This document shows, one piece after another, positions 1-64,000 of a stretch of 64,000 nt of DNA; the stretch's first letter is position 1, and each line of letters begins with the position of its first letter. This DNA comes from a virus. The DNA lies in IMG/VR virus record IMGVR_UViG_3300028423_001099, positions 22,577 through 86,576 of that record; one strand, given 5' to 3'. The notes under the pieces are model-generated. The model worked only from the letters and a program-made list of their open reading frames with translations, made no database searches and was not told the DNA's origin. The translations under genes were made by a program, and so were the position numbers.

Positions 1-66
1 AAATCAAAACCCACCAGCGGCGGCGAATCACCGCATCCGTATCAGGGTCGTTTGGTAGGCAACTAA
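1..66 (+). CDS. C-terminal end of an unidentified protein (cut by window edge)
   Basis: Frame 1 is open from the first base to a TAA at 64-66 and gives about 21 residues containing GGESPHPYQGRLVG. The next gene starts 14 bases later on the same strand, so this is probably the last part of an upstream gene in the same transcript. The fragment is too short to assign a family. Confidence 0.5.
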   Translation, partial: KSKPTSGGESPHPYQGRLVGN

Positions 67-80
67 GAGAATACACAGAT

Positions 81-710
81 ATGAAACTATGGCATTTAAT
101 AGAAGCTAGATTGGAAAATCACCCCGATGTGTCCTATGACCTAGAAGGCGAAACCAAAGCAAAAACCCTTTCCGAAGAGTTTAGCAAGATCACTGCAACA
201 GTTACAGGCCCATCTAGTGCCCAGTTTACTCGTCTTGCAAACAAGTTTAAAAAGATCGACGAGTTTAACAAAGAAATAAAAGAGCTCAGAGACGATGCTA
301 ATGCAGAAGCCAAACAGCACATTGAAGAACTGTTTGATGCTGAAGATGCTGTGCTCACCAGGTATATTGACACAGTGAGTCTTAGCATCACCATGGCCAA
401 AGATACACCGGAGCGTGAAGAAGAAGATGAAGTTTTTGAAGTGGAAGATTTCTTAGAAGAGCTCTATGAAATGGTTGATGGTGATCTAGTGCCTATGATA
501 CAGCAACTAAAAGAAAAGCACACCAAAATAGAGAAAACAGTGATGTCAGGCAGAAAAGGCACGCTCAAAGTCAAGACCAAAGAAGCTGCGGGCGCAGTAG
601 ACTATTCCAAGCTGGAACAGCTTGCTGACACCCTGGGAGAAATTGTTGACATAAAAATGTCACAGTATGACCAGAAACTACAACAGTTGAAGTCGGCTTT
701 TTTGCCATAA
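81..710 (+). CDS. Acidic helical protein of unknown function with a leader-like N-terminus
   Basis: This 209-residue protein is not recognised. It is Glu/Lys rich and looks helical, possibly coiled coil, throughout (for example KKIDEFNKEIKELRDDANAE). It has no membrane segment. It begins MKLWHLIEARLE, which resembles the short leaders on many proteins at 29-44 kb and holds an L-I-E|A site of the type cut by T4 prohead protease. The next gene follows after 9 bases with its own AAGGAG. A scaffold or internal head role is only an inference from the leader. Confidence 0.85.
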   Translation: MKLWHLIEARLENHPDVSYDLEGETKAKTLSEEFSKITATVTGPSSAQFTRLANKFKKIDEFNKEIKELRDDANAEAKQHIEELFDAEDAVLTRYIDTVSLSITMAKDTPEREEEDEVFEVEDFLEELYEMVDGDLVPMIQQLKEKHTKIEKTVMSGRKGTLKVKTKEAAGAVDYSKLEQLADTLGEIVDIKMSQYDQKLQQLKSAFLP

Positions 711-719
711 GGAGTTAAC

Positions 720-917
720 ATGAACGTTTTTGCACAACTAGAAGCAGCAAAACAATGGATCAAACAACGCTTTGCAGAACGCACCACCTGGGACGGCAGT
801 GTGATCATTGGCATCAGTGTACTTGCACTAGCAGCAGCACCGTTGATCAAATGGATTGCATGGGCAGGCATTGCATATGGTATCTGGACCATCTGGAAAT
901 CAGAACAAGGCCAATAA
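720..917 (+). CDS. Small membrane protein
   Basis: This 65-residue protein starts at an ATG preceded by AAGGAG with good spacing. After a charged N-terminal third there are hydrophobic stretches around residues 27-42 and 45-58 (VIIGISVLALAAAPLI and WIAWAGIAYGIWTIW), separated by a single Lys, so one or two membrane passes are likely. Size and topology would suit a holin or other inner-membrane protein, but nothing identifies it. Confidence 0.8.
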   Translation: MNVFAQLEAAKQWIKQRFAERTTWDGSVIIGISVLALAAAPLIKWIAWAGIAYGIWTIWKSEQGQ

Positions 918-929
918 AGGATTAGAACC

Positions 930-1214
930 ATGAACGATATGAGAAAACTATTAGAAGCAGTCGAATCTGCACAGAGTGACAATGCTAGCAGCGCACTGGT
1001 TCGTAAAATTGGAACCCATATGTCCGAGATACTCGAAGATTTTTATTCATACTATGATTTAGAATCCGAAGACCCAGATATCGGCAACAATTTTGAAAAC
1101 CATGGTGGTACAAATGATTACACCAGAGAGCAATTTGCGTGGTTGCAAGCCTACAGTGCGTTTATCGGAGCATCAGGAAGGCTGTTTGATAAACTAATTG
1201 ACATAAAATTCTAG
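930..1214 (+). CDS. Small protein with MNDMRKL N-terminus, first of three
   Basis: A 94-residue protein preceded by AAAGGA. The start MNDMRKLLEAVESAQ is shared with the next two genes (MNEMRKLMETT and MNDMRKLIDAAT), while the rest differs. The L-L-E|A after the motif resembles a T4 prohead protease site. The remainder is acidic with an aromatic-rich centre (FYSYYDLESEDPDIGNN). Function is unknown. The shared N-terminus suggests a common targeting signal, by inference. Confidence 0.85.
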   Translation: MNDMRKLLEAVESAQSDNASSALVRKIGTHMSEILEDFYSYYDLESEDPDIGNNFENHGGTNDYTREQFAWLQAYSAFIGASGRLFDKLIDIKF

Positions 1215-1232
1215 AAGAAAAGGACTGGAATT

Positions 1233-1637
1233 ATGAACGAAATGAGAAAATTGATGGAAACTACAGCTCAGCTGTTTGATGACAGAGTGGAATCAGACAC
1301 CGATCGCTACTATGCTGATCAGGATCGCAGTGAACAAGAAGCAGCAGAGAATCTGCCCTATGACATTGAAGATGCAGAGAACTATTTTCTCAATGACCCT
1401 GCAGGCAAGACAGAGTTTGCAGACTTCTTCTTGGACAATCTAGTAGAAAATCCTAGGGAGGTCGACATTGATCTCATGATAGACATTGTGAAAAACTATT
1501 TTGACAGTGTGGTTGCAGATCAATCTCTGCCAGCTCAGTTTGCAGAATCAGAAACCATGAATGAGGTTCTAGCAAACTATTTGGAAGGTCGTGGATACAA
1601 CTTAGATGCCAGCCAAATCGAACAATATAGAAGATAG
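1233..1637 (+). CDS. Acidic protein with MNEMRKL N-terminus, second of three
   Basis: This 134-residue, strongly acidic protein has an AAAAGG ribosome site. The conserved start MNEMRKLMETTAQLFDD is followed by unrelated sequence with repeated acidic patches (DTDRYYADQDRSEQEAAENL) and an NYF motif seen twice (ENYFLNDPAG and VKNYFDSVV). No enzyme family is recognised. It lies between two genes with the same N-terminal motif, 18 and 9 bases away. Confidence 0.85.
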   Translation: MNEMRKLMETTAQLFDDRVESDTDRYYADQDRSEQEAAENLPYDIEDAENYFLNDPAGKTEFADFFLDNLVENPREVDIDLMIDIVKNYFDSVVADQSLPAQFAESETMNEVLANYLEGRGYNLDASQIEQYRR

Positions 1638-1646
1638 GATATTATT

Positions 1647-2132
1647 ATGAATGACATGAGAAAACTGATTGATGCAGCAACACCGCTGTTTGAATCACAT
1701 AAAAAAACACCCGTGGCAGAAGCCATTGACGGCCCAGATTACGGACACGAAGGCTCAGCTGACATGGCCCTGACACAGTTGCATTTTATCGAGTATGCTG
1801 CACAGGAAGTACGCGAATGCCTGGAAGCAGGTACCATGATGGAAGAATGGTATCAGAACAAGCTGGCCAAAATCCACGGCGACATGGAAGGCCTGCACTC
1901 TCACATGGAAGGTCAAAAGCGACGCAGAGAGATGTGTGGCCCTGATGAGATAATGCCAGATGACATGGCAGATGATGCTGGCCTGGCAATGACCGAGAAG
2001 AAAAAAGACAAAAGCCCAGGCAAGATCGACAAAGACGAAGATCCCTGCTGGAAAGGCTACAAAATGGTAGGCACCAAGAAGAAAAATGGCAAAGAAGTGC
2101 CCAACTGTGTGCCTGGCAAAAAAGGCAAGTAA
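1647..2132 (+). CDS. MNDMRKL protein with paired-cysteine, lysine-rich tail, third of three
   Basis: This 161-residue protein starts MNDMRKLIDAATPLFE after AGGATATT. The middle is helical. The last 45 residues are very Lys rich and end in a recognisable module, DPCWKGYKMVGTKKK followed by PNCVPGKKGK. I recall similar tails in many marine phage proteins of unknown role. Cys-pair and Lys-rich regions also occur at 31921-32733, 33777-34589, 34586-36517 and 36521-36799. A packaged DNA-contacting role is an inference. Confidence 0.85.
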   Translation: MNDMRKLIDAATPLFESHKKTPVAEAIDGPDYGHEGSADMALTQLHFIEYAAQEVRECLEAGTMMEEWYQNKLAKIHGDMEGLHSHMEGQKRRREMCGPDEIMPDDMADDAGLAMTEKKKDKSPGKIDKDEDPCWKGYKMVGTKKKNGKEVPNCVPGKKGK

Positions 2133-2153
2133 ACAAATCAACGAGAAAAAAGG

Positions 2154-3266
2154 ATGGAAATTGTTGAAGACCCCAATCTTATTACAATATTTCATCCTTA
2201 TGGAATAGACAGCAGCAGTCCTAACGGTCCCTGGAAATTCATAGAATTCCTGCAGACAATAAAAAATAAAAAAGTCGTTGTTTTTAATCCAGAAGAATTC
2301 AATCCTTTTTTTCGCTCTGATCAAGGCGGCATAAACAGCCGTGAAGCCTACTGGAATTATGTAAACCAGTTTAACTCTGTGATCACAGAAAATAACATCA
2401 CATTGGAGTACTGGATCAGCATCCACGATGATCAAAATCTAGAATGGCGCAACGAGTTCAAGGTAAAAGCAATTAACTGGCCTGCATATCAGCTTCACTG
2501 TACAGCACACGATCTACAAAAAGACTCTATTCAACAAGTGAAGCATATCAACAAGCTGGCAATCAGCATGAATTCCAAACCCACGCATCACCGTTGTATG
2601 CTGATAGAATCCATTTATAAAGAGCAACTGAAGAATGATTTTTGTTTAAGCTGGCTAATGCCCGATGCTGTTGAAGATTTTCATTTTGAACATTTTAACA
2701 ACCAACAGCATGTGTTAGACTATGACCCGGGTCCGGAACCTGATCCTAGAACAATATATCCTCCGAACGTACAAAATCCAACAGAGTTTTACACTTGCTT
2801 GTTCAACATAGTAGCAGAAACCACAGTGGACCTGCCGGATATCAGCGAAAAGACATTTGTGCCTTTGCTCTGCGGAAAACCATTCTTGGTTTTGGGAATT
2901 CCTGGGTTACATCGGATGCTTGTTGATCATTATGGGATAAAACTGTTCGAAGAACACATCGACTATGGTTTTGATGATGTAGAGGATACCCAGACTAGAA
3001 TCAATCTAATATTGAAACAAATTGCTAAATATCGTGGAGAAAACTACAACGACCTCTACAGAGAAATGTTGCCGGTCATAGAGCACAACAAAAAACTATG
3101 TTGGGATATTGTGCATTCTAAATCTATGTTTCCAGAAGATTTATCTCAGAGGGTAAAACATTTGTCGCAGTCCACACACTGGCTTGCTGACACAATCACA
3201 ACACAGACACACAAAGGTAATACTTATGCCAAAGAAAACCACACTCAACGGCAAGCTCAACAATAA
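2154..3266 (+). CDS. Glycosyltransferase-like protein
   Basis: This 370-residue protein has a C-terminal half typical of GT-B-like phage glycosyltransferases related to fucosyltransferases. The segment around residues 220-260 reads VAETTVDLPDISEKTFVPLL then CGKPFLVLGIPG, with the expected E-x(n)-EK-x-F...GKP pattern. The N-terminal half is a variable acceptor-type region. Its target is unknown and could be host surface sugar, virion protein or DNA. Its 3' end overlaps the next small gene by 41 bases. The last 25 residues are Thr/Gln/His rich. Confidence 0.7.
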   Translation: MEIVEDPNLITIFHPYGIDSSSPNGPWKFIEFLQTIKNKKVVVFNPEEFNPFFRSDQGGINSREAYWNYVNQFNSVITENNITLEYWISIHDDQNLEWRNEFKVKAINWPAYQLHCTAHDLQKDSIQQVKHINKLAISMNSKPTHHRCMLIESIYKEQLKNDFCLSWLMPDAVEDFHFEHFNNQQHVLDYDPGPEPDPRTIYPPNVQNPTEFYTCLFNIVAETTVDLPDISEKTFVPLLCGKPFLVLGIPGLHRMLVDHYGIKLFEEHIDYGFDDVEDTQTRINLILKQIAKYRGENYNDLYREMLPVIEHNKKLCWDIVHSKSMFPEDLSQRVKHLSQSTHWLADTITTQTHKGNTYAKENHTQRQAQQ

Positions 3267-3369
3267 TCCGCCCAAAGGCACCAGCATTGGCTCTGGCAAT
3301 GTTAAAACCAGCAGCATGAACAAAAGCAAGAAGCGCAGTCACAAACGCTATCGCGGGCAAGGCAAATAA
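3226..3369 (+). CDS. Small very basic protein
   Basis: A 47-residue protein. The ATG at 3226 follows AAAGGTAATACTT, a good ribosome site. It starts MPKKTTLNGKLNNNPPKGTS and ends SKKRSHKRYRGQGK, so the charge is strongly positive with a nucleic-acid-binding look. Similar small basic proteins occur in other marine T4-like phages as I recall them, with no defined role. It overlaps the end of the glycosyltransferase-like gene by 41 bases. Confidence 0.8.
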   Translation: MPKKTTLNGKLNNNPPKGTSIGSGNVKTSSMNKSKKRSHKRYRGQGK

Positions 3370-3380
3370 GCACAATAAAA

Positions 3381-4217
3381 ATGATGGTGTGCTTCTACGA
3401 TCACAAAAAAAATCTGTTGCTGTTGCCTATTAACAGATGCGGCGCAGGAATGTTTTCTGAGATTGCATCAGCAAGCACAGACCTAACAGTAACCACTGTT
3501 GAAGAATTTTTTGGAGGTGCCAGTCCGGACCAGATACCAGAGATTGTTGCTATTGTGCGGCACCCTACTCGTGCATTTGTCAGTGGTGTCTCAGAGATTT
3601 TTGACGTCAATGGAGTTAGGCCAAAAATAAATCACATAGATCATCGAGCATATCATCTCGGCAGCAGGCATCTATCGCATCGCCTTGCTATTCCTATGAT
3701 TTTTGCATCAGCAGGCTGTACACTAACCATGTGGTTACTTGATGAACTCAGTGAAAAAATGATTGAGCTTTATCCCGAGCACAGTGAAATTATCAATCAG
3801 CATCACAGTGAAGATGCGTGTTCTATGAGAACCAGCAATGTTCGACAGGTGCTATGTTGGCTCAGATATGAAGAATATATCAACAGTGTAAATGTCCAAC
3901 ATGCGTCCGAGTTGACCTGGGAACAGTGGATGGAGCCCGAATTGGACCTATACAAGCATTGTGTGGGTTTCAGGAGATGCCAGCAACACTCAAACGACCA
4001 TGACCCAAAAAGTGTTGGTGAGGGTTGCGTTAGACGGCTGTTTGACACAGAAGCATATTGGTGTGATAGAGCCCCGTCTTATCTAGCGCACGAACTGCCT
4101 CTCAACCTCATTGCTAAACTTTCGTCACTCGACCCCCACTGTTTTGATCCCAAAATAGTAGAGCTTAACAATAGCACAATGTCACGACTTAGCACAGACA
4201 AAAAAATTAACATTTGA
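3381..4217 (+). CDS. Sulfotransferase-like protein
   Basis: This 278-residue protein shows a degenerate sulfotransferase layout. An N-terminal strand-loop (LLLLPINRCGAGMFSEIA) stands where PAPS sulfotransferases have the 5'-phosphosulfate loop. Near residue 58 it has IVRHPTRAFVSG, which matches the RDPxxRxxS-type 3'-phosphate motif. The loop lacks the usual PKTGTT residues, so catalysis is uncertain. It is one of four such genes here, with 21029, 52284 and 52877. No clear ribosome site precedes the tandem ATGs at 3381 and 3384. Confidence 0.6.
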   Translation: MMVCFYDHKKNLLLLPINRCGAGMFSEIASASTDLTVTTVEEFFGGASPDQIPEIVAIVRHPTRAFVSGVSEIFDVNGVRPKINHIDHRAYHLGSRHLSHRLAIPMIFASAGCTLTMWLLDELSEKMIELYPEHSEIINQHHSEDACSMRTSNVRQVLCWLRYEEYINSVNVQHASELTWEQWMEPELDLYKHCVGFRRCQQHSNDHDPKSVGEGCVRRLFDTEAYWCDRAPSYLAHELPLNLIAKLSSLDPHCFDPKIVELNNSTMSRLSTDKKINI

Positions 4218-4223
4218 TAAATA
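4216..4223 (+). promoter_or_regulatory. Late promoter octamer GATAAATA
   Basis: The exact octamer overlaps the TGA of the preceding gene and lies 8 bases before the ATG at 4232. In T4 the late element spans about -13 to -6, so the transcript would start 2-3 bases before the AUG. Confidence 0.65.
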
Positions 4224-4231
4224 CAACTGTT

Positions 4232-5785
4232 ATGCGCAAAGCTGTGATCTATCCGGGACGTTTTCAGCCTATGCTGAGACACCACGCAGAAGTGTTTCAA
4301 ACACTGCGGGCACAATTTCCTGATGCTGAAGTTTACCTGTCTAGCACAAACAAAACTGACAGCGATTCTAGCCCTTTTAGCTTTCGGGAAAAACAACAAA
4401 TAGCTTCTCAGATGTATGGCATTGATTCGAGTAAGATGCTGGAAATTCCAGTGCCCTACAATGTAGACATGTATGACTTTGACCCAGATAACACACTGTT
4501 GATCATGGCAGTGGGAGGCAAAGACTATGATCGCTTTCCTGTAAAAAACGTCAACGACGAAACAGGATTGGTCATGAAGAAAACAGCAGATGAACCCGCA
4601 CGATTACAGCCAATAGATACTATGAAGGGCGATCCGTTGCCAATGAAACAGAGAGCATATATTGCTTATGCTCCTACAGTAGAAGACCAGCAGGGCGATG
4701 TACGCAGTGCCAGTGCATTTCGTCAACAGTTCAAGTCGGCACCAGATAAACAAACAGCACAAAAAGTATTCACCAGACATTTCGGAGAATACAACGAAGA
4801 AATTTTCAATTTGGTCTATGACCGACTAGTGGAGCAGGATATGAATGAATCAATAAACACTGTGAGAAAGCTGGCAGGACTGCCAGAAGTCCACAGAGAG
4901 CAAGAGGTCACACAGGAAGCAGCTCCTGTGGACTATGCAATGACTGATGCAGAGAAACAGCTGGCAGAGCTAGGCAGAACACTCATGGACAATGCCATGC
5001 AGGAAAACAGTGACAAGCTATCCAACTACATGAGTTTGGTTGGTCGCATGTTCACAGAATATGGCACAAACGAGGGTGCAAAATCTCTGCCTGAACTTGC
5101 TGACAAGTTGAAAATGTCCGAGGAAGAGGTGTTGAAATTTGCAGCTTATGCTCAAAAATTACAACAAGAAAAAGAAGGCACACCAGACAACGAAACCGAA
5201 ATTGACCTCAGTGACTTCTACGAGGGCGAAGTGCCCAAAGACGAATTCGACGAAGCATCGCCGTTGGTGGGTGCAGCAGCGAGTGTTGCAGGGCGCATGG
5301 CTTCTAAATCTGCAGCACGCCGTGGTGCAGGCAAAACTCTCAGCAGGGCTGCAGGCAGTGTTGCAGGCGCTGCGGCCAAATCGGCATTGTCCAAGGCATC
5401 GGGCACAGCAAGGAAGAAATCAGGCAACAAGGACAGCGACATGGAAGAGGGTTCTGTTGCAGACTTTCATGCTGGCCAAGACACAGAGTCGGGCCCGGGC
5501 TGTGACTACTATGATCGGGAAACACCTGTGGCAGATACATTTAGCCACAAAACAGTTGGAGATCTGTCGCCCATCGAAGCCACTGCTCGTCTGAGCACAA
5601 CTGCAGTAAACGATGCAATGGGCCGGCTGGACATGATCAAAGAAAAGCTCTGTGATGACTCTGAGTTGCACACAGAAGTGCACAATGACATACAAGATAT
5701 CATGGACATGCTACGTGATTATCGCAGAGAAATTGTAAATATAGCAGATGACGCAATGAGTCATCAAGGAGATAAAAATGTCTAA
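4232..5785 (+). CDS. Nucleotidyltransferase-like domain fused to a long Ala/Gly-rich tail
   Basis: A 517-residue protein. The N-terminal ~170 residues match the cytidylyl/NMN-adenylyltransferase fold: MRKAVIYPGRFQP, the SFREKQQIA segment, and RSASAFRQQF in place of the ISGTxxR loop. The HxGH nucleotide motif is changed to LRHH, so activity is doubtful. The rest contains MNESINTVRKLAGLP (residue ~208), acidic helices and a basic Ala/Gly-rich stretch near residues 345-400. The start is the ATG at 4232 after a late promoter. A TTG at 4214 falls in the promoter and is rejected. The 3' end overlaps the next gene by 8 bases. Confidence 0.75.
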   Translation: MRKAVIYPGRFQPMLRHHAEVFQTLRAQFPDAEVYLSSTNKTDSDSSPFSFREKQQIASQMYGIDSSKMLEIPVPYNVDMYDFDPDNTLLIMAVGGKDYDRFPVKNVNDETGLVMKKTADEPARLQPIDTMKGDPLPMKQRAYIAYAPTVEDQQGDVRSASAFRQQFKSAPDKQTAQKVFTRHFGEYNEEIFNLVYDRLVEQDMNESINTVRKLAGLPEVHREQEVTQEAAPVDYAMTDAEKQLAELGRTLMDNAMQENSDKLSNYMSLVGRMFTEYGTNEGAKSLPELADKLKMSEEEVLKFAAYAQKLQQEKEGTPDNETEIDLSDFYEGEVPKDEFDEASPLVGAAASVAGRMASKSAARRGAGKTLSRAAGSVAGAAAKSALSKASGTARKKSGNKDSDMEEGSVADFHAGQDTESGPGCDYYDRETPVADTFSHKTVGDLSPIEATARLSTTAVNDAMGRLDMIKEKLCDDSELHTEVHNDIQDIMDMLRDYRREIVNIADDAMSHQGDKNV

Positions 5786-6170
5786 ACACAATCAAATTGA
5801 AGAACTACAACGACTGGCCGGTCTAAGCGTCAGCGAAAATCACGAAGAAAGCGGCAAAGACATCACCAAAACTGTGGTGGGGCACGTTGATGATGAAGTG
5901 CACAATCTAAAAAAACTATCCTATCAAATGGGTTCATACTGTGTGGAACTTTTTAAAATTCTTGACAGTTTGCCTGAAAACTCAGATATCCCCCATTGGG
6001 TGCAGGCAAAGTTGGTAAAAGCACAGGATTATGTGAGCACATGCAAGCATTGGATGGAAAACGAGATTGCGGTTCCCGATCATGGTGCTGAACCTATTCT
6101 AGGTGCCAACCCAGACTCCATGGTATCACCAGATGCACAAGATTTCTCGGATCCCAGTGGACTGAGCTAA
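5778..6170 (+). CDS. Conserved-looking hypothetical protein
   Basis: This 130-residue protein has AAGGAGATAAAA ahead of its ATG and overlaps the previous gene by 8 bases. It starts MSKHNQIEELQRLAGLSV, and the preceding protein carries a related internal RKLAGL motif. The middle holds a helix with two Cys (YCVELFKIL and STCKHWMENE). The C-terminus is Pro/Asp/Ser rich. No function is known. It ends the first + strand block. Confidence 0.8.
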   Translation: MSKHNQIEELQRLAGLSVSENHEESGKDITKTVVGHVDDEVHNLKKLSYQMGSYCVELFKILDSLPENSDIPHWVQAKLVKAQDYVSTCKHWMENEIAVPDHGAEPILGANPDSMVSPDAQDFSDPSGLS

Positions 6171-6230
6171 CTCTGGCTTTTCTGCTCTGGTTGTCGCCTG
6201 CTAATAAGATTTTTTTCATGATGACTTCGT

Positions 6231-7085
6231 TTATTTGATCCAACTGGTGTTAATTACCAGATCTCTGGCATATTCCAGCCAGAACTTTCCTGCAGGCGGT
6301 CCACCGTTGCAGGTGCCGTCGCTTTCTCCGGGCACCTTGATCCACAAGTAAGCATCACAGTGTTCAAGTTGAGTGTGTGTGGTAGGCGGTATGCCCAATG
6401 CGCGCTCGGGCGGATTGCACCACTCGTTGCCATAAGGACCTGCACCGTTGCGGCTGGTATCTACCACATAATAATCAACATCTGCATATTCCCTGACTCG
6501 TTCGGCCCACTTTACACTCTCTTTGGTGGTGCGATAGTTGCTCACATTCACACTAAAGCCTCTGGTCTCAGAATTGCACACACTGTTGAGCAGTTTGCCT
6601 GCTGTTTCGGGATCAAGCCAATTGCTGTGCCCGATGTCAGCATACACATGAGCATTGCAGTTTTCTCTCAAAATTGACAGAGATTGTTTCATGAGTTCAA
6701 GACGTTTTTGCGCAGGTTTTTTCTCCATCAATGTGGTGTGTGGCAATCCGTCGGGCTCATATATCACAATGGGCTGTCGATCTCCCAGTGTTTTTGCAAA
6801 TGTTTCTATGAACTGTAGATATGTGTCATCACTAGAAGCGCCGCCTTTGCTGTAATTACCCATGTCGCGGTTGGGCAAATTGTAGATCACCATGATAGGT
6901 AGCAGCGGGTCAGCTCTGTTGAGAAGACGTGTGATCCGACTGTGTACCTTGAAAAGATCTTTTTTGCCTTTTTTTACTCCAAACCAAAAGGCCACAGGAT
7001 ATTCAAAGATTTTGCCTGCCACAGGATATTTCTCTCTGTGATTGCGAATACGATCAAAGTCGTTGACGTAGAAAGGATAATCCAT
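6231..7085 (-). CDS. Glycoside hydrolase family 6 (cellulase/cellobiohydrolase-type) enzyme
   Basis: This 284-residue protein carries most GH6 signature segments in order: VIYNLPNRDMG (67-76; family YDLPDRDC), VIYEPDGLPH (107-116, with the presumed acid Asp112), YADIGHSNWL (148-157), FSVNVSNY (177-184), YVVDTSRNG (206-214), then WIKVPGESDGTCNGGPP (248-264). GH6 enzymes hydrolyse beta-1,4-glucans by inversion. No signal peptide or carbohydrate-binding module is present, so it would stay in the cytoplasm until lysis or ride on the virion. It sits 8 bases downstream of the deformylase and shares its late promoter. The ribosome site is weak. The fold assignment is strong, the substrate unproven. 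Confidence 0.88.
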   Translation of the reverse strand: MDYPFYVNDFDRIRNHREKYPVAGKIFEYPVAFWFGVKKGKKDLFKVHSRITRLLNRADPLLPIMVIYNLPNRDMGNYSKGGASSDDTYLQFIETFAKTLGDRQPIVIYEPDGLPHTTLMEKKPAQKRLELMKQSLSILRENCNAHVYADIGHSNWLDPETAGKLLNSVCNSETRGFSVNVSNYRTTKESVKWAERVREYADVDYYVVDTSRNGAGPYGNEWCNPPERALGIPPTTHTQLEHCDAYLWIKVPGESDGTCNGGPPAGKFWLEYARDLVINTSWIK

Positions 7086-7093
7086 ATGAGGAT

Positions 7094-7678
7094 CTAGCGA
7101 ACGCTGCGATACAGCTTTTTAAACAGTTTGTCTCGCTTTTGCTTGGCATGCTTGAGTTTGAATTCACTCACATGGTCCAAGAACACTTGTCCTTGTAGGT
7201 GATCATACTCATGCAGGAAACAGCGAGCATCCATGCCATCCATCCAGGTTTCAACTTGAGTTTTGCCGTCAGTCTTGTAATACCTTACTTTGATTTCTGC
7301 CGGACGTTCGACCAATAGATACAACAGTGGCCATGTGAGGCAGCCTTCTTTGATTTTTGCTGATCCCTGTGTTTCTAGGATTTCCGGTTTGTAGACACCA
7401 ATGTCGCCAAGCATGCTATGTGTCATCACAAACATATTATAACTACTGCCCAGTTGGTTGGCTGCTAGGCCAATGCCCATGTTGTCGTGCATCAAAGCAA
7501 GCATTTCCTGTTCTCGCTGATGCCAGTCGACGTCGCTGCTAAACGGATCAGTGGTAGCTTTGCGATACAGTGCAGGATGACTGGGCTCTACTAGCTCGCA
7601 GTGCCACTCGTCTACACTGAGACTGCTTGTGCGCACCGAACTACTGCTGGCATATCGATCGTAGGGATTATATTGCAT
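7094..7678 (-). CDS. def: Peptide deformylase
   Basis: This 194-residue enzyme removes formyl groups from new N-terminal Met and is common in marine phages. All three family motifs are present: GIGLAANQ (68-75), EGCLT (111-115, metal Cys113) and HEYDH (156-160, metal His pair and catalytic Glu). The ~25-residue N-terminal extension is Ser/Tyr rich. The ATG at 7678 lies 5 bases from AATAAATA, so its mRNA is predicted to be leaderless. The GH6 gene follows in the same unit. Confidence 0.93.
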   Translation of the reverse strand: MQYNPYDRYASSSSVRTSSLSVDEWHCELVEPSHPALYRKATTDPFSSDVDWHQREQEMLALMHDNMGIGLAANQLGSSYNMFVMTHSMLGDIGVYKPEILETQGSAKIKEGCLTWPLLYLLVERPAEIKVRYYKTDGKTQVETWMDGMDARCFLHEYDHLQGQVFLDHVSEFKLKHAKQKRDKLFKKLYRSVR

Positions 7679-7683
7679 AACTG

Positions 7684-7691
7684 TATTTATT
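7684..7691 (-). promoter_or_regulatory. Late promoter octamer AATAAATA for the deformylase
   Basis: Read on the minus strand, AATAAATA is followed by CAGTT and the ATG at 7678. The 5-base spacing puts +1 at the A of ATG if T4 geometry holds. A second AATAAATA lies at 7712-7719 on the same strand. Confidence 0.6.
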
Positions 7692-7737
7692 TGAAATTTC
7701 TGAGACTGCGATATTTATTTGAAGAGATATCAATCAA

Positions 7738-7745
7738 GATAAATA
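7738..7745 (+). promoter_or_regulatory. Late promoter octamer GATAAATA, divergent from the deformylase promoter
   Basis: The exact octamer is followed by CCATT and ATG at 7751. Its 5-base spacing mirrors the divergent deformylase promoter. There is no room for a ribosome site in the predicted transcript. Confidence 0.7.
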
Positions 7746-7750
7746 CCATT

Positions 7751-8599
7751 ATGAGCAAAGTGCCCGACAACAACACAGTTTATCTCACTGATGTACTGCC
7801 TTTGAATCGCTGGGAGTTGGTTGATCTATACACAAGAGCCTGGGCGCAAAGAAATGAAAATGCGTGGTACGGATATATTCCTAAAACAGCACTATACTTT
7901 GATGACCCACTGAGTGTCACAAAACAGACCCTTGACAATTATTTTTCGGGTCATAGATATCAAAAACATCCTGACGAAATACTTGAATATGATCGAGGAG
8001 AAGATTCTAGCACGGAATATTTTGCCAAGCTGGTATGGCTCACACACGATTATTTTAGATACAATGGTTTTCAGACCCCGATATGTGCACATTACAATCC
8101 TAGACTTGATTGCAATGTGATTCACCCCGGAGGTTCTAGGAATCAAATTCTCAATCTATTTGGAGACGATAAACTAGAAGCCATGTATTTCAACACAGGC
8201 GGCGTTGAACCGCCCTGGCTAGCAGATATGAAAAAAATAGACATTGCGGATTTTATGTTGAATCGAGGCTGGGCCGCTGGTGCAGTTCCAGACCACGGTA
8301 GTCTGATTCCGCACTTTGTTAAAAAGACACATTGGATACCCTTGGGTATTCGTAGATTTCAGAGATATTTGTACAAGCTGATGCATGCATCTTCGGTTCC
8401 GTTGCAAATCAAAAGCAACACAGACCTAGAGTATCTTGGGCCGTGGCAAGTATCGGATGCATCTGAGCACGACGTCAGAGTCGATGCTCACCATCAACTA
8501 GATCAAATAGACCAAATAAAAATCACACTTTTGGCTTGTGCAAAAGTGAATTATCAGTATAAAAATTACAAAATAACATGCAAGAAACCTATCAACTAG
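7751..8599 (+). CDS. Unknown protein coupled to a radical SAM enzyme
   Basis: A 282-residue protein not recognised by family. It is aromatic and His rich (AHYNPRLDCNVIHPGGSRNQ near residue 115; HGSLIPHFVKKTHWIPLG). The start MSKVPDNN at 7751 is 5 bases after a late octamer. An in-frame extension upstream would run through that promoter and is rejected. The 3' end overlaps the radical SAM gene by 22 bases, which argues for paired expression. It could be a substrate-handling partner of that enzyme. Confidence 0.75.
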   Translation: MSKVPDNNTVYLTDVLPLNRWELVDLYTRAWAQRNENAWYGYIPKTALYFDDPLSVTKQTLDNYFSGHRYQKHPDEILEYDRGEDSSTEYFAKLVWLTHDYFRYNGFQTPICAHYNPRLDCNVIHPGGSRNQILNLFGDDKLEAMYFNTGGVEPPWLADMKKIDIADFMLNRGWAAGAVPDHGSLIPHFVKKTHWIPLGIRRFQRYLYKLMHASSVPLQIKSNTDLEYLGPWQVSDASEHDVRVDAHHQLDQIDQIKITLLACAKVNYQYKNYKITCKKPIN

Positions 8600-9555
8600 A
8601 GAGGGCAGTGATAGAAATAGCAGGGGGCTGTAACTACAGTTGCAGTATGTGTCCTCAGAGCACAGGCCGCGGCAAAGACTTTACCAAACTGATGCCACTG
8701 GATCTATTTGAGGAGATACTGGATCAAATCACACCCCGTTACGGCTATCCTGTGATTAACATGGAAGGCTCAGGAGAGCCCACACTAGTAAAGAATCTTG
8801 CCCAGTATGTGGAAGCATGCACACGCAGAGGTTGTGCAAGTTTTATCTACACCAATGGCTCTTATATGACAGGTGACTACATGCAGGATGCTGTGGATGC
8901 TGGACTCAGCTTTGTGAGATTTAGCTGCATTGGCTATACACCAGAGCTCTATCATCAGTGGATGAGCCAAGACAACTTTTATCGGATTCGGGACAATGCA
9001 TGTGAAACACAGGCATATATCAAGCAAAACGGCAGTGACTGTGTGGTCAGCAGCTATCACCTCATACTAGACAACAATCAGATTGATCATGAAGTCAAAC
9101 AGTATCAGAAAAACTTCATTGAGCCTGTGGGCAGTGTAGGGTATATCTGGAAAATGCACAACTGGAGTGGCAACTATCAGCCGCTGTATATCAGAGATCC
9201 TGCAGAGAAACGCACCTGTGGCAGACCGTTTGCACCTGAGATCACTGTGAGAGCAGGTGGCCTAGATGGCAAGCAAGGTGCAGTAACACCCTGCTGTCAG
9301 ACTATGGGGCCTCCAAACGAAGCACTCAGTGTGCTAGGACACATGGACACACAAACATTTGAGGATGTGTTCTGGGGAGAAGCATATGAGGACCTGCGAC
9401 AAGCTCACAATGATGGCGAGTTTGACAGAATAGATTACTGCAAGAACTGTGATTTCTTGTACGAAGATCCAGAGGTATTGGTGTGGAGCAACGACCCCGA
9501 TGCCCGTGTGGATCACATGTTAGGAACCGGTTTTGATTTATCAGATTACAAATAA
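8578..9555 (+). CDS. Radical SAM/SPASM-like enzyme
   Basis: This 325-residue protein has the canonical [4Fe-4S] motif C18NYSC22SMC25, then GSGEPTL (SAM contact region, residue ~63) and IYTNGSYMT. The C-terminal half has further Cys (RTCGRPF, TPCCQTMG, YCKNCDFLY) typical of SPASM or twitch auxiliary clusters. Enzymes of this type modify peptides, sugars or tRNA. The substrate is not evident here. It overlaps the preceding gene by 22 bases, and its tail meets a minus-strand gene one base away. Confidence 0.88.
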   Translation: MQETYQLERAVIEIAGGCNYSCSMCPQSTGRGKDFTKLMPLDLFEEILDQITPRYGYPVINMEGSGEPTLVKNLAQYVEACTRRGCASFIYTNGSYMTGDYMQDAVDAGLSFVRFSCIGYTPELYHQWMSQDNFYRIRDNACETQAYIKQNGSDCVVSSYHLILDNNQIDHEVKQYQKNFIEPVGSVGYIWKMHNWSGNYQPLYIRDPAEKRTCGRPFAPEITVRAGGLDGKQGAVTPCCQTMGPPNEALSVLGHMDTQTFEDVFWGEAYEDLRQAHNDGEFDRIDYCKNCDFLYEDPEVLVWSNDPDARVDHMLGTGFDLSDYK

Positions 9556-9556
9556 T

Positions 9557-9781
9557 CTATTTCTTAGAAAGCATATATTGTGCTATAGATGCTGAAAACT
9601 CATTGGCACGCAACACTTTAAAATCTGTCACGGGCTCAATGTTTGAAATTTCAAGACGGTTGGTGTTCCGGTCGAAGCGCTCTTCAATCATATAGCATTC
9701 ATGACAAATTTTTTCTAGCATTTCCATGGGCACTGCTAGTCTACCATAACCGCCTATTATCACATAGTCTTTATCAGCCAT
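9557..9781 (-). CDS. Small hypothetical protein
   Basis: A 74-residue protein starting MADKDYVIIGGYGRLAVPME. It overlaps the end of the SGNH-like gene upstream by 8 bases, so translation is probably coupled. It contains one CHEC pair but no other metal motif. Function is unknown. It is the last gene of a unit that begins with the exoribonuclease-like gene at 11097. Confidence 0.75.
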   Translation of the reverse strand: MADKDYVIIGGYGRLAVPMEMLEKICHECYMIEERFDRNTNRLEISNIEPVTDFKVLRANEFSASIAQYMLSKK

Positions 9782-10556
9782 TGTGATAACCAGTAGAATT
9801 GAAGTAGCGCATGGATCTCATGATATAGGGCAACACAAACTCATCTACAAATTGACGATGTGCATCACTGCTGGGATGATCATCGTTGGGGCGCGAAAAA
9901 GGTATTTGTTTGTATTCTACCCATTGACTCATGTTTGTGTCGCAGGGCCATTTTGAAAAGTCAATCTCTGCATACATAGGTGCTAGGTCAGGCATTGCAA
10001 TCAAGTCATCTGTGCCTTCTCTGATGCAATCATGACTGTATTCCAGCATAAAATAGTCAATGCCTTTGGCACGTAAAAACCATTGTGTTTTCAGCACACT
10101 CTCAAGGGTCAGCAACATACCACCCACACTATCATAAAAGTGTTCAAAGTACATCACACTGGTTGGATCTTCCCAGTTTACGTTTATGAGATATTGATAG
10201 CGATTTTGATCTCTAAGCCATGTGGGATTCTGATAGTTTTTGTGTTCGTGGTCTGTCACTGGTATACTGGTGTGCGGAAAATTAGGGTTGGTGCTGTAAG
10301 CATCCATGCGGTTTCGACCACTCCACATAATTCCCACAAGCACGTCACTGGGATCATAGCCTTGATCCAGTGCGTCAAGAACTGCATATATAATCAGCCG
10401 ACTAATCACAGTGTTACCTGCAGCACCAATGCCTGTGTGCACAGTTTTTTCAAACTCCAGTGATTCAGCAACATGGGCAGGCCAAGTCTTATCAGCATTG
10501 GGCACTTGGCTAAAACTACAGCCTCCGCTGATGAATATTTTTTTATCAGTCTTCAT
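9774..10556 (-). CDS. SGNH/GDSL-hydrolase-like protein
   Basis: This 260-residue protein opens MKTDKKIFISGGCSFSQVPN, where GCSFS matches block I (nucleophile Ser) of SGNH proteins. GIGAAGNTVISR fits the Gly/Asn blocks, and DDHPSSDAHRQFVDE near the C-terminus fits the DxxH dyad. Such proteins deacylate sugars or lipids. No signal peptide is seen. The start at 10556, one base past the stop of the upstream gene, is chosen because sequence before it overlaps that gene and lacks family similarity. Two relatives lie at 11739 and 59035. Confidence 0.8.
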   Translation of the reverse strand: MKTDKKIFISGGCSFSQVPNADKTWPAHVAESLEFEKTVHTGIGAAGNTVISRLIIYAVLDALDQGYDPSDVLVGIMWSGRNRMDAYSTNPNFPHTSIPVTDHEHKNYQNPTWLRDQNRYQYLINVNWEDPTSVMYFEHFYDSVGGMLLTLESVLKTQWFLRAKGIDYFMLEYSHDCIREGTDDLIAMPDLAPMYAEIDFSKWPCDTNMSQWVEYKQIPFSRPNDDHPSSDAHRQFVDEFVLPYIMRSMRYFNSTGYHNG

Positions 10557-10557
10557 A

Positions 10558-11097
10558 TCAGAGATTATGCACATTAAAGGCCTTATAAGTGCGCTGAACG
10601 CACACTGCCTGCCAGTATGCATCGTCGTCAGCACTGTGTAGATTTTGCTGAACTTCTTTGCGCGGGTCTTTGGGCATCATGTTAAAAATAGTGCGACAGT
10701 CCATGATCTGCCAGAATGCCCAGTTTCTGTGATGCTGAAACTGGTCATAGAGATTTTCCAAGATAACCATATCAAACTGTGGTCCTTGACACCAAATTTT
10801 GTTGACACCCACTAGGTACTTGTTGAGTTCGCCAAAAAACTGCTCCAGTGGTATTCTGCCCTCTTCAGTGAACGTGCTTTCTCGTATCTTTTCGTCCTGC
10901 TTGCCCCACCATGCCAGTGTGTCCTCACCAACTGCTCTTCCTGCTTGCAACTGCTGTTCCACAGCTGGTCTCCACAACTGTTTGCTGTTGGGCTCTGTGA
11001 GCACATATGGATCAAATTTACATGCACCCACAGTGAGCACTGCTGCACCAGGTGATGTGTCAAGTGTCTCGATGTCAATCATTGCATGTGTTGTCAT
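10558..11097 (-). CDS. DnaQ-fold 3'-5' exoribonuclease-like protein (Rv2179c-like)
   Basis: A 179-residue protein starting MTTHAMIDIETLDTSPGAAV. The DIET motif is exonuclease motif I of the RNase H-like DEDD fold, and the LDTSPGAAVLTVGA context is typical of the Rv2179c-like exoribonuclease family. FDMVILENLYDQ fits motif II and HSADDDAYWQA fits motif III. It probably trims RNA or DNA 3' ends. An AAAGG site and a sigma70-like promoter precede the ATG, indicating early expression. It is the first gene of a unit with two downstream genes. Confidence 0.85.
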   Translation of the reverse strand: MTTHAMIDIETLDTSPGAAVLTVGACKFDPYVLTEPNSKQLWRPAVEQQLQAGRAVGEDTLAWWGKQDEKIRESTFTEEGRIPLEQFFGELNKYLVGVNKIWCQGPQFDMVILENLYDQFQHHRNWAFWQIMDCRTIFNMMPKDPRKEVQQNLHSADDDAYWQAVCVQRTYKAFNVHNL

Positions 11098-11132
11098 CTA
11101 CAAACCTTTCTAAACTTTAACTGTGTGCATGC

Positions 11133-11161
11133 ATTTTATATGATATTGTTGCCTGTGTCAA
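11133..11161 (-). promoter_or_regulatory. Sigma70-like promoter for the exoribonuclease-like gene
   Basis: On the minus strand TTGACA (11161-11156) and TAAAAT (11138-11133) are separated by exactly 17 bases. The predicted start leaves a leader of about 30 bases carrying AAAGG. Confidence 0.7.
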
Positions 11162-11188
11162 CACAGATTTCAGAAACGGTCACAGTAG

Positions 11189-11746
11189 CTAGCACCTGAT
11201 ATCAGGAGGTTTTGCTATGTCATACTTCATGGACAACGCATGAAACACACTGTTTGTGCCTCGTGCTATTTTCCAATTTATCACAGGGTCACTGAGAATT
11301 CTCTGCTTTGTTGTGGGCTGACAGCCTTCGAGCCACACAATATCTTCGTGTGTGTATACTCTAATGTCTTGTTGTAACCAATGCACAAATCCCAAGCTAC
11401 GCCAATGCACACATGATAGCCAGGAAAGTCCTCCTATTAGGATGCTCGGCGATTTTTTTAGTGATTCACTGAAATCAAACATGGTAAAAACCTGTGGCAA
11501 TGTGTATGCATTTACACAGTTGAGATTTTTTCCCATGTTTGCACTTTGAATATTTTCCACAATATATGGATCGGTAGGTCCGTTATCTCTGCCGTATGTG
11601 GCAAACACCACTGTGTCAAAGTTTAATCTGCTGAGCATTTTCACAAGACGTTTATAAAAATCCAAACCATGATCAACTTTATAAACTGTGTGATCCCAGC
11701 AATCAATGAGAACCACAAGATCATAGTTGTTGGGCTCGTCAATCAT
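11189..11746 (-). CDS. Hypothetical protein between surface-sugar-type genes
   Basis: A 185-residue protein. The start is the ATG at 11746, preceded by AAAGGAAAGCCC and overlapping the SGNH-like gene by 8 bases. Further upstream in-frame sequence lies inside that gene and is rejected. It contains LVVLIDCWDHTVY near the N-terminus, GLDFYKRLVKML, and a Trp/Cys-rich centre (GGLSWLSCVHWRSLGFVHW). The VVLIDCWD start hints at an alpha/beta fold. No function is assigned. Confidence 0.8.
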   Translation of the reverse strand: MIDEPNNYDLVVLIDCWDHTVYKVDHGLDFYKRLVKMLSRLNFDTVVFATYGRDNGPTDPYIVENIQSANMGKNLNCVNAYTLPQVFTMFDFSESLKKSPSILIGGLSWLSCVHWRSLGFVHWLQQDIRVYTHEDIVWLEGCQPTTKQRILSDPVINWKIARGTNSVFHALSMKYDIAKPPDIRC

Positions 11747-12482
11747 GGGCTTTCCTTTGAATGAGATCAACAAGTCTGTTGGCAAAAAATCTATGAGCCT
11801 CTGCACTAGGGTGACCATTTGGCATTTGACCCAATCTCTGACTGCCTTTAAATACCAGCGAAGGTGAAATATTATTCCAGTGGTTACAGAGTCTAAAACA
11901 GGTTTTGCTGAATTCTGCGTCAACATCTTCATTGAATATACCATACCATCTGCGACGACTTGATATATCACTCAATGTGTTGCATCGAGATTGTTCATGT
12001 CCGGGCACACTGGTATGTATGTATCGAACTCCCAGATTCTTCAAATAGATATCAGCATGCTGAATATAGATCACATTGTTGAAAATACCATCTACAATGG
12101 TTTGAAGTCCAGGGTCTGCATAGTATGCATAATTGGCACGATCGATCCATGAACCCTGACTGCTAAAATGAGGGTTATCGCTGTCAATGCTCCAGTGTGT
12201 TAGGTCTACAGCCTTGTTATCATCTGTGATCACACAGTGCCTGTTGAAAAAACTCCACATGACTATTACTATATCAGACTCTTGAAAATCGAATGTCATT
12301 ATTTCGTGGAGTATGTGCTTGTTGCCGATGCTGCTTATGCCCTGATTAACACATTCAAGTCCTAGGATGTCCGCAGCAATCTGAGGCCATGCATGCTTGC
12401 TTGGATTATTTGTGCCTGACACACAGCCAGGTAACTCGTCGCCGTATGTGAAACTACAGCCAAATGCAACCAGGCGACTCAT
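11739..12482 (-). CDS. SGNH/GDSL-hydrolase-like protein
   Basis: This 247-residue protein starts MSRLVAFGCSFTYGDELPG, with FGCSFT as the nucleophile block. NQGISSIGNKHI is the Gly-Asn block, and GHPSAEAHRFFANRL is the C-terminal D/S-xxH block. It overlaps the glycosyltransferase gene upstream by ATGA, so translation is coupled. The family acts on acyl groups, and the neighbours suggest glycan modification. No export signal is visible. Confidence 0.85.
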   Translation of the reverse strand: MSRLVAFGCSFTYGDELPGCVSGTNNPSKHAWPQIAADILGLECVNQGISSIGNKHILHEIMTFDFQESDIVIVMWSFFNRHCVITDDNKAVDLTHWSIDSDNPHFSSQGSWIDRANYAYYADPGLQTIVDGIFNNVIYIQHADIYLKNLGVRYIHTSVPGHEQSRCNTLSDISSRRRWYGIFNEDVDAEFSKTCFRLCNHWNNISPSLVFKGSQRLGQMPNGHPSAEAHRFFANRLVDLIQRKAHD

Positions 12483-13330
12483 AGCACCAGTTTTTCATCG
12501 TCCTCGGCTTTATTCTTGGATTCCAACTGCCCTGCACCTTTCACAGATTTGTCCCAGACCATTTTTTCAAATGGATCCTGCTCGCCTGCTTGAACTCGAT
12601 TCCACCATTCTGAGGGCTGACCAATCTTTTCCAAAAACCAAGCAATCTTGTATGCACTTCTCACACGCGCTTGTTGCATCTCTGAGTGACCAAAGTCTCT
12701 GGGGTCATCGGGGTTTCCTTCCATATATTTGCGATTGTGAAAGGTTTCATCGTCGTTGTTGCCTGTGATGTCTGCACGGTCGTGTGTGATATGCACTTCA
12801 GTTCTCTCAAAGATGTCCAACATGTAGGCAATGTGGCTTACCCAGGCATCATTTTGTGCATTGAGGCTGATGTGATCCATCAAGCGGAACCAATCTGCAG
12901 GTACGATGGGCAAGATAGCATAGGGGTGGCCATCATGGTTGTCAGTGGGTGCCAGCAGCTTGAACTCACCGTTGTGGCCCTCAATGATGTTGTCCCAGCC
13001 CGGTGTGTCCATGAGTGCATCGTCGTTCCAGATGAATAGCCACTGACCCGATGCTGCACTAGCCAGTGTGTTCACATAGGTGTGCAGGTTCTCATAGCCC
13101 AGTGGCTGAAAGATCTGTGCACGGCATTCTACCCCGTGTTCCGTGAGATAGGGAGCAACTTCTGATTGCAGATACTCTTTGACCTCTGTGTCATCATCGT
13201 CGATGCCCAGCATGATCTCTACCCTAGTGGGGTCAGTGGCATTGTCGATCAAGCTAACCAGACTGTTTTTCAGTGTTTGAGTTCTGCCTCTGGTGGGCAG
13301 CAGGATGCTTATGGTAGTTTTGTCAGTCAT
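12479..13330 (-). CDS. GT-A (family 2-like) glycosyltransferase
   Basis: A 283-residue protein with a classic GT2 start, ISILLPTRGRTQTLKNSLVS. GIDDDDTEV follows near residue 44, and a WNDDALM motif near residue 100 is the metal/nucleotide-sugar DxD equivalent. The C-terminus is charged. It would transfer a sugar from a nucleotide donor. It has an AGGA ribosome site and overlaps genes on both sides by 4 bases. Confidence 0.85.
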   Translation of the reverse strand: MTDKTTISILLPTRGRTQTLKNSLVSLIDNATDPTRVEIMLGIDDDDTEVKEYLQSEVAPYLTEHGVECRAQIFQPLGYENLHTYVNTLASAASGQWLFIWNDDALMDTPGWDNIIEGHNGEFKLLAPTDNHDGHPYAILPIVPADWFRLMDHISLNAQNDAWVSHIAYMLDIFERTEVHITHDRADITGNNDDETFHNRKYMEGNPDDPRDFGHSEMQQARVRSAYKIAWFLEKIGQPSEWWNRVQAGEQDPFEKMVWDKSVKGAGQLESKNKAEDDEKLVL

Positions 13331-13527
13331 TGTGTATTCCTGTTATTTGTTATTGAGCTTGAGCAAACTGTATTGATGTTAAGATCATAGAACACAATGT
13401 TGCCTGTTAGTCTCTCATATGGTGTGTAGACATCATTGTTAAAGTCATACACTATGCGCTGGCCTTCCAGAAAGGCTATAGCAATTTCTGTTTGTTCCTC
13501 ACTTGTCGGTTTTCTTGGAGGTGTCAT
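13327..13527 (-). CDS. Small hypothetical protein between two glycosyltransferases
   Basis: A 66-residue protein starting MTPPRKPTSEEQTEIAIAFL at 13527. It overlaps the upstream gene by 29 bases and the downstream gene by 4 (ATGA). An earlier in-frame start would lie deeper in the upstream gene and is not favoured. No family is recognised. The tight overlaps support it being real. Confidence 0.7.
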   Translation of the reverse strand: MTPPRKPTSEEQTEIAIAFLEGQRIVYDFNNDVYTPYERLTGNIVFYDLNINTVCSSSITNNRNTQ

Positions 13528-14431
13528 TTTTGCCTGTGAACAGTTTTCTGATGTTGCCACGAAATGTGTAGTGACCTACGTGGTTCAGTGCAGTCCTCGG
13601 ATCAAGATACACATCGCCGCCCAGGTTTTGCCACAGTCTGCAGAAAGTGTAGTCTTCACTGAGATAGCGACGGCTCTCTGGATCAATCATAGTATCAAAC
13701 AGTGCATACATGTAAGGCTCAAACTTTTGATCCACGTTGATATCATTGACATATTTGAGCTCTGGGTGTGCATCAAACAGTTGCTGGATGGCCTCTTTTT
13801 TGATGCACATAAATCCTGTGCCAGCATCTTTAAGCTTTACTAAATTGTCTACGATCTGGACCTGTCCAGTTTTAGCGCCCGATTCGTCTTCCACAAAATC
13901 AAAGTTCACCACATAGTTGGAACTATGTCCTTCAATGGTATCAGCAGTTTCACTGGGGTCATTTCTAGCAGCAGTGATTATGCTGTTCCAGTTCACTGCC
14001 TTCTTGGGATAAGCACCCACAATCACAGGCTTGTCATAGGCCACCATTCTGAGCAGGTCTTCTGCATTGAATTCAATGTCTGCATCAATGAAGAACAGAT
14101 GTGTGGCTTCGGAGTTTTCCATGAAGAAACTGGTCAGTGTGTTACGGCCTCTGGTAACCAAGCTCTCGTTGGCCAGTGTGCTCACAGTAAAAGGAATATC
14201 ATACTTGTTGCATAGGATGCTGAGGCGCATCATGCTGCGAAAGTAAGGCTCTCCAATCTGTCCACCATAGCATGGTGTAGCAATAAAAATATGCTTGCTG
14301 CGCAGGAGACCCACTGGAATCTCAATCTTGGAATCGAGCAGTTGATGTAAAACATCACTGTTTGATGTTGTGGTCTGTGAGTTATGGTTTTTCTTGTTTT
14401 TTTTGGTTTTTTTCTGTGTGTTTTTGGGCAT
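13499..14431 (-). CDS. GT-A glycosyltransferase-like protein
   Basis: A 310-residue protein. After a very Lys/Asn-rich leader (residues 1-30), residues from ~38 read HIFIATPCYGGQIGEPYFRS. Then HLFFIDADIEF near residue 105 has the DxD motif, and KDAGTGFMCIKKEAI and HVGHYTFRG are typical of phage GT-A proteins. The ATG at 14431 is chosen over a TTG ten codons upstream. A weak late-like TGTAAATA at 14513-14520 may serve as promoter. Donor and acceptor are unknown. Confidence 0.8.
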   Translation of the reverse strand: MPKNTQKKTKKNKKNHNSQTTTSNSDVLHQLLDSKIEIPVGLLRSKHIFIATPCYGGQIGEPYFRSMMRLSILCNKYDIPFTVSTLANESLVTRGRNTLTSFFMENSEATHLFFIDADIEFNAEDLLRMVAYDKPVIVGAYPKKAVNWNSIITAARNDPSETADTIEGHSSNYVVNFDFVEDESGAKTGQVQIVDNLVKLKDAGTGFMCIKKEAIQQLFDAHPELKYVNDINVDQKFEPYMYALFDTMIDPESRRYLSEDYTFCRLWQNLGGDVYLDPRTALNHVGHYTFRGNIRKLFTGKNDTSKKTDK

Positions 14432-14556
14432 CTGTGTACTCTCAAGTATGTGGTTATGCAAAACAACCTGGTTTAGAGATGTAAATCAACTTTAGCTGTC
14501 TTAGTCACAGAGTATTTACAGTGCCGAACATGTCCATGTGTTTGTTTTCGGCACAC

Positions 14557-14583
14557 AAAAACACGGACATAATTGTCCGTGTC
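14557..14583 (-). terminator. Rho-independent terminator after the 55-residue gene
   Basis: A perfect 9-bp stem (14561-14569 with 14574-14582) encloses a 4-base loop. Read on the minus strand it is followed by five T. It lies 25 bases past the stop at 14608. A second inverted repeat TGCCGAA/TTCGGCA at 14522-14553 follows. Confidence 0.8.
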
Positions 14584-14607
14584 TGTTTTACAATAATTTT
14601 CTGGGGA

Positions 14608-14775
14608 TTATCTTTCGTTAGGACGTTTGCTCACAAACTGATTAAGGCTTTCTGCTTCGTCGAGCACTTCTTCAGTGGTAGGCATGTCTTCGGGGTTTTT
14701 GGCTCGTGCTTGAAGTATTTCTCTGGCTTCACGCACAAGATCCAAACGAATTTCGTAAGGAGTTTTGTTTGACAT
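14608..14775 (-). CDS. Small conserved-looking protein
   Basis: A 55-residue acidic helical protein from ATG at 14775 to TAA at 14608: MSNKTPYEIRLDLVREA near the start and NQFVSKRPNER at the end. AAGGATTAG precedes the ATG, AATAAATA lies 48 bases upstream, and a strong terminator follows, so it is a complete single-gene unit. Similar short proteins beginning SNKTPYEIRLDLV occur in other marine T4-like phages as I recall them. Function is unknown. Confidence 0.85.
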   Translation of the reverse strand: MSNKTPYEIRLDLVREAREILQARAKNPEDMPTTEEVLDEAESLNQFVSKRPNER

Positions 14776-14823
14776 TTTTCTAATCCTTTATTACACGCCG
14801 GCTTCAGCGCATTAACTTAGTAA

Positions 14824-14831
14824 TATTTATT
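14824..14831 (-). promoter_or_regulatory. Late promoter octamer AATAAATA
   Basis: The octamer lies 48 bases upstream of the ATG of the 55-residue gene on the minus strand. Confidence 0.5.
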
Positions 14832-14872
14832 AAAAAAATGTCAAAAAGTTATAACTGTACATTGAGAAGATT

Positions 14873-15331
14873 CTAGTGACATTTTTGGTCGATCCAGTGT
14901 TTCACATACAGCCTGGTTTCCAAGGTGTGTGCTTCTGCTTCCCAAGGCAAATGTCTGTACACCGTGCCTTCCTTGACACCTTTGCCGGTCTGGGTCCAAA
15001 CTGTACCGTCGCTGGATAACTGTCCTTTTATAAGCTGCTTGGCATGAACCAACTCATGTGCTAGACTGATCAACACAGTGGAATAATCGTATGCTATGTA
15101 TGTGCCAGTTTGTAGATCAGTGTAGCCTTTGGCAACATCGATCCATACTTCATTTTTGTCGCCATGACAAAATCCATAAACACCAGACCCTAAACAGCGA
15201 CGAAAATGTATCCACACATCCACAGGTCGCTGAAATCGCCGTGTAAAGAAACTTGATAGTACATCACGAGCATACTCAGTGACCTGATGTTTGTTTTTGA
15301 TAGTACCACTTATTGTTACTTCAAAGCACAC
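14873..15331 (-). CDS. SprT-like zinc metallopeptidase-like protein
   Basis: This 152-residue protein holds an HExxH motif (AHELVHAKQL, His92-His96) followed by a C-terminal PWEAEAHTLE segment that may give the third ligand, as in SprT-like and M78-type zincins. The middle has FRRCLGSGVYGFCHGDKNEV. GTG is used as start at 15331, supported by AGGAG eight bases ahead. Target is unknown. Phage zincins of this type have been linked to host protein cleavage or virion maturation. Confidence 0.75.
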   Translation of the reverse strand: MCFEVTISGTIKNKHQVTEYARDVLSSFFTRRFQRPVDVWIHFRRCLGSGVYGFCHGDKNEVWIDVAKGYTDLQTGTYIAYDYSTVLISLAHELVHAKQLIKGQLSSDGTVWTQTGKGVKEGTVYRHLPWEAEAHTLETRLYVKHWIDQKCH

Positions 15332-15400
15332 AGTCTATCTCCTGAAAATTCCTACTAAATTATGATAACACATTGTGTATTTTATAGCAAGTTCAACAAA

Positions 15401-16501
15401 TTACCAGTCAAAGCTGTAGGAATTTATGTCAATAAGGCAGTTATTGTCAATGATATCTTGTGCCTGTTTGAGCACATCTTCAGCTTCTGTGCTAAAAACT
15501 GGCATGGAAAGGCTTTTGTCGTCGGGTATATTTAGATGGAACAAAGGATATCTGTATCGACAGTCAAAATCATTGTATCGCCCGGTTTGCATAGCTAAAT
15601 GAACTTTGAGCCTCTCAAATCCAGTGAATTTTTTCAATGGCATCATAAAATCAAAGCCAAAGCTGTTGTAAAATGCCTGCTTGTATTCGTCTACACTTGA
15701 CTTCAACGTGTCGCCAAAGTTGGCAATTATTTTTTTGTTTTCAAGCACCCAAAAGTTTTGTTTTAACGCTTTGTAATAGATTTCACTGCTCATGAGAAAG
15801 GGATCTCTGATAAGTGTCATGTGGTTGTCTGATGCCATTTTCACATATGGCATGACCAGTCTTCGAAAATGTGTTACTTGACTATTCACAACTCCATCGG
15901 TCAGCGATGAAGGCCACCTGAATGGCAGAACCGCAACGTTATTTTGGTGTCCTATCACAGGAAATTCGCCTCCCATGAGAACTGGCAGATTTTGATCTGC
16001 TAGATGCTGCTCTATGGCATATAGATGGCAAGCAATCTGTGGGCTCAATGCATAATACTTTTTTGCTACGCTGGTCAGCTCATTGTCTAAAAAATGCTTT
16101 AAATCAATGTCGACAACATGATGTGTGATTTGATGTTTTTGACAAAACCGCGTGGCCATCAGCACATCACTGGAGTTTACAACGTCATCATTCCAGAAAT
16201 ACTGGAATGTATATGCTTGCATGCTTTTGCAGTGCTTTTTTGCAAGATGCGCAGAAAATTGACTGTCAAGACCCCCACTGAGACACAGCAAAATTTCTGG
16301 ATACTCTGCAAACTGCTCAGCCCACATACTCTCCAACGACCTATTGGTTTTTTCTAGGCACACATGCACTGTTTTTGCCTGTAGATCAAAGGTCACTGCT
16401 TCGGGCTTTCCCAGTGAGAATGTGTTCTTTGCAGTCAATATTTTGCCTTTGTTATAACATAGATTTGATAAATACTTATTGATAAAACATCGCAAACCCA
16501 C
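15401..16501 (-). CDS. PP-loop ATP pyrophosphatase, asparagine-synthetase-like
   Basis: This ~366-residue protein has the PP-loop signature LCLSGGLDSQFS near residue 75, which binds ATP pyrophosphate in N-type ATP pyrophosphatases (asparagine synthetase, QueC, NAD synthetase). LMGGEFPVIG and RDPFLMSSEIYY resemble asparagine synthetase synthase domains. No glutaminase domain is present, so it would use free ammonia or another nucleophile. The start is uncertain. GTG at 16501 is a compromise, because longer versions run into the divergent subtilase gene and no ribosome site is clear. Confidence 0.7.
   Translation of the reverse strand: MGLRCFINKYLSNLCYNKGKILTAKNTFSLGKPEAVTFDLQAKTVHVCLEKTNRSLESMWAEQFAEYPEILLCLSGGLDSQFSAHLAKKHCKSMQAYTFQYFWNDDVVNSSDVLMATRFCQKHQITHHVVDIDLKHFLDNELTSVAKKYYALSPQIACHLYAIEQHLADQNLPVLMGGEFPVIGHQNNVAVLPFRWPSSLTDGVVNSQVTHFRRLVMPYVKMASDNHMTLIRDPFLMSSEIYYKALKQNFWVLENKKIIANFGDTLKSSVDEYKQAFYNSFGFDFMMPLKKFTGFERLKVHLAMQTGRYNDFDCRYRYPLFHLNIPDDKSLSMPVFSTEAEDVLKQAQDIIDNNCLIDINSYSFDW
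16467..16474 (+). promoter_or_regulatory. Late promoter octamer GATAAATA for the subtilase
   Basis: The exact octamer lies 46 bases before the subtilase ATG. The leader contains GGAG. It overlaps the 5' end of the opposite-strand PP-loop gene. Confidence 0.7.
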
Positions 16502-16520
16502 GATTTCACGGAGATCTCGA

Positions 16521-18041
16521 ATGTCATTGTATATTGTTAAACTAGATAAAGCCAATTACCCAGGCGGAGACACAGAAGCTCGTTCTGCCATGTCTTCAGC
16601 AGGAATTGCGGTTGAAAAAGCATTTCAACTATCACCATTGATGTACTTAGTAAACGGAGATGCCAATGACATCGACTCCCTGCCGGGATTGATGCACAAA
16701 GAGCAACATTCAACTGGATACAATGTTAGCCTGGAAAATCTCAACACTGATCATTTGAAACTCACTGTTGACAGTGCCGGAACCACAGAGTTTAATCCAA
16801 AATACACAGGCAACAATGTTGACATTTATCTAGTTGACACAGGTGTTAATCAGTCGCATACAGAATTTCAAGGCTCTACCATCAATGACTTGTACACCAA
16901 CTTTGAAAACAATTACAGCGATGATGTTGGACACGGCACTGCAATGGCAAGTCTGCTGGTAGGGCAAAACATCGGAGCTGCCAAAGATGCTCAATTGCAC
17001 AATGTGAAGCTGTTTGGCAATAGCAACAGTACTGTTGTTATTGGAGAAATAATTGATGCACTAGAGTCTGTGCTAGTGCAGCATAATACCAGCTCAGGAA
17101 ATAACATCGCAATTGTGTGCGCTCCGTGGGTAATTAATTTTAGTGCATTGTTGAATGACGTTGTCGAGAGCATGCTGTCACATGGTATAATTTTTGTATG
17201 TGCGGCAGGAAATTCAAGTGCCGATGTTGAGAACTTTTCGCCAGCATCAGTGAAAGATGCTATCACTGTGGGAGCATACAACAGAAACTTTGAGGTTACA
17301 TCATTTACAAATACACCGTGGACAAACAATGAGCCCACTGAGCCCACGTTGGTCAACTATGGTCGTTCTTTGGATATTTTTGCACTTGGTGTGGACGTAA
17401 CAGCTGCTAGCATTGGAGCAAATGATGATTATTTGCAGGCCACCGGTACCAGCACATCGGCCGCGATTGCTGCAGGAGTTCTAGCTCATTACATAGAAGC
17501 GCATCAGAACAGATCGTCAGCAGAAATCAAACAAATATTCTTGATGGAAGGTCATTATCTTGGCCGGACCAACCTGGTTTTTGACAACCAGAATTCAAAT
17601 GTTGATTACAGTGAAGTTAATAGTTCTGTGGTGACTACAGAAAGAATCGATGAAAATAGTTTGACCACCAAACCTTCAGGCAGGCTTACAAATATCAAAG
17701 CTGGTGAGACAGCGCAAGTTGACCTAGGACTTAACAGCAACGCCACAGAAGTAGAGCTGTTGGATTTTGCACCAGCCCCAAGCTGGATAACAGTAGATTT
17801 AAGCACAGGAATAGTAACAGTTGATGCAGGAAATTTGACCAACGAAACCGTGCCAGGAAATTATATTTTTGCATTAAAAGGCAATGTCAACGATCAAGTT
17901 CTGGTTGAAGAGTTTGCTGTAGGGGTTTATCAAGATAGCGAAGCAGAGTTAGCGAGCGAAGACGTGTCAGCGTTCTACTATGATGCTGACAGCGATGCAT
18001 ACGATGAAGTAGCAGACCTATCTCTTGCCTCAAAGTTCTAA
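16521..18041 (+). CDS. Subtilisin-family (S8) serine protease
   Basis: This 506-residue protein has all S8 landmarks: catalytic Asp106 in YLVDTGVNQSHTEF, His138 in VGHGTAMASL, oxyanion Asn231 in CAAGNSS and Ser311 in TGTSTSAA. Residues 1-75 look like an I9-type inhibitor/propeptide domain (MSLYIVKLDKANYPGG). From ~375 a beta-rich tail resembles an Ig/cadherin-like domain (APSWITVDLSTGIVTVDAG). No signal peptide is present. The ATG at 16521 follows GGAG, and an upstream TTG lacks one. A late promoter precedes it. A role in virion maturation or host protein cleavage is inferred. It is distinct from the usual T4 gp21 prohead protease. Confidence 0.9.
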   Translation: MSLYIVKLDKANYPGGDTEARSAMSSAGIAVEKAFQLSPLMYLVNGDANDIDSLPGLMHKEQHSTGYNVSLENLNTDHLKLTVDSAGTTEFNPKYTGNNVDIYLVDTGVNQSHTEFQGSTINDLYTNFENNYSDDVGHGTAMASLLVGQNIGAAKDAQLHNVKLFGNSNSTVVIGEIIDALESVLVQHNTSSGNNIAIVCAPWVINFSALLNDVVESMLSHGIIFVCAAGNSSADVENFSPASVKDAITVGAYNRNFEVTSFTNTPWTNNEPTEPTLVNYGRSLDIFALGVDVTAASIGANDDYLQATGTSTSAAIAAGVLAHYIEAHQNRSSAEIKQIFLMEGHYLGRTNLVFDNQNSNVDYSEVNSSVVTTERIDENSLTTKPSGRLTNIKAGETAQVDLGLNSNATEVELLDFAPAPSWITVDLSTGIVTVDAGNLTNETVPGNYIFALKGNVNDQVLVEEFAVGVYQDSEAELASEDVSAFYYDADSDAYDEVADLSLASKF

Positions 18042-18056
18042 CAGGGCAATTGTGCG

Positions 18057-19064
18057 TTGACCTGCAATATCCTAGATGTAACTACATCAAATACTGTTTA
18101 CAATCCAACTTCAGCACAGGGACAATGGTTTCAGCACCGCTGGGGTCCTAGACAATATCCACAGTTATCAGTAGATCTCAAGTGGGTTAAAAGGTCAGTG
18201 CCCAGGGATCTAAAGTATGAGTTGCGCTGTATTTACGGCGATCCAATCTGCTGGAACGAATTGGTTTATTTTGCAGAATGGACCAAAGTCAAACCAGAGG
18301 TTTTCACATATGCTAACACGGACCAGCAAGATATATTGCATGCCCTCAACAGGATGGGCTGTTACACAGTAATAAGTCTTGACGGTGTTGGCGATCTCTG
18401 CGGCAAGGTAAACTTGGGTGCATCATGGGACAATGTCCAACGTTCAATTGACGCTATATCTGGATGCGGCGCAGTTGAAATGCACACCTTTGAACACAAC
18501 CTACATCAACTGCCTGAGTTATATAAGATCTGCAAAAATCACGATATACAATTGTTTCTCAACTGTGACACCCGCAACGACAAGTTTGGAACATCTGTGA
18601 TTGACAGCAAGTGTAACTGGCTCTATGATGTCAAGCCCTGCGACACAGGAATACACGCAGTCAACGACAATAACATCGAACTCTTACAGGCGGATGCATA
18701 CACAGACACAGAATCTGTGTTTTTAGACAAAAATCTCTGGGCGTTTACTTCACTCCGAACTTACATGCCAGTGTCAAGACATCGCAACATACTAGAGAAT
18801 CCGTTGTTAGGCAACACAGAAATTCCCACAGAAATCAAAAAGAAATTTGACACAGAGTACGAGAGCCAAGAAGGCATGTTTGTAACGCCAGATGAAAAAA
18901 TACTGTGGAATCACAAAGTGTACACAATGTACATGTATCTGTTGGCCAATGACTGGAAGTTGGATAAAAATTACCTAGAGAAAAACAAAGACAATGTGTT
19001 TGTGCTCGAAGTGCTGCTGTATGCACAGCACTTACACAGAGATGTCATTCTACAAACACAGTAG
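18057..19064 (+). CDS. Unknown protein paired with the subtilase; possible degenerate radical-SAM-like fold
   Basis: This 335-residue protein starts at a TTG 10 bases after AGGG and 15 bases after the subtilase stop. Segments such as LRCIYGDPICWNELVYFAEW, FTYANTDQQDILHALNRMG and SLDGVGD resemble the order of strands in radical SAM proteins, but the CxxxCxxC cluster is absent. If the resemblance is real, catalysis is lost. It may instead be an unrelated family. Its 3' end overlaps the PAAR gene tail to tail by 20 bases. Confidence 0.65.
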   Translation: MTCNILDVTTSNTVYNPTSAQGQWFQHRWGPRQYPQLSVDLKWVKRSVPRDLKYELRCIYGDPICWNELVYFAEWTKVKPEVFTYANTDQQDILHALNRMGCYTVISLDGVGDLCGKVNLGASWDNVQRSIDAISGCGAVEMHTFEHNLHQLPELYKICKNHDIQLFLNCDTRNDKFGTSVIDSKCNWLYDVKPCDTGIHAVNDNNIELLQADAYTDTESVFLDKNLWAFTSLRTYMPVSRHRNILENPLLGNTEIPTEIKKKFDTEYESQEGMFVTPDEKILWNHKVYTMYMYLLANDWKLDKNYLEKNKDNVFVLEVLLYAQHLHRDVILQTQ

Positions 19065-19317
19065 GTGAACCGGTGCTCACAGGATGGCCACAGCTGGCCA
19101 CGCTTCTTCCTGTGATGGACACCGGCCTACTTTGTGCAAATACTGTAACTGCTCCCGACACAACAACAGGATTACTGTGTGGTGGTGCACCATGGGGTGC
19201 TACAGTGTCACCAACTAAGCTGGCTGGTGCACCGTTGATCAGCACAGTAGGAGCGCCTGGGCCTGTGATCACGCCCGACGATACCAAATCAACTCCTACT
19301 CTTGCTTGTAGTCCCAT
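19045..19317 (-). CDS. PAAR-domain spike-tip protein
   Basis: A 90-residue protein of short Gly/Pro/Val-rich beta repeats: GAPTVLINGAPASLVGDTVA, VSGAVTVFAQSRPVSITG, SCGHPVSTGSPTVFVE. This is the PAAR pattern that caps the central spike of contractile tails (T4 gp5.4) and VgrG needles. His and Cys residues (APHGAPPH, SCGHP) could bind the metal at the tip. It has its own late octamer 5 bases from the ATG, so the predicted mRNA is leaderless. Confidence 0.9.
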   Translation of the reverse strand: MGLQARVGVDLVSSGVITGPGAPTVLINGAPASLVGDTVAPHGAPPHSNPVVVSGAVTVFAQSRPVSITGRSVASCGHPVSTGSPTVFVE

Positions 19318-19322
19318 ACTGT

Positions 19323-19330
19323 TATTTATG
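19323..19330 (-). promoter_or_regulatory. Late promoter octamer CATAAATA for the PAAR gene
   Basis: On the minus strand CATAAATA is followed by ACAGT and the ATG at 19317, the same 5-base spacing as at 7684 and 7738. It lies at the 3' end of the preceding gene, allowing late expression apart from the nrd unit. Confidence 0.65.
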
Positions 19331-19616
19331 CTTGTGTTTCTTCGCTGATCATGTTTTGATACTCAACAGCAGTATTTTCTGCTGTTTCCAAAATGCTGAG
19401 AACATTGCGAGCATCAACGGTCACAGACAGCGTCTCTGCTGTGAGCACATAGGGCATGAGTACCACTTGGTCGTTGTTCAAGCCTACAATTCTAGGGTTT
19501 TGCACGGTGAGCAGATGATTATCGGGATCAATACCAAGCAGTTCTGCAATAATTTCTTCTCCGGTTGCTGTGCGCAGTGTAACTGTCTTGCCCACAAATG
19601 ATTGTGCATAATACAT
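19326..19616 (-). CDS. Small beta-rich protein, possibly Sm/Hfq-like
   Basis: A 96-residue protein: GKTVTLRTATGEEIIAELLG, then DPDNHLLTVQNPRIVG and VLMPYVL. The spacing of strands and the T-x-x-G-E-x-x-x-A-x-L pattern resemble Sm-fold proteins, but this is a weak call. A GTG at 19619 and an ATG at 19616 are both possible, and GAGGAG precedes them. The ATG overlaps the glutaredoxin stop. It lies in the nrd transcript. Confidence 0.7.
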   Translation of the reverse strand: MYYAQSFVGKTVTLRTATGEEIIAELLGIDPDNHLLTVQNPRIVGLNNDQVVLMPYVLTAETLSVTVDARNVLSILETAENTAVEYQNMISEETQA

Positions 19617-19885
19617 CACTGTTGCTCCTCTGTTTGAGATATCAATTTTTCAAGTCCGTCTTTGCCCAGTACGGTAAGTCCACTACAACCATCGGGCACA
19701 TACACACTGTTGTTGATGTATATCTGGGGCACAGTGCGATGACCAGCATCTTTGAGAAACTGCATGCCCTGTTGGTCATTGTTTACATCTATCACTGTGT
19801 ATGTGAAACCCCACTTGTCTAGTTTTTCCATTGCTGATACACAGAACGGACATGTGTGCTTGGTATATAGTTTGAGTACAGTCAT
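19616..19885 (-). CDS. grx: Glutaredoxin
   Basis: An 89-residue protein with CPFC at residues 12-15, the TVPQIYIN cis-Pro segment and a C-terminal DGCSGLTVLGKDGLEKL helix region. It would reduce the C-terminal cysteines of the phage NrdA. The start at 19885 is preceded by AAAGG, and earlier in-frame codons lie in the nrdB region. It sits directly behind nrdB, as in many T4-like phages. Confidence 0.93.
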   Translation of the reverse strand: MTVLKLYTKHTCPFCVSAMEKLDKWGFTYTVIDVNNDQQGMQFLKDAGHRTVPQIYINNSVYVPDGCSGLTVLGKDGLEKLISQTEEQQ

Positions 19886-19895
19886 AATTGGGCCT

Positions 19896-21032
19896 TTAGA
19901 GACTGAGTCCTTTGAAAGTGTCATCATCAACATCCTGTTTGGTACCGCCGATCACATAGCTGCTCAGTTCTACTTCTTGTGGAGCAACTTGCACGTCAGA
20001 ACCGGAAATCCATTTCTGTGTCCACGGCAGAGGGTTGCTTCCTGGTGCGCTAAACGGCGGGGTGAGACCCACAGCACGCATGCGCTTAACTGCAATCCAC
20101 TCCACATACTGCTTGAGCAGTTCTGCGTTGAGTCCAATCATTGAACCGTCTTTGAACAGGTATTCCGCCCACTGTTTTTCCTGCTCCATTGCACTCACAA
20201 ACATGTCAATGGCCTCTTGCTCACATTCTGCAGCAATCTTAACAAAGTCCGGATCATCCTGTGGCAACAGTTTGAGCAACTGCTGTGTGCCACCCAAGTG
20301 CAGATTCTCATCTCGGCAGATAAACTTGATAATCTTGGCGTTGCCTTCCATCTTTTTCACTTCTGCAAACGCCCAGCTACAAGCAAAGCTCACATAGAAT
20401 CGAACACCTTCTAGGATATTCACACTCATCATGCACAGATACAACAGTTTCTTGAGTTCATACAAATCGACCACAATCTTTTTGCCATTTACCTTGTGTT
20501 CGCCTTCGCCAAGAAGATTATACCAACTGGCCATTTCGATGAATGCATCATACTTTTCTGAGATGTCCGCGGCACAGTCCACGATCTCCTGAATATTCAT
20601 CATTTCATCAAACACTTTGCTAGGGTCAGAGTACACGTTGCGGATGATGTGTGTGTAGCTGCGACTGTGGATGGTTTCGTTGAAACTCCAGGTCTCAATC
20701 CAAGTTTCCAGCTCTGGCAAGCTGACAACAGGCAGGAAAGCCATGTTGGGAGAACGCCCTTGCACACTATCCAAGAGGATTTGTCGCTTGAGATTAGAGG
20801 TGAAGATGTGCTGTTCATGCTCTGTGAGATCGCGGAAGTCTTTGCTGTCTCGGCTCACATCTACTTCTTCGGGACGCCAAAAGAATCCCAATTGTTTGTC
20901 AGTGATCTTGTCAAACTGACGGTACTTGAGTGTGTCATATCTCTGTATGGTTACACCGCCCTCCTCGTCAAAGAACATTTTGCTTTCTGCGTGGTTGGAT
21001 TTGTTTTGTGAATCGAATACTGATTGTGTCAT
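19896..21032 (-). CDS. nrdB: Ribonucleotide reductase class Ia small subunit
   Basis: This 378-residue subunit provides the diiron-tyrosyl radical for Nrd[16 protein letters not shown] holds Glu and His iron ligands and the radical Tyr, LLDSVQG the first Asp, and [12 protein letters not shown] the later Glu/His ligands. GAGGA precedes the ATG, which overlaps the stop of the sulfotransferase-like gene by ATGA. The last ~45 residues contain the linker and C-terminal tail that docks on NrdA. Confidence 0.97.
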
Positions 21033-21583
21033 TTTGGTCCTCTGTTTATAAATGTTACGTTGTTGATTAACTCATAGTCTACATCATACAATGGTTTTAC
21101 TCTATCTTTATCTATCATTTGCACAAAATTTCCTGATGTATTTGTGAGCGGCATCCGTTGAAAACCTATGCCGTTGTAATATACATCTATTTCGTGAAAA
21201 ACGTTTTTATTATAATAAAAATACTTAATTTTTTCCGAGTGTGCTCTAATTATTCCGTGTATAAATGCCACTTGCTCCATTAGATGCACATCGGGCTTGT
21301 CAAAGAGTCTGTTAATATAGAAAGAATCAATATATGTGCTTTTTCCGGATAATATGTGAGTATTGAAAGCACTCAAAAACCTTTCTACTGGATCTCTGAG
21401 AATGATTATAATTTCTTCTGGCTCAGAAATTTGATGTAAATTCGAAACAACCCAGTCGTCTCGCTGCCTGCAAATTGTCCTCAATGAACTTGTTCCAACT
21501 TTAGGAATACCTACCAGAAATATATTTTTTTTCTGATTATAAAACCCGTACCCCCTAGGATGTATTCCTTGAATTAAATGCAT
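21029..21583 (-). CDS. Sulfotransferase-like protein inserted between nrdA and nrdB
   Basis: A 184-residue protein with [18 protein letters not shown] at residues 20-37, which matches the 5'-phosphosulfate loop (PKxGTSS). [15 protein letters not shown] near residue 66 matches the 3'-phosphate motif. Both PAPS-binding motifs are intact, though the protein is short. The gene and its upstream 108 bases look more AT-rich than the nrd genes on either side, suggesting late acquisition. GGAAGG precedes the ATG. Confidence 0.8.
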
Positions 21584-21649
21584 TACTACCTTCCAATATT
21601 TTTAATATGTACATTATTATTTAATTTGACCCTTTGTCTTGCATGTTCA

Positions 21650-21690
21650 TATAAAACTAAAACCTAGATCGTCGATCGTATAGATAGGGT
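21650..21690 (-). terminator. Possible weak hairpin after nrdA
   Basis: Just past the nrdA stop the minus strand can pair ACC(C)TA with TAGGT around a loop containing CGATCG and then runs into T-rich sequence. The stem is short and bulged, so readthrough into the downstream genes is likely. Confidence 0.3.
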
Positions 21691-23988
21691 TCAAAGTTTA
21701 CAGCTCTCACAATCATCGTCGTCGGGTGTCTCGCCTTGTGCCACCGGCTGGTCTTCCACCTGATACTCGCCTTGGCCGTCGTGTGTGTTAAAGTAGTACA
21801 ACTGCTTGCCGCCGTATTTGTAAAATGTCAATATGTCTTTGAGCAGCATGCTCATAGGAATCTTTTCATCTTCGTAGTATGCAGGATTGTATGACGTATT
21901 TACTGAGATACCTTGATCAATGTACTTCTGCAACACTGCACAGATTTTCAAATAACCTTCTGGTGACCTGTGATCCCAGAGCAAATCATACTTGTTTTTG
22001 AGACGGCGATATTCAGGCACTACCTGTTTGAGAACGCCGTGCTTGCTTTGCTTGATGCTCACAAAACTTCTAGGCGGCTCAATGCCGTTGGTGCTATTTG
22101 AGATCTGCGCACTGGTTTCTGCAGGCATCAGTGCCATCAGAGTTGAGTTACGAATACCATGTTCTACCATGCGTTGTCTCAGCTCTTTCCAGGGCATGCG
22201 CTCTTGGTGCTTGACCAGCTCGTCTACGTCTTTCTTGTAGGTTTGATTTGGTGTGATGCCATACTCATATTTGGTTTCGCCGCAGCCCGCACAGCTCTCT
22301 TTTTCTTCAGCTAGGTCCACGCTGGCTTTGATCAAGTAGTAACTCCATGCCTCGGCCCATGTGTCTACCAGTTCTAAGTCGGGGTCTTGATAATTGGTGT
22401 CATGCTTGGCCAACCAGTACGCAAAGTTGATGATACCCACGCCCAGTGGACGACGTTTCTGTGTGCTCTGCTCTGCCGCTTTCACAGGATAGCTCTGATA
22501 GTCCAACAGCGCATCCAGTGCTCTCACTGCCAAGTCACAGGGCTTTTCAAAGTCTTCGGGGTTTTTGATATTGCCCCAGTTGATAGCACTCAGTGTACAC
22601 AGGCTAATCTCACCATCGGGATCGTTGATGTTGTTGAGTGGCTTGGTGGGCAAGTTGATTTCACAGCAGAGATTGCTCATTTTCACAGGCGCCTCGCTTT
22701 CCACAAATGCTCCGTGATTGTTGGCATTGTCAACATTCATCAAGTACACACGACCAGTGTCTTTGCGTTCTTGCACAAAGGCACTGAACAGATCAATGGC
22801 CTTTACTGTTTTCTTGCGCAGTCGTGTGTTGCGCTCTGCTCTTTCATAGAGTTCTTTGAAGCGTTCTTGGTCGGAGAAAAATGCCTCATAGATCTCAGGA
22901 ACATCATGAGGAGAAAACAGTGTGATATCGCCGCCTGAAATCAATCTCTCATACATCAACTTGTTGAACTGCACACCATAGTCTAGATGTCGCACACGGT
23001 TGTCTTCTGTGCCTTTGTTGTTCTTTAGCACCAGCATGTCTTCGATTTCCATGTGCCAGATGGGATAGTACAGTGTGGCTGCACCACCTCTGACACCGCC
23101 CTGGCTACAGCTCTTCACAGCACTCTGGAACATTTTGTAGAATGGAATAACACCAGTGTGTGTGGCATCGCCACTGCGGATAGGAGATCCAATGGCGCGA
23201 ATAGATCCTGCACCGATGCCAATGCCTGCTTTCTGGCTCACATAGTTCACAATAGCACTAGTCGTGGCATTGATGCTGTCCAAACTGTCGTCGGTTTCTA
23301 TGAGCACACAACTTGAGAACTGACGCTGCGGTGTTCGCACACCGGCCATAATAGGAGTAGGCAAACTGATGTCAAAGTTAGAAATGGCGTCATAGTAGTC
23401 TTTGACATACTTCATGCGTGTGTCTGCAGGATAGCGAGCAAACAGAGTAGCAGCAATCAAAATATATGCTACCTGTGGCGTTTCAAAGATTTCTCCGGTG
23501 GTGCGATTTTGTGCTAGGTATTTGCCACGAAACTGCTCCATGGCAGCATATGTGAGATTGAGATCTCGATCATGATCCACAAACTCTTCTAGCTTGTTGA
23601 TTTCGTCGTGTGTGTAAAGCTCTAGAATCTCAGCATCGTAAAAACCCAGTTCGATGTTCTTTTTGATGATGTCAATCAGCCAACTGGGCTCATACTGTCC
23701 ATACACTGTTTTGCGTAGATGATAGTTGATTAGCCTGCCTGCCACATACTGATAGTTTGGTGTTTCTTCTGAGATAAGATCTGCAGCACTCTTGATTAGG
23801 GTTTCTTGAATGTCCGTGCTGGAAATGCCATTGTAAAACTGTAGCTGGCTGCGAATTTCCACTTCACTGGCACTCACACCTGTGATGCCTTCGCATGCAA
23901 AGAACACAACTTTGTGCAGTTTTTCTAGATCTAGTTCTTCTCGAGATCCGTCTCTTTTGGTGACAAAGATAGGCTTGGATTTGGTCAT
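21691..23988 (-). CDS. nrdA: Ribonucleotide reductase class Ia large subunit
   Basis: This 765-residue protein reduces ribonucleotides to deoxyribonucleotides for phage DNA synthesis. Key elements are the N-terminal ATP-cone-like region, FSSCVLIETDDSLDS with the first active Cys, MSNLCCEINLPTKP with the radical Cys and Glu, SLCTLSAINWGN with the second redox Cys, the YKYGGKQLYYFNTHD radical-transfer tyrosines and a C-terminal CESCKL thiol pair. AGGAACC precedes the ATG. A sigma70-like promoter lies at 24033-24061. NrdB is separated from it by a sulfotransferase-like gene. Confidence 0.97.
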   Translation of the reverse strand: MTKSKPIFVTKRDGSREELDLEKLHKVVFFACEGITGVSASEVEIRSQLQFYNGISSTDIQETLIKSAADLISEETPNYQYVAGRLINYHLRKTVYGQYEPSWLIDIIKKNIELGFYDAEILELYTHDEINKLEEFVDHDRDLNLTYAAMEQFRGKYLAQNRTTGEIFETPQVAYILIAATLFARYPADTRMKYVKDYYDAISNFDISLPTPIMAGVRTPQRQFSSCVLIETDDSLDSINATTSAIVNYVSQKAGIGIGAGSIRAIGSPIRSGDATHTGVIPFYKMFQSAVKSCSQGGVRGGAATLYYPIWHMEIEDMLVLKNNKGTEDNRVRHLDYGVQFNKLMYERLISGGDITLFSPHDVPEIYEAFFSDQERFKELYERAERNTRLRKKTVKAIDLFSAFVQERKDTGRVYLMNVDNANNHGAFVESEAPVKMSNLCCEINLPTKPLNNINDPDGEISLCTLSAINWGNIKNPEDFEKPCDLAVRALDALLDYQSYPVKAAEQSTQKRRPLGVGIINFAYWLAKHDTNYQDPDLELVDTWAEAWSYYLIKASVDLAEEKESCAGCGETKYEYGITPNQTYKKDVDELVKHQERMPWKELRQRMVEHGIRNSTLMALMPAETSAQISNSTNGIEPPRSFVSIKQSKHGVLKQVVPEYRRLKNKYDLLWDHRSPEGYLKICAVLQKYIDQGISVNTSYNPAYYEDEKIPMSMLLKDILTFYKYGGKQLYYFNTHDGQGEYQVEDQPVAQGETPDDDDCESCKL

Positions 23989-24032
23989 AGATGGTTCCTG
24001 TGGTGTTTGATTTGTTATAGACGCACTGTAAT

Positions 24033-24061
24033 ATAATACGTGCTTTTACTTATCAGGTCAA
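24033..24061 (-). promoter_or_regulatory. Sigma70-like promoter for nrdA
   Basis: TTGACC (24061-24056) and TATTAT (24038-24033) are 17 bases apart on the minus strand. The -35 box overlaps the stop codon of the preceding gene. Confidence 0.7.
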
Positions 24062-24492
24062 GAAAAAACTTTATCAGGCGCTATAATATGAGAGTCATAG
24101 AGTGTGCTGTTTTCTTCTAGGTGCTGTGCAGTAACAATTTCGCCGGGCAAAAAATTGTAGCACCTAGCGTTGTCAACCAACACAAGGCCTGTGTCTCCTG
24201 ATGTGTGATTACTTATCACGTCAAAGCGAAGCGTTTCTTGATTTATGAGCTTGAAGTACCACAGAGTAGAAGCAAGCACCAGGCAGACACCACTGTAGCA
24301 GAACATGCCTTCCTGCACAATCTCAAAAACGTTGGGCCAGGATTCAGGTGTATAGAAATCAATATATCTGGGTTTGAGAGGAGCAGTGGAAAAATAATCG
24401 ACAACATCCTGCGGCGCTGCAATGTGTGCACTGTGCCTGAGATCTCGCCAACTTTGTAATCGTTGCTCCCCGGTTTGCCTGGGTGCAAACAT
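24058..24492 (-). CDS. Conserved-looking hypothetical protein before nrdA
   Basis: A 144-residue protein starting MFAPRQTGEQRLQSWRDL at 24492, eight bases past the stop of the giant upstream gene. Motifs include FYTPESWPNVFEIVQEGMF and a Cys-containing VLASTLWYFKLI, then GLVLVDNARCYNFLPGEIV. Proteins of this layout occur in other T4-like phages of the sea in my recollection, without known role. A preceding TTG codon is less likely. Confidence 0.75.
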   Translation of the reverse strand: MFAPRQTGEQRLQSWRDLRHSAHIAAPQDVVDYFSTAPLKPRYIDFYTPESWPNVFEIVQEGMFCYSGVCLVLASTLWYFKLINQETLRFDVISNHTSGDTGLVLVDNARCYNFLPGEIVTAQHLEENSTLYDSHIIAPDKVFS

Positions 24493-24500
24493 CAACTATC

Positions 24501-27500
24501 TCAGCTTGTGCCTGCCCAGCGCCTCAGCACATAACGCAAGGTCAACGTGCTATTTAAATTGTGTGCAATATCTGATATACCACCATTGGGTTCAGGTTGG
24601 CCTTCCAGCTTGACGTTGACGGTTGTGCCGGACATAGATGCACTGAACTTGGGTTCAACTGCTATGTTGGCTTCACTGTCTACATAACTGCTGTATGTGT
24701 CAGTGATAACCACTGCATTGGAGGTTCCAACGTCTGGTCTGGCAGATATCAGCATGGTGCCGGTGCGACTGTATTTGTCTGAGCCTGTGCCAGAGACTTC
24801 GTTGATGCTGTACTCAACAACAAAGTTATTGTAGAGTTCTGTTTCTAGGCCGAACACTGTGCTGTCCACTGTGGCAATGTCGCCGCGTAGTATGGTAGCA
24901 GTCTCCATGCTCAGATAGCTAAGAGTCTTCTGGCCCGAAGACGCAGCATCTGCTGTGAGAATTTCAATGTTGTTTTTGTAATTGACTAAGCCGCGAGCAC
25001 CGCCCAATGCATCTTGTCTGCGATCAAATGCACTGTCGCTGTAGATGTTGTTTACCAGATAATTGAAATTGTTGCACTCTTCTCTGGTGCAAAAAAGTAT
25101 TTCCCCAAAGGTGTCGTCGATCTCCAGCTGATAGTTGCCTAGGTTGCTTACTAGATTGGAGTTGTTGGTGTAGGCATTGCCGCCCAACAACACCTGTTCA
25201 AAGAGATTTACACGTCTGTCAATCAGCATGCTGTTGAGCCACTTCTCTAGCTTGGCTCGCACAGTGTCATCTCTGTCATAGGCCCGCGGTTCCAGTTTGA
25301 GATTGCTGAGTGTGCCCTGTGAATCTTCGAATAGCTCAAACTCAACCCCGCCGATGTCCACGCTGGAGTAACCACTGCGCTGTGTGACCACAACACGGTT
25401 GTCGTTGTTGGGCATCACAAACATTTCAGGAAATATGCTCACTGTGCCCACACTGTTGGCATCCAGCGTGCTGATGCCGGCTGCAGGAATTGATATGTTG
25501 CGATCTTCACTGACAATGTCACTGGCTTCTTGCAGTGTGGTTGCTGATGATAGATCAATGCTGAGAATAGGATCAACTGTGACACCTTCTGCGTTATCTT
25601 GCAGCACAGGACGAACCTTTCCTGTTTCTTGTGTGTTGGACACATTAGCTAGATTGGTAACACTGTCTTCTACAACAATAGTGTCTGTGTCACGCACTAT
25701 GAAGTTGGTGTTTGAATTTTCACCAAAATTTTCACTGAATACCACAACAGCATCAACGCCATTTTTATCTAGACTGTGATTTGGAATCAACACCTGAAAC
25801 GTGTTCGATGAATCGCCTGTTGCATGATTAACAAAGGTTACTGTGGTGTTTGACAAAGCAGAAACATTGGAAAGAGTAAACACATTGCTGGATACATTAA
25901 CAACATCGCCAGAAATATTGCTGTCATGAGTAAACACCGTAACAGTGTCGTTGGGCTGAACTCCGCGCACATCCCCAGTAACTGTGAGCACATTGCTGTT
26001 GGTGTCTAGGTTGGCTTCTGCATTTCTCACAAACACAGCATTTTCAATATCAGGCACTTCTACTTCTACTGTGCCGGTTGCCGGCACACTGCTCACTGGA
26101 TAGTATGCCACTGCCTGTTCAATGTAATGATCATTGCTTGTGGAAATTCTCAGATGATCATATCTGTACCGATCCTGTGGCCCACTGATATTAGCGCCGG
26201 GCACAGAAAACACAGCAAGGTTGTTGTTGAACTCCACAGACGAACCGCTGCTGAAATCTATCTCCACTGTGCTTGGCGTGCTTTCGGGTAAACTGTTTTC
26301 AATTTCGGTGTTTGTAGTGTCTAGCACACTGTCTGAGCGATGCACCAATAAATTGCCTAAGGCTACATTGCTAACATCAGCAGTGCTTTTTGCCAGCACA
26401 GAAATCTGATGTTGGTTGAATGCAATATAACCCAGACCACTGGTATCACTGATTCTCAGTGATTCGGGATCAACTCTGAGAAAATCTTCGATATCATACT
26501 CGCTGTAAAACGACTCTTTGGGGACTGTGCGAGATACGTATTTTTTGTTTGGGTCTTTGCCTGTGATTGGTACACCTTCTAGCGCGCCCAGCACAGCAGT
26601 ATTACTATAGTAATTCAGTGTAACAGTGTCCTGTGCGCTAGGCGCAGTGCGTAGTGTGAGTACATGGCTGCCTGATGTTGACACATTGCTAGCATCAAAC
26701 ACAAAGTCTGCAGTTGGACCAGGTAGATCTTTGACACTGTTGTCGTCAGGAACCAACTGTGTGCCATTTTTCTTGACCACAACATCACCATTGACAAATT
26801 CTCGCTGTGTTTCGTCTGGCCCTGTGTAACTGCTAAACAGGTTGGTTGTGGGATAACGAAAAAATTCCAACTCGGTGCCAGAGTCAATAACAGTGCCTTT
26901 GCCTCCAGCCAAAGTAACACGATAAGTGTTATTGTCAATGCGCTGAGAATTATCTATCCTCACAGGGCCCTCAAGGCCAGGCAAAGCTGAACCGTCGGCT
27001 TGACGAACAAAGTCGCCGTGTACTAAAGTATTGCCTCCGGCAGTGTCCTTGCCCAGTATGCGTGATAAATCAGAAGGCGCGCCTGTGATATTGAACGAAC
27101 TACGCGCGCTGGCACTGTCGTCTTCCACTGTGGCTTTGATGCTAGCAGTGGCATTGACGCCAAACACTGGCTGAGTTGAACTGGTATATCTACAACGCGG
27201 TGATTGTGCGGAATTGATAATACTTCGGCTGGCATCTGGCTGCCAACTTTTGTTCTTCTTGAGGTTGTTGAATTCGCCAGGCGAAAACTTTATAAAAGGC
27301 ACAGTGAAAGCAATTAGCTGATTGTCCACAATGCTCTCTGTGTGGGCGCGAGCATTTAAGGTATTTTCAAAATAGCTGATTGCGCTGTACTGTGAGCTGT
27401 TGGGATGTTGACTGTCAGCGCCTATGTACACCTGGCGACTGTCTGTGGTAAAGCCAACTTCGCCTACCCTCAGAGGTTGTGGTAAATCTTGCTTGAGACC

Positions 27501-27551
27501 TCTGCGATTTTGAATTCTTGCTACAATTGTTCTGTTATTGTCATCTGCCAC
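24501..27551 (-). CDS. Large tail-fibre/virion structural protein
   Basis: This 1016-residue protein is Ser/Thr/Val/Asn rich with long beta repeats (NTFQVLIPNHSLDKNG, DTVTVFTHDSNISG). Residues 12-47 read QNRRGLKQDLPQPL then RVGEVGFTTDSRQVYIG, the trimerising N-terminal motif of many phage fibres and spikes, so it is probably a fibre or fibre-like tail protein. The start is GTG at 27551 with GCGGAG ahead, and a late octamer lies 30 bases upstream. The C-terminal third is more helical. No depolymerase motif is recognised. Confidence 0.85.
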   Translation of the reverse strand: MADDNNRTIVARIQNRRGLKQDLPQPLRVGEVGFTTDSRQVYIGADSQHPNSSQYSAISYFENTLNARAHTESIVDNQLIAFTVPFIKFSPGEFNNLKKNKSWQPDASRSIINSAQSPRCRYTSSTQPVFGVNATASIKATVEDDSASARSSFNITGAPSDLSRILGKDTAGGNTLVHGDFVRQADGSALPGLEGPVRIDNSQRIDNNTYRVTLAGGKGTVIDSGTELEFFRYPTTNLFSSYTGPDETQREFVNGDVVVKKNGTQLVPDDNSVKDLPGPTADFVFDASNVSTSGSHVLTLRTAPSAQDTVTLNYYSNTAVLGALEGVPITGKDPNKKYVSRTVPKESFYSEYDIEDFLRVDPESLRISDTSGLGYIAFNQHQISVLAKSTADVSNVALGNLLVHRSDSVLDTTNTEIENSLPESTPSTVEIDFSSGSSVEFNNNLAVFSVPGANISGPQDRYRYDHLRISTSNDHYIEQAVAYYPVSSVPATGTVEVEVPDIENAVFVRNAEANLDTNSNVLTVTGDVRGVQPNDTVTVFTHDSNISGDVVNVSSNVFTLSNVSALSNTTVTFVNHATGDSSNTFQVLIPNHSLDKNGVDAVVVFSENFGENSNTNFIVRDTDTIVVEDSVTNLANVSNTQETGKVRPVLQDNAEGVTVDPILSIDLSSATTLQEASDIVSEDRNISIPAAGISTLDANSVGTVSIFPEMFVMPNNDNRVVVTQRSGYSSVDIGGVEFELFEDSQGTLSNLKLEPRAYDRDDTVRAKLEKWLNSMLIDRRVNLFEQVLLGGNAYTNNSNLVSNLGNYQLEIDDTFGEILFCTREECNNFNYLVNNIYSDSAFDRRQDALGGARGLVNYKNNIEILTADAASSGQKTLSYLSMETATILRGDIATVDSTVFGLETELYNNFVVEYSINEVSGTGSDKYSRTGTMLISARPDVGTSNAVVITDTYSSYVDSEANIAVEPKFSASMSGTTVNVKLEGQPEPNGGISDIAHNLNSTLTLRYVLRRWAGTS

Positions 27552-27581
27552 TGTTATATCTCCGCTAGGCGCATATAACAG

Positions 27582-27589
27582 TATTTATC
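27582..27589 (-). promoter_or_regulatory. Late promoter octamer GATAAATA for the large fibre-type gene
   Basis: The exact octamer on the minus strand lies 30 bases before the GTG at 27551. The predicted leader carries GGAG. Confidence 0.7.
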
Positions 27590-27592
27590 ACT

Positions 27593-27988
27593 TTAGTGTT
27601 TCTTCTTGTGATAGCTGCCGTAGATACAGTGTAGCATTTCGTGCCCTAGTGTGAGAGTATAAGAATCATCTACTCTCGTTGGACGTACAATGTGTATTTC
27701 ACAGGTATATGACTCGTTGTTGGGCTTGCCGCTGGGGAATTCATACCATACAGCAAAACCCTGAAGGCCTGTTAGATCATGTGAAATAGATAGATCGTGG
27801 ACATCTCTATAGGCGTTGTGCATGTCTCTGAGACGATCATGAACATTGACACGGGTTTCTACCACTGTGCCACTGCGATCAAAAGTGGGTTCTACCCTCT
27901 CGCCGTTTTCACAGCTATTGAGCAAAAGTGCTGTGGCTACTATTACTAGAGCAAAAAGCACTCCGCCGAAGCGTTCAATTATTTTCAT
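27593..27988 (-). CDS. Lipoprotein with an HExxH metal motif
   Basis: A 131-residue protein with a signal anchor (VLFALVIVATALLLNSC) ending in a lipobox-like LLNSC with Cys26 as the lipid site. The C-terminus carries TLGHEMLHCIYGSYHKKKH, an HExxH zinc motif with a further His. It would be tethered to a bacterial membrane facing the periplasm. It could be a peptidase acting on host envelope or entering phage, or a lysis-related protein. GGAG precedes the ATG. The GCTAAATA at 28014-28021 is a possible weak late element. Confidence 0.8.
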   Translation of the reverse strand: MKIIERFGGVLFALVIVATALLLNSCENGERVEPTFDRSGTVVETRVNVHDRLRDMHNAYRDVHDLSISHDLTGLQGFAVWYEFPSGKPNNESYTCEIHIVRPTRVDDSYTLTLGHEMLHCIYGSYHKKKH

Positions 27989-28016
27989 GTGAGTTCTCCG
28001 CTAAACAGTTTCACAG

Positions 28017-28694
28017 CTATTTAGCATGTTTGCGGTAATACTCAGCAACTCGCTCAGACCATAGCTCACAGTATCGAGGAAACTCTTCGTGATCCACCAC
28101 AAAGTCCTGGTAGTTGCCGTCGCGGTCAACCATGAGAATAGCAATCTGTGCTATCTCTGTGCCAAACATCTCGTTGTGTGCCAGAGCATAGGCAGCACCT
28201 TGCATAAAATAATCCTCAATCCACTCACGCTTCTTGATCTTTCGTGCTGTCTTGAAGTCAATGATGCTGTCAACACCACGGTAAACGCCTACACCGTCTG
28301 CGGTTCCTGCATAGAGACCATCTGCAATAAGCCCAACTTCTGTGCCCCAAAGCTCGTCTACTTTGGTCAAGCCCTGGTCGACCATCTCAGAGACCATTTT
28401 CTTTGCCATAGTGCTTATCAAATTGGTGCCTGTGATTTCCCAGTCCTCACCCAAGATATATTTTTCCAAACTGTTGTGAACTTTGGTGCCCAGATTAGCA
28501 CTCTCTGTGCTGATACGCTGTGCTTCGGCTTCTCCTACACGCTTCCGCCAGGCATCTAAACCGCTTTTATCACCGGTCTTGCTGAGTATGGTGGTAACAC
28601 TGGGCACAGGATCGTGCTGATCGTCACAGTACTGTCTGCCAGCATTTGTTTGTATTCTGCGAAGTTCGGGGTATTGATATTTTTCGATTAACAT
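28017..28694 (-). CDS. PD-(D/E)XK (RecB/Cas4-like) nuclease
   Basis: A 225-residue protein. VPSVTTILSKTGDK (residues ~29-42) and the LGTKVHNSLEKYIL His motif are typical of phage RecB-family exonucleases. Catalytic residues are in GTADGVGVYRGVDSIIDFKT (Asp...Asp-Phe-Lys) and the QGAAYALAH QxxxY helix follows. It would process DNA ends in recombination or degrade host DNA. A sigma70-like promoter with only 8 bases between -10 and ATG implies an early, nearly leaderless mRNA. Confidence 0.88.
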   Translation of the reverse strand: MLIEKYQYPELRRIQTNAGRQYCDDQHDPVPSVTTILSKTGDKSGLDAWRKRVGEAEAQRISTESANLGTKVHNSLEKYILGEDWEITGTNLISTMAKKMVSEMVDQGLTKVDELWGTEVGLIADGLYAGTADGVGVYRGVDSIIDFKTARKIKKREWIEDYFMQGAAYALAHNEMFGTEIAQIAILMVDRDGNYQDFVVDHEEFPRYCELWSERVAEYYRKHAK

Positions 28695-28702
28695 AGCTTA
28701 CT

Positions 28703-28731
28703 ATGCTAGCACGCATCAAGTGTGCTGTCAA
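28703..28731 (-). promoter_or_regulatory. Sigma70-like promoter for the PD-(D/E)XK nuclease
   Basis: TTGACA (28731-28726) and TAGCAT (28708-28703) are 17 bases apart. The ATG at 28694 begins 8 bases after the -10 box, leaving no room for a ribosome site. Confidence 0.65.
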
Positions 28732-28734
28732 TGA

Positions 28735-29055
28735 TTACCAGCTGATGTTCCAGGCCAAAGTCATTGGATTTGAAGGGTTTTCTGTGATGCTAACGCCATA
28801 ACCTAGGTCAGTGAAGTACTTGCTCACGTAGTCTAGTTGGTCTACCAGTGTGCGATTATCAGTGATACCCATATAGGCCTTGTAGTACACATTGCTGTCG
28901 GTAACAGGCGTACCTGAGGTTATATTGGCATATAACACACCAGCATCAATGTTGGCCAGCACAGCAGTCTCAATGCTACGCACTTCACTGTGTATCACGC
29001 TATTGTTGCGTGTGTCTTGCCTTGCGGTGTGTGCGTTTGTAAAAATTGTTGCCAT
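28735..29055 (-). CDS. Virion-type hypothetical protein
   Basis: A 106-residue protein starting MATIFTNAHTARQDTRNNSV. It is polar and mixed alpha/beta with NITSGTPVTDSNVYYKAY in the middle. I recall proteins with this N-terminus next to structural genes in marine T4-like phages, role undefined. It abuts the upstream gene (TAA then ATG), suggesting coupled translation. Confidence 0.75.
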   Translation of the reverse strand: MATIFTNAHTARQDTRNNSVIHSEVRSIETAVLANIDAGVLYANITSGTPVTDSNVYYKAYMGITDNRTLVDQLDYVSKYFTDLGYGVSITENPSNPMTLAWNISW

Positions 29056-29397
29056 TTATAACTCGTCAGATATATCACTGCTTGCTTGATCTTGTGCCAT
29101 GCTGGAGACGTCTACTTCGTCGCCGGTGTTGGTTGTTGACAGCGACATGTCATCTGGCAACTCGTCGCCAGGAACAATTGTTTCACGATCAACACTGCTG
29201 GCATATCCGCTTTGGTCCACTGCTTGTATCAGTTCTTGGATGGTTGTTACATATCCTTCTTGTGCAAGCAACTGTTGAAATTTTTCTGTCTGGATATTGT
29301 CGATGTCTTTGGCAATTAGCACAGAAAGCAGGTTACGAACCACTTCCACGAGTTCGTTCACATAGCTTTCTGTGATGACAATATCACGTATCAGCAT
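29056..29397 (-). CDS. Acidic hypothetical protein
   Basis: A 113-residue protein. Residues 1-60 are helical (MLIRDIVITESYVNELVEVV). The C-terminal half is acidic and Ser/Asp rich (DELPDDMSLSTTNTGDEVD). The MLIRDIVITES start is loosely like the leaders on neighbouring proteins. Start and upstream stop overlap by one base (TAATG). Function is unknown. Confidence 0.75.
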   Translation of the reverse strand: MLIRDIVITESYVNELVEVVRNLLSVLIAKDIDNIQTEKFQQLLAQEGYVTTIQELIQAVDQSGYASSVDRETIVPGDELPDDMSLSTTNTGDEVDVSSMAQDQASSDISDEL

Positions 29398-30989
29398 TAT
29401 ACTGCAGATCTGCCCAGTGGTTCTTCTTCGCCTGCAGGCTCATCGAGATCATCTAGATCTAAATCCAAGTCGTCTGCGGGCTCTTCTGTGTCCATGCTGT
29501 CAAAATCCATGTCGGGCATGTCGTCGTTGCCTGCTAGACCCAATGACTCCTCCTCTCCTGTGAGTGTGCCGATGGCCTCATCCATGCCATCCTTGGCTTC
29601 ACGTGCATGTTCGAGTTGTGTATTCACCAGTTCACTCACACGATCATAGAATTGACGAGCAGTATCTGCGCCCATTTCTGCCTTGATTTGATCTGCAATT
29701 GGTGGCAAATCTTCGTTGACCATGCGTCCTAGACGCTCAATTTGATCCTGAAGGTCGCTGGACAGAGCTCTCACTGCCATCACAACTTCTGCTTGCTCTA
29801 CATCAACGTCTTCTGCAATCATCATGTCGTCTAGACTCAGATAGTTTTCTTGCATGCTTGATTCCTTTAATCCTAGATCTCCTAGTACCTCGTCTACCAA
29901 GATGCTGACATCACTGCTACCCAGCTCGTCTATGCCGCCTTCTGCATGTCTTTCTGCCGCATCAAACACTGCTCGTTGAACTTCTGACGTAGGCACTGAT
30001 TTAATCTCGTCTTGGTGGCTAACTCGCAGTCTGTAAAAAATTGCACTGGCAACAGCTTCTACGTCATCTTGGTAATCATTGTGATCCTTATCGTAGAAAA
30101 ACCATTCGTTAACGCTACCCTTGATGGCCCTCTTATTCTCTTTGACAGCGGATTCTTTGATGCTTTTGACTTCTTGCTTGTCAGCGCCTGTGACTGGATA
30201 TGTTTCTCCGTTAATTTCGAATTCTTTTTTGCCCTTCTTAATAGCATCACGGCGAGCAGCAATAAATGCATTGGTCTCTGAGATCTTGCGACCAAACATT
30301 TTCACACCTTCGATCATGCTATCTTCATCAAGTTCATTGAGGAAGTTCACCACTGCATCACGCGGCTTGCCACTGACCTTGGAAAACATGTTGAGCTGGC
30401 GCTCAATGTTGTCGATGGCACTGACACCGCTTTGCATTTTGATGCCACATTCTTTGGCAATACAACGTGTGACCTGTGCACTGGGCTTGGCAACACTTTG
30501 ACCAGAAATTTCATCTAATTGCTGTTCTGCACTGCCACCATACTCTTTGACATAGTCTTTTGCGGCAGTGAGCACAATAGGCAACACAAATTCATCATCA
30601 TAGGCATAACGGTTATCTCTGCGATAGCGGTTCATGCACTCTGATGCTGCTTCATCAGCAGTGTAACCCGAATCCATTAGCTCTCTGACTGTTTCCTGCA
30701 CATGGTTGCACATGCCTTCGTAGGCCGGGGATTGTGCATACATCTCACCTTCTAGGACGGTGTCGGCAATGTCTCTGATGCCCAGGAACTTGGCATAGTC
30801 GGGATCTAGATGAAATTTCTTGCTGCTGTTGCGCATGGTGATCAATGCCTGCTCTGCTGATTCACGCAGTTTTATCAACTGTGATTTGCTACTGCCTGGT
30901 TTCACAGTGATGCCAAACTGCTCAGATAGCATTTTGTTGATCTTGTTTATGCGTTTGAGTGGCGTTTGGTTGAATTCGTTCAGTTGCAT
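29397..30989 (-). CDS. Large hypothetical protein with leader MQLNEFNQTP
   Basis: A 530-residue protein, mostly helical and acidic. It begins MQLNEFNQTPLKRINKINKM, one of the short leaders shared by cargo-like genes here. The middle contains TADEAASECMNRYRRDNRYA and a Cys-rich patch (ARCIAKECGIKMQ-like). The C-terminus is a very acidic Asp/Glu/Leu tail. Late octamer GATAAATA lies 33 bases upstream. Function is unknown. Leader and late timing suit a virion component. Confidence 0.8.
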   Translation of the reverse strand: MQLNEFNQTPLKRINKINKMLSEQFGITVKPGSSKSQLIKLRESAEQALITMRNSSKKFHLDPDYAKFLGIRDIADTVLEGEMYAQSPAYEGMCNHVQETVRELMDSGYTADEAASECMNRYRRDNRYAYDDEFVLPIVLTAAKDYVKEYGGSAEQQLDEISGQSVAKPSAQVTRCIAKECGIKMQSGVSAIDNIERQLNMFSKVSGKPRDAVVNFLNELDEDSMIEGVKMFGRKISETNAFIAARRDAIKKGKKEFEINGETYPVTGADKQEVKSIKESAVKENKRAIKGSVNEWFFYDKDHNDYQDDVEAVASAIFYRLRVSHQDEIKSVPTSEVQRAVFDAAERHAEGGIDELGSSDVSILVDEVLGDLGLKESSMQENYLSLDDMMIAEDVDVEQAEVVMAVRALSSDLQDQIERLGRMVNEDLPPIADQIKAEMGADTARQFYDRVSELVNTQLEHAREAKDGMDEAIGTLTGEEESLGLAGNDDMPDMDFDSMDTEEPADDLDLDLDDLDEPAGEEEPLGRSAV

Positions 30990-31022
30990 GGTTATATTCC
31001 CAGTGAATTTGCTTATTACACT

Positions 31023-31030
31023 TATTTATC
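31023..31030 (-). promoter_or_regulatory. Late promoter octamer GATAAATA
   Basis: The exact octamer on the minus strand lies 33 bases before the ATG at 30989. Confidence 0.7.
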
Positions 31031-31055
31031 TATCTCAGTGAAAACACACACAGGA

Positions 31056-31478
31056 TCACACAGGCAATTTGAGGCTCAATAGAAGCTGTTCCATCTGCTG
31101 ACGTGCATGCATTAGACGCATACGAGCTACACTGGCTCTGCTGTTGTCTTTGCTGTTGTAGGCAATATGACTGTACACAGTGGTGTCATTGTAGAGCTTG
31201 GTATACTGCTCAAGCACCTGCTGTGCCTTGGAAAAATAATATACTGTGCGATTTTTGGTGTTGCAATGCTCACAAACCATATCTGCTAGATGCTTGGTGG
31301 GTATTTGTGATAGCACAGGCTGCCTGCTATTATAGTCAACGAGATCATATCCGCAGTGTGCATTCTGTGCAATCACATACACAGGTCTGTTTTTCACAGT
31401 GTCCACAATGCCTTTGAGACTCTGTGTTACCTGTTTGCTATCAAAGTTTTTGTTTGTTGGGGTAGATTTTGTATCCAA
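31056..31478 (-). CDS. Hypothetical protein with a Cys/His patch
   Basis: A 140-residue protein with HCGYDLVDYNSRQPV and VCEHCNTKNRTVYYF. The CEHC pair with other Cys/His could bind zinc, but only one clear CxxC exists. The start is TTG at 31478, overlapping the upstream gene by 38 bases. No ATG occurs in the first third of the frame. AAAGG lies 11 bases upstream. Function is unknown. Confidence 0.65.
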   Translation of the reverse strand: MDTKSTPTNKNFDSKQVTQSLKGIVDTVKNRPVYVIAQNAHCGYDLVDYNSRQPVLSQIPTKHLADMVCEHCNTKNRTVYYFSKAQQVLEQYTKLYNDTTVYSHIAYNSKDNSRASVARMRLMHARQQMEQLLLSLKLPV

Positions 31479-31662
31479 TGCCTTTGCCTTTGTGTGTTTT
31501 GAAAAATATGTTTTTCTTGTAGAGTTCGTCAGCTATGTAATTTTCCCGTTCTGAGAGTTTGTCACACAGTAACTTGCCTTCCATCTCGGCACGACCATAC
31601 AGAGCCGACTCGTCGCGACTTAGCAGACACAATACACCATTTTTGGCTGTTACTGCTCTCAC
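31441..31662 (-). CDS. Small hypothetical protein
   Basis: A 73-residue protein from GTG at 31662, five bases after the upstream stop. It reads MRAVTAKNGVLCLLSRDESA and ends in a basic Gly/Lys/Tyr-rich tail (KTHKGKGIGYKIYPNKQKL). It resembles no family I recognise. Tight packing with neighbours supports it being expressed. Confidence 0.6.
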   Translation of the reverse strand: MRAVTAKNGVLCLLSRDESALYGRAEMEGKLLCDKLSERENYIADELYKKNIFFKTHKGKGIGYKIYPNKQKL

Positions 31663-31667
31663 AATAA

Positions 31668-31913
31668 TTATTTCTCAGGGATATCAGACAGTGGACTTTT
31701 TTCGCCGTCGGTTTTGCTGGCTTTTACACTGGTGTATTCATCAAAGCCCGGTACCAGTTCGAGGTCGAGACTCTGTGCCATTCGTAGAAGATTATTTTTG
31801 ATACGCTCCGGTGAGTCCGGACCGTGCTCTTCAGAATTCAGATATTGATCGCTGTCTGCACTGGATACGTTGACTTGTGCCTTGCTCTCTGTGAAAAGTT
31901 CATGTAATCTCAT
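31668..31913 (-). CDS. Small acidic protein with leader MRLHELFTES
   Basis: An 81-residue protein. The ATG at 31913 is chosen because the longer in-frame version runs into the upstream gene and this start gives the leader motif seen across the block. The rest is acidic and Ser rich (SADSDQYLNSEEHGPDSPE) with one helix (IKNNLLRMAQSLDLELVPG). Function is unknown. An internal head or cargo role is inferred from the leader. Confidence 0.7.
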   Translation of the reverse strand: MRLHELFTESKAQVNVSSADSDQYLNSEEHGPDSPERIKNNLLRMAQSLDLELVPGFDEYTSVKASKTDGEKSPLSDIPEK

Positions 31914-31920
31914 AATGACA

Positions 31921-32733
31921 TTACCACTTCTTGCAACTCCAGTATCCTGCAGTTGTCTTGTCTTTTTTCTGATCACAGTTGTGTCTGGCACGAAAACTCT
32001 TGCGTGCTTCAGGATCGTCGCGTTTGATTTCCATGTCTGGGTCACCAAAGTTCACTTTTTTCACTTTGATTTTGCCATCTTTGGTTTTTTTGCCTGAGTT
32101 CACATAAACATGAAACTTTTTGGGACCGTTGCTGCTGCGAATAGGCTTGTTGAGATCAACATCACGGCCTTGATATTCAGCTTCTGTGAGTTGATTGGAT
32201 ATCTCAATCCAGCCATACTTCTCAAAAAACTCATTGCCGTGTAAGGTTTCTTCAATGTTAGATCTGCGAGCATCTGTGGTGCTATCACGTTTGGGCACAA
32301 TGGGCTCGCCATCAGCACCCATCACAGGACCATAGCCTGCAAGAAGGCGTCCTTTGTGATTATGTATACGCTTTTTCAACTGCTTCATGGCTTCACGGTC
32401 TCCCGCTTCTTTGGCATCTTCATAGTAAGAGACCAGTGTCTGCATTTGCGTATCGTTATTTAATAGCTGCTTGGTGTTGTGGTCTAGACCAGCAATGCCT
32501 CCAAGCATGCCCATGGCTGCCAGTGCACCTATTACCCACTCTCTGCTGCCTTCATCAAGTTCAACCTCAGAGGGCACATCAGTGTTTTCACGAGCTTTTT
32601 TGCGTTTGTTTTTGCGTGTTTTTCTACTGATTGTGCTGCCCATGGGCTGTGCTACGCTTGCAACACCACCTGCGCTGGTGGTTTCCGCTATGGGCATCTG
32701 CATGTCTTGACCGATAATATCACTTAGTTTCAT
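31921..32733 (-). CDS. Leader-bearing protein with Cys-pair, Lys-rich C-terminus
   Basis: A 270-residue protein starting MKLSDIIGQDMQMPIAETTS at 32733. A KTRKNKRKKARENTD basic patch lies near residue 45. A hydrophobic helix (ALAAMGMLGGIAGLD) precedes a helical middle. The C-terminus is basic and ends HNCDQKKDKTTAGYWSCKKW, a two-Cys module shared in kind with other proteins here. A late octamer lies 30 bases upstream, overlapping the stop of the previous gene. Function is unknown. Confidence 0.8.
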   Translation of the reverse strand: MKLSDIIGQDMQMPIAETTSAGGVASVAQPMGSTISRKTRKNKRKKARENTDVPSEVELDEGSREWVIGALAAMGMLGGIAGLDHNTKQLLNNDTQMQTLVSYYEDAKEAGDREAMKQLKKRIHNHKGRLLAGYGPVMGADGEPIVPKRDSTTDARRSNIEETLHGNEFFEKYGWIEISNQLTEAEYQGRDVDLNKPIRSSNGPKKFHVYVNSGKKTKDGKIKVKKVNFGDPDMEIKRDDPEARKSFRARHNCDQKKDKTTAGYWSCKKW

Positions 32734-32761
32734 AACAGTTTCCAACTTTTTGCTGTTACTG

Positions 32762-33658
32762 TTATTTATCTGATTCTGTGTCCCCACTTAGTGCCCGATA
32801 AATGTCGGCATCAACCATGTCCATCACCGTTTGCCAGTGTTCTCTGGCGTTTTCCAGCAGTGTTTTTGCCCATCTAGCACGAGTCAGAGGATCTTGCTGC
32901 TGGAGTTCCTCCAAAGAGTGAATGGTTCTTTCCCATTCTCCTGCATACAGGTAACCTGCATAACGTGGGCTAACCGTTTCGACTCCTTGCTGTCTCAAGA
33001 AGTCTTGCTGTGATTCTGTGGTAAAACCCTTTTCTATGATGTCTTCGATTCGGCCTGCTGCAGCTAGTGCTTCTGCTCGCTGATCTCTTGAGTACGAATG
33101 CAGTCTATGGCCACGACTGTCTAGATCTTTGGAGAGTTTTCTCAGATTGCTGAAGATTTCATCAACCATCTGTTCCAGCTGTGGCTTCAAATGTGGCAAA
33201 TATGTTTTGTTCATGTAGTTCAAAATGTCGCACATTCCGCCACTAAGCTGATCAGTTGCAGTTCTGTGTCTTTCCAGTTTAGCAGGAGTGGGCTTTTCTT
33301 CTCTGTGTCTGGAGTGAAAAACTCCCCCGTGATTTAGCATGTACATGGGTCCACGCTTGGTCATACCCGAGGTAGCTTCAGCAATGCTGTCGGTGTAGGT
33401 ATACCTGAACTCACCGTCATGTGTATAGCGGATTCCAGTAAACCTATATTCTCGGCGAGATTTATGACCAGCCAAGAAAGCAATCACTTCGCCCGATGGA
33501 AGTACGTTGATCAGCATGTCTCCGGCATATACATCTGTACTGAGTGGCTTGCCGTCAACCGGTTTGAGTTTGGCGTTGTGTTTTACACGAAACTCGCGAA
33601 CCAGCTTTTCAGCAAAGTCTGTGGGAATGCCGTTTTTAGCAAAGTTTTTCACACTCAT
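32762..33658 (-). CDS. Hypothetical protein with its own early-type promoter
   Basis: A 298-residue protein starting MSVKNFAKNGIPTDFAEKLV at 33658. The N-terminal half is beta-rich (SGEVIAFLAGHKSRREYRFT). The C-terminal half is helical with many Arg/Glu. No family is recognised. Upstream there is a sigma70-like promoter whose predicted transcript begins with a hairpin, so its timing differs from the late genes around it. It ends in Asp-Lys-stop formed by a late octamer. Confidence 0.8.
   Translation of the reverse strand: MSVKNFAKNGIPTDFAEKLVREFRVKHNAKLKPVDGKPLSTDVYAGDMLINVLPSGEVIAFLAGHKSRREYRFTGIRYTHDGEFRYTYTDSIAEATSGMTKRGPMYMLNHGGVFHSRHREEKPTPAKLERHRTATDQLSGGMCDILNYMNKTYLPHLKPQLEQMVDEIFSNLRKLSKDLDSRGHRLHSYSRDQRAEALAAAGRIEDIIEKGFTTESQQDFLRQQGVETVSPRYAGYLYAGEWERTIHSLEELQQQDPLTRARWAKTLLENAREHWQTVMDMVDADIYRALSGDTESDK
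32763..32770 (-). promoter_or_regulatory. Late promoter octamer GATAAATA embedded in the end of a gene
   Basis: The octamer encodes the last residues Asp-Lys and most of the stop codon of the upstream gene. It lies 29 bases before the ATG at 32733. Confidence 0.7.
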
Positions 33659-33691
33659 ATATATCACCTAAGTCAGCCATAACGTGTGTTC

Positions 33692-33708
33692 TAGAACTTT
33701 TTGTTCTA
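33692..33708 (-). promoter_or_regulatory. Hairpin at the predicted 5' end of the transcript
   Basis: TAGAAC and GTTCTA flank five A on the minus strand. The hairpin starts one base after the predicted +1 of the promoter at 33716-33743. It may stabilise the mRNA or bind a regulator. A 10-base palindrome GTTCTAGAAC (33688-33697) overlaps it. Confidence 0.45.
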
Positions 33709-33715
33709 CACTGTT

Positions 33716-33743
33716 ATTATACGGTAAACTAGTGATATGTCAA
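33716..33743 (-). promoter_or_regulatory. Sigma70-like promoter
   Basis: TTGACA (33743-33738) and a perfect TATAAT (33721-33716) are 16 bases apart on the minus strand, in front of the gene starting at 33658. Confidence 0.75.
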
Positions 33744-33776
33744 CACAAAAGCTGATGTGCTATAACCTATTGAATC

Positions 33777-34589
33777 TTATGATTTTTTCTTGCGACCTGA
33801 TTTCATGTTGGCACACCAGTGAGCCATCTTCTGCTTCTCACCGGAACTGTTTTTGGCCATCTTTCTGAGATCAGTGATACTTTTGCTGCAGTCTACGCCT
33901 GCTCGTTTGGCTCTTCCTGGACGGCTTTTGCCTTTCTTTTTGCCATCTGCAAAGTTTTCTGCAACATCATCTTCGTTGGTGATCAGGTCTTTGCGAAATC
34001 CAAGCTCTTCTGGCATTTTGCCGTCTTTGATATGCCGATGCAGTTCTTGTTCCAGTCGGCGATAATCTATATCAGCCAACAAACTCAGCTGCCACAGCGT
34101 GCGCTGTAGTACATGGCTCCGTGATTTGTTCTGAAACTGAGGATTTTTGCTGTTCCTGCGATAGAGTTTTACAAAATACTCCAACACGCGGTCAACTTTG
34201 CTTTCGTTGACCTGCTGTTCAGCAAACTCATCACTGGTTTTATGGTCATATTCTGCACACAGATCTAACACACTTGCATCAAGCACTTTGATCACGTCTA
34301 CTGAGTTATAGCCCAGTTGCTGATATGCATCATATCTGTGATGACCATTGATGATGCGGTTATCCCGATCGATCACTATGGGCTTGACACCATCACTCTG
34401 TATGCGCTCTACAGTTTCTGCTGTGAGACCCGATACTCGCTCGCTCTGTGAAGGTACTAGTCTGCTCAGTGGCATGATGAGCTCTTTGGTGCGATGAGAT
34501 TTTTCTAGATCCTGCGCATTTACCTGAGGCATTTTATCTCTGGGTATCTCTAGGGGCGTTACCGTCTTTGCAATCTCACTGAATCTCAT
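33777..34589 (-). CDS. ParB-like (ParB/Srx fold) protein with leader and Lys/Cys-rich tail
   Basis: A 270-residue protein from ATG at 34589 (ATGA overlap with the upstream stop), starting MRFSEIAKTVTPLEIPRDKM. Residues ~40-110 carry a ParB/Srx-like core: LSRLVPSQSERVSGLTAETV, then KPIVIDRDNRIINGHHRYDA, where the GHHR motif is the family signature. The C-terminus is basic with two Cys (GVDCSKSITDLRKMAKN...AHWCANMKSGRKKKS). ParB/Srx domains bind or cut DNA or act as NTPases. A packaged DNA-binding role is inferred. Confidence 0.82.
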   Translation of the reverse strand: MRFSEIAKTVTPLEIPRDKMPQVNAQDLEKSHRTKELIMPLSRLVPSQSERVSGLTAETVERIQSDGVKPIVIDRDNRIINGHHRYDAYQQLGYNSVDVIKVLDASVLDLCAEYDHKTSDEFAEQQVNESKVDRVLEYFVKLYRRNSKNPQFQNKSRSHVLQRTLWQLSLLADIDYRRLEQELHRHIKDGKMPEELGFRKDLITNEDDVAENFADGKKKGKSRPGRAKRAGVDCSKSITDLRKMAKNSSGEKQKMAHWCANMKSGRKKKS

Positions 34590-36517
34590 TTTGAATACTT
34601 TTTCAGATAGTAGTTGACTGATTCTAGAACACGACCTACACGACCAGGTAACTGGTCTTGATCCTGCCATACATCACGACTGTCTTGTTGCGGCCACATA
34701 TAGATATACTTGCCCATGTACTCACCATCAACGCTGTCTTGTATCAGCATCCACCGCACACCACCAACATCATAAAGCTGATACTCTGCGGTATAACCCG
34801 GCATGACTCCCTCAAAATCAATGGTGCTGAGATCAGTAACAGGTACCCCGTTTTTCTTTACCCACCCAGCCACGCTGTTGACTTCAAGATGACTATTAGG
34901 ACCCATGCCGCCTAAATCACCAATCATGTAGATATCTTCAGTGGGGGTACGGGTGAATGAGCCAAACAGTTTTTTGCCCACGTGTCGTATCACACGAGAC
35001 ATATTGCCAGGCAAACTAGCTATTTGGTGAAATTTAGGACTCTGTACCCCATCGGTGGTTAGCTCTTTAGAGATCACCGCAGGAAGCGTGTCTGAGGTTA
35101 TTTCAACTGGCTCATAACCCACGTCATCTGTGTCATCCAGTTCAATATCCTGCAATCTGCTCATAGCGCCTACCATAGTATCTGTGGGTCTGATATTGGT
35201 GGTGGCACGAGCGGTGTCTGCTGCAGTGGCCTTTTTCACAGAGACCTTTTGTGTGGAAGCCCGATTATTAGAGGTGGCAGCAGGCATGGTATCTGTTTTA
35301 GGATTTAACAAATCGTCAAGATTGTTTGTATTATTTTTTGTTTGAGTTTTTGTTTTTGTTTGTGTTTTTGTGTTTTCAGTGAATTTTTGTTTTATAGATG
35401 GATGCAGTTTTTCCATGTACTGCTTGACCACAGAGCGTAAATCTACACAGTCGCCGCCCTCGGCACGCATAAGACGAAACTGTAACAACATTTCTGGATC
35501 TGGCACTGCTATATATGCTTCCATTTGAGAGCGTATGTCACTGGTGAGCAGCGGCTGACTCATTATCTGACGCAATTTGTACTCTGTGTCGTTGTCAGGC
35601 ACAGCCTCATCAACTTGTGCACTCTCTGTGATCAGTGAACGCCAGTGGCGTTCGCCTACCTTTGAAAGTTTCTGCCAGTTTGCCTGGCTGGTATACCAGC
35701 TGCCATTGCGGGCTAATTTAAAGCCCAGCTTCCTTAGATCAGCGTCCTTCCAGCTACCACGCAGTTCGCCGGGCTTGAGAAAATAAGGTTTGGTGTTCTC
35801 TGAAGTTTTCTTCTTGCGTTTCTTTTTCTTTTTGTCCGGAGAACCATATGCTGTCAACAGTGCAGCCATGTCTTGCTCTGCTTCTATGGTCTCTGAGGTT
35901 TTTTTCTTCTTCTTTTTGCCTGCACAATGCGCTCGTTGGCTAAAGCCTTTGGGATTTGAACAGTTGATAGAGTCTTTGTATTTTTTACTCCATGCTTCGT
36001 TGATCACATCGCTGTTCAATTCAGCCATAACTTGTAACTGTTCACCTAAACTGAGACGATCAAAACGATCAAACACACTCTCTTCTACTTGAGGTATAGC
36101 AACCTTGCTTTGTGGATCAAGTGCATAGATTTTTTCAGTGCGCTCGTCCTGTACTATCACTGAATCTTCTGCGTCATTAGGTAGATCAGGATCAAGCTCA
36201 TTGGCAGGGCTAATCACACGCACACTATTTCCTTGCTCGCTGGGAAACACAGCATCTTTTTCCAGTTGATTGGCCTGCATTATCTGTGCTTCTGGCTCGT
36301 CTGATTCTTGATCGGTGCCTTGTGTGTTAGGGCTCGGCGATGGAGCACTACTAGGAGCGTTGCTGGGAGCAGTGCTTGGACTAGCACTGGGTTTTTGTGT
36401 GGTAGACCGGCTTTGAGCACTTGCACCAGTTTGTTGCTGTGACACAGGCGTAGACTCACCGGAGGTCATGCCATACTCAAAAATGTCTTTTTGTCTGTTA
36501 AACTCTGACAGTTTCAT
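34586..36517 (-). CDS. Large leader-bearing protein with low-complexity and Cys/Lys module
   Basis: A 643-residue protein. It starts MKLSEFNRQKDIFEYGM, then a Ser/Pro/Ala/Gln low-complexity stretch (~18-85). Near residue 185 it has SINCSNPKGFSQRAHCAGKK followed by Lys runs, a basic two-Cys module found in several proteins here. A second Lys-rich run lies ~50 residues on. A KTQTKTKTQTK tract near residue 395 reflects a T-rich DNA repeat at 35330-35385. The C-terminal 200 residues look folded (SLPGNMSRVIRHVGKKLFG). Function is unknown. Confidence 0.78.
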   Translation of the reverse strand: MKLSEFNRQKDIFEYGMTSGESTPVSQQQTGASAQSRSTTQKPSASPSTAPSNAPSSAPSPSPNTQGTDQESDEPEAQIMQANQLEKDAVFPSEQGNSVRVISPANELDPDLPNDAEDSVIVQDERTEKIYALDPQSKVAIPQVEESVFDRFDRLSLGEQLQVMAELNSDVINEAWSKKYKDSINCSNPKGFSQRAHCAGKKKKKKTSETIEAEQDMAALLTAYGSPDKKKKKRKKKTSENTKPYFLKPGELRGSWKDADLRKLGFKLARNGSWYTSQANWQKLSKVGERHWRSLITESAQVDEAVPDNDTEYKLRQIMSQPLLTSDIRSQMEAYIAVPDPEMLLQFRLMRAEGGDCVDLRSVVKQYMEKLHPSIKQKFTENTKTQTKTKTQTKNNTNNLDDLLNPKTDTMPAATSNNRASTQKVSVKKATAADTARATTNIRPTDTMVGAMSRLQDIELDDTDDVGYEPVEITSDTLPAVISKELTTDGVQSPKFHQIASLPGNMSRVIRHVGKKLFGSFTRTPTEDIYMIGDLGGMGPNSHLEVNSVAGWVKKNGVPVTDLSTIDFEGVMPGYTAEYQLYDVGGVRWMLIQDSVDGEYMGKYIYMWPQQDSRDVWQDQDQLPGRVGRVLESVNYYLKKYSK

Positions 36518-36520
36518 GGA

Positions 36521-36799
36521 TCACCTATTCAGTGTTTTTAATCTACGACTAGCAGGATTCATGCGCTTGGTCCTGCGTGCCTTGCGTGCCATTCTTTTGC
36601 CAAACTTGGCCTTTGACTTCTTCAATGTGAGACGTTTTTTGATGTCGATGGGCGCACTGCATTGCGAAGCTTTGCTAACAACTCTGCCCTTGCGTCTGCC
36701 ACTGGTACATCGCACTGCACGTTTGATCTTGTTGCCACTGCGACGCCACACCATTTTGGCTTCAACCAGCAAGCCTTCTGTGAGCTCTGCTACCTTCAT
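36521..36799 (-). CDS. Very basic small protein with cleavable-looking leader
   Basis: A 92-residue protein starting MKVAELTEGLLVEAKMVWRR. LLVE|A after the leader matches the (L/I)xE site cut by T4 prohead protease, which would release a strongly basic ~78-residue protein. The mature part has two Cys (RCTSGRRKGRV and KASQCSAPID) and ends with Arg/Lys-rich helices (KRMARKARRTKRMNPASRR). I recall homologues in many marine T4-like phages. DNA binding in the head is a reasonable inference. Confidence 0.82.
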   Translation of the reverse strand: MKVAELTEGLLVEAKMVWRRSGNKIKRAVRCTSGRRKGRVVSKASQCSAPIDIKKRLTLKKSKAKFGKRMARKARRTKRMNPASRRLKTLNR

Positions 36800-37044
36800 A
36801 CTGCCAACATCCTAAACACAATAGATCCCACTGTGGCCAACAGCGTGGTTACTGTGACACCCACAATGGCAACAATCCAGCTTTCCAGCTTGTCCAGTCT
36901 CTGTTTGGTGTACTGTTTAAACTCACGCAACTCTGTGGTGATGTTCTCAATGCGCAACATATCAGCAATGATGTGTGCTTCCACGTTGCCTGATTCAATG
37001 TACAATTGAGCCTTGCGTTCAAATTCGTTTTGTTTGTCAGACAT
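36796..37044 (-). CDS. Coiled-coil membrane protein, XhlA/holin-like
   Basis: An 82-residue protein. Residues 1-50 form a charged helix (ENITTELREFKQYTKQRLDK). Residues ~55-80 are a single hydrophobic segment (SWIVAIVGVTVTTLLATVGS). This layout is that of XhlA-type haemolysin/holin accessory proteins, which sit in the inner membrane. It overlaps neighbours by 4 and 1 bases. Lysis function is plausible but unproven. Confidence 0.7.
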   Translation of the reverse strand: MSDKQNEFERKAQLYIESGNVEAHIIADMLRIENITTELREFKQYTKQRLDKLESWIVAIVGVTVTTLLATVGSIVFRMLAV

Positions 37045-37451
37045 TATAGTAGATCCTGTTTGGTAAATTCTGTGTTCACAGAGCCAGAAGTGCTAATTGT
37101 GCCGCTGTTAAGCACAATGCCATCTAGTTCGTCAATCAGCGTGCCAACTGTGTGCACGTCTTCTCGTTCAAAAGCAAACTTGAAGATCCATCCGGCGCCT
37201 GTGAGACTGGGAGCACCAAAGCTCTCCAAAACATTGGCACCCACTCCGTTCAAGTATACAGGGTTATTCATGATCACAGGCATAGCACGCAGTGCAATAA
37301 CCTGCACTACGCTTTCAAAGTCTTTTTGACTATCATCTGCAAAGTCGCCGGTCTGTGTGATGTCTAACTTGGTGTACAATGTGAAATACTCGATGTTGCC
37401 TGTGAGCACTTCCGAGCTTGCCATTGCACCTGGTCGATCACTTAAAGCCAT
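37044..37451 (-). CDS. Virion-type hypothetical protein
   Basis: A 135-residue protein starting MALSDRPGAMASSEVLTGNI with a beta-rich body (VIALRAMPVIMNNPVYLNGV; PSLTGAGWIFKFAFEREDVH). GGAG precedes the ATG, and an exact late octamer lies 23 bases upstream. Late timing and composition suggest a structural protein. No family is named. Confidence 0.75.
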   Translation of the reverse strand: MALSDRPGAMASSEVLTGNIEYFTLYTKLDITQTGDFADDSQKDFESVVQVIALRAMPVIMNNPVYLNGVGANVLESFGAPSLTGAGWIFKFAFEREDVHTVGTLIDELDGIVLNSGTISTSGSVNTEFTKQDLL

Positions 37452-37474
37452 AGTTGAAACTCCGTTATTGCTAG

Positions 37475-37482
37475 TATTTATC
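37475..37482 (-). promoter_or_regulatory. Late promoter octamer GATAAATA
   Basis: The exact octamer on the minus strand lies 23 bases before the ATG at 37451, just past a strong terminator of the preceding gene. Confidence 0.75.
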
Positions 37483-37517
37483 TATATCGGAGATTTCTAT
37501 GTTGATGCCACAGCCAA

Positions 37518-37544
37518 GAAAAAGCCCTCCTAGGAGGGCTTTTT
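37518..37544 (-). terminator. Rho-independent terminator (symmetrical)
   Basis: An 18-base perfect palindrome (37523-37540, AGCCCTCC/GGAGGGCT with TA centre) is flanked by A-run and T-run on both sides, so it can act in either direction. It lies 21 bases past the stop at 37566 and isolates that gene. Confidence 0.9.
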
Positions 37545-37565
37545 GCATTCTAGCAAGGTCTACGT

Positions 37566-37889
37566 TTACAGTGCAACAGCGAACACACCTTGTTGAACGT
37601 TTGCGCTGGCAAATTGACCTTGCAGTGCAGTTTCCAACACGCCTGCGCTTACACCGCCAACTTCTGTGGCAACGTACAAGATATTTGCGTCGTCTGCGTC
37701 TGCATCCAAGATCACCAAGTTAGCAACACTCTGTAGCAGCTGTGATGCAACTTCGCCGTCTTTGGGTTCGCCGTTTGCATGAAAGCCGAAATCACTGATG
37801 TCAGTCCCTGCGTCTACCCAAAAAAATGAAAGATCACCTGACAGAAACTGGTCTGATGCAGCTGATCCATTTACTCTAATCTGTGCCAT
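37566..37889 (-). CDS. Virion-type hypothetical protein, single-gene late unit
   Basis: A 107-residue acidic protein starting MAQIRVNGSAASDQFLSGDL. AGGAG precedes the ATG, an exact late octamer lies 47 bases upstream and a strong terminator follows, so it is made alone and probably in quantity. I recall similar proteins (MAQIRxNGTAASDQFL) in cyanophages and other marine T4-like phages without assigned function. A head decoration or tail role is possible. Confidence 0.82.
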   Translation of the reverse strand: MAQIRVNGSAASDQFLSGDLSFFWVDAGTDISDFGFHANGEPKDGEVASQLLQSVANLVILDADADDANILYVATEVGGVSAGVLETALQGQFASANVQQGVFAVAL

Positions 37890-37936
37890 TGTACTTCTCC
37901 TAAATGTTTACTAGGCAAACCTGTTGCCTTTGCTTT

Positions 37937-37944
37937 TATTTATC
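37937..37944 (-). promoter_or_regulatory. Late promoter octamer GATAAATA
   Basis: The exact octamer on the minus strand lies 47 bases before the ATG at 37889. Confidence 0.75.
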
Positions 37945-37966
37945 TTTTTTGTTAATTTAGCTGGTG

Positions 37967-38404
37967 CTACTTTTTGGTAGCTTTGGTGAATTTGTCGCCA
38001 ATTTTTTCGCCACGTTGCCAGGCTTTTTGCATAGTGCCTAGTGCGCCCTTGAATTGCTTGCCTCCGGCGTCAACAGCGCCCTTGAATTTGCTATCTTTGG
38101 GTACAGTCTTTTTTTGCTGGGGTTCAGCAGCTTGCATGGCATCTTGATACTCTTTGTCTCTGATTGCTTGCATTTTTTTACGCTGTTTTTCAATTTTCTT
38201 GCGTTCTTTTTCAGACTTTTTTTCGAGGTCTTTGCGTGCAAGGCGCTCAGCTGCTCTTTGTGCACTGTCAACTGTGGTGTGAGCTCGATTGTATCTTGTC
38301 TGCTGAAAATATTTTGCTGCAGGATCGTTGGTTGCCACAAGGCTTCTGTACACTGCCTCTGCTTCTCCTTGATCTACCTCTTCAAATAATTCTTGAATCT
38401 TCAT
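37967..38404 (-). CDS. Basic coiled-coil protein with leader MKIQELFEEV
   Basis: A 145-residue protein starting MKIQELFEEVDQGEAEAVYR. Residues ~50-95 are a long Lys/Glu/Gln helix (RLARKDLEKKSEKERKKIEK). The C-terminus is Lys/Gly rich (KGALGTMQKAWQRGEKIGDK). No Cys module is present. It has a late octamer that overlaps the stop of the upstream gene. Function is unknown. The leader and basic charge suit an internal head protein. Confidence 0.78.
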   Translation of the reverse strand: MKIQELFEEVDQGEAEAVYRSLVATNDPAAKYFQQTRYNRAHTTVDSAQRAAERLARKDLEKKSEKERKKIEKQRKKMQAIRDKEYQDAMQAAEPQQKKTVPKDSKFKGAVDAGGKQFKGALGTMQKAWQRGEKIGDKFTKATKK

Positions 38405-38428
38405 GGATATACCACCTGTGATTTACAA

Positions 38429-39121
38429 CTATTTATCAGTGTTGTTTGCTGTTGAAAGCAGTGGCTTGATGCCATATTTGACCAACTCGGCTCGTCTTGA
38501 ACCTCCGGTGGTAATCCTCATCATCTCAGTGTTTACCCGTTTGAAGAAAGACATTTTTTCCTTGTGGGCCATGGTGTGCCAGGTTATGGCCATGCGCCTG
38601 AGAGTCTTGTATCGTGGATTGCGTATCTTGAGCTGTGTTTCCAATCTATATAGATAGCTTACTGCAAGCCCCGTGGTATCATCACCTGTGGCAATGCGTC
38701 TGAGAAAATCCACATGCTGACGACGATTAAAGCTCAAAGAGTCCAAGAAATCTCTGCTGTCGGTGTGTTTTCTAAGACTTATCTGACTGCTGTGATCTAC
38801 CAGTGCAGTATAAGCCAACAGATAGATGTCGGTGGCAAAAGTCCTAAACAAGGAGTAGGTGCCATACTGTATAGTGCGATAAGCATAGTCTCTGGCATAC
38901 TGTTCGGTGTTTTGTTCTTGTGCTAACACATACAACAACATGGTGTGTATGAACAAGAGATCAGCAATATCTCTGCCTGAGAGTATGCCAAAACTGCGAG
39001 TGCTACGATACAACAATGCTTCGCACAACTCGGTGTCAATAAGTTGAAAACGGTTGCTACTGCCTAGCACCTGTTTGCGAATGTCAGAGAAGCTATTGTT
39101 CATATCATTGCTCTGGGTCAT
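38429..39121 (-). CDS. Helical hypothetical protein
   Basis: A 230-residue protein starting MTQSNDMNNSFSDIRKQVLG; a later Met gives MNNSFSDIRK. It is Arg/Tyr/Leu rich and helical (RDIADLLFIHTMLLYVLAQE; YSLFRTFATDIYLLAYTALV). No family is known. The start overlaps the stop of the repeat protein by ATGA. A decayed copy of its first residues (MSLSNDMNNSF) survives at 40731 after the second repeat array, showing the pair was duplicated. Confidence 0.75.
   Translation of the reverse strand: MTQSNDMNNSFSDIRKQVLGSSNRFQLIDTELCEALLYRSTRSFGILSGRDIADLLFIHTMLLYVLAQEQNTEQYARDYAYRTIQYGTYSLFRTFATDIYLLAYTALVDHSSQISLRKHTDSRDFLDSLSFNRRQHVDFLRRIATGDDTTGLAVSYLYRLETQLKIRNPRYKTLRRMAITWHTMAHKEKMSFFKRVNTEMMRITTGGSRRAELVKYGIKPLLSTANNTDK
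38430..38437 (-). promoter_or_regulatory. Late promoter octamer GATAAATA overlapping a stop codon
   Basis: The octamer encodes Asp-Lys and part of the TAG stop of the upstream gene. It lies 25 bases before the ATG at 38404. Confidence 0.7.
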
Positions 39122-39945
39122 AGCTTGATTCCAAATAGTTGTTCATAGTCTTCTTGGTATTCACTACCACGAATGGCTGGTTCTCCTTCTGGGAACCTCT
39201 CTTCTAAGACACGTAGGGCATACAGATAGCTATACCATGCACTTGTTGCAATGGCTGGTTCGCCTTGGGGGAATCTCTCACTGAGGACATGTTTGGCATA
39301 CCCGAAGCTATACTCTGCATCCCCAGCAATAGCTGGTTCTCCTTCTGGGAATCTCGCACCGAGGACATCTTCGGCATACCCGAGGCTATACCGTGCATCG
39401 TCAGCAATAGCTGGTTCTCCTTCTGGGAATCTCTCACCGAGGACATTTCTGGCATACAGATAGCTATACCGTGCATCGCCAGCTATGGCTGGTTCGCCTT
39501 CTGGGAATCTCGCTTCTAGGACATCCAGGACATACCGATAGCTATGCCCTGCGCTCTCAGCTATGGCTGGTTCTCCTTCTGGGAATCTCCCACCGAGGAC
39601 ATTTCTGGCATACAGAAAGCTATACGCTGCATCCCCAGCTATGGCTGGTTCGCCAGCTGGGAATCTTCCTTCCACAACACCTTCGGCATACCGATAGCTA
39701 TACTTTGCATCTTCAGCTATGGCTGGTTCGCCAGCTGGGAATCTTCCTTCCACAACACCTTCGGCATACCGATAGCTATACTTTGCATCTTCAGCTATGG
39801 CTGGTTCTCCTGCTTGGAATCTCCCATGGAGGACTTGTCTGGCATACCGATAGCTATTGCTTGTGTTCTGGAAATCCACTGAGGAAATCAATATCTCTAC
39901 TTTCAATAGGGTCATCTTGTTCATCCATAAATTGACCCGATTCAT
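39118..39945 (-). CDS. Protein of nine 26-residue RFPEGEPAIA repeats
   Basis: The in-frame array has nine 26-residue units with consensus YSYRYAxxVLxxRFPEGEPAIAxxAx, ending GSEYQEDYEQLFGIKL. The repeat part covers residues ~30-265 of the 275-residue version. Tyr/Arg-rich helix alternating with a Gly-Glu-Pro turn suggests a solenoid. The true start is uncertain. ATGs at 39945, 39924 and 39915 all lie inside the overlapping upstream gene and lack the MSLNLY start of the sister protein at 41771, so the gene may have lost its own 5' end. Function is unknown. Confidence 0.6.
   Translation of the reverse strand: MNRVNLWMNKMTLLKVEILISSVDFQNTSNSYRYARQVLHGRFQAGEPAIAEDAKYSYRYAEGVVEGRFPAGEPAIAEDAKYSYRYAEGVVEGRFPAGEPAIAGDAAYSFLYARNVLGGRFPEGEPAIAESAGHSYRYVLDVLEARFPEGEPAIAGDARYSYLYARNVLGERFPEGEPAIADDARYSLGYAEDVLGARFPEGEPAIAGDAEYSFGYAKHVLSERFPQGEPAIATSAWYSYLYALRVLEERFPEGEPAIRGSEYQEDYEQLFGIKL
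39157..39858 (-). repeat. Tandem 78-bp repeat array, nine copies
   Basis: Nine 78-base units run without interruption. Units two and three from the 5' end (39625-39780) are nearly identical, which points to recent expansion. Confidence 0.9.
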
Positions 39946-40648
39946 AATGCAGCAAGAACTTTCTGGGATTTTCCTTGAACAAGTCCACACTGATCTGATA
40001 TACTGTGCCATCTTTAGAATAACTATCAAACCGTTCGCCACGTCCGGTGGTTGTGCACCATTCAATCGAGTCCTTGTCGGTGTTAAGCCAGGCAAGATAG
40101 TTCATGGCGGCTTGGCTTTTGGGCACATGAACCCTGTACCTGCTGCCGTCAATGATGGCTTCTATCTCGCCTTCTCGATAATCAGCTTCTTTGTTGCGTT
40201 TACGTTCCTGCCGTGCACTAGTAGGAGCGTCTGCCTGTTGCAGTGGTTGCACTGCTCGACGAATATCACTGAGCCGCTTGTACTGATTGATGTCTTTGAT
40301 TTCCAGACGATTTTGATATTGCTGAAATCCGCTCAGTGTCTGAAAAACAGCTTCACGATCTTCCACACTAAAATCGCCATCGATATATCTGTCAACTATC
40401 CAGTTTAAATATTTGCTATATTCAGTAGGATCAAAATCAGCAATGGCTCGCAACACTGGCTCTGCGGGATGAGATTCGGGATCTTCCTGATTATTGCTGG
40501 CCACAGTGCTGTCTACATCTGCAGCACGATCTGCCTGTGCAGCTTGTAACAGTTTGTCCATCTTCTGTTTGTTTTTGAGAATACCTTGAACTTTGGTCTC
40601 TGCATACTCAAGAAGAAGGTGTCCTCCTATGATCTCAAATATTTTCAT
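39854..40648 (-). CDS. Leader-bearing hypothetical protein (MKIFEIIGGH)
   Basis: A 264-residue protein starting MKIFEIIGGHLLLEYAETKV, where LLLE is a possible prohead-protease-type site. The middle is helical and charged. The C-terminal third contains YLAWLNTDKDSIEWCTTTGR and YSKDGTVYQISVDLF, a pattern I associate with a widespread phage domain that appears in proteins with similar leaders. AGGAAAC precedes the ATG, and a late octamer lies 30 bases upstream. The last bases join the repeat array, and its TAG is formed at that junction. Confidence 0.75.
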   Translation of the reverse strand: MKIFEIIGGHLLLEYAETKVQGILKNKQKMDKLLQAAQADRAADVDSTVASNNQEDPESHPAEPVLRAIADFDPTEYSKYLNWIVDRYIDGDFSVEDREAVFQTLSGFQQYQNRLEIKDINQYKRLSDIRRAVQPLQQADAPTSARQERKRNKEADYREGEIEAIIDGSRYRVHVPKSQAAMNYLAWLNTDKDSIEWCTTTGRGERFDSYSKDGTVYQISVDLFKENPRKFLLHYESGQFMDEQDDPIESRDIDFLSGFPEHKQ

Positions 40649-40678
40649 AAAATGTTTCCTATATAGTGCTTTACGGTG

Positions 40679-40686
40679 TATTTATC
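40679..40686 (-). promoter_or_regulatory. Late promoter octamer GATAAATA
   Basis: The exact octamer on the minus strand lies 30 bases before the ATG at 40648. It also sits in the decayed copy of the gene that follows the second repeat array. Confidence 0.65.
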
Positions 40687-40727
40687 AAACACTTTAGTAA
40701 AACTATTATTCATATCATTGCTCAGGC

Positions 40728-41010
40728 TCATAACTTGATTCCAACTAGTTCTTCGTAGTCTTCTTGGTATTCACTACCACGGATGGCTGGTTCTCCTTGG
40801 GGGAATCTCTCTTCTAGGACATCTTCGGCATACAGATAGCTATACTCTGCGCTCTCAGCTATGGCTGGTTCTCCTTGGGGGAATCTCTCTTCTAGGACAT
40901 CTTCGGCATACCGATAGCTATACTTTGCATCTTCAGCTATGGCTGGTTCTCCTGCTTGGAATCTCCCATGGAGGACTTGTCTGGCATACCGATAGCTATT
41001 TCAGGCTCAC
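40728..41010 (-). pseudogene. Decayed copy of the RFPEGEPAIA repeat gene
   Basis: The frame from 41000 to the TGA at 40728-40730 encodes three repeat units and the ending EYQEDYEELVGIKL, but it has no start codon and is preceded by an in-frame TGA. At 41010 the sequence GTGAGCCTGAA matches the start of the MSLNLY genes, but reading it gives Met-Ser-Leu-Lys-stop. This looks like an internal deletion that joined the start of a repeat gene to its repeats out of frame. Downstream, ATGAGCCTGAGCAATGA at 40731 preserves the first codons of a copy of the 38429-39121 gene. Confidence 0.75.
40767..41000 (-). repeat. Second 78-bp repeat array, three copies
   Basis: The first unit is essentially the same DNA as the first unit of the nine-copy array (39781-39858), including the breakpoint sequence AATAGCTATCGG. 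The array is a partial duplication. Confidence 0.85.
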
Positions 41011-41774
41011 TATTCATCATCCTTTGAGAATATTTCCCCATATAACTCATCACGGAGTCTATCAAATGCAGACTCTTCGTGAAAACCGATCCAGCCATCG
41101 TGTGGTTCACGGAAACTGAAATTCCAAATGATTGCTTCCGATATGTCATCGTGTATGGCATCCAAAAAGTCATCAATGTCCTCATGTACATCAAACTCTA
41201 AATCAAATTCTCTGAGTGAATAGGTGATATAGTATTGATCAGCATGTAATATATTATCACCGTCATATCTCAGATATGGTATGTCTTCTAGTGCTGATTT
41301 GAAGTGTTTGTGCATGTCATTTTCGGCACCAACTGCAATCCCTTCAAAGTATGCACTATCCAAAGCACTGACAATTTCATCAATGTTATTGTCATATACA
41401 AAATCAAAGATATCTTGTTCACCATCATAGTCATATTCTTTTTTCAGGTATGATTTGAGTTTCTTGTCATCTTCTGGGTATGTCTCAAAATATTTATCAA
41501 ATTCAAACTCTACCTCTTCTTTGCTGGGGCTATAATCATGATAAAACCAATCAATAAAACTGTCCTCGCCTGCAAGAGATGAAGCAGCCTGTCTAGCTAA
41601 CTCATTACCAGTAAGATCTACTACTTCTCTCAGTTCTCCAGTTTGCATATATACCAACTCGCCAAACTGCTTATTATAGTTGGGTTGCTCTTTCATAATG
41701 CCATCTAAGAGTTGCCCAACGTCTCCACGCAGGCTCTCAGGATCACTATGATATCGGTATAGATTCAGGCTCAT
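41010..41774 (-). CDS. Acidic hypothetical protein with MSLNLYRYHSDPESL start
   Basis: A 254-residue, Asp/Glu/Tyr-rich protein. Its first 15 residues are nearly the same as those of the repeat protein upstream (MSLNLYQYHSEPESL). The body is unlike it: helical and acidic, for example LDSAYFEGIAVGAENDMHKH and FEFDKYFETYPEDDKKLKSY. The start overlaps the upstream stop by ATGA. It appears to be a new body joined to the repeat family N-terminus. Function is unknown. Confidence 0.75.
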   Translation of the reverse strand: MSLNLYRYHSDPESLRGDVGQLLDGIMKEQPNYNKQFGELVYMQTGELREVVDLTGNELARQAASSLAGEDSFIDWFYHDYSPSKEEVEFEFDKYFETYPEDDKKLKSYLKKEYDYDGEQDIFDFVYDNNIDEIVSALDSAYFEGIAVGAENDMHKHFKSALEDIPYLRYDGDNILHADQYYITYSLREFDLEFDVHEDIDDFLDAIHDDISEAIIWNFSFREPHDGWIGFHEESAFDRLRDELYGEIFSKDDE

Positions 41775-42199
41775 AGCTTGATTCCAAATATTTGTTCATA
41801 GTCTTCTTGGTATTCACTACCACGAATGGCTGGTTCGCCTTCCAGGAATCTCCCACTGAGGACACTGAGGGCATACAGATAGCTATACCCTGCGCTCTCA
41901 GCTATAGCTGGTTCGCCTTCTGGGAATCTCTCCTCGAGGACATCGTCGGCATACCAATGGCTATACTTTGCGCTTGTTGCAATGGCTGGTTCGCCTTCTG
42001 GGAATCTCTCCTCGAGGACATCGTCGGCATACCTATGGCTATACGCTGCACTCCTTGCCCATACGTGTTCTCGTTTCTTGAGTTCTTCAACATCACCTTT
42101 ATAGTGATTCCATGCCACATGGGGAACATGTTCAGTGGCTTGATCAAACCCATATAGGCTTTCAGGTTCGCTGTGGTATTGGTATAGATTTAGGCTCAT
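41771..42199 (-). CDS. Protein with three RFPEGEPAIA repeats, complete family member
   Basis: A 142-residue protein with all parts of the family: start MSLNLYQYHSEPESLYGFDQ, a 50-residue N-terminal region, three 26-residue repeats and the ending EYQEDYEQIFGIKL. It overlaps both neighbours by ATGA. It gives the reference structure for judging the other two arrays. Role is unknown. I recall similar repeat proteins in other T4-like phages, also without function. Confidence 0.8.
   Translation of the reverse strand: MSLNLYQYHSEPESLYGFDQATEHVPHVAWNHYKGDVEELKKREHVWARSAAYSHRYADDVLEERFPEGEPAIATSAKYSHWYADDVLEERFPEGEPAIAESAGYSYLYALSVLSGRFLEGEPAIRGSEYQEDYEQIFGIKL
41810..42043 (-). repeat. Third 78-bp repeat array, three copies
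   Basis: Three in-frame 78-base units. The first two share long identical blocks (ADDVLEERFPEGEPAIATSA-type units). Confidence 0.85.
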
Positions 42200-44034
42200 T
42201 TTCCGAATTCCTGATCAATCAGCTTGATTGCTGCTATTTTTTGTTGTGCCTTGGGTGTGCCCATTTCACCTGACTTCACTGTGATCATGCTCCGAAACAG
42301 GCCTGCGATCCTGGCACCACTGCGTGGATTTTTGATTACACCTTGTGCCTGCACAACAAGGTCTTCAAAACTCTGATCTAGATCATACTGATACAGCAGT
42401 GTTTCCAGATCATTCATGTCACGACTGCGCCACACAATGTCTCTGCTGGCTTGCTTGGTGGTACCCGGCTCATAGGTTACTCGGCGCAGTTGCAGTTCTA
42501 CGGGCGATATGTTGAACTCCCACTCCTGGCCTTCGGGCAAGTTGGGATTTACATCTATGCCCAGCATGTCAAACAATCGAGCAGGATCAGTCTCCTGTGC
42601 AGCCACTTTAACCAAGCCCAGGATAAGTCCTTGCTTGGGTGCAGGATAGTTGAGAAATCCTGATTTGTATTCTGCTTCACCCGAGCTTAGTGCAATGATG
42701 TTGTCGATCTGTGCGCTATCGCCCACACTATCACTGTGGAACCTCACGCTCACCAACTCGCCTGCATTGTAGGTTCTCTTGCCTGCGTGCTTTTCACTGC
42801 TGAAAGGCACAATCACAGTTTCTGGTTGTGCTTGCAGGAACTGTGCCAGATCACGCTTGACCTGTGCTTTGTCTGCATCACTTTGAATATGCACCACCAG
42901 GTCAATGTCACCAAAGTCTTCTTTGTTGGGATCACTGTGATAACTGCCTGTAGCCTGCATGCTCTGGTATCCTGGGAATTCAGATATCAGTTGCTCATAG
43001 TCCTGCAAAAACTTTTCAAAGTCCTGTCTGCTGGCCACACGTGATGCACCTGCCACACCCGACTCTGTGAGTTTCAGTGGAGCCAGTGCGCTGTCATCAG
43101 GCAGGAACTTGCCAGTAAGACCCAGCTTCTGCTGTTTGTCTTTCCACAGTTGCTGCATATCATCTGGTATGTCTGTGCGAGTTCTGTCTAGAATCTTGAA
43201 GTAGATGTCTGTGAGCTGATCATACTGCTCAACTGTGAGCTGGTCTTGCAGGGCTTGATGCAACTCATAGTAGTTTTCTGTGATATCTCGATCAATGCTG
43301 GTGCCCAAACGGTCATTGAGTATAGCCAGTGCCTGTTCGGGATTGGTTGCCACAGTGTCACCAGTGTTTTTGTCTCTGACACCTTTCACATGATCAAAGC
43401 TGAGATCAGCTACCTGAAATGCGCTCAGCATCAGCTGTGTGCGATGGAGGCCTTTGACGTTGCTGTCTTCGGGATATGCACTGGAGTAGTAGGAAAAAGT
43501 GAGCCAGTCTAGATCGCCTACCATCCAGTCGATCTGCACGCCTGTGTCCAGCTTCTCACCGGACTGGTTGTACTGTGGGAACAAGCAGAACAAGTTGCCT
43601 GGCCCAATTTTCTTTTCATCGGTGTAGATGTTGGGAGACTGTTTGTTGATTTTGGCGCCCAGCAACTGCAAAAATGCCTTCATTCTCAGTTGCTCGGGAG
43701 TGGCTGTTCTAGCACGTTTGGCCAACTTCTCCTGCTGTGCATCCACTTGTGCAGGATCAATGCCCCACTGTGAGATGCTGTCTGATGTCATGTTCTTGTC
43801 CAGCAAATCCTGTGCACTGATGCCTAAATCAATATCACCACTGATGGCTTTTTTGCCCACACTGCCTAGTGCAACAAAGTGATCCAGACTCATGATGCTG
43901 GCTTTTTTGGGGAATACTCGCTTGAGCTCTGCAAAGTATCTATCTAAGGTGGGGTCGATGTGCTCACGTGCTATGGGCGCTGTTTTGCCAGCAAACACAT
44001 TGCCGCCTTCTTTGAGTATCTCTGCAAACCTCAT
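42196..44034 (-). CDS. Protein with two nucleotidyltransferase-like domains and a leader
   Basis: This 612-residue protein starts MRFAEILKEGGNVFAGKTAP. Two pol-beta-type nucleotidyltransferase motifs are visible: VALGSVGKKAISGDIDLGI (~54-72) and QATGSYHSDPNKEDFGDIDL in the second half. Each has a GS motif followed by D-x-D. Between them is a helical linker with TFSYYSSAYPEDSN. Such domains transfer nucleotides to RNA, DNA or protein, or act as toxins. The leader raises the possibility of packaging and injection. It overlaps genes on both sides by ATGA. Confidence 0.78.
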   Translation of the reverse strand: MRFAEILKEGGNVFAGKTAPIAREHIDPTLDRYFAELKRVFPKKASIMSLDHFVALGSVGKKAISGDIDLGISAQDLLDKNMTSDSISQWGIDPAQVDAQQEKLAKRARTATPEQLRMKAFLQLLGAKINKQSPNIYTDEKKIGPGNLFCLFPQYNQSGEKLDTGVQIDWMVGDLDWLTFSYYSSAYPEDSNVKGLHRTQLMLSAFQVADLSFDHVKGVRDKNTGDTVATNPEQALAILNDRLGTSIDRDITENYYELHQALQDQLTVEQYDQLTDIYFKILDRTRTDIPDDMQQLWKDKQQKLGLTGKFLPDDSALAPLKLTESGVAGASRVASRQDFEKFLQDYEQLISEFPGYQSMQATGSYHSDPNKEDFGDIDLVVHIQSDADKAQVKRDLAQFLQAQPETVIVPFSSEKHAGKRTYNAGELVSVRFHSDSVGDSAQIDNIIALSSGEAEYKSGFLNYPAPKQGLILGLVKVAAQETDPARLFDMLGIDVNPNLPEGQEWEFNISPVELQLRRVTYEPGTTKQASRDIVWRSRDMNDLETLLYQYDLDQSFEDLVVQAQGVIKNPRSGARIAGLFRSMITVKSGEMGTPKAQQKIAAIKLIDQEFGK

Positions 44035-45782
44035 AATTTCAGCTTTTTGTTTAACACCTGTCTCAGAGACTCTGTTGCGGCCTTTGGCTTTTTGATATTG
44101 AGTTTGCGTCTTGCTGCAAGCAACTCCTGCATTGAAAGCTCACTGGGATCAACTCCACTTGCAACTTTATCAAGCACATCTGCGACCTTGGAATCGGCAG
44201 CAGTGAGATCGTCTGCTTTGACCCAAGCCTTTTCAAAGTCGATATCAGTGCCGGGAAAGGCAACTTCTGATTTGGCTTGAGTCTCGGGCTCGGGTTCCGA
44301 CTCTTCATTGTCGTTGAGTCCTGCACTGCTTCGAGCTTTTTTGAGACGTTCAAGTCTCTCTTCGTCACGACTCTTTGTACGCCCCGAGTCTGCAGTATCA
44401 TCGGAAGATGATTGATTACTGCTAGTCTGTGATATGCCAGATACTGCAGGCAGTTCGACTCCTGCGCCATTGCCGACTGCTTGAATGCCTTTGTCGTCTA
44501 AACCAGCTTTTGCAAGAACTTGTGCTATCTCGTCGCTGTCAGTGGGAGAGCCAGCCTCCGTCCACAACTTTTGCAATTTGCGTGCTGTGATTTTTTGACC
44601 TGCTTCTCTGCCTGCACCCTTGGCAGCTTGTGTGGTTTTGTCTTTGATGTTGCTTGCAACTTTTTTTACATCACTCCAGCCGAACTCATTGACAACCTGT
44701 TGTTCTGCTTCAGTAAGAGCTATACCACTGTTGCGTTTGATCAACAACAGCTCATAGTCAATGCTGTCGGAGATGCCCATGGCGGCACGAGCTTGTCGAG
44801 CCGCAGAAAGCGATTGTTTTTGTTCTTCGGTGTAAAGCTCAGCAGGCACAGGCTCACCGTTGATTTCTACTGGAACATTGCCAATCATCTTGGCATTGTT
44901 GTTGCCAGCATTGTCAACACCCATTTGTTCAGCCATGCGATTGATTGTTTCGCCCTTTTGAGCTAGCTGATCAAACTCACGCATCTCTCGATCTGAGAAC
45001 ACAGGATTGTCCTGTTTCCACTGTTGGTATTCTTCGGCACTAACTTCTTCACCATTGATGGTATAGCGGTCAGGTAACTCCACTGACCCGCTGTCACTTA
45101 CTGTGACGTCTGTGACTGGTGCTCCAGGAAATGCATTGGATATTGCTTCTATGCCTGCGCCAGCCAAGGCACCTAACGCACCAACTTTGGTTGCTCGGCC
45201 TGCGGCAGTGCTGAGCTTTTCTCCTGTGAGCACATCCTTGCCTGCTCTCATCAAAAAGCCTACGCCGGCGCCACCTAGTGGTCCGCCAGCAACAGCGCCT
45301 GCCACAGTGAGTAGGCCAACAATGAATGTTGCTGCTGTGGGGTTGTCTTTGGCAGCTTGGCCCAGTTTGTTTGCTGCGGCAACAATTTTGCTGCTGTTAC
45401 CGCCTAGTTTGTTGGCAATGTCAGACTTGAGCTGTTCAAACTTTTGATCAAAGTTCTCAACAGGAGCAGTGTTCTGTGCTTTTTTGGCCAGCTCGTTGAT
45501 CTTGTCGTTGAGCTTTTTGGCTGCTTGTGCAGATACCCGGGCAGTGTCTCCTGCTTTGCCCAACTTGGTCATGTATTTTTTGCTGTCTACAGCATATTGC
45601 TCAGCGTTCTGAAATATGCTTTGGATCTGATCGGGGGTTAGATCTGCTTCATAGATTGCACAGTATTCTTCCAGTAGAGGTGTTACATCTCTGTGCCATT
45701 CTACTAGATACTGCTGTGTGCTTTCGTCAAGCTGACGCCATACTGTTTCAGTGAGCAACAAACGAGGAGTCAGTTCACTCAC
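44031..45782 (-). CDS. Large hypothetical protein with Ala/Gly-rich hydrophobic region
   Basis: A 583-residue protein from GTG at 45782 (8-base overlap upstream). Residues ~150-215 contain hydrophobic Ala/Gly segments (ATFIVGLLTVAGAVAGGPLG; KVGALGALAGAGIEAIS) that could insert in a membrane. A QKGETINRMAEQMGVDN segment near residue 280 resembles a LysM half-motif. The C-terminus is charged (DEERLERLKKARSSAGLNDN). Function is unknown. A membrane-inserting ejection protein is one possibility. Confidence 0.7.
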   Translation of the reverse strand: MSELTPRLLLTETVWRQLDESTQQYLVEWHRDVTPLLEEYCAIYEADLTPDQIQSIFQNAEQYAVDSKKYMTKLGKAGDTARVSAQAAKKLNDKINELAKKAQNTAPVENFDQKFEQLKSDIANKLGGNSSKIVAAANKLGQAAKDNPTAATFIVGLLTVAGAVAGGPLGGAGVGFLMRAGKDVLTGEKLSTAAGRATKVGALGALAGAGIEAISNAFPGAPVTDVTVSDSGSVELPDRYTINGEEVSAEEYQQWKQDNPVFSDREMREFDQLAQKGETINRMAEQMGVDNAGNNNAKMIGNVPVEINGEPVPAELYTEEQKQSLSAARQARAAMGISDSIDYELLLIKRNSGIALTEAEQQVVNEFGWSDVKKVASNIKDKTTQAAKGAGREAGQKITARKLQKLWTEAGSPTDSDEIAQVLAKAGLDDKGIQAVGNGAGVELPAVSGISQTSSNQSSSDDTADSGRTKSRDEERLERLKKARSSAGLNDNEESEPEPETQAKSEVAFPGTDIDFEKAWVKADDLTAADSKVADVLDKVASGVDPSELSMQELLAARRKLNIKKPKAATESLRQVLNKKLKL

Positions 45783-46041
45783 TGGGTTTGTCCTTTTGAC
45801 TTTCTCGGATGTGTTTTTTTATGCCACGTGAAAACTTGGCACTGTCTTTGCCACGTATGCTGTTGATCAGTCTGTTTGTGAGATCTTTGGCTGTGTCTGT
45901 GTCGTAGTAGCGTTCAATCTGTTCTATGAGGTTGATAGCACTGTTGATCACATGCTCTCCGCGGTTTTCCACCACGTGATTGCGATCGCGATCCACTGAT
46001 ATCTGATTGAGTTCCTCTAGAATACTGCGGCTTTTCTTCAC
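45775..46041 (-). CDS. Small basic helical protein
   Basis: An 88-residue protein starting at GTG 46041 behind AAAGGAGATC, reading MKKSRSILEELNQISVDRDR. It is charged and helical and ends KKHIRESQKDKPSE. A late octamer lies 27 bases upstream and overlaps the stop of gene 41. Function is unknown. It heads the late unit that runs down to the repeat genes. Confidence 0.75.
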   Translation of the reverse strand: MKKSRSILEELNQISVDRDRNHVVENRGEHVINSAINLIEQIERYYDTDTAKDLTNRLINSIRGKDSAKFSRGIKKHIRESQKDKPSE

Positions 46042-46068
46042 AGCGATCTCCTTTGTTGGAATTACAAC

Positions 46069-46076
46069 TATTTATC
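46069..46076 (-). promoter_or_regulatory. Late promoter octamer GATAAATA overlapping the gene 41 stop
   Basis: On the minus strand the TGA stop of the helicase gene runs into GATAAATA. The octamer lies 27 bases before the GTG at 46041 and drives the late unit 45.8 to 41 kb. Confidence 0.72.
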
Positions 46077-47454
46077 ACTTCTTGCTCTTCAAAAAGTCTC
46101 TGAGTTGTAAGCTATCGCTGACTGCATTGCCTGTTTCGGGTTCTTGTGCACGCACTGTTCCTGATCTTTTTAGCTGATCAATGAGTGCTGTGCTGGCCAC
46201 AGTGTCTGCGTCTTCTTCGCCTTCTTCTAGATCCTCAATCCTCAATGTGTCGGGATTGAATTTGAGATCCACTTTGCTGCCAACGCCACTGCTGGATCGT
46301 GTCTTCATAAACTGTATTTGATATCTGCCTCGATCGCGCATGGCATTGCTAGTAAAGATACCAATCACATTGTCTGCTGTTTGAATCTTGGAAATACCTC
46401 CAGCAATGTGGCTGTGATCAAACTCAATTTCTTCTACTGCGGCCCTGTTGAGCTGTGAAGCTGTGACCATGAGGATATCTCGCTCAGCAGCCAAGTTTCT
46501 CAGTTCTTCACTGACAAATTTGTCTTTGATAAAAGTGTTCTCTGCACTGACCTTGCCGTTGATAGGCATCATCAAGTCCAAGTAATCCACCAGCAGACAG
46601 TCTACTTTAACGCCGGCCTGTATTTCATATTCGCGCAAAAATGCGCGAACATCGTTGGCGTTGATGCCCGAAGGCATATATTTCACACGAAACTTGCCAG
46701 CGCCCTTGCCTTTCATCCTGACTTTGAGATCCACGTCATCCATGTTGCGCATGATCTCACGTGCGCCATAGCCAGATACCATGCTGTCTAGCCTCATGGA
46801 AATCAACTGTTCACTGAGCTCTAAGCTGATATAGACCACGTTGAGACCTGCCAGACTCCAGTTTACGCCAAAGTTCTGCAAGAATAGGCTTTTGCCTGCG
46901 CCAGACCCGCCTGCAAAGATTGTGATTTCGCCTCTGTTGAGACCACCGTAGAGTTTCTGATCAATGCCTTTCCAGCCTGTGGAAGTAGCGCCGCTTTGAT
47001 CCTTGATCCACTGCAAACGCTCTTTGGGGTTTTCAAAATAATCTAGGCCTAGGTCTCTGACCAATGCAGTTTGAACGGCAGACTTGATTTTGTTTTCTAC
47101 TTCGCCGTACTGTTGATCTTCAAGCAGGTCTGTGCTCTCTAGGATTGCACGTTCTAGAGCTTTGTGTCTGCTAAAAGTCTCAAACTCATCCAGGAACCAA
47201 TTTTGATGGTCTGGAGTGACGTTTTCGATCTGTTCAAGAGTGATGTTGCTGATAGCATTGATTTGATCCAGTGTGGGCACACTGTTGTAGTTGCTGCTGT
47301 GATGCTGTAGTAGCTCTACCACAGGACGAAACTTTCTAGCAAAATGTTCTGGATTTACAATGTTCTGACAGCGTGCAAATAGGTCGTGATCACTGATCAA
47401 GAATCTCAAAAACAGCTCTTGAACTTCTTCTGTGTAATCTCTCATTTCGCTCAT
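46075..47454 (-). CDS. 41: Replicative DNA helicase (T4 gp41-like, DnaB family)
   Basis: This 459-residue hexameric helicase unwinds DNA at the phage fork. It has an N-terminal helical domain, then Walker A GGSGAGKS (182-189) in a RecA-like core, VDCLLVDYLDLMMP as Walker B, and ASQLNRAAVEE and IQFMKTRSSSGVGSK as later DnaB motifs. The acidic linker EDLEEGEEDAD precedes a C-terminal tail. The start overlaps the primase gene by ATGA, matching the physical pairing of gp41 and gp61. Confidence 0.95.
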   Translation of the reverse strand: MSEMRDYTEEVQELFLRFLISDHDLFARCQNIVNPEHFARKFRPVVELLQHHSSNYNSVPTLDQINAISNITLEQIENVTPDHQNWFLDEFETFSRHKALERAILESTDLLEDQQYGEVENKIKSAVQTALVRDLGLDYFENPKERLQWIKDQSGATSTGWKGIDQKLYGGLNRGEITIFAGGSGAGKSLFLQNFGVNWSLAGLNVVYISLELSEQLISMRLDSMVSGYGAREIMRNMDDVDLKVRMKGKGAGKFRVKYMPSGINANDVRAFLREYEIQAGVKVDCLLVDYLDLMMPINGKVSAENTFIKDKFVSEELRNLAAERDILMVTASQLNRAAVEEIEFDHSHIAGGISKIQTADNVIGIFTSNAMRDRGRYQIQFMKTRSSSGVGSKVDLKFNPDTLRIEDLEEGEEDADTVASTALIDQLKRSGTVRAQEPETGNAVSDSLQLRDFLKSKK

Positions 47455-48425
47455 AGCATTCTGCTCTGCACTTGTATTTTAATTTTGTTGTCAGTTGCGT
47501 GTGTAATTATGCTCTCCAAGGTGGCAAGTCTACCATATCTTGAACAAGCATCGGCTGCATCTTTGCAGTCTGCGTGCCAGGGTGGAAAACTCACTGACCA
47601 CCCTAGCTCTGCGGCCTGACCAATGAGTTCTTTGCCTGCTTGATCTCTGTCTGGGCACACAATAACCTCCTTGTTGAGGCTTTCAATGAGATGTGCCTGT
47701 TCTGGACTCATCTTGTTGCTCATCACTGCCACACCGTCCACAAGTATGGCATCAAAAAGTCCTTCAACAACAACCACAACTTCTCTGTGAGCATCAGCAA
47801 AACGGTCTACATTGAACACATATCCCGAAGGATGGTTGCTTAAAAACTTGGGTGTGTGTTTGTCAGGAGGATCAATGTGACGTGCGCTCCAGCCTACAAG
47901 ATCGCCGTTGTAGGTAAACGGCACAACCACACGTCTGCGATAGGCTGTTCCTGGAAAGTGCAACAGAGGATACAATCCCATAATTCCTCTGTGTTTTGCA
48001 TATACTTTTAGTTCATGTTCATCAGGTAGATCGGTGATGCTTTGTGTGTCTTCGGGCAAGTCAGCGTGTTCAAACTTGCAGAAATCATATGTGGGCGACT
48101 GCACAGCACAGTCATAGAGCTCTGTGCTGTGTTCCAACAACAACAATTGTGCAGCCTGTATCTCAGTGTCTGTGGCGCCAAGTGCAGTGACCAGCTTGCG
48201 ATATTTCTTGCTGAGATGCGGTGCTGGGCTCCAGCCTGCCTTGAATCCACAGTTAAAGCAGTGATAGCTGATGCGTGGACCATCAATGATAACGCCGCCG
48301 CGTCGGCGCTTGTCGCTGCACACCGGACAATCAAAGCTGGTCCAGCCGCTGGGTGTACGCCCTGAACGCACAGGCAGATGATCCATCACTAGCCTGTGTA
48401 CATTTTGTATCACTGTTTCGACCAT
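47451..48425 (-). CDS. 61: DNA primase (T4 gp61-like)
   Basis: A 324-residue primase. The N-terminal zinc ribbon has Cys33-PV-Cys36 and Cys56-FN-Cys59. The TOPRIM domain shows VVVEGLFDAILVDG and PDRDQAGKEL. It makes RNA primers with gp41. The sigma70-like promoter at 48432-48460 has 17-base spacing and only 6 bases between TATAAT and ATG, so the mRNA should begin at the AUG itself. No ribosome site is possible in that transcript. Confidence 0.94.
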   Translation of the reverse strand: MVETVIQNVHRLVMDHLPVRSGRTPSGWTSFDCPVCSDKRRRGGVIIDGPRISYHCFNCGFKAGWSPAPHLSKKYRKLVTALGATDTEIQAAQLLLLEHSTELYDCAVQSPTYDFCKFEHADLPEDTQSITDLPDEHELKVYAKHRGIMGLYPLLHFPGTAYRRRVVVPFTYNGDLVGWSARHIDPPDKHTPKFLSNHPSGYVFNVDRFADAHREVVVVVEGLFDAILVDGVAVMSNKMSPEQAHLIESLNKEVIVCPDRDQAGKELIGQAAELGWSVSFPPWHADCKDAADACSRYGRLATLESIITHATDNKIKIQVQSRML

Positions 48426-48431
48426 ACTGCT

Positions 48432-48460
48432 ATTATAGCAGATGTTCAGCGGAGAGTCAA
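48432..48460 (-). promoter_or_regulatory. Sigma70-like promoter for the primase gene, leaderless
   Basis: TTGACT (48460-48455), 17 bases, TATAAT (48437-48432), then AGCAGT and ATG at 48425. The seventh base after the -10 box is the A of ATG. Confidence 0.8.
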
Positions 48461-48463
48461 TGC

Positions 48464-49276
48464 TTAGTTGCGCAATAACACACGGTCAACTGTGCCAGCA
48501 GTGGGCAGTATAGCTAGGCGTACCCAATTGCAGTTGCACACAAAATTGGTATAGTGAATGCTATTGCTGGTTGATTCTACGTCGATGGTGGCCACATCAA
48601 ACCAGTCGCTGCCTGAATAATATTCTGTTTGTGGTGTACTGCTGAGACAACTGGCTTGTACTACAACTTGGCCGCTGAAACTCTCTGGATAAAAGGCCAC
48701 CGTGTGTTGTGCGTTTTGAAAGTTTCGATTGAGATTGCCACGAAATGCGCCAGTGACAAATGTGTTGGCATCAGAGCCATTTAAACCGTCTAGATTAGTA
48801 ACATCCAACAGTGTGGTCTCTTCTTGGGTTTCCACAGGTGTTGTGCCCGTTTGATCCGTGATTTCTAGATTTAGACTGATATTGTTGTTGTGATTGCTAT
48901 ACACAGGTTTGTCCTGGTGCTCGCTGTCACTGCGTGTTATATAAGCATGATACAGACCTGGCTCTAAGTTTACCAAATCTCCGTCATCTAACACCAACTT
49001 AACAATGCCCAACTCCAGTGTGTCCTCTAGAACCTTAGACAGAATTCTCTGTTTGGTGGTGGGGTTTATGATATATGCTCTTAGAGTTTGTGCATACACA
49101 TTTTGGGGTTTACGGTCACGGTCTCGTACCGTGATAAAAATTTCATTGGTGAGACCTTTGTGTGCGATAAGTTTTCTCTGGTTCATAGGCAAATTGTCCA
49201 CGTACATTGCAGTTGTGGTTATCACAACGTCTATATTATCCTGATATAGATAAAGTTTGTTGTCGTTGATGTTCAT
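48464..49276 (-). CDS. Virion-type protein with Ig-like/baseplate-like N-terminus
   Basis: A 270-residue beta-rich protein: YLYQDNIDVVITTTAMYVDN, EIFITVRDRDRKPQNVYAQT and LDDGDLVNLEPGLYHAYITR resemble the N-terminal domains of phage baseplate or upper-fibre proteins. The C-terminal half (YPESFSGQVVVQASCLSSTP; YYSGSDWFDVATIDVESTSN) looks like a carbohydrate-binding or fibre-knob domain. The ATG at 49276 is 7 bases after a late octamer. The GTG at 49294 lies in the promoter and is rejected. Confidence 0.75.
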   Translation of the reverse strand: MNINDNKLYLYQDNIDVVITTTAMYVDNLPMNQRKLIAHKGLTNEIFITVRDRDRKPQNVYAQTLRAYIINPTTKQRILSKVLEDTLELGIVKLVLDDGDLVNLEPGLYHAYITRSDSEHQDKPVYSNHNNNISLNLEITDQTGTTPVETQEETTLLDVTNLDGLNGSDANTFVTGAFRGNLNRNFQNAQHTVAFYPESFSGQVVVQASCLSSTPQTEYYSGSDWFDVATIDVESTSNSIHYTNFVCNCNWVRLAILPTAGTVDRVLLRN

Positions 49277-49283
49277 CTTATAG

Positions 49284-49291
49284 TATTTATC
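49284..49291 (-). promoter_or_regulatory. Late promoter octamer GATAAATA, near-leaderless
   Basis: The exact octamer on the minus strand is followed by CTATAAG and the ATG at 49276, a 7-base gap. Confidence 0.7.
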
Positions 49292-49327
49292 CACAAACCA
49301 ACATTGTTACAGCGATCTTGCATTCGT

Positions 49328-49335
49328 GGTAAATA
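49328..49335 (+). promoter_or_regulatory. Late promoter-like octamer GGTAAATA
   Basis: A one-base variant 8 bases before the ATG at 49344, divergent from the octamer at 49284. Confidence 0.45.
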
Positions 49336-49343
49336 AAGCTGGT

Positions 49344-49715
49344 ATGTTAGACAACGAAAATCCCTACACACAGTTTGAATTTCTCACTGGAATATCCTAT
49401 GCCGGCAACGAGTATGTGGGCATAGTGGTCAACCAAGACAACCAAATTCTCACTTTCTATGATGTAGACAGCATCGGCACCACAGAAAACAAACAGATTT
49501 TCTTGGGGTTAGGAGAGCTTTGGTGGTGGGAAAGCAACCGCCAGCTGCCCATTGATGTGTTTTTGCACCATGAAATGCGTCAATTTCACCATTGTTTGAA
49601 GACGTTTTCCATGAAGGATGTGGAGATTTTATTTGGGCCTGTGACCAGTCTACAAAACCTCATCAAAAAACGCATCAAGCGTCGCAGTATACAGCTGGTG
49701 CGGAAGACCGACTAA
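49344..49715 (+). CDS. Lone plus-strand hypothetical protein
   Basis: A 123-residue protein starting MLDNENPYTQFEFLTGISYA. It has a beta-rich first half (EYVGIVVNQDNQILTFYDVD), a Trp run (GELWWWESNRQLPIDVFLHH) and a basic C-terminal helix (KKRIKRRSIQLVRKTD). It looks like a small folded phage protein of unknown role. The ATG at 49344 is preferred to GTG at 49326, which precedes the promoter-like octamer. Its tail overlaps the DnaE-like gene by 4 bases. Confidence 0.7.
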   Translation: MLDNENPYTQFEFLTGISYAGNEYVGIVVNQDNQILTFYDVDSIGTTENKQIFLGLGELWWWESNRQLPIDVFLHHEMRQFHHCLKTFSMKDVEILFGPVTSLQNLIKKRIKRRSIQLVRKTD

Positions 49716-50305
49716 ACATCAACCTGTGTTAGCTGCTCACAGAGCAGATTCAGCTGAACCACAATTACCATAGCATAAGCAACAGCGTGTGACTTCTTGA
49801 AATAGTAGCTGTTGTCTTTGGGCTTGGTCCAGATACTATCTCCTATGGTCTCCCAGGATTCTCCCATGAGATGTTTTTTGCTGGGGCGTATCAATGCAAG
49901 AATCATTGCCAGCTGATCAATGCTTTTAGGCTTGTATTTGCTCAACAGCCAGTGATATTTGTTGATGTGAAAAAGCTGTTCTACAACTTCTTGATGTTCG
50001 AGTAATTCCCACAGCGGCTCTTTTTCCATGAGCGTGTCAAGATGAGCACTGTTGCGCACGCCTTTGTACACACTGTTGTTTAGTATGTCTACTTTAAAGT
50101 AGCCTTCCTGTTCTGCAGATTTATGATCAATGGCGCTGTGGCCGGCAAGAGGCTCCATGGGTATGTTCTGCAAGTAGATACCTGTGTTGTGTTTTACAAG
50201 CCCGTCGTTGGTTTGTATACTGGCAGACGTGTAATTGAGACACTTGAGCAGTTCACTTCTATCAGCTACGTCGATGTCTACGTCAAAGTCAATTGCTGTT
50301 TGCAT
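49712..50305 (-). CDS. Stand-alone DnaE-like fragment (C-family DNA polymerase fingers region)
   Basis: A 197-residue protein whose order of motifs follows bacterial Pol III alpha: KHNTGIYLQNIPMEP (like the H-x-x-G-hydrophobic-P strand), EQEGYFKVDILNNSVYKGVR (like KMDFLGLxTL), PLWELLEHQEVVEQLFHI, KPKSIDQLAMILALIRPSKK (like RPxSLEDLxAxxALxRPG) and YFKKSHAVAYAMVI (like FNKSHAxAYA). The PHP domain and the catalytic palm Asp residues are missing, so it cannot polymerise alone. It could be a domesticated beta-clamp or polymerase-interacting fragment. The ATG at 50305 is chosen. It overlaps the upstream gene by 17 bases. Confidence 0.75.
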   Translation of the reverse strand: MQTAIDFDVDIDVADRSELLKCLNYTSASIQTNDGLVKHNTGIYLQNIPMEPLAGHSAIDHKSAEQEGYFKVDILNNSVYKGVRNSAHLDTLMEKEPLWELLEHQEVVEQLFHINKYHWLLSKYKPKSIDQLAMILALIRPSKKHLMGESWETIGDSIWTKPKDNSYYFKKSHAVAYAMVIVVQLNLLCEQLTQVDV

Positions 50306-50495
50306 ATTTTTTCGCAGTATAGAAGTCGTGTATTTCTTTGATATCAATGTTTATAATTTTCACGTCACTGAGATAGAACTTTCTAGCTATGGTTTGTGCA
50401 TCAGCTGACGTGTCAGCTTCGACCACAAAACATCTAGTGCCAGATTTTTTCCTTGTGTGCCTGTTATATGAGCACTCAACATAGTATTTTTGCAT
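50289..50495 (-). CDS. Small hypothetical protein before the DnaE-like gene
   Basis: A 68-residue protein starting MQKYYVECSYNRHTRKKSGT with a compact alpha/beta look (RCFVVEADTSADAQTIARKF). AGAAGG precedes the ATG. A sigma70-like promoter lies upstream. It overlaps the DnaE-like gene by 17 bases, so the two are probably made together. No family is recognised. Confidence 0.75.
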   Translation of the reverse strand: MQKYYVECSYNRHTRKKSGTRCFVVEADTSADAQTIARKFYLSDVKIINIDIKEIHDFYTAKKYANSN

Positions 50496-50529
50496 TGTAA
50501 TGTCTCATGCCTTCTGGGTGTTATACATA

Positions 50530-50558
50530 TATTTTAACAGCAAACACTCATATGTCAA
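50530..50558 (-). promoter_or_regulatory. Sigma70-like promoter for the DnaE-like unit
   Basis: TTGACA (50558-50553) with a TAAAAT-type -10 box about 16 bases away on the minus strand, ahead of the gene starting at 50495. Confidence 0.55.
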
Positions 50559-51046
50559 TCATAAAAGCGATGTCGGCGCAGTTTTGAAACCAGCTCGTCG
50601 CCGCATGGTGTTTCAAAATTGTTTCCTCCTTTGAGGAAGACGCGACCAACATTGTCTTTTTCGTGAGTATATCCTTGAACTTCCATGAGATCAACAAACA
50701 CACCATCGTTGAGCTGCACAAACACACACTGATAACTGGAATCTTGTTTGAGTCTCGACACAAGCTCGTCCCCACAGGGAGTATCAAAGCTGTTTCCGCC
50801 TTTGAGAAACACTGTGCCTTTGCCTTCGTGTTTTAGTGCGTGACCTTGAATCTGAGTCAGGTCCACAAATACACCGTCGTTGAGCTGGACGAATAGACCC
50901 TGAGACTGTGCTTGTTGTTCCAGAGATACAGGTGTACCGGAAAATAGACTGCTGGAAGATTCAGTGACAGACTCGTCCGCTGTGTTGTCTTTGATGCTTT
51001 CGCCTACTTTGGTTTTTTCAACCACTTTTCTTTTTGTTTCTGCCAT
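50555..51046 (-). CDS. Protein with two tandem copies of a FVQLNDGVFVDL domain
   Basis: A 163-residue protein. After a charged, Ser-rich N-terminal 45 residues it has two ~55-residue copies, each with VQLNDGVFVDL, VFLKGGNxFxTPCGDELVS and one conserved Cys. The copies differ mainly in the middle, so duplication is old enough to diverge but the motifs are kept. GAGGA precedes the ATG. Function is unknown. The domain looks like a small beta-rich binding unit. Confidence 0.8.
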   Translation of the reverse strand: MAETKRKVVEKTKVGESIKDNTADESVTESSSSLFSGTPVSLEQQAQSQGLFVQLNDGVFVDLTQIQGHALKHEGKGTVFLKGGNSFDTPCGDELVSRLKQDSSYQCVFVQLNDGVFVDLMEVQGYTHEKDNVGRVFLKGGNNFETPCGDELVSKLRRHRFYD

Positions 51047-51065
51047 TGTTGTGTCCTCTGTGTGT

Positions 51066-51100
51066 AAAAAACAAAAGAGTCATGCCCTTTTGCTCTTGTT
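51066..51100 (-). terminator. Possible weak terminator
   Basis: On the minus strand AACAAGAG pairs imperfectly with CTCTTTTGTT around a 12-base loop and is followed by six T. It lies between the stop at 51112 and the next gene. Confidence 0.4.
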
Positions 51101-51111
51101 GTTATCTGTTA

Positions 51112-51546
51112 TTATTCTGCCAATTTGGTCATGTCGATTTTACCAACACATTTTTGAAAGATGATTCCACCGGGTGTTGAGTTACGACATTTTTCAACCC
51201 AAGCAACCAGCTCATAATCAACCAACAGTTTACCTTCTTCGGTAATGCTCAGTTCTGCAAGACCCACCGGTTCACCGAGGTCGAAGTCACCCGAACCCAT
51301 AAAACCTGCTTTGGGTTCGTGGAGCGAAACCGCACACGGAAATGATTCACATGTCTGCCCGGCAGTCAGAAATGCAGTTGAACCATCCTTACGATACAGA
51401 TACCAAGTGAATGCATGACCATGACCAGTATCACGGTTAATCTGAATACCATGCCCGGGATTGTCTGCGTCATACCACATACCTGCTTGTCCGAACGCTG
51501 AGCCTGCTAGCAACAATAGTGATGCGATAGTTGCAATATACTTCAT
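51112..51546 (-). CDS. Secreted (signal-peptide) protein of bacterial type
   Basis: A 144-residue protein with a clear signal peptide (MKYIATIASLLLLAGSAFG) and probable cleavage near residues 19-20. The mature part begins QAGMWYDADNPGHGIQINRD followed by HAFTWYLYRKDGSTAFLTAG, a pattern I know from repeated domains in bacterial exported proteins (GxWYDPxxxGHGF). Three or four Cys could form disulfides in the periplasm. It has a late octamer and AGGAG. It looks like a host-derived gene altering the envelope late in infection. Confidence 0.82.
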   Translation of the reverse strand: MKYIATIASLLLLAGSAFGQAGMWYDADNPGHGIQINRDTGHGHAFTWYLYRKDGSTAFLTAGQTCESFPCAVSLHEPKAGFMGSGDFDLGEPVGLAELSITEEGKLLVDYELVAWVEKCRNSTPGGIIFQKCVGKIDMTKLAE

Positions 51547-51571
51547 AATAATCTCCTGTATAATGTGCTAG

Positions 51572-51579
51572 TATTTATC
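51572..51579 (-). promoter_or_regulatory. Late promoter octamer GATAAATA for the secreted protein
   Basis: The exact octamer on the minus strand abuts the thyX stop codon and lies 25 bases before the ATG at 51546. Confidence 0.75.
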
Positions 51580-52269
51580 TCAGGCAATATCCTGGCCCAC
51601 ATAATCGTCAATAAGAGGAAACAGCTGGTTGATCACAGTGGCACAGGCTTTGGCTAGCTCAATGTGCTCTTGTTGAGTGCCGTTTGCGCTTCTAAGCTCA
51701 ATGTAGTGCACCCAGCTTCTCAGTGTGCCGTTTACATACAATCGGCTATGCGTGAGTCCTTCGGGCAACACAGATCGTGCCTGTTCTTTGGCTATGCCGT
51801 TATCAATAGCCCAACGATATGCTACCTGTGCTTGGTCAATCACATTCTTCTGCATACTGTTCCAGATCTGCTTGAGGCTTTCGTCATCAGTGGCTACACT
51901 GTTCTGACGATTTTTGGGGTCCTGCAATCTGGCCTCTCTGGTCACAAACTCCAGCTCTTTGGCGGGATCTGCATATCGCTGACTAAACTCCTGAAATGAA
52001 AAACTGCGGTGCCTGAGCAGTTGACGTGCAATGTCTCTGGTGGTTTCCACTTCCAAGCACAAGCTCACCATCTCCAGTGGACTCCAGTGTTTGTGACGGA
52101 TCAAATATTTTACCAGACGATCTGCTGTTTCTGTGTTCATTTGATTGTCTGGGTTGCTCACACGAGCACAGTATGCAACTAGATCCTGCAGTGTGGCATC
52201 AGAGGCCCAAGTGTTGCCAAACACTTCTTCTTTGGGCAGCTGGCTATATGATACAATATTTACTTTCAT
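51580..52269 (-). CDS. thyX: Flavin-dependent thymidylate synthase
   Basis: A 229-residue enzyme that makes dTMP with FAD and methylene-folate. The ThyX signature RHRSFSFQEFSQRY (residues 86-99) is intact, and the C-terminal SLxxxxxS-type region reads LRSANGTQQEHIELA. AGGAAAAAC precedes the ATG. It is the last gene of the unit starting with uvsW, 14 bases behind a sulfotransferase-like gene. Confidence 0.96.
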   Translation of the reverse strand: MKVNIVSYSQLPKEEVFGNTWASDATLQDLVAYCARVSNPDNQMNTETADRLVKYLIRHKHWSPLEMVSLCLEVETTRDIARQLLRHRSFSFQEFSQRYADPAKELEFVTREARLQDPKNRQNSVATDDESLKQIWNSMQKNVIDQAQVAYRWAIDNGIAKEQARSVLPEGLTHSRLYVNGTLRSWVHYIELRSANGTQQEHIELAKACATVINQLFPLIDDYVGQDIA

Positions 52270-52283
52270 GCGTTTTTCCTATG

Positions 52284-52880
52284 TTATAGTTTTTGATTTT
52301 GATAGTTGAGATGATTCTGCCATAGCTCAACATCTCTCGTGTAATAGCGGTCGATGATGTTTTCCACAACACCGTGATGTTGTTTTAGCAATGACTCAAT
52401 GCTGGTTTGATGATGCTTGCTGTTTGCCAAACGATCTGGATTTAGATGACTTTCCACAACGGGCTGGTGTTGCTTGAACCAAATTGATCGCTGTAGCTCT
52501 TGGTCTAGTTTTTCAAACTTTAATATGTGCGTAAAAGCAATACCTTCTATGTAATGCAATTGTGGTTCGAGGTGTTCGTCGAAGCCTGTAGGATCATTTA
52601 ACAAATTCTCTAATAACTGTTCTAGGCTTTCAGACCGACGCTTTCGTTTGCGAAACTCTCCTAGTGCGCTAATCAGTCTTGTTCTAGGATTTCTCAGTAT
52701 ACACACGGTTTCGGTACTGGCTTGATCTTTTAATTTGACACGACTCATTCCTGTAGCCTCACAGATTTTACGCATCATCATGTTGGCGTTTTTGGGCACA
52801 CTGATCCATGCACACTGATCACAATGCCAGAACCATCTAGGCGAAGGAAACTGTTTGTTTGTGATCTTGTATTGATTCAC
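52284..52880 (-). CDS. Sulfotransferase-like protein
   Basis: A 198-residue protein from GTG at 52880, which overlaps the upstream stop (GTGA). It has CAWISVPKNANMMMRKICEA (5'-phosphosulfate loop position) and VCILRNPRTRLISALGEFRK (3'-phosphate motif, RNPxxRxxS). The end is helical and His rich. The SVPKNANMMM form matches family 2-like sulfotransferases that act on carbohydrates. It follows another sulfotransferase-like gene. An earlier TTG/GTG start would lie inside that gene. Confidence 0.78.
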   Translation of the reverse strand: MNQYKITNKQFPSPRWFWHCDQCAWISVPKNANMMMRKICEATGMSRVKLKDQASTETVCILRNPRTRLISALGEFRKRKRRSESLEQLLENLLNDPTGFDEHLEPQLHYIEGIAFTHILKFEKLDQELQRSIWFKQHQPVVESHLNPDRLANSKHHQTSIESLLKQHHGVVENIIDRYYTRDVELWQNHLNYQNQKL

Positions 52881-53575
52881 GATGTATAGTAGTAAGGTTG
52901 TTTTTTGATGTAGTCTAGTAACTGATAATCTGCTTGCCGCCACTGTTTGAACCTGCTAAGAATATCTGGCTCAACTTCATAACTCTGAACAAAATCAAAC
53001 TGTTTCCTGCTTCTGGCCCTGAATGGGTTTTTGGGCATGTCTATGTTGTAATGATTTTTCATGTATGCTGTGAGACTTTGAAGATCGATAGCACTTACCA
53101 CTCGTTTTTCTTGCTCCTGATACTCTGTTAGACTTCCCAACCACCAGCACAGGCTTTGAGTGGCTATGCCCAGGGCGGTGTGTGTTTTGTAGGTGTCGTC
53201 TTGATCAAAATCGTATAGTAATTCCTGATATTCTGGCGCACGCTCTAATAACAGATATAAATCACTAGGCGTAGTGGTTTGTGACAGAATTTCACTATGC
53301 CAATCGGGTAATTTGTCTAGCTTGTTATAACTGCCTATCTTGTAAAACCTGTTTTCTTCTTGATGCGCTAACTGTTTTCTCAGATACAGAGTTTTGGCTT
53401 CCCAAAACCCACTGCAAAATCTTTGCCAAGGATCTCTGACGCAAAATATAACACGATTATAAGATTTGAGGGTGTGCTGGTGGGTGTTGCACACATTGAA
53501 AAATTTCAACCCATCTTTGGCCAGAGACTTTAGTGCAGTGCCGCCAGTCTTAGGTATGTGTAGGAAAGTGATCAC
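52877..53575 (-). CDS. Sulfotransferase-like protein
   Basis: A 232-residue protein beginning MITFLHIPKTGGTALKSLAK, a textbook PAPS 5'-loop (HIPKTGGT). VIFCVRDPWQRFCSGFWEAK is the 3'-phosphate motif. It is probably an active sulfotransferase for a sugar acceptor. The start is GTG, overlapping the methyltransferase stop by GTGA. It is the best-preserved of the four sulfotransferase-like genes here. Confidence 0.87.
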   Translation of the reverse strand: MITFLHIPKTGGTALKSLAKDGLKFFNVCNTHQHTLKSYNRVIFCVRDPWQRFCSGFWEAKTLYLRKQLAHQEENRFYKIGSYNKLDKLPDWHSEILSQTTTPSDLYLLLERAPEYQELLYDFDQDDTYKTHTALGIATQSLCWWLGSLTEYQEQEKRVVSAIDLQSLTAYMKNHYNIDMPKNPFRARSRKQFDFVQSYEVEPDILSRFKQWRQADYQLLDYIKKQPYYYTS

Positions 53576-54177
53576 AGCTTAACAAACGGGTTTTCTGCAT
53601 TTCTGAAGAACACCCAACTGGGATTGTGGCCTGTGGTCACTGCATAGGGCAAGTTGTGCTGTTTGGCAAACTCTGACACTGCTTCGATGACTTCAAACTT
53701 TTCTATGTGACTGCCTTCAATGTAATCATCGCCACATAACACACCGCCGGGTTTGACTTTTGCATACCATGCGCTGATATCAGCAAACACAGGATCATAT
53801 TTGTGATCAGCATCCACATACACCACATCAATGCTGTTGTCTGAGAATTGATGCACAGCATCCTGGCTCTTTGCTCTGAGTAGCTCACTGTGCCTATCGC
53901 TGTTCATGCCTGCTATGCGTGATTTAACACGTTCTGCAAGTAGATCCAGATTGTCTTGTGTGGCAAACTCAGTGGGATTGGGTTTGTCAGTGTATTCTTC
54001 ATAGAGCATAAAAGGATCTACGGTGTAGAACTTTTCAGGCTGTAATCTGTTGCACATTTCCTGGGCAAAGTCGCCTCTCCATGTGCCAACTTCCACTGCT
54101 GTGTGAATGTTGCCTAGATGCTTTTTGATCTCTGACATTAGCTGAAAACGGTTGTATGTTAGATTAGTTGGGTTCAT
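53572..54177 (-). CDS. Class I SAM-dependent methyltransferase
   Basis: A 201-residue protein with IHTAVEVGTWRGDFAQEMCN (SAM-binding motif I, residues ~25-44), FYTVDPF (motif II acidic), SIDVVYVDADHKYDPVFADI and VKPGGVLCGDDYIEGSH (motif IV/post). This matches the Methyltransf_24 type that often modifies sugars or small molecules in surface-glycan clusters. It overlaps the frame-shifted glycosyltransferase end by 14 bases and the sulfotransferase by 4. Confidence 0.88.
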   Translation of the reverse strand: MNPTNLTYNRFQLMSEIKKHLGNIHTAVEVGTWRGDFAQEMCNRLQPEKFYTVDPFMLYEEYTDKPNPTEFATQDNLDLLAERVKSRIAGMNSDRHSELLRAKSQDAVHQFSDNSIDVVYVDADHKYDPVFADISAWYAKVKPGGVLCGDDYIEGSHIEKFEVIEAVSEFAKQHNLPYAVTTGHNPSWVFFRNAENPFVKL

Positions 54178-54746
54178 TGCAGAGTTCTCTCATTTTTGCC
54201 AATCTCTTTTTGCTGTTTCTGGTGCCGTGAAAGTGCACAGCGCATGCTTCACTGAGCTCAAGCTGATTGAATCTATTGTTGCTGGCTGTCTATTCCCACT
54301 TGCCAACAGCTCTGAGGCATTGTGCTTGGATAATATCTCACACCGCAATTAAAGTAGTGTTGTATGGTGATATTGTAGTGTGTGTCTTTGGTGTGTTTTG
54401 GTGATGTATAATTGAACATCATGAATCTATCATGCTCTCCAAACACAGAATAAGGCTTTAGGAAAAGCACGTCTAGGTCCACATAGAGAATGTTACAACC
54501 GGTTTTCCAGAGTTCATAGATCTCAAAAAAATGCTCACGGAACACTTCTCTGATGTTTTCTGCATTGCCTCGGTGTATGACTATGTCTGATAAACCATTC
54601 ACATGCTGTTGAGCACTGCTGACCATTAGTTGCTCCATTGCAGTGTAATTGTCTGCTAGATCATGCTCATGCTGACGGTTTTCGTACCACTTGCTGTGAT
54701 CGGCCACCGTGTAGTTTTTTGATACTAGAATATTTTTTGTGCCCAC
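54164..54746 (-). pseudogene. Glycosyltransferase-like gene with a single-base frameshift
   Basis: From GTG at 54746 the frame encodes 157 residues with CNILYVDLDVLFLKPYSVFG (DxD motif) and ends CWQVGIDSQQQ at the TAG at 54273. The -1/+1 alternative frame continues without stop from 54289 to TAA at 54164 as NNRFNQLELSEACAVHFHGT then RNSKKRLAKM, which is the expected C-terminus of such enzymes. Skipping one base between 54289 and 54276 would join them. It is either a real mutation, programmed frameshifting or a sequence error. Confidence 0.7.
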
Positions 54747-54747
54747 T

Positions 54748-55449
54748 TTAGATACCTGCAGCTTCGCAGGCTGATTTCACAGCATCAACTTCCTCATCGT
54801 GATGTGCAAACACACGCATCCAGAACTTAGCGTCAATCAGCCTCTGTATGATATTTACCTGTTCGTCGCTGAAACGTGTGAGCAATTGATCGCCGCTGTT
54901 ACTGAGATACAACAGCCACGGCGAAATGCGTGCAGAACGTATATCATGCACTGCTCTAGGTGTGCTGACCACGCGAAAATAGTCCTGCCAGGGTTCACCG
55001 GATTCAGTGCTCCACTCTGAGAGATAGATGATGCTGCGTTCTAGTGCTCTTAGACCTGTTTCCTTTTTCACATATTCCAGGAGATACTCGTCATACACTG
55101 TATCCTTGCACCAGTCTGACAGCTTTTTGCCATTGCCAATGAGCCATTCTGCAAAGCCTTCAGGATCAATGTACTGATTCCTCACACAAGCTCTGCCGAA
55201 TTTTATAAACCCGTCATAGTACTTGCTTTGTATGAAATCTTCCTGTGTCTTGGGCTTGCTTGAAGCAGTGTTGAGCTCATAGAACTTTTGAAACACACGG
55301 AACGCCAAGCGAGCATGTGTCATTTCACGATCCGCCCAGCGTCGTTTTTTCACGCACATGTGTGCAGCAAGTGTGCGTTCAGTGCGAAACTCTTTGCCGC
55401 ACCATCGGCACTGATTACTTGTCGAAGATGTCTTTGATGGTTTTGTCAT
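54748..55449 (-). CDS. C2H2/C2HC zinc-finger protein of unknown role
   Basis: A 233-residue protein with an N-terminal finger: QCRWCGKEFRTERTLAAHMC (Cys14, Cys17, His30, Cys32). The rest is helical with Trp/Arg/Lys (FIKFGRACVRNQYIDPEGFA; YFRVVSTPRAVHDIRSARIS). It probably binds nucleic acid. I recall this protein next to uvsW/gp62-type genes in other marine T4-like phages, without named function. It overlaps the upstream gene by 35 bases. Confidence 0.82.
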   Translation of the reverse strand: MTKPSKTSSTSNQCRWCGKEFRTERTLAAHMCVKKRRWADREMTHARLAFRVFQKFYELNTASSKPKTQEDFIQSKYYDGFIKFGRACVRNQYIDPEGFAEWLIGNGKKLSDWCKDTVYDEYLLEYVKKETGLRALERSIIYLSEWSTESGEPWQDYFRVVSTPRAVHDIRSARISPWLLYLSNSGDQLLTRFSDEQVNIIQRLIDAKFWMRVFAHHDEEVDAVKSACEAAGI

Positions 55450-55885
55450 CGTATCCGTGATCCCGAGCCTTCTGTTTCAATGCAGACTTGTCGTTGAGCG
55501 AAATCAACAAATCAATTTCGTCTGGCTTCATGTGTGGATACAGCTCGCTGACAAAGTCTGCAACTTTGTTCTTGCGTTTGCGGCTGTTAGGCGGCTTGAT
55601 ATAAGGATGAAACTCAACCTTGCCTGCACCACATGCGCTCAACAACAGCCATTGTAACTCAGGGTGACGGCTTACATCAGAGAAATTCTTGTTGACCAAC
55701 TCATTGACCATAAAGATATAATGCGGGGCATTACTGCCTTGCACACTGCTGGCATATCTCATCATCATCCATGCACTGAATGCTTTTTTCTGTTCGTTGC
55801 TGAGACTGTTGTACCACTGTCGGTCACGTTTGTCAAGTGCAGACATCACAGACTTCAACGGCAAATTGGCCTGCTTCTTGCTCAC
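55415..55885 (-). CDS. Possible clamp-loader small subunit (T4 gp62-like)
   Basis: A 156-residue protein: SNAPHYIFMVNELVNKNFSD, RHPELQWLLLSACGAGK and HPYIKPPNSRKRKNK resemble the gp62 proteins of marine T4-like phages, where NxxxHPEL and a GxGKxxxHPWI segment recur. gp62 joins gp44 to load the gp45 clamp. The large subunit gp44 is not in this window. The start is GTG, overlapping the upstream stop by GTGA. The family call is from memory of pattern only. Confidence 0.6.
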   Translation of the reverse strand: MSKKQANLPLKSVMSALDKRDRQWYNSLSNEQKKAFSAWMMMRYASSVQGSNAPHYIFMVNELVNKNFSDVSRHPELQWLLLSACGAGKVEFHPYIKPPNSRKRKNKVADFVSELYPHMKPDEIDLLISLNDKSALKQKARDHGYDDKTIKDIFDK

Positions 55886-56379
55886 ATCAGATCTCCGGGT
55901 TCCAGGTCACATACCTTATTTACATCTTTGACCAAGTATATACAACTGGGCCTTGGTTTGTTATCCAAAGGAATAGTTAGCAGGTGGCCGTGCTTGAGTT
56001 TGGGAAAATACCATTTCACATCATTGTAGATATTGGTAATGGATATTTCTGCTCCTGTGATGCTTTGAAATTGCAAGGGGTTAAATGTAACTGCAGAAAA
56101 TCCTCTGTTGTTGAGACTGGTAAGAGGCAGTACCTCTAGGGCACTATAATCATCGTCGCAGATCAATATGCTCCAGTCCATGGGCACTTGCAGGTTGTGT
56201 GCGCCGATTTGAAGGCAGATAGCAGGAGCATAAAAGCTCTCCAAAAAGATCAAAGGCAACCAGAAAAAATCCACATGCTCTTTGTCGCTGGCATCAAGCA
56301 CACAGTATCTCATGTCATCGATTTGATCAGGCACTGTGTCTAGATCAAAAGTCGTGTTGTGTTCAGTGAGTATTTTCAT
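55882..56379 (-). CDS. Conserved-looking hypothetical protein next to uvsW
   Basis: A 165-residue protein with FFWLPLIFLESFYAPAICLQ, VPMDWSILICDDDYSALEVL and DVKWYFPKLKHGHLLTIPLD. I recall the same layout (LPLIFLESF...PMDW...WYFPKLK) as a protein of unknown function beside uvsW in marine T4-like phages. AGGAAAT precedes the ATG. It lies 7 bases after uvsW in the same early unit. Confidence 0.8.
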   Translation of the reverse strand: MKILTEHNTTFDLDTVPDQIDDMRYCVLDASDKEHVDFFWLPLIFLESFYAPAICLQIGAHNLQVPMDWSILICDDDYSALEVLPLTSLNNRGFSAVTFNPLQFQSITGAEISITNIYNDVKWYFPKLKHGHLLTIPLDNKPRPSCIYLVKDVNKVCDLEPGDLM

Positions 56380-56386
56380 ATATTTC

Positions 56387-57844
56387 CTACTTGTAATCCA
56401 CTTTGGTCACTGAGTGACGAAAGTTTTGTTCTCGATAGAATTGTTTGCGCTTGGTTAGATGTCTTTTACTGTACTTGAGATTGCTGGTTAAATCAACCAC
56501 CTGCACATAGTCTTTGTCTTTGGCTTTGCGGATGCCCCTGCCGATGCTTTGAATTACTCTCACAAAGCTCTTGCCAGGCTCTAGCATGATGAGATTGAAA
56601 ATTCTAGGTATATTGATGCCCACCGCTGCCACTCCATATGTGGCTACTACAACTTTGTTGTTCATCTCTGAAATATCATCATATTCTCTTTGACGATCTT
56701 TCACTTTCATGCTGCCACTCACAAATACCCAGTCTGGATTTAGATCCAAAAATGTTTCTCCGGTGGCTAATCGATCGATTAGCACCAGTGTGTTGCCTGA
56801 TGTACTCATTTCGTTGATGATCTGTGAGATATATGCCAGTCGATCTCTGTCAGTGGTCAACCACTTGAGCTCTTGCGCATAACCGTTGAAGCCCATTGGG
56901 CCATCCTGCAATTGCAGTATGCTGATATCTAAATCAGCAAGCACGCCCATGTCTTGCAGTTCTTTGCTGCTGAGATTACCTACCACAGGGCCCAGTGCAC
57001 AGGTACATGCCACTGCTTCGTGTTCGTCTTTGGGCACTGTGCCAGTGAGTCCCCAGCGTATAGGCACGTTGCGAAACATGCCGCTGAGTTGGTCCTTGAG
57101 CACATCAGCTTTGGCTTTGTGTACTTCATCAACCATGATGCATACCACATTATCAAGAAACACATCAAGATCAACTTCTGCTTCTCCGGCCTTGGTTTTC
57201 TTCTCTAGTACAGCCAAGCTCTGCCAGGTGCAGATAGTATGTGTCTTGTCATACTCTTTGCGGTCTCCGTAGAGCACGCCCACATCTAAGCCCAGGTTGC
57301 GATAGTCTTTTTCTGTTTGTACCACTAGATCCTTGTTGGGCACAATCACAATGGTTCTGCCATAACCTTCGCATCTATGGCTCAGTACAGCAGTGATCAG
57401 TGTCTTGCCTGCGCCTGTGGCTACTTCCTGCAGGCACTGTGGATTATCCAGGAAGCGATTGATCACTTCGACCTGGTACTCTCTGAGTATGATGGGCAAT
57501 CCTTCACTGGGGTGTCGCTTGGGCCAAGCCACATGCTCATAACTGGTCTGGGCCACAGTGTCAAATTCAAATTGCCACTGTGGACGTTGATCGTCGATCT
57601 CGATCTCATAGCCTTGACCTTGCACAATTGGCAGCAGTTTGTCTAGGAGATTGAGGTAACTACGTCCGCCTACATCGCAGAAACGCACACAGCCGTCCCA
57701 TCTGCCTAGCTTGTATGCAGGCATATGATAGGCGTAAGGCAAGAAGTATTTTACTGTGTCGCTGAGCTTGCGCCGTGTTGCAGCATCAAGCTCGCGGAAC
57801 CTCACATTTACTTCGTCTTTGATTTCCAGTATGCATTTGGCCAT
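56387..57844 (-). CDS. uvsW: UvsW-type recombination/branch-migration helicase
   Basis: This 485-residue superfamily 2 helicase unwinds R-loops and branched DNA and controls origin use in T4. It has an N-terminal DNA-binding region (FLPYAYHMPAYKLGRWDGCV), Walker A VATGAGKT (141-148), DEVH in MVDEVHKAKAD, GLTGTVP motif III and QSIGRGIRKAKD motif VI. The sigma70-like promoter has 17-base spacing and just 6 bases between TATAAT and ATG, so a leaderless mRNA is predicted. A strong terminator lies just upstream of that promoter. Confidence 0.95.
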   Translation of the reverse strand: MAKCILEIKDEVNVRFRELDAATRRKLSDTVKYFLPYAYHMPAYKLGRWDGCVRFCDVGGRSYLNLLDKLLPIVQGQGYEIEIDDQRPQWQFEFDTVAQTSYEHVAWPKRHPSEGLPIILREYQVEVINRFLDNPQCLQEVATGAGKTLITAVLSHRCEGYGRTIVIVPNKDLVVQTEKDYRNLGLDVGVLYGDRKEYDKTHTICTWQSLAVLEKKTKAGEAEVDLDVFLDNVVCIMVDEVHKAKADVLKDQLSGMFRNVPIRWGLTGTVPKDEHEAVACTCALGPVVGNLSSKELQDMGVLADLDISILQLQDGPMGFNGYAQELKWLTTDRDRLAYISQIINEMSTSGNTLVLIDRLATGETFLDLNPDWVFVSGSMKVKDRQREYDDISEMNNKVVVATYGVAAVGINIPRIFNLIMLEPGKSFVRVIQSIGRGIRKAKDKDYVQVVDLTSNLKYSKRHLTKRKQFYREQNFRHSVTKVDYK

Positions 57845-57850
57845 AGTGTT

Positions 57851-57879
57851 ATTATAGTTGGTTCGACCTGATTTGTCAA
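57851..57879 (-). promoter_or_regulatory. Sigma70-like promoter for uvsW, leaderless
   Basis: TTGACA (57879-57874), 17 bases, TATAAT (57856-57851), AACACT, then ATG at 57844. The predicted +1 is the A of ATG. This is a near-consensus promoter. Confidence 0.88.
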
Positions 57880-57881
57880 AT

Positions 57882-57913
57882 AAAAATCCTCCCGGTATGT
57901 TTCAACCGGGAGG
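57882..57913 (-). terminator. Rho-independent terminator after the AAA ATPase gene
   Basis: A perfect 9-bp stem (57888-57896 with 57905-57913) with an 8-base loop is followed on the minus strand by ATTTTTA. It lies 30 bases past the stop at 57943 and directly before the uvsW -35 box. Confidence 0.9.
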
Positions 57914-57942
57914 CCAAAATGGTTTGCCATTGGTGGGAGAAC

Positions 57943-58944
57943 TCAGGCAAACCGCTTCATACATGTGCTCTCTGCTAGTTCTTTCCAGGTATCTGGACTC
58001 ATTTGCTTGAGGTCTGCGATTTTAAGCACCATACGCAAACTGATCTCTCTGAGATAGTTTGCTTTTTCAACCATGAAGTCCACCACCTCCTGGTTGCCTT
58101 CTTTGCCAAAACCATACTCGTCCAGCATGCCGTCATGCACAATCTGGTTGATGCGCAGGAAGCGATCGGCCACACTGTCCATTTCTAGATCAATATAGTG
58201 ACAACGACTCATCAGTGCTGATAGATGATCCTGGATTTTCTTGCTGCGAACATTCTCAAAGTCCACGTTGGTGATAAAGATCACGCCGCCTTTGAACTCA
58301 AAGCGACCTGGAATGCCTTCGCGGCGCAGTGTGTTGCTCTCTGACTTCCAGCTGATTGTGCGTTTCTTGCCTGAGTCCAACACTGCTTTGAGCATGTTCA
58401 AACATACTTCATCAAATAGAATGCTGTCACAGTCATCAAACACCAAGATGTTGCCGGCGTCTGCATTGGCATACAGTGTTTGATACAGGCCAATTGGTGT
58501 CATTGCTCCTTTGACCACTTCAGTGCGAGCAGGCGTGTTGCTGAGCTTGCTCATAGCGTCATACTCTTCTAGGATACGCTCAACACCAAAACTCTTGCCG
58601 ACGCCCGGAGGTCCACTGACAATAAGCCCTCGCACCACGCTGTTGGCCACAGCATCAGTCATCTTATCTAATATGTTGAACCGTTTGCGAATACGATCCA
58701 TGGCCTCTTCTGGAGTTTCGTTGTTTCGCTGTTCTTCGGCTTTGCTGCCCAGCAATTCAACGGCCTCTTCTGAGGGCACGCTAACACGAATCGCATTCAC
58801 GTCAGTGTCAATGATGTCAGTTGGGTCTACTGTAACAAAAAGACCTTTTTTTCCTCTGGTCAATGGTTTGACCAACGGAAACACTGTGTTGTTTATTTCG
58901 GCGTTTCTGTAACGACCTTTGATAATCTTAACTTGTGCTGTCAT
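57943..58944 (-). CDS. AAA-family ATPase
   Basis: A 333-residue protein starting MTAQVKIIKGRYRNAEINNT, an SH3-like KOW-type region, followed by an AAA core with Walker A GPPGVGKS (111-118), Walker B ILVFDDCDSIL and a FITNVDFENVRSK sensor-1 segment. Similar ATPases are common in T4-like phages of the sea with no settled role. They are not gp44 or gp41. GGGAG precedes the ATG at 58944, and earlier in-frame codons lie in promoter sequence. Confidence 0.85.
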   Translation of the reverse strand: MTAQVKIIKGRYRNAEINNTVFPLVKPLTRGKKGLFVTVDPTDIIDTDVNAIRVSVPSEEAVELLGSKAEEQRNNETPEEAMDRIRKRFNILDKMTDAVANSVVRGLIVSGPPGVGKSFGVERILEEYDAMSKLSNTPARTEVVKGAMTPIGLYQTLYANADAGNILVFDDCDSILFDEVCLNMLKAVLDSGKKRTISWKSESNTLRREGIPGRFEFKGGVIFITNVDFENVRSKKIQDHLSALMSRCHYIDLEMDSVADRFLRINQIVHDGMLDEYGFGKEGNQEVVDFMVEKANYLREISLRMVLKIADLKQMSPDTWKELAESTCMKRFA

Positions 58945-58986
58945 ATGTGTTCTCCCACAAACAATATTATTCAAGTTGCATGTATA

Positions 58987-59014
58987 ACGATAGCACAATG
59001 CGCAAGTTTGTCAA
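58987..59014 (-). promoter_or_regulatory. Sigma70-like promoter for the AAA ATPase gene
   Basis: TTGACA (59014-59009) with TATCGT 16 bases downstream on the minus strand. The -10 box is weak. The leader holds GGGAG. Confidence 0.5.
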
Positions 59015-59034
59015 CCGTAAAAACCTCCCAAAAA

Positions 59035-59808
59035 TCAACAACTTAGCTCAAGCAGACTGTGTTTTTTGATATGTTCCAGCGTTTTTTCCGCAATTTTTGC
59101 CTGTGATTGATCCGATGTGTGATATCTACGAAGTGCGTCTGGATAGTTCTGGGGCAAAAGATCACTCAGCTCATTGTTTTTGCTGGTTACAAAACGTGGG
59201 TTTGATTTAGCAAAGTAGTCAGTGTAATCGTCATAGTTGTGTATCATAATCAGCAAATAGGGTATATTTGCATTTTCAAGTGCTTGCACACCACTGGATA
59301 TTATCCAGGCGTCTTGGTAACTCCGTATGTGTTCTGAATACAGATGCAGCAAATAGTTCTCAACTGCTTGCTGTTGTGCAGAATTTTTCACAAAGTCACA
59401 GCTCTTGTCGTCCACAATGTTTGAAAGTGTTTCGCTGCGAATGTTATTGTGATTGAATTGTCCATGGAGAACACTTAGGTCAGGACAATGGTCATACTTG
59501 AAATTGTAAACGCCCTTGCTGATGTCAAAATCATTGTTAATAGGATATTCAATTCTGCCCGCAGTGGTTGTGCCATAGATCACAAAATCCACCTGTTGGG
59601 AGATCATCTCATCAAGTTGCAGACGTATTGCTGTGTTGCTGCATCCGCCGCGGGCCAATGTAAAATAGTCGTAGCCCAACTGGTCAGCCATTATCTCAGT
59701 GTAGTGTTTGCCTCCGCTGTCCTTACAATCGTCGCGATCAGGGAGGTCTTGTGTGGCAGCAAAATAGCTATCGCCTACTACACCTAACACAGGCGTAGTC
59801 CTATTCAA
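59035..59808 (-). CDS. SGNH/GDSL-hydrolase-like protein
   Basis: A 257-residue protein with LGVVGDSYFAATQD as block I (GDSY), LARGGCSNTAIRLQ as the Gly/Asn block and YHTSDQSQAKIAEKTLEH near the C-terminus. The C-terminal DxxH dyad is not clear, so activity is less certain than for the two relatives at 9774 and 11739. TTG at 59808 is chosen because GGAGG lies 9 bases upstream; TTG at 59814 is the alternative. It lies among recombination genes, overlapping the next gene upstream by 8 bases. Confidence 0.75.
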   Translation of the reverse strand: MNRTTPVLGVVGDSYFAATQDLPDRDDCKDSGGKHYTEIMADQLGYDYFTLARGGCSNTAIRLQLDEMISQQVDFVIYGTTTAGRIEYPINNDFDISKGVYNFKYDHCPDLSVLHGQFNHNNIRSETLSNIVDDKSCDFVKNSAQQQAVENYLLHLYSEHIRSYQDAWIISSGVQALENANIPYLLIMIHNYDDYTDYFAKSNPRFVTSKNNELSDLLPQNYPDALRRYHTSDQSQAKIAEKTLEHIKKHSLLELSC

Positions 59809-60262
59809 TGACAATATCCTCCATGCCAGCTGTTCTCAGACGAGTGATATGCCCGATCTGCCATTGTTTGACATCTAGGCCTTTCATCACTCCCAAATAC
59901 TTGTTGCGCAACAAACTGAACTGGTTTGCAAGATGTGTGAGGTTGATCACACTGTCCTCACCGTCTACATATTTCTCAGCATCGCGGCTACTGAGCTGTC
60001 TATTATAGGTTTCTAGATACTTGCGAAACACCTTGCTTCTCTCTTTTTTGAGTTCAATGTTGAGAAATTCAAGGATTGCTTCTAGTTCTTGCAACTGGTT
60101 GAATCTATGCTCTGTGGTACCAGGCAATGCTGAACTTGATTTTTCTAGGCTGCCCTTGATAGCACACTCGTATTTTGCTTGTTCGAGCTCACGCTCAAAA
60201 TGCTCAATGCATTCAACAATATTGCCTAGATCCTCTGAAACTTTGTTGTACCAGCCTGCCAT
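59801..60262 (-). CDS. Conserved-looking coiled-coil protein downstream of uvsX
   Basis: A 153-residue helical protein starting MAGWYNKVSEDLGNIVECIE, with KKERSKVFRKYLETYNRQLS, then SRDAEKYVDGEDSVINLTHL and GLDVKQWQIGHITRLRTAG. I recall the same protein beside uvsX in other marine T4-like phages. Size, helical content and place would suit a recombination mediator such as UvsY, but sequence similarity to T4 UvsY is not convincing by eye. GAGGA precedes the ATG. Confidence 0.8.
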   Translation of the reverse strand: MAGWYNKVSEDLGNIVECIEHFERELEQAKYECAIKGSLEKSSSALPGTTEHRFNQLQELEAILEFLNIELKKERSKVFRKYLETYNRQLSSRDAEKYVDGEDSVINLTHLANQFSLLRNKYLGVMKGLDVKQWQIGHITRLRTAGMEDIVIE

Positions 60263-60283
60263 GTGTATATCCTCTGAGATAGG

Positions 60284-60307
60284 TCAAGCGGGCCGAAGCC
60301 CGCTTGA
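60284..60307 (-). other. Intercistronic hairpin with UUCG-type loop
   Basis: A perfect 10-bp stem (60284-60293 with 60298-60307) closes a CGAA loop on the plus strand, which is TTCG in the minus-strand transcript. No T-run follows, so it is not a standard terminator. It lies between two cotranscribed genes and could protect or process the mRNA. Confidence 0.75.
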
Positions 60308-60310
60308 TTG

Positions 60311-60541
60311 CTAGTCGTAGTCTTCCTGTTCGTCGTAGTCTTCATCCTCATCAAAGTATGACACAAGTGCAGCCTTCATAGCCGAATCAAAATCGTTTTT
60401 GTAGACTCCGATATCATCCAGGCCTAGATTTTCATCAAACAGCTCTAGAATCTTTTCAGCAATTTCCACCTGCTCTTTCTTGGAAATATAAGGCTTAACT
60501 GTGTCCCATACTTCTTCAAGCAAGGCAATTTCAGGACTCAT
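60311..60541 (-). CDS. Small acidic protein downstream of uvsX
   Basis: A 76-residue protein starting MSPEIALLEEVWDTVKPYIS and ending in an acidic Asp/Glu/Tyr run (FDEDEDYDEQEDYD). GAGGAG precedes the ATG inside the end of uvsX, with an 11-base overlap. Small helical proteins of this type sit at the same place in related phages, with unknown role. The stop is followed within 3 bases by a strong hairpin. Confidence 0.8.
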   Translation of the reverse strand: MSPEIALLEEVWDTVKPYISKKEQVEIAEKILELFDENLGLDDIGVYKNDFDSAMKAALVSYFDEDEDYDEQEDYD

Positions 60542-61631
60542 TCTCGATCTCCTCAGACTCTGATTGATTGTCTAGATCATCTGAATCATCTTCTGCTGAT
60601 TCGTCTGGTTGATGACCCCACTCGTCAATGATAGTCTGAAGTTTTTCTCCGGTCCAGCCTTTTCTGAACTCTTTGATGACTTCTCCTGTGACCGGCGAAA
60701 TATACTCAAGTTTATTGCCTGTTTTGTTTACAATGCCTTTGGCTTCAAACAACTCAAGCAGACCAGAATAAGGATTCATCCCTGTTTCATAGGGAATTTT
60801 TACCTGCACGCTCTCAAACGGCTTACTGTAACGTGTTTTCATTACCTTGCACGCTGCACGAATGCCTCGAACATCAGTTACTTTATTGCCTGCATCATCC
60901 TCTTTGAGCTTGAGTTTGCGCATGGCAACCACAATACTTGATGCATAGATAAAGCCTTGGCCTCCTGAGATCTTGTCATCGGGATCAAACATATCCTGTG
61001 AAGCATATGTGTGGTTGGTGCAAACCAAACCAATGGGATAAGGAGCAATCTGATTCACTGTGTTACGCACCAGTGCTGTGAGACTTTTGGCTTTGCGACC
61101 AAGGTCGCCTTTCATGTCGCCTTTGTTAAACTGATCAACATCTGTGGGAGTCAAGAGCATACCCAAACTATCTACAACAAACAGCAGTTTGGGCTGCTCT
61201 TCATATGGCAAATCTCCGTAGTTGCTTTTGTATTCCTTGACGAACTCTGACAAGGCCTTGGCCACATCATCAATCATGCTCACTGAAATTTTCAACAGCT
61301 TTTCAGGTGATGTGTCAACATCTAGAGCTTGAAGCCACTTCTCATCCAGAGCATTTTCTGAATCAAACAGCACCACTTGGCAACCTGCCTCTTGTGCATT
61401 TCTCACAATGTTTCCTGAACAGATAAAGCTCTTGCCTGAACCGGACTCTCCGGCAAACACACACACTTTGCCCAGCGGAATTCCTCGATCAAAATCGCCG
61501 GAAATTAGATAGTTCAATGTGTGATTGCCTGTGCTGATCCAATCTTGAGGATCATGAAAGCCTGCACTGATACCATCAATGCTTTTGGTAATACCAGTGC
61601 GAAACTTGGTTAAGTCAAATGGTTTTTGCAT
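60531..61631 (-). CDS. uvsX: UvsX recombinase (RecA family)
   Basis: A 366-residue strand-exchange protein. Walker A GESGSGKS is at 61-68, LLFVVDSLGMLLTP is Walker B with the L1 region, and GLVCTNHTYASQDMFDPDDK matches the L2/motif region. The C-terminus is strongly acidic (DESAEDDSDDLDNQSESEEI), as in UvsX. AAGGAGATC precedes the ATG. It follows gene 32 by 11 bases and shares its promoters. Confidence 0.96.
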   Translation of the reverse strand: MQKPFDLTKFRTGITKSIDGISAGFHDPQDWISTGNHTLNYLISGDFDRGIPLGKVCVFAGESGSGKSFICSGNIVRNAQEAGCQVVLFDSENALDEKWLQALDVDTSPEKLLKISVSMIDDVAKALSEFVKEYKSNYGDLPYEEQPKLLFVVDSLGMLLTPTDVDQFNKGDMKGDLGRKAKSLTALVRNTVNQIAPYPIGLVCTNHTYASQDMFDPDDKISGGQGFIYASSIVVAMRKLKLKEDDAGNKVTDVRGIRAACKVMKTRYSKPFESVQVKIPYETGMNPYSGLLELFEAKGIVNKTGNKLEYISPVTGEVIKEFRKGWTGEKLQTIIDEWGHQPDESAEDDSDDLDNQSESEEIENES

Positions 61632-61642
61632 CTGTGATCTCC

Positions 61643-62653
61643 TTAGGATTGTGCACGATTGCGAATCATAGCAAGAATGTCATCTGTGCTCTTCTTCTCA
61701 TCGCTGTCAGCCGAGGCCGAGGCTTCTGCTGATGGTTCTGGTGTTGGTTCTGCAACAGGCTCAGCCTTGGGTTCTTCTTTGGTTGCTGGCTCAGGCTTTG
61801 GAGCAGACTTTTGCTCTGGTGCCGATGTTGCTTGCACACCTGGCTGTGGAGCACTTGCAGGCACTTCAACACCATATGGCTTATAGAAGTTACCCCATTG
61901 TGCAGGATCATAGAGTTCGCCGTCTACGCTGGCTGCAAACATCTCTGAAATAACTGCATAGTGCTCTTCTGTGGGGCGGGCCGGCAAAAAGTCGCTGAGG
62001 GTGAATAGACCATGTTTGTCAATGGCTGCTAGCTCTTCTTCGTTGAGACTGCGCTCTTTGCGTGCCCAATTCGAAGTGTTATAGTCTGAGTACTTGCCTT
62101 TGGTTGTTTTGGTCAAACGAAAGTCAGTGCCATTCACATAGTCTGTGGGAATATTGTCCATGTCAGGATCCATCAAAGCAGCCTTGATGATGTTGTAGAT
62201 CTGAGGACCAATCACAAATCTGCGAATAGGATTCTCTGGTGCTTCTTCCTGCAGTGGACTGTCATGCACAAAGCCCTGAAAAATATAAGAACGCTTTTTC
62301 CAGTATTTGCGACCCATGTCTTCCAAACTTGGGTCTTTGAACCAAGGGCGTACTTCTGTGAGCACAGGACATGTGTCGCCATACATCTCGCCGCAGGGCA
62401 CTTGCACAGTGACTGGTTTTCTCTCATCGCCGCCTTTGACACCTGGAAAGGCGAGACGAATCATCTGTCGCTCTGCCCAAAAGAATGTGTTGTTAGGGTC
62501 GTCGTCGGGGAGGAATCTCAGCGTAACACTCTGCCCTTCTTCGATGTTCCAGAAGGGATAAATTGCGTTGTCGCCCTGTGAACGGCTGTTGTTGCCGGAG
62601 CTGCTGTTTTCCATTTGTGCCAGCTTGGCACGGATATCTTCTAGTGAGGCCAT
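61643..62653 (-). CDS. 32: Single-stranded DNA-binding protein (T4 gp32-like)
   Basis: A 336-residue protein that coats ssDNA in replication and recombination. Residues 1-20 are the basic cooperativity region (MASLEDIRAKLAQMENSS). The core has IYPFWNIEEGQSVTLRFLPD, and VPCGEMYGDTCPVL carries Cys that may bind zinc. The tail from ~265 is Pro/Glu/Ala rich and acidic before KSTDDILAMIRNRAQS. The ATG at 62653 follows AAGGAG. A longer in-frame start lacks family similarity. Both sigma70-like and late elements lie upstream. Confidence 0.95.
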   Translation of the reverse strand: MASLEDIRAKLAQMENSSSGNNSRSQGDNAIYPFWNIEEGQSVTLRFLPDDDPNNTFFWAERQMIRLAFPGVKGGDERKPVTVQVPCGEMYGDTCPVLTEVRPWFKDPSLEDMGRKYWKKRSYIFQGFVHDSPLQEEAPENPIRRFVIGPQIYNIIKAALMDPDMDNIPTDYVNGTDFRLTKTTKGKYSDYNTSNWARKERSLNEEELAAIDKHGLFTLSDFLPARPTEEHYAVISEMFAASVDGELYDPAQWGNFYKPYGVEVPASAPQPGVQATSAPEQKSAPKPEPATKEEPKAEPVAEPTPEPSAEASASADSDEKKSTDDILAMIRNRAQS

Positions 62654-62698
62654 GTTGTTTCTCCTTGTTTGCCATGTTTGCCTTGAAGTTGCTGTATT

Positions 62699-62727
62699 AG
62701 TATAATGCCTAGATAACACACTGTCAA
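62699..62727 (-). promoter_or_regulatory. Sigma70-like promoter for gene 32 and uvsX
   Basis: TTGACA (62727-62722), 17 bases, TATACT (62704-62699) on the minus strand. The leader of about 40 bases contains AAGGAG. Confidence 0.8.
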
Positions 62728-62752
62728 TAGGGTGACAGTGTGCTAACGTGAT

Positions 62753-62760
62753 TATTTATG
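62753..62760 (-). promoter_or_regulatory. Late promoter octamer CATAAATA upstream of gene 32
   Basis: A one-base variant of the octamer lies 100 bases before the gene 32 ATG, upstream of the sigma70-like promoter. It would allow continued expression late in infection. Confidence 0.5.
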
Positions 62761-62765
62761 CAAAG

Positions 62766-62794
62766 TCAAAAAAAAGCCCACACAAAGTGGGCTT
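62766..62794 (-). terminator. Rho-independent terminator before gene 32
   Basis: A perfect 8-bp stem (62774-62781 with 62787-62794) with a 5-base loop is followed on the minus strand by eight T. It ends the transcript of the gene at 62822. Confidence 0.9.
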
Positions 62795-62821
62795 GGTGTT
62801 GCATGGTCTGTGCAAAACAGT

Positions 62822-64000
62822 TTAGAAGATGTCGTATTTTTCTAAAAACATTTCGTAGGCATTTTCCACTGACTCTGTGACCGACTCGTGCACTTTTGCT
62901 TCACGAGCACTCAACAAACAGCTTTTCACTGTGCTGTAGTCAAAGTTGTTGAGACCTTCGCCGCTGCTGATTTTCTGACTGATGCCCTGAAGGTGATTTC
63001 TCAGCATCTCATTCTGTGCAGCACTGCCCAGCTGTGAAATTTGATAGCCCAGTTTAGCATACGGTGACCCAAAATCCACAGCATCATTTTCGCTGAGTAG
63101 GTCTTTTACACCTGAGAAAGTTTCCTTGGCAATTGCACTTTCCAGTGCCTGCTGATAGGCCTGTTGACGTCCTAGGCTACGACGAATGCTGTTCATTGCG
63201 CCTGCAACACGATCATCGAAATGTGTCTCAGTGAACTTGCTTTCTAGGTCTATGTCATCTTCGAGAATCTCTGTGCTCACATAGTCATCTAAACTTTCTA
63301 CTGCTTTAGCATAGGTTTTTACGCCTGACAGTTTGTTCAATGTGTTTTGAATATTGCTGATGTTGTTTTCAGCAAGATCCACATACTGTTGATTTTCTTC
63401 GTTGATTAGCCCGCGTCTGCGCACATACTGCACAAATTCTTTGAGCTTGCGTTGCTCTTGTGCCATTTCAGTGATAGCTGAGCCTACGCTGTCGTAGATC
63501 TCACCACCTTTGTTGATGTGACGAGCCATTGCGCGAGCGGCTTTGAGATTGTTTTCTGCCATTTTAAATCTTTCCTCGCCGCGCTGAATATAGATGCTGT
63601 GTATGTTTCTGCTACGAGCGCCGCGAGATTCTTCGTTGACTGGCCTGCGATGTTTTACCACAATCTTCACATTGTCTAGTGGCTGGTAACTGGTTTTGCT
63701 GCTGCCTGTCATGGCGCCAAATCCTTCTGCTACTTCTTGGTGACTTTCTACGGTCTGAGTGGTCATTGTGTTTTCCTCAGTGTTTTCTTTTTTGTCCTTG
63801 GGTGTCAGTCTACGACTGAATCTCTTGTAATCAAAATCCACAATTGAGTCTCGTGCAAGGTTTCTTAGCATTTCTCTTATTTGATCATCGTTGATTTTGT
63901 TGCTGGTGGATAGCTCAATGGAACGCTCGTCGCGATCAAACTGAACCAAAATTTCGCCGCCATCGGTTACAAATCGATCTGCTTCTCTGGGATCAATCAC
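62822..64000 (-). CDS. Large helical hypothetical protein (5' end outside window)
   Basis: At least 392 residues, with no clear start before the window edge (the first codon is GTG). It is Glu/Arg/Gln rich and helical (ARAMARHINKGGEIYDSVGS; QEQRKLKEFVQYVRRRG). RSRNIHSIYIQRGEERFKMA near residue 130 and the ending ENAYEMFLEKYDIF are notable. I recall proteins ending like this in cyanophages and other marine T4-like phages, of unknown function. A strong terminator follows. Confidence 0.8.
   Translation of the reverse strand: MIDPREADRFVTDGGEILVQFDRDERSIELSTSNKINDDQIREMLRNLARDSIVDFDYKRFSRRLTPKDKKENTEENTMTTQTVESHQEVAEGFGAMTGSSKTSYQPLDNVKIVVKHRRPVNEESRGARSRNIHSIYIQRGEERFKMAENNLKAARAMARHINKGGEIYDSVGSAITEMAQEQRKLKEFVQYVRRRGLINEENQQYVDLAENNISNIQNTLNKLSGVKTYAKAVESLDDYVSTEILEDDIDLESKFTETHFDDRVAGAMNSIRRSLGRQQAYQQALESAIAKETFSGVKDLLSENDAVDFGSPYAKLGYQISQLGSAAQNEMLRNHLQGISQKISSGEGLNNFDYSTVKSCLLSAREAKVHESVTESVENAYEMFLEKYDIF

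Follow-up and report, generated by a model that had tools for sequence, protein, structure and literature searches.

A late-type operon of T4-superfamily phages encodes a GH6 endoglucanase-type protein that may cut host glucan at lysis

Cellulases are usually seen as tools of cellulose eaters or, when found in viruses, as incidental auxiliary genes. The locus described here raises the question of what use a phage could make of such an enzyme. The window, i.e. the whole stretch of 64,000 nucleotides analysed, belongs to an IMG/VR virus record of 86,576 bases and carries on its minus strand an uninterrupted open reading frame (ORF) of 284 codons, with the ATG at position 7085 and the stop at position 6231, while on the plus strand the same interval is interrupted by internal stops. 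An earlier note on this DNA had assigned the ORF to glycoside hydrolase family 6 (GH6). This call and its coordinates proved right, and the strand, absent from that note, is given here:

6231-7085, minus strand: GH6 endoglucanase-type catalytic domain, 284 amino acids, no signal peptide, no CBM (ORF, Pfam PF01341, PDB matches, AlphaFold2 and Foldseek)

Hereby, the profile search that the earlier note had proposed as a check returned Glyco_hydro_6 (PF01341) at residues 21-262, covering profile positions 16-300 of 305 with E=8.3e-52 and a score of 177 bits (curated cut-off 27). The best PDB matches found with phmmer are the endoglucanases MtCel6A (CelA1; 1up0, 1e-57) and TfCel6A (E2; 1tml, 1.1e-45). 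The MDYPFYVN start of the phage protein aligns with DSPFYVN, the start of the TfCel6A catalytic domain. The ORF thus begins at the domain itself, and neither a signal peptide nor a binding module nor an extra domain was found in it, which bears out the description of the protein as compact and devoid of such parts. No PHROGs family matches the protein, which nevertheless almost certainly belongs to GH6.

To account for the fold, we built an AlphaFold2 model from a 27-sequence alignment, which reached a mean pLDDT of 89.7 and a pTM of 0.90. The sole segment with a pLDDT below 50 comprises residues 75-80, directly after D74, which we take to be the GH6 active-site loop known to be mobile. In a Foldseek comparison with the PDB, the distorted (beta/alpha) barrel of the model retrieved only GH6 structures or GH6-derived scaffolds among the 50 matches listed, with the endoglucanases MtCel6A (TMq 0.89) and TfCel6A (TMq 0.86) at the top and the tunnel-type cellobiohydrolases, about 70-160 residues longer, ranking below them. 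In the viral structure library the best match to the model had a TM of 0.43-0.46, and no GH6 fold was visible there. The active site was mapped, in TfCel6A numbering, onto 69 distinct phage proteins including that of the window. Hereby, W41, Y73, D79, D117, D156, K259, E263 and D265 are identical in all 69, and of three further positions W162 is likewise retained in 69/69, H159 in 68/69 and W231 in 66/69. The acidic set of the window protein consists of D74, D112, D150 and D256, all of them invariant; D112 and D74 correspond to the catalytic acid and the assisting Asp of TfCel6A (D117 and D79, respectively). Three of the codons are located as follows:

6864-6866, minus strand: codon of D74 (position of TfCel6A D79 and HjCel6A D175, motif NRDMG), Asp in 69/69 phage rows
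6750-6752, minus strand: codon of D112, the predicted catalytic acid (position of TfCel6A D117 and HjCel6A D221, motif EPDGLPH), Asp in 69/69 phage rows
6318-6320, minus strand: codon of D256 (position of TfCel6A D265, motif PGESDG), Asp in 69/69 phage rows

The structure prediction suggested in the earlier note thus yields a GH6 endoglucanase fold, and the observation by which that note would have abandoned its reading, a structure devoid of the catalytic Asp residues or of the cleft, was not made. With 284 amino acids the phage protein is about as long as TfCel6A (286), compared to 358-443 amino acids for cellobiohydrolase domains. Since it has the length of an endoglucanase domain and nothing more, an open cleft rather than a tunnel is most likely, i.e. 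the long tunnel-roofing loops should be missing, as judged by length and Foldseek ranking; a tunnel-type cellobiohydrolase is ruled out by the same two observations. The predicted catalysis should hence be that of an open-cleft endo-beta-1,4-glucanase, and activity on a beta-1,4-glucan is likely. Compared to MtCel6A and TfCel6A, with which it shares domain length, core catalytic and substrate-binding residues and open-cleft loop lengths, the phage protein is 35-38% identical, lacks a secretion signal and is encoded in a late-type phage operon.

The gene is not confined to the window. A single-protein scan for GH6 gave 23 viral loci, and a profile scan gave at least 159 IMG/VR stretches with relatives, of which 80 were retrieved and yielded the 69 distinct proteins, window included. 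The retrieved relatives range from 65% down to 43% identity over virtually the full length; none of their proteins has a signal peptide, the starts being of the MDYPF(Y/W)VN type or a variant thereof, and no frame disruption was found in the GH6 ORFs of the 80 stretches. Across 40 comparable pairs, dN/dS has a median of 0.09, i.e. the phage gene is under strong purifying selection. Judging from these sequences, a chance match is to be excluded as the origin of the GH6 signal, because relatives down to 43% identity persist at near full length with this low median dN/dS.

The carrier is a T4-superfamily myovirus, as marked by the genes for UvsX, a gp32-like SSB, a DnaB-type helicase, a primase, a UvsW-like helicase and a phage ribonucleotide reductase on the contig, in agreement with the phage origin assumed in the earlier note. 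Since these T4-type genes are present and GH6 relatives occur on contigs as long as 339,794 bases (another has 216,820 bases), the window is probably a fragment of a jumbo phage genome. No tRNA genes were found in the 64,000 nucleotides, there is no close isolate, and host prediction failed. The nearest isolates by UvsX (57-67% identity) are Rak2-like, T4-superfamily jumbo phages of Rhizobiales, Xanthomonas and enterobacteria, among them Sinorhizobium phage Phosso, Agrobacterium phage Atu_ph07, Pectobacterium phage CBB and Cronobacter phage GAP32; a tblastn search of the phage collection found no GH6 in these four, of which Phosso also has a deformylase (41% identity). UvsX is present on 7 of the 12 GH6 contigs, where it is 79-84% identical to that of the window, and none of the eight contigs with a UvsX 68-74% identical to the window's carries GH6, these contigs being incomplete (39-203 kb). 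A universal occurrence of GH6 across the wider lineage is thus unsupported; the gene may mark one phage sublineage, though its absence from incomplete contigs is no proof.

To place the phage proteins among cellular ones, a maximum-likelihood tree was calculated from the 69 phage proteins, 42 cellular GH6 domains, TfCel6A, MtCel6A and two other GH6 proteins from phage records. All 69 phage proteins cluster together there, supported at 100/100, and their stem measures 0.81 changes per column. Monophyly was kept when two proteobacterial and two further actinobacterial sequences were added and when long branches were left out; over the three trees the single phage clade has a support of 100/99 to 100/100, its stem measuring 0.8-1.0 changes per column. 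Identity to the best cellular matches is just 42-45%, and one myxococcal sequence (Myxococcales L029), itself a long branch, joins the phage clade weakly (80/76). The trees thus point to a single old origin of this GH6 clade in phages. The two other phage-record proteins, one from Streptomyces phage Gilgamesh and one from an unverified faecal contig, do not belong to the jumbo-phage clade; GH6 therefore entered phages on more than one occasion. The family is typical of secreted bacterial enzymes, as one would expect of a recently captured host gene or of a cellular contig misfiled as viral, but the phage hallmark genes of the contig, the monophyly, the long stem and the distance to cellular matches rule out both, so that we regard the chance of either as negligible.

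The traits common, though not family-defining, among secreted GH6 enzymes, a leader and two conserved disulphides, are not those of the phage proteins. By motif count, a cysteine at the position of TfCel6A C80, beside the D79 equivalent, occurs in none of the 69 phage rows compared to 33 of 42 cellular ones, i.e. the C80-C125 disulphide of MtCel6A and TfCel6A is absent. For the second disulphide (C232-C267), lost in most phage members, both cysteines are kept in 15/69 phage rows versus 37/42 cellular rows, again by motif count; the window protein, with C223 and C259, is among the 15. The first conserved GH6 disulphide thus appears lost throughout the clade and the second mostly, which fits cytoplasmic folding. 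It is from the missing signal peptide together with this loss that we infer folding in the cytoplasm. According to column counts, C223 and C243 are each present in 66/69 phage proteins, while three rows carry F and V there; this pair might form a new disulphide or a metal site that only the phage clade has.

The genomic context of GH6 indicates when the enzyme could be made. The elements upstream of the gene are:

7094-7678, minus strand: peptide deformylase, 194 amino acids, first of the two operon genes (PF01327, E=1.2e-29; phrog_2890)
7684-7691, minus strand: late-promoter-like box AATAAATA, 5 nt before the deformylase ATG
7712-7719, minus strand: second copy of AATAAATA, 20 nt upstream of the first
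7739-7745, plus strand: ATAAATA box, an example of the 5-nt spacing

The deformylase, which shows the motifs GIGLAANQ, EGCLT and HEYDH, lies 8 nt upstream of GH6 on the same strand, and among the 80 related viral loci it is found upstream of GH6 in 59, in 43 of them within 40 nt. Both the deformylase linkage and the late promoter described in the earlier note are thereby substantiated. Some relatives have a monothiol-type glutaredoxin (101 amino acids) directly upstream of GH6 (10590-10895, minus strand, in L116; 7688-7993, plus strand, in L010), between GH6 and the deformylase where the latter is present. Within the window, ATAAATA occurs at most 60 nt upstream of 13 of the 81 gene starts compared to 0.7 expected, and 26 of the 61 distinct GH6 operons have TAAATA directly before the start codon of their first gene. 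Pooling all related loci (L036-L119 and the window) gives 418 distinct ATAAATA sites, of which 98 are followed at exactly 5 nt by the ATG of an ORF with 80 or more amino acids and another 14 at 6 nt; rearranged control hexamers give no such peak at spacing 5. T4 late promoters carry TATAAATA at about -13 to -6. By this geometry the +1 position would fall on the A of the deformylase ATG, and the GH6 operon is therefore probably transcribed late and as a leaderless mRNA, the timing being read from sequence. More generally, the geometry of the box leads one to expect that leaderless late mRNAs are widespread in these jumbo phages.

What, then, might such an enzyme do? In the explanation we favour overall, and to which we give an even chance, a late cytoplasmic GH6 endoglucanase is released at lysis and cuts host glucan. 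Hereby, the phage would make the endo-beta-1,4-glucanase in the cytoplasm without a secretion signal, and the enzyme, co-transcribed with the deformylase from the late promoter, would accumulate late. Once the phage lysozyme opens the envelope, it would exit the cell and, by the usual inverting GH6 mechanism, cut a cellulose-like beta-1,4-glucan in the host capsule, the biofilm or a shared matrix, which would free the progeny and clear the path to new hosts. Catalysis, substrate, late timing and release at lysis are the predicted parts of this explanation. Lysis release or a virion role agrees better with late expression and absent secretion than host feeding does. For extracellular action following lysis, as opposed to a role as part of the virion, we put the chance at slightly less than even. 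A gene for a T4-type lysozyme (PF00959) is found some 9-10 kb away from GH6 in three contigs (G001, G002 and G005) but 88 kb away in G004, so that linkage to lysis genes is weak evidence. The neighbours of GH6, i.e. deformylase, glutaredoxin in some relatives, DNA ligase, radical SAM protein and methyltransferases, do not form a lysis cassette.

The main rival, which we consider unlikely, is a virion-borne depolymerase that a partner tethers to the tail or baseplate and that cleaves a capsule of beta-1,4-glucan at adsorption. The late-type promoter would suit it, and a precedent exists in gp72 of Streptomyces phage Gilgamesh (QFG13264.1, annotated as glycoside hydrolase), likewise a phage-encoded GH6 protein (34% identity), whose gene is located close behind minor tail protein genes. 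However, gp72 has 444 amino acids and an extra N-terminal domain, clusters with actinobacterial sequences rather than within the jumbo-phage clade and was independently acquired. In the phage protein studied here, GH6 fills the 284 amino acids from near residue 1 and leaves no room for an anchoring or trimerising domain, and no recognised tail genes adjoin it in the window or in L116; thus, neither the module nor the tail-module location typical of tail depolymerases is found. Consecutive small proteins encoded at 930-2132 (plus strand) have similar leaders, MNDMRKLLEAVES, MNEMRKLMETTAQ and MNDMRKLIDAATP, that resemble T4 capsid-targeting leaders, which makes them candidate internal head proteins. 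A T4-style capsid targeting of GH6 itself is ruled out, since GH6 starts directly with its domain and not with MN(D/E)MRKL as these neighbours do. The phage also encodes a subtilase at 16479-18041 (plus strand; PF00082, E=4.8e-29; protease family phrog_3677).

An intracellular enzyme acting on a host or phage beta-glucan, e.g. nascent cellulose at the inner membrane or a phage-directed glycan, is in our view rather improbable. While the missing signal peptide and the disulphide loss would fit work in the cytoplasm, and glycosyltransferase-like and sulfotransferase-like genes are present in the window, we know of no cytoplasmic soluble beta-1,4-glucan in bacteria, and a constant glycosyltransferase partner is lacking, families F8 and F9 occurring in 11/24 loci. 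As to other surrounding genes, a 517-amino-acid protein (4232-5785, plus strand), convergent with GH6, resembles a nucleotidyltransferase in its N-terminal stretch (phrog_395, E=7.5e-6), to which a low-complexity region containing an RKLAGL-type motif is fused; L116 also encodes a weakly cytidylyltransferase-like protein near GH6. One weak Pfam match to Sulfotransfer_2 is found at 21029-21583 (minus strand), and the N-termini encoded at 52877-53575 (minus strand) and 3381-4217 (plus strand) look sulfotransferase-like by eye only; a possible function of such genes is the modification of surface glycans.

Viral GH6 genes in metagenomes are usually read as auxiliary metabolic genes. In a single report, GH6 genes of Mariana Trench viruses were interpreted as acquired from bacteria and as serving to degrade the cellulose of algae (PMC8725595); these genes likewise lie on viral scaffolds and are compared here by description only. 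Applied to our locus, this reading would have the enzyme break down environmental cellulose to feed the infected host, and other cargo genes do occur in the neighbourhood. Nonetheless, we consider host feeding quite improbable, because without a signal peptide, which is missing from every phage protein, the enzyme would have no route to outside cellulose before lysis; in addition, the promoter is of the late type, and no transporter or beta-glucosidase gene was recognised among the annotated neighbours.

Together with Gilgamesh gp72, encoded near tail genes, the trench virome report corrects the view of phage GH6 as unprecedented. The GH6 family and viral GH6 are already known; for this jumbo-phage clade, its single origin, the disulphide loss or the deformylase-linked late operon, no description was found in the libraries and literature searched. 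We hold it somewhat less likely than not that lysis release applies in its full form, i.e. a single old acquisition that was kept as a cytoplasm-adapted late GH6 endoglucanase and that would dissolve a cellulose-like host glucan at lysis.

In conclusion, a complete cellulase active site under purifying selection across a whole phage clade points to a viral use of the enzyme and suggests that aquatic jumbo phages cut cellulose-like polysaccharide late in infection. The clade adds a protein family that neither PHROGs nor the searched viral structure library contains. If the proposed role is true, the protein would offer a compact, possibly disulphide-independent cellulase scaffold, and the hosts of these widespread uncultured aquatic jumbo phages would be predicted to have beta-1,4-glucan coats.

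Follow-up and report, generated by a model that had tools for sequence, protein, structure and literature searches.

A virus contig encodes a new member of the split Pol III alpha family, probably one half of a two-protein minimal C-family enzyme

The minus-strand gene described here encodes a new member of the already published split Pol III alpha family, and its product is probably the C-terminal half, the one that binds metal, of a minimal C-family enzyme made of two proteins, likely an accessory polymerase or nucleotidyltransferase. The protein is homologous to Pol III alpha, retains the catalytic residues, and co-occurs in phage genomes with a second piece, with which it tiles the polymerase palm almost exactly. 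The gene lies in the window, by which we mean the whole 64,000-nucleotide stretch analyzed (bases 22577-86576 of an 86,576-base virus contig, itself incomplete). It was read from an ATG start; an alternative TTG start at 50347 is possible, and the family alignment favours the ATG (15- and 30-row alignments). Iyer et al. 2021 (PMC7824862) described a phage-specific minimal Pol III alpha that group 2.2 jumbo phages carry beside a B-family polymerase; they read it as divided between an N-terminal NTP-binding protein and a C-terminal protein that binds metal and template, and proposed that the two join to give an active enzyme. In the open-access literature searched, genome papers note single pieces, and no biochemical study of the split pair was found. 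The features of the region are listed in Table 1, and the two proteins are hereafter called the C-piece and the N-piece.

Table 1. Positions of the C-piece gene, its motifs and its neighbours in the window.
Feature	Position	Strand	Remarks
C-terminal piece of split minimal Pol III alpha	49712..50305	-	197 aa, phrog_11778; palm strands with three catalytic Asp, and shortened fingers
D-V-D-I-D motif, residues 8-12	50270..50284	-	D8/D10 align with E. coli DnaE D401/D403 (hhalign)
H-N-T-G, residues 39-42	50180..50191	-	aligns with E. coli KHAGG (H511)
K-V-D, residues 71-73	50087..50095	-	D73 aligns with E. coli D555, K71 with K553
R-P-S-K, residues 140-143	49877..49888	-	aligns with RPGP motif of Pol III alpha fingers
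K-K-S-H, residues 170-173	49787..49798	-	aligns with F-N-K-S-H of Pol III alpha fingers
Convergent neighbour gene	49326..49715	+	129 aa, phrog_11637; overlaps C-piece 3' end by 4 nt
DNA primase, gp61-like	47451..48425	-	conserved neighbourhood
DnaB-like helicase, gp41-like	46075..47454	-	conserved neighbourhood
68-aa ORF upstream of C-piece	50289..50495	-	overlaps C-piece gene by 17 nt
Sigma70-like promoter match, TTGACA-16-TAAAAT	50558-50531	-	11 of 12; upstream of 68-aa ORF

The original prediction saw a DnaE-like protein in this gene and proposed a sensitive profile search against DnaE and a structural comparison with Pol III alpha; the likeness proved real by both. In profile searches, the protein matched phrog_11778 over its full length (residues 7-192) at 5.5e-73 and, more weakly, the full-length phage Pol III alpha family phrog_405 at 1.1e-07. 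Profile-profile comparison (hhalign) of the C-piece family with 47 DnaE proteins, including that of E. coli, gave three collinear aligned stretches with a score of 53.8, whereas the best of 40 column shuffles reached 24.2 and the reversed alignment 24.7. Searches of Pfam and NCBIfam alone miss the C-piece, with scores below the cut-off. In a PDB profile search, a tRNA-(MS2IO6A)-hydroxylase ranked first at 0.006; this match was judged to be chance because fold search and profile comparisons give it no support. The only matches of a single-sequence PDB search with the window protein were designed proteins, likewise due to chance.

The predicted fold agrees with these results. An AlphaFold2 model built from 30 sequences (the window and IMG/VR) had a pLDDT of 89.1 and a pTM of 0.65, and its best 12 PDB matches in Foldseek were all Pol III alpha or C-family polymerase. 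In a second structural comparison, the top 13 rows were all Pol III alpha or PolC (Z 6.3-10.0, the best over 194 residues), and the first unrelated row followed at Z 3.7. Residues 1-195 of the model span, with gaps, residues 395-784 of the E. coli, 456-841 of the Taq and 414-808 of the Mtb enzyme, and 966-1358 of PolC. The profile comparison with its shuffled control and the structural comparison thus point to a palm nucleotidyltransferase fold homologous to that of Pol III alpha.

The original prediction described a fragment from around the fingers that lacks the catalytic palm residues. The core of the fingers is indeed present; the second part of the description was wrong, since the protein also holds palm strands on which D8, D10 and D73 align with D401, D403 and D555, the established catalytic residues of E. 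coli DnaE. Around these positions, F-D-V-D-I-D of the C-piece aligns with P-D-F-D-V-D of E. coli, and K-V-D-I-L with K-F-D-F-L. Across 98 distinct family sequences, D12, H39, G42, K71, D73, R140, P141, K143, K170, H173 and N186 were invariant, and D8 and D10 were missing from a single sequence, which is truncated by the end of its contig. With all three aspartates in place and conserved in this way, a non-catalytic fingers fragment was ruled out, and the active site of the C-piece, as judged by its catalytic residues, is intact.

Large parts of Pol III alpha are nevertheless missing. As originally predicted, the protein has no PHP domain; relative to E. coli, the hhalign alignment also lacks the thumb (residues ~421-506) and the middle of the fingers (~643-733), and everything past residue 784 is absent, including the OB part and the parts that bind clamp and tau. 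In E. coli Pol III alpha, the clamp-binding motif lies at about 920-924 and the tau-binding region is C-terminal. These absences bear on the suggestion that the protein is a decoy for host takeover, which would mimic or bind host Pol III parts (clamp, clamp loader or alpha) and so sabotage host replication. The resemblance of the C-piece to host DnaE and the promoter-like site upstream would suit such a role, but sequestration of the clamp or clamp loader is unsupported because the chain ends before the regions that bind them, and a clamp-sequestering decoy is unlikely. Nor would a decoy need invariant catalytic residues or be expected to persist across phages of many different hosts, and we consider a decoy of any of these kinds very improbable. 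The Q-L-N-L-L of the last helix bears a loose resemblance to a clamp motif, but it was rejected as a conserved one, since family members differ at this site (VHMN, VQMN, LQLN), whereas N186 never changes.

The part of the palm that the C-piece lacks is found in the N-piece (phrog_11127), which has about 170 aa and its own gene at another site in the genomes that carry the C-piece. Profile comparison by hhalign places the N-piece on residues 318-393 of E. coli DnaE, with a score of 90.8 against 24.0 for the best shuffle, and the protein carries an invariant G-R-G-S motif. In the nucleotidyltransferase fold of Pol III alpha, the GRGS motif binds triphosphate. The predicted structure of the N-piece had a pLDDT of 90.1, and the second structural comparison matched it to Pol III alpha and PolC only (Z 7.8-12.0). 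One such protein, CBB gp328 (172 aa), was annotated as a truncated Pol III alpha (PMC5259590); it matches phrog_11127 and also PF07733 (2.1e-08, above the cut-off). The N-piece model covers E. coli 271-393 and ends at residue 413 of the Mtb enzyme, 455 of Taq and 964 of PolC, and the C-piece model starts at 395, 414, 456 and 966 of the E. coli, Mtb, Taq and PolC structures, respectively. On all four structures, therefore, the two models tile the palm without overlap, with the predicted cut just before D401-x-D403.

The two pieces also occur together. The N-piece was present in at least 61 of the 63 phage records with a C-piece; the two records in which it was not confirmed are a 109-kb RaK2-type record, which is probably partial, and that of a second Alishewanella phage, whose near relative has the N-piece. 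In complete genomes, the two genes lie 11 to 224 kb apart and were never seen side by side, and a search of 105 C-ORFs and about 90 stand-alone N-ORFs turned up no fusion; this separation counts against the two-piece reading. Comparison of the two pieces with each other revealed no sequence likeness. No third Pol III alpha piece was found in the complete relatives, where phrog_405 matched only the N- and C-pieces at E<0.01; a match of 0.01 in Phosso was judged to be noise. The N-piece was not found in the present 86.6-kb record, possibly just because the record is incomplete. Because the C-piece co-occurs with a protein that supplies the missing part of the palm, an enzyme is favoured over a decoy.

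In such an enzyme, the C-piece would supply the metal-binding half, and the N-piece the GRGS motif and the initial part of the palm. Joined, the two would restore the palm and the fingers core but none of the PHP, thumb, clamp-binding, OB and tau-binding parts. Such a pair would most likely serve as an accessory polymerase or nucleotidyltransferase alongside the B-family polymerase of the phage, for instance in gap filling or repair near the gp61/gp41 primosome. We infer the physical assembly of the two pieces, as well as their activity and role. We give even odds to the proposal that the two pieces make up an active C-family polymerase of two subunits and ~370 aa, with an active site shared by both proteins and with no thumb or PHP, working beside a B-family replicase. 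A normal grip on DNA is doubtful, because the alignment places no residues in the thumb or the middle of the fingers. For the same reason, the pair could possibly be an active nucleotidyltransferase other than a templated DNA polymerase, serving for instance in end tailing or in RNA or protein modification. The invariance of the catalytic aspartates and of GRGS, combined with the loss of the DNA-gripping parts, would fit this alternative, as would the B-family replicase that the relatives already have. However, the template-side fingers motifs (RP, F-K-K-S-H) are invariant or nearly so, and the gene sits by primase and helicase genes in the relatives inspected; we therefore consider this alternative rather unlikely and retain the accessory C-family enzyme as the better account.

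A C-piece of the phrog_11778 type was detected by tblastn in 63 phage records, including RaK2-, PBECO4-, CBB- and PA5oct-like phages, Atu_ph07, Phosso, SCTP-2 and two 141-kb Alishewanella phages, and in at least 571 stretches of IMG/VR. The window protein is about 36-51% identical to the C-pieces of named phages, and C-pieces kept across phages of many different hosts show about 38-62% identity to it. In a bacterial genome collection, the C-piece occurred in 8 metagenome-assembled contigs only, which were read as phage contigs; the family therefore looks phage-specific, with no sign of a cellular family. The C-piece is much shorter than any cellular Pol III alpha, and this might indicate a degenerate remnant of a once complete DnaE without present function. 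However, its reading frame was open in 105 of 105 loci (182-232 codons between stops), the active-site residues are invariant, the neighbourhood is fixed and the gene is present in distant phages, so that decay of this kind is extremely improbable.

The gene order around the C-piece is shared by RaK2, PBECO4, CBB, XaC1, PA5oct-like phages, SCTP-2, Phosso and Atu_ph07, with small variations: the C-piece is followed by the convergent phrog_11637 gene, one or two further genes, the primase and the gp41-like helicase. The phrog_11637 gene adjoins the C-piece in 104 of 105 loci and is possibly linked to it in function. Its product is strongly conserved, with the pattern WWWESNR...KR.KR..IQLV.K. The original prediction had instead assigned a small partner gene to the C-piece, with which it would share a sigma70-like promoter. 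The 68-aa upstream ORF has no relative in any locus compared, and the conserved neighbour is the convergent gene. The promoter match itself stands, but such sites are not in excess in the region (7 found against 4.8 expected from shuffles). Further upstream, a 163-aa ORF at 50555-51046 (-) contains an internal duplication, in which FVQLNDGVFVDL...GGN.F.TPCGDELVS appears twice; profile searches gave no significant family match for it. Elsewhere in the window, related tandem repeats with a unit of 78 bp (26 codons) form three arrays, at 39173-39857, 40783-40999 and 41825-42053, with up to 8.8 copies and 79-87% matches. These arrays overlap or sit between predicted ORFs and may represent a repeat protein or a mobile repeat.

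The surroundings of the gene are T4-like, as assumed in the original prediction. Besides the gp41-like helicase and the gp61-like primase, the window encodes UvsX, UvsW and a single-strand binding protein (SSB). A B-family polymerase was found in 9 of 9 searched records of relatives of at least 286 kb, but none was found in the partial 86.6-kb record. The C-family protein is thus DnaE-like, lacks PHP and belongs to a lineage that otherwise uses a B-family polymerase, as had been suggested, but it is not a non-catalytic fragment. A DnaQ/Rv2179c-like 3'-5' exonuclease is encoded at window positions 10558-11097 (-) (PF16473, 2.6e-32). An exonuclease resembling Pol III epsilon is likewise encoded by other jumbo phages in which the polymerase is split (PMC5259590, PMC6102473).

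If the proposed pairing is correct, a two-piece C-family enzyme of ~370 aa would fall far below every cellular Pol III alpha in size and would show how little of Pol III alpha catalysis needs. It would also make testable why a phage keeps a bacterial-type polymerase beside a B-family enzyme.

The bacterial DnaE proteins (E. coli 2hnh, Taq 3e0d, M. tuberculosis 5lew) and PolC (3f2b) have the palm fold, the three aspartates and the fingers core in common with the C-piece. In contrast, they are chains of about 1,000 aa or more with PHP, thumb, clamp-binding, OB and tau-binding parts, whereas the C-piece has 197 aa, has none of these parts and belongs to a palm split over two proteins. The DnaE proteins of other phages (phrog_405; for example that of Pseudomonas phage nickie, 1130 aa) are homologous to the C-piece in the shared regions but, unlike the split pair, each consist of one full-length polymerase. 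Another way of splitting or interrupting a phage DnaE is suggested by Bacillus phage KLEB27-3 and Thomasclavelia phage TR-TP1, in which an HNH endonuclease gene lies between two polymerase genes. The closest counterpart is the split Pol III alpha of group 2.2 jumbo phages, which matches the window protein in family, size, catalytic motifs and neighbourhood; the complete jumbo-phage relatives have both pieces and a B-family polymerase, whereas the partial record shows neither the N-piece nor that polymerase. Our analysis agrees with that of Iyer et al. 2021 and adds the exact position of the cut, the invariance of key residues, controls by shuffling and a count of co-occurrence, and the window contributes one more member, evidence of an intact active site and a conserved convergent neighbour gene.
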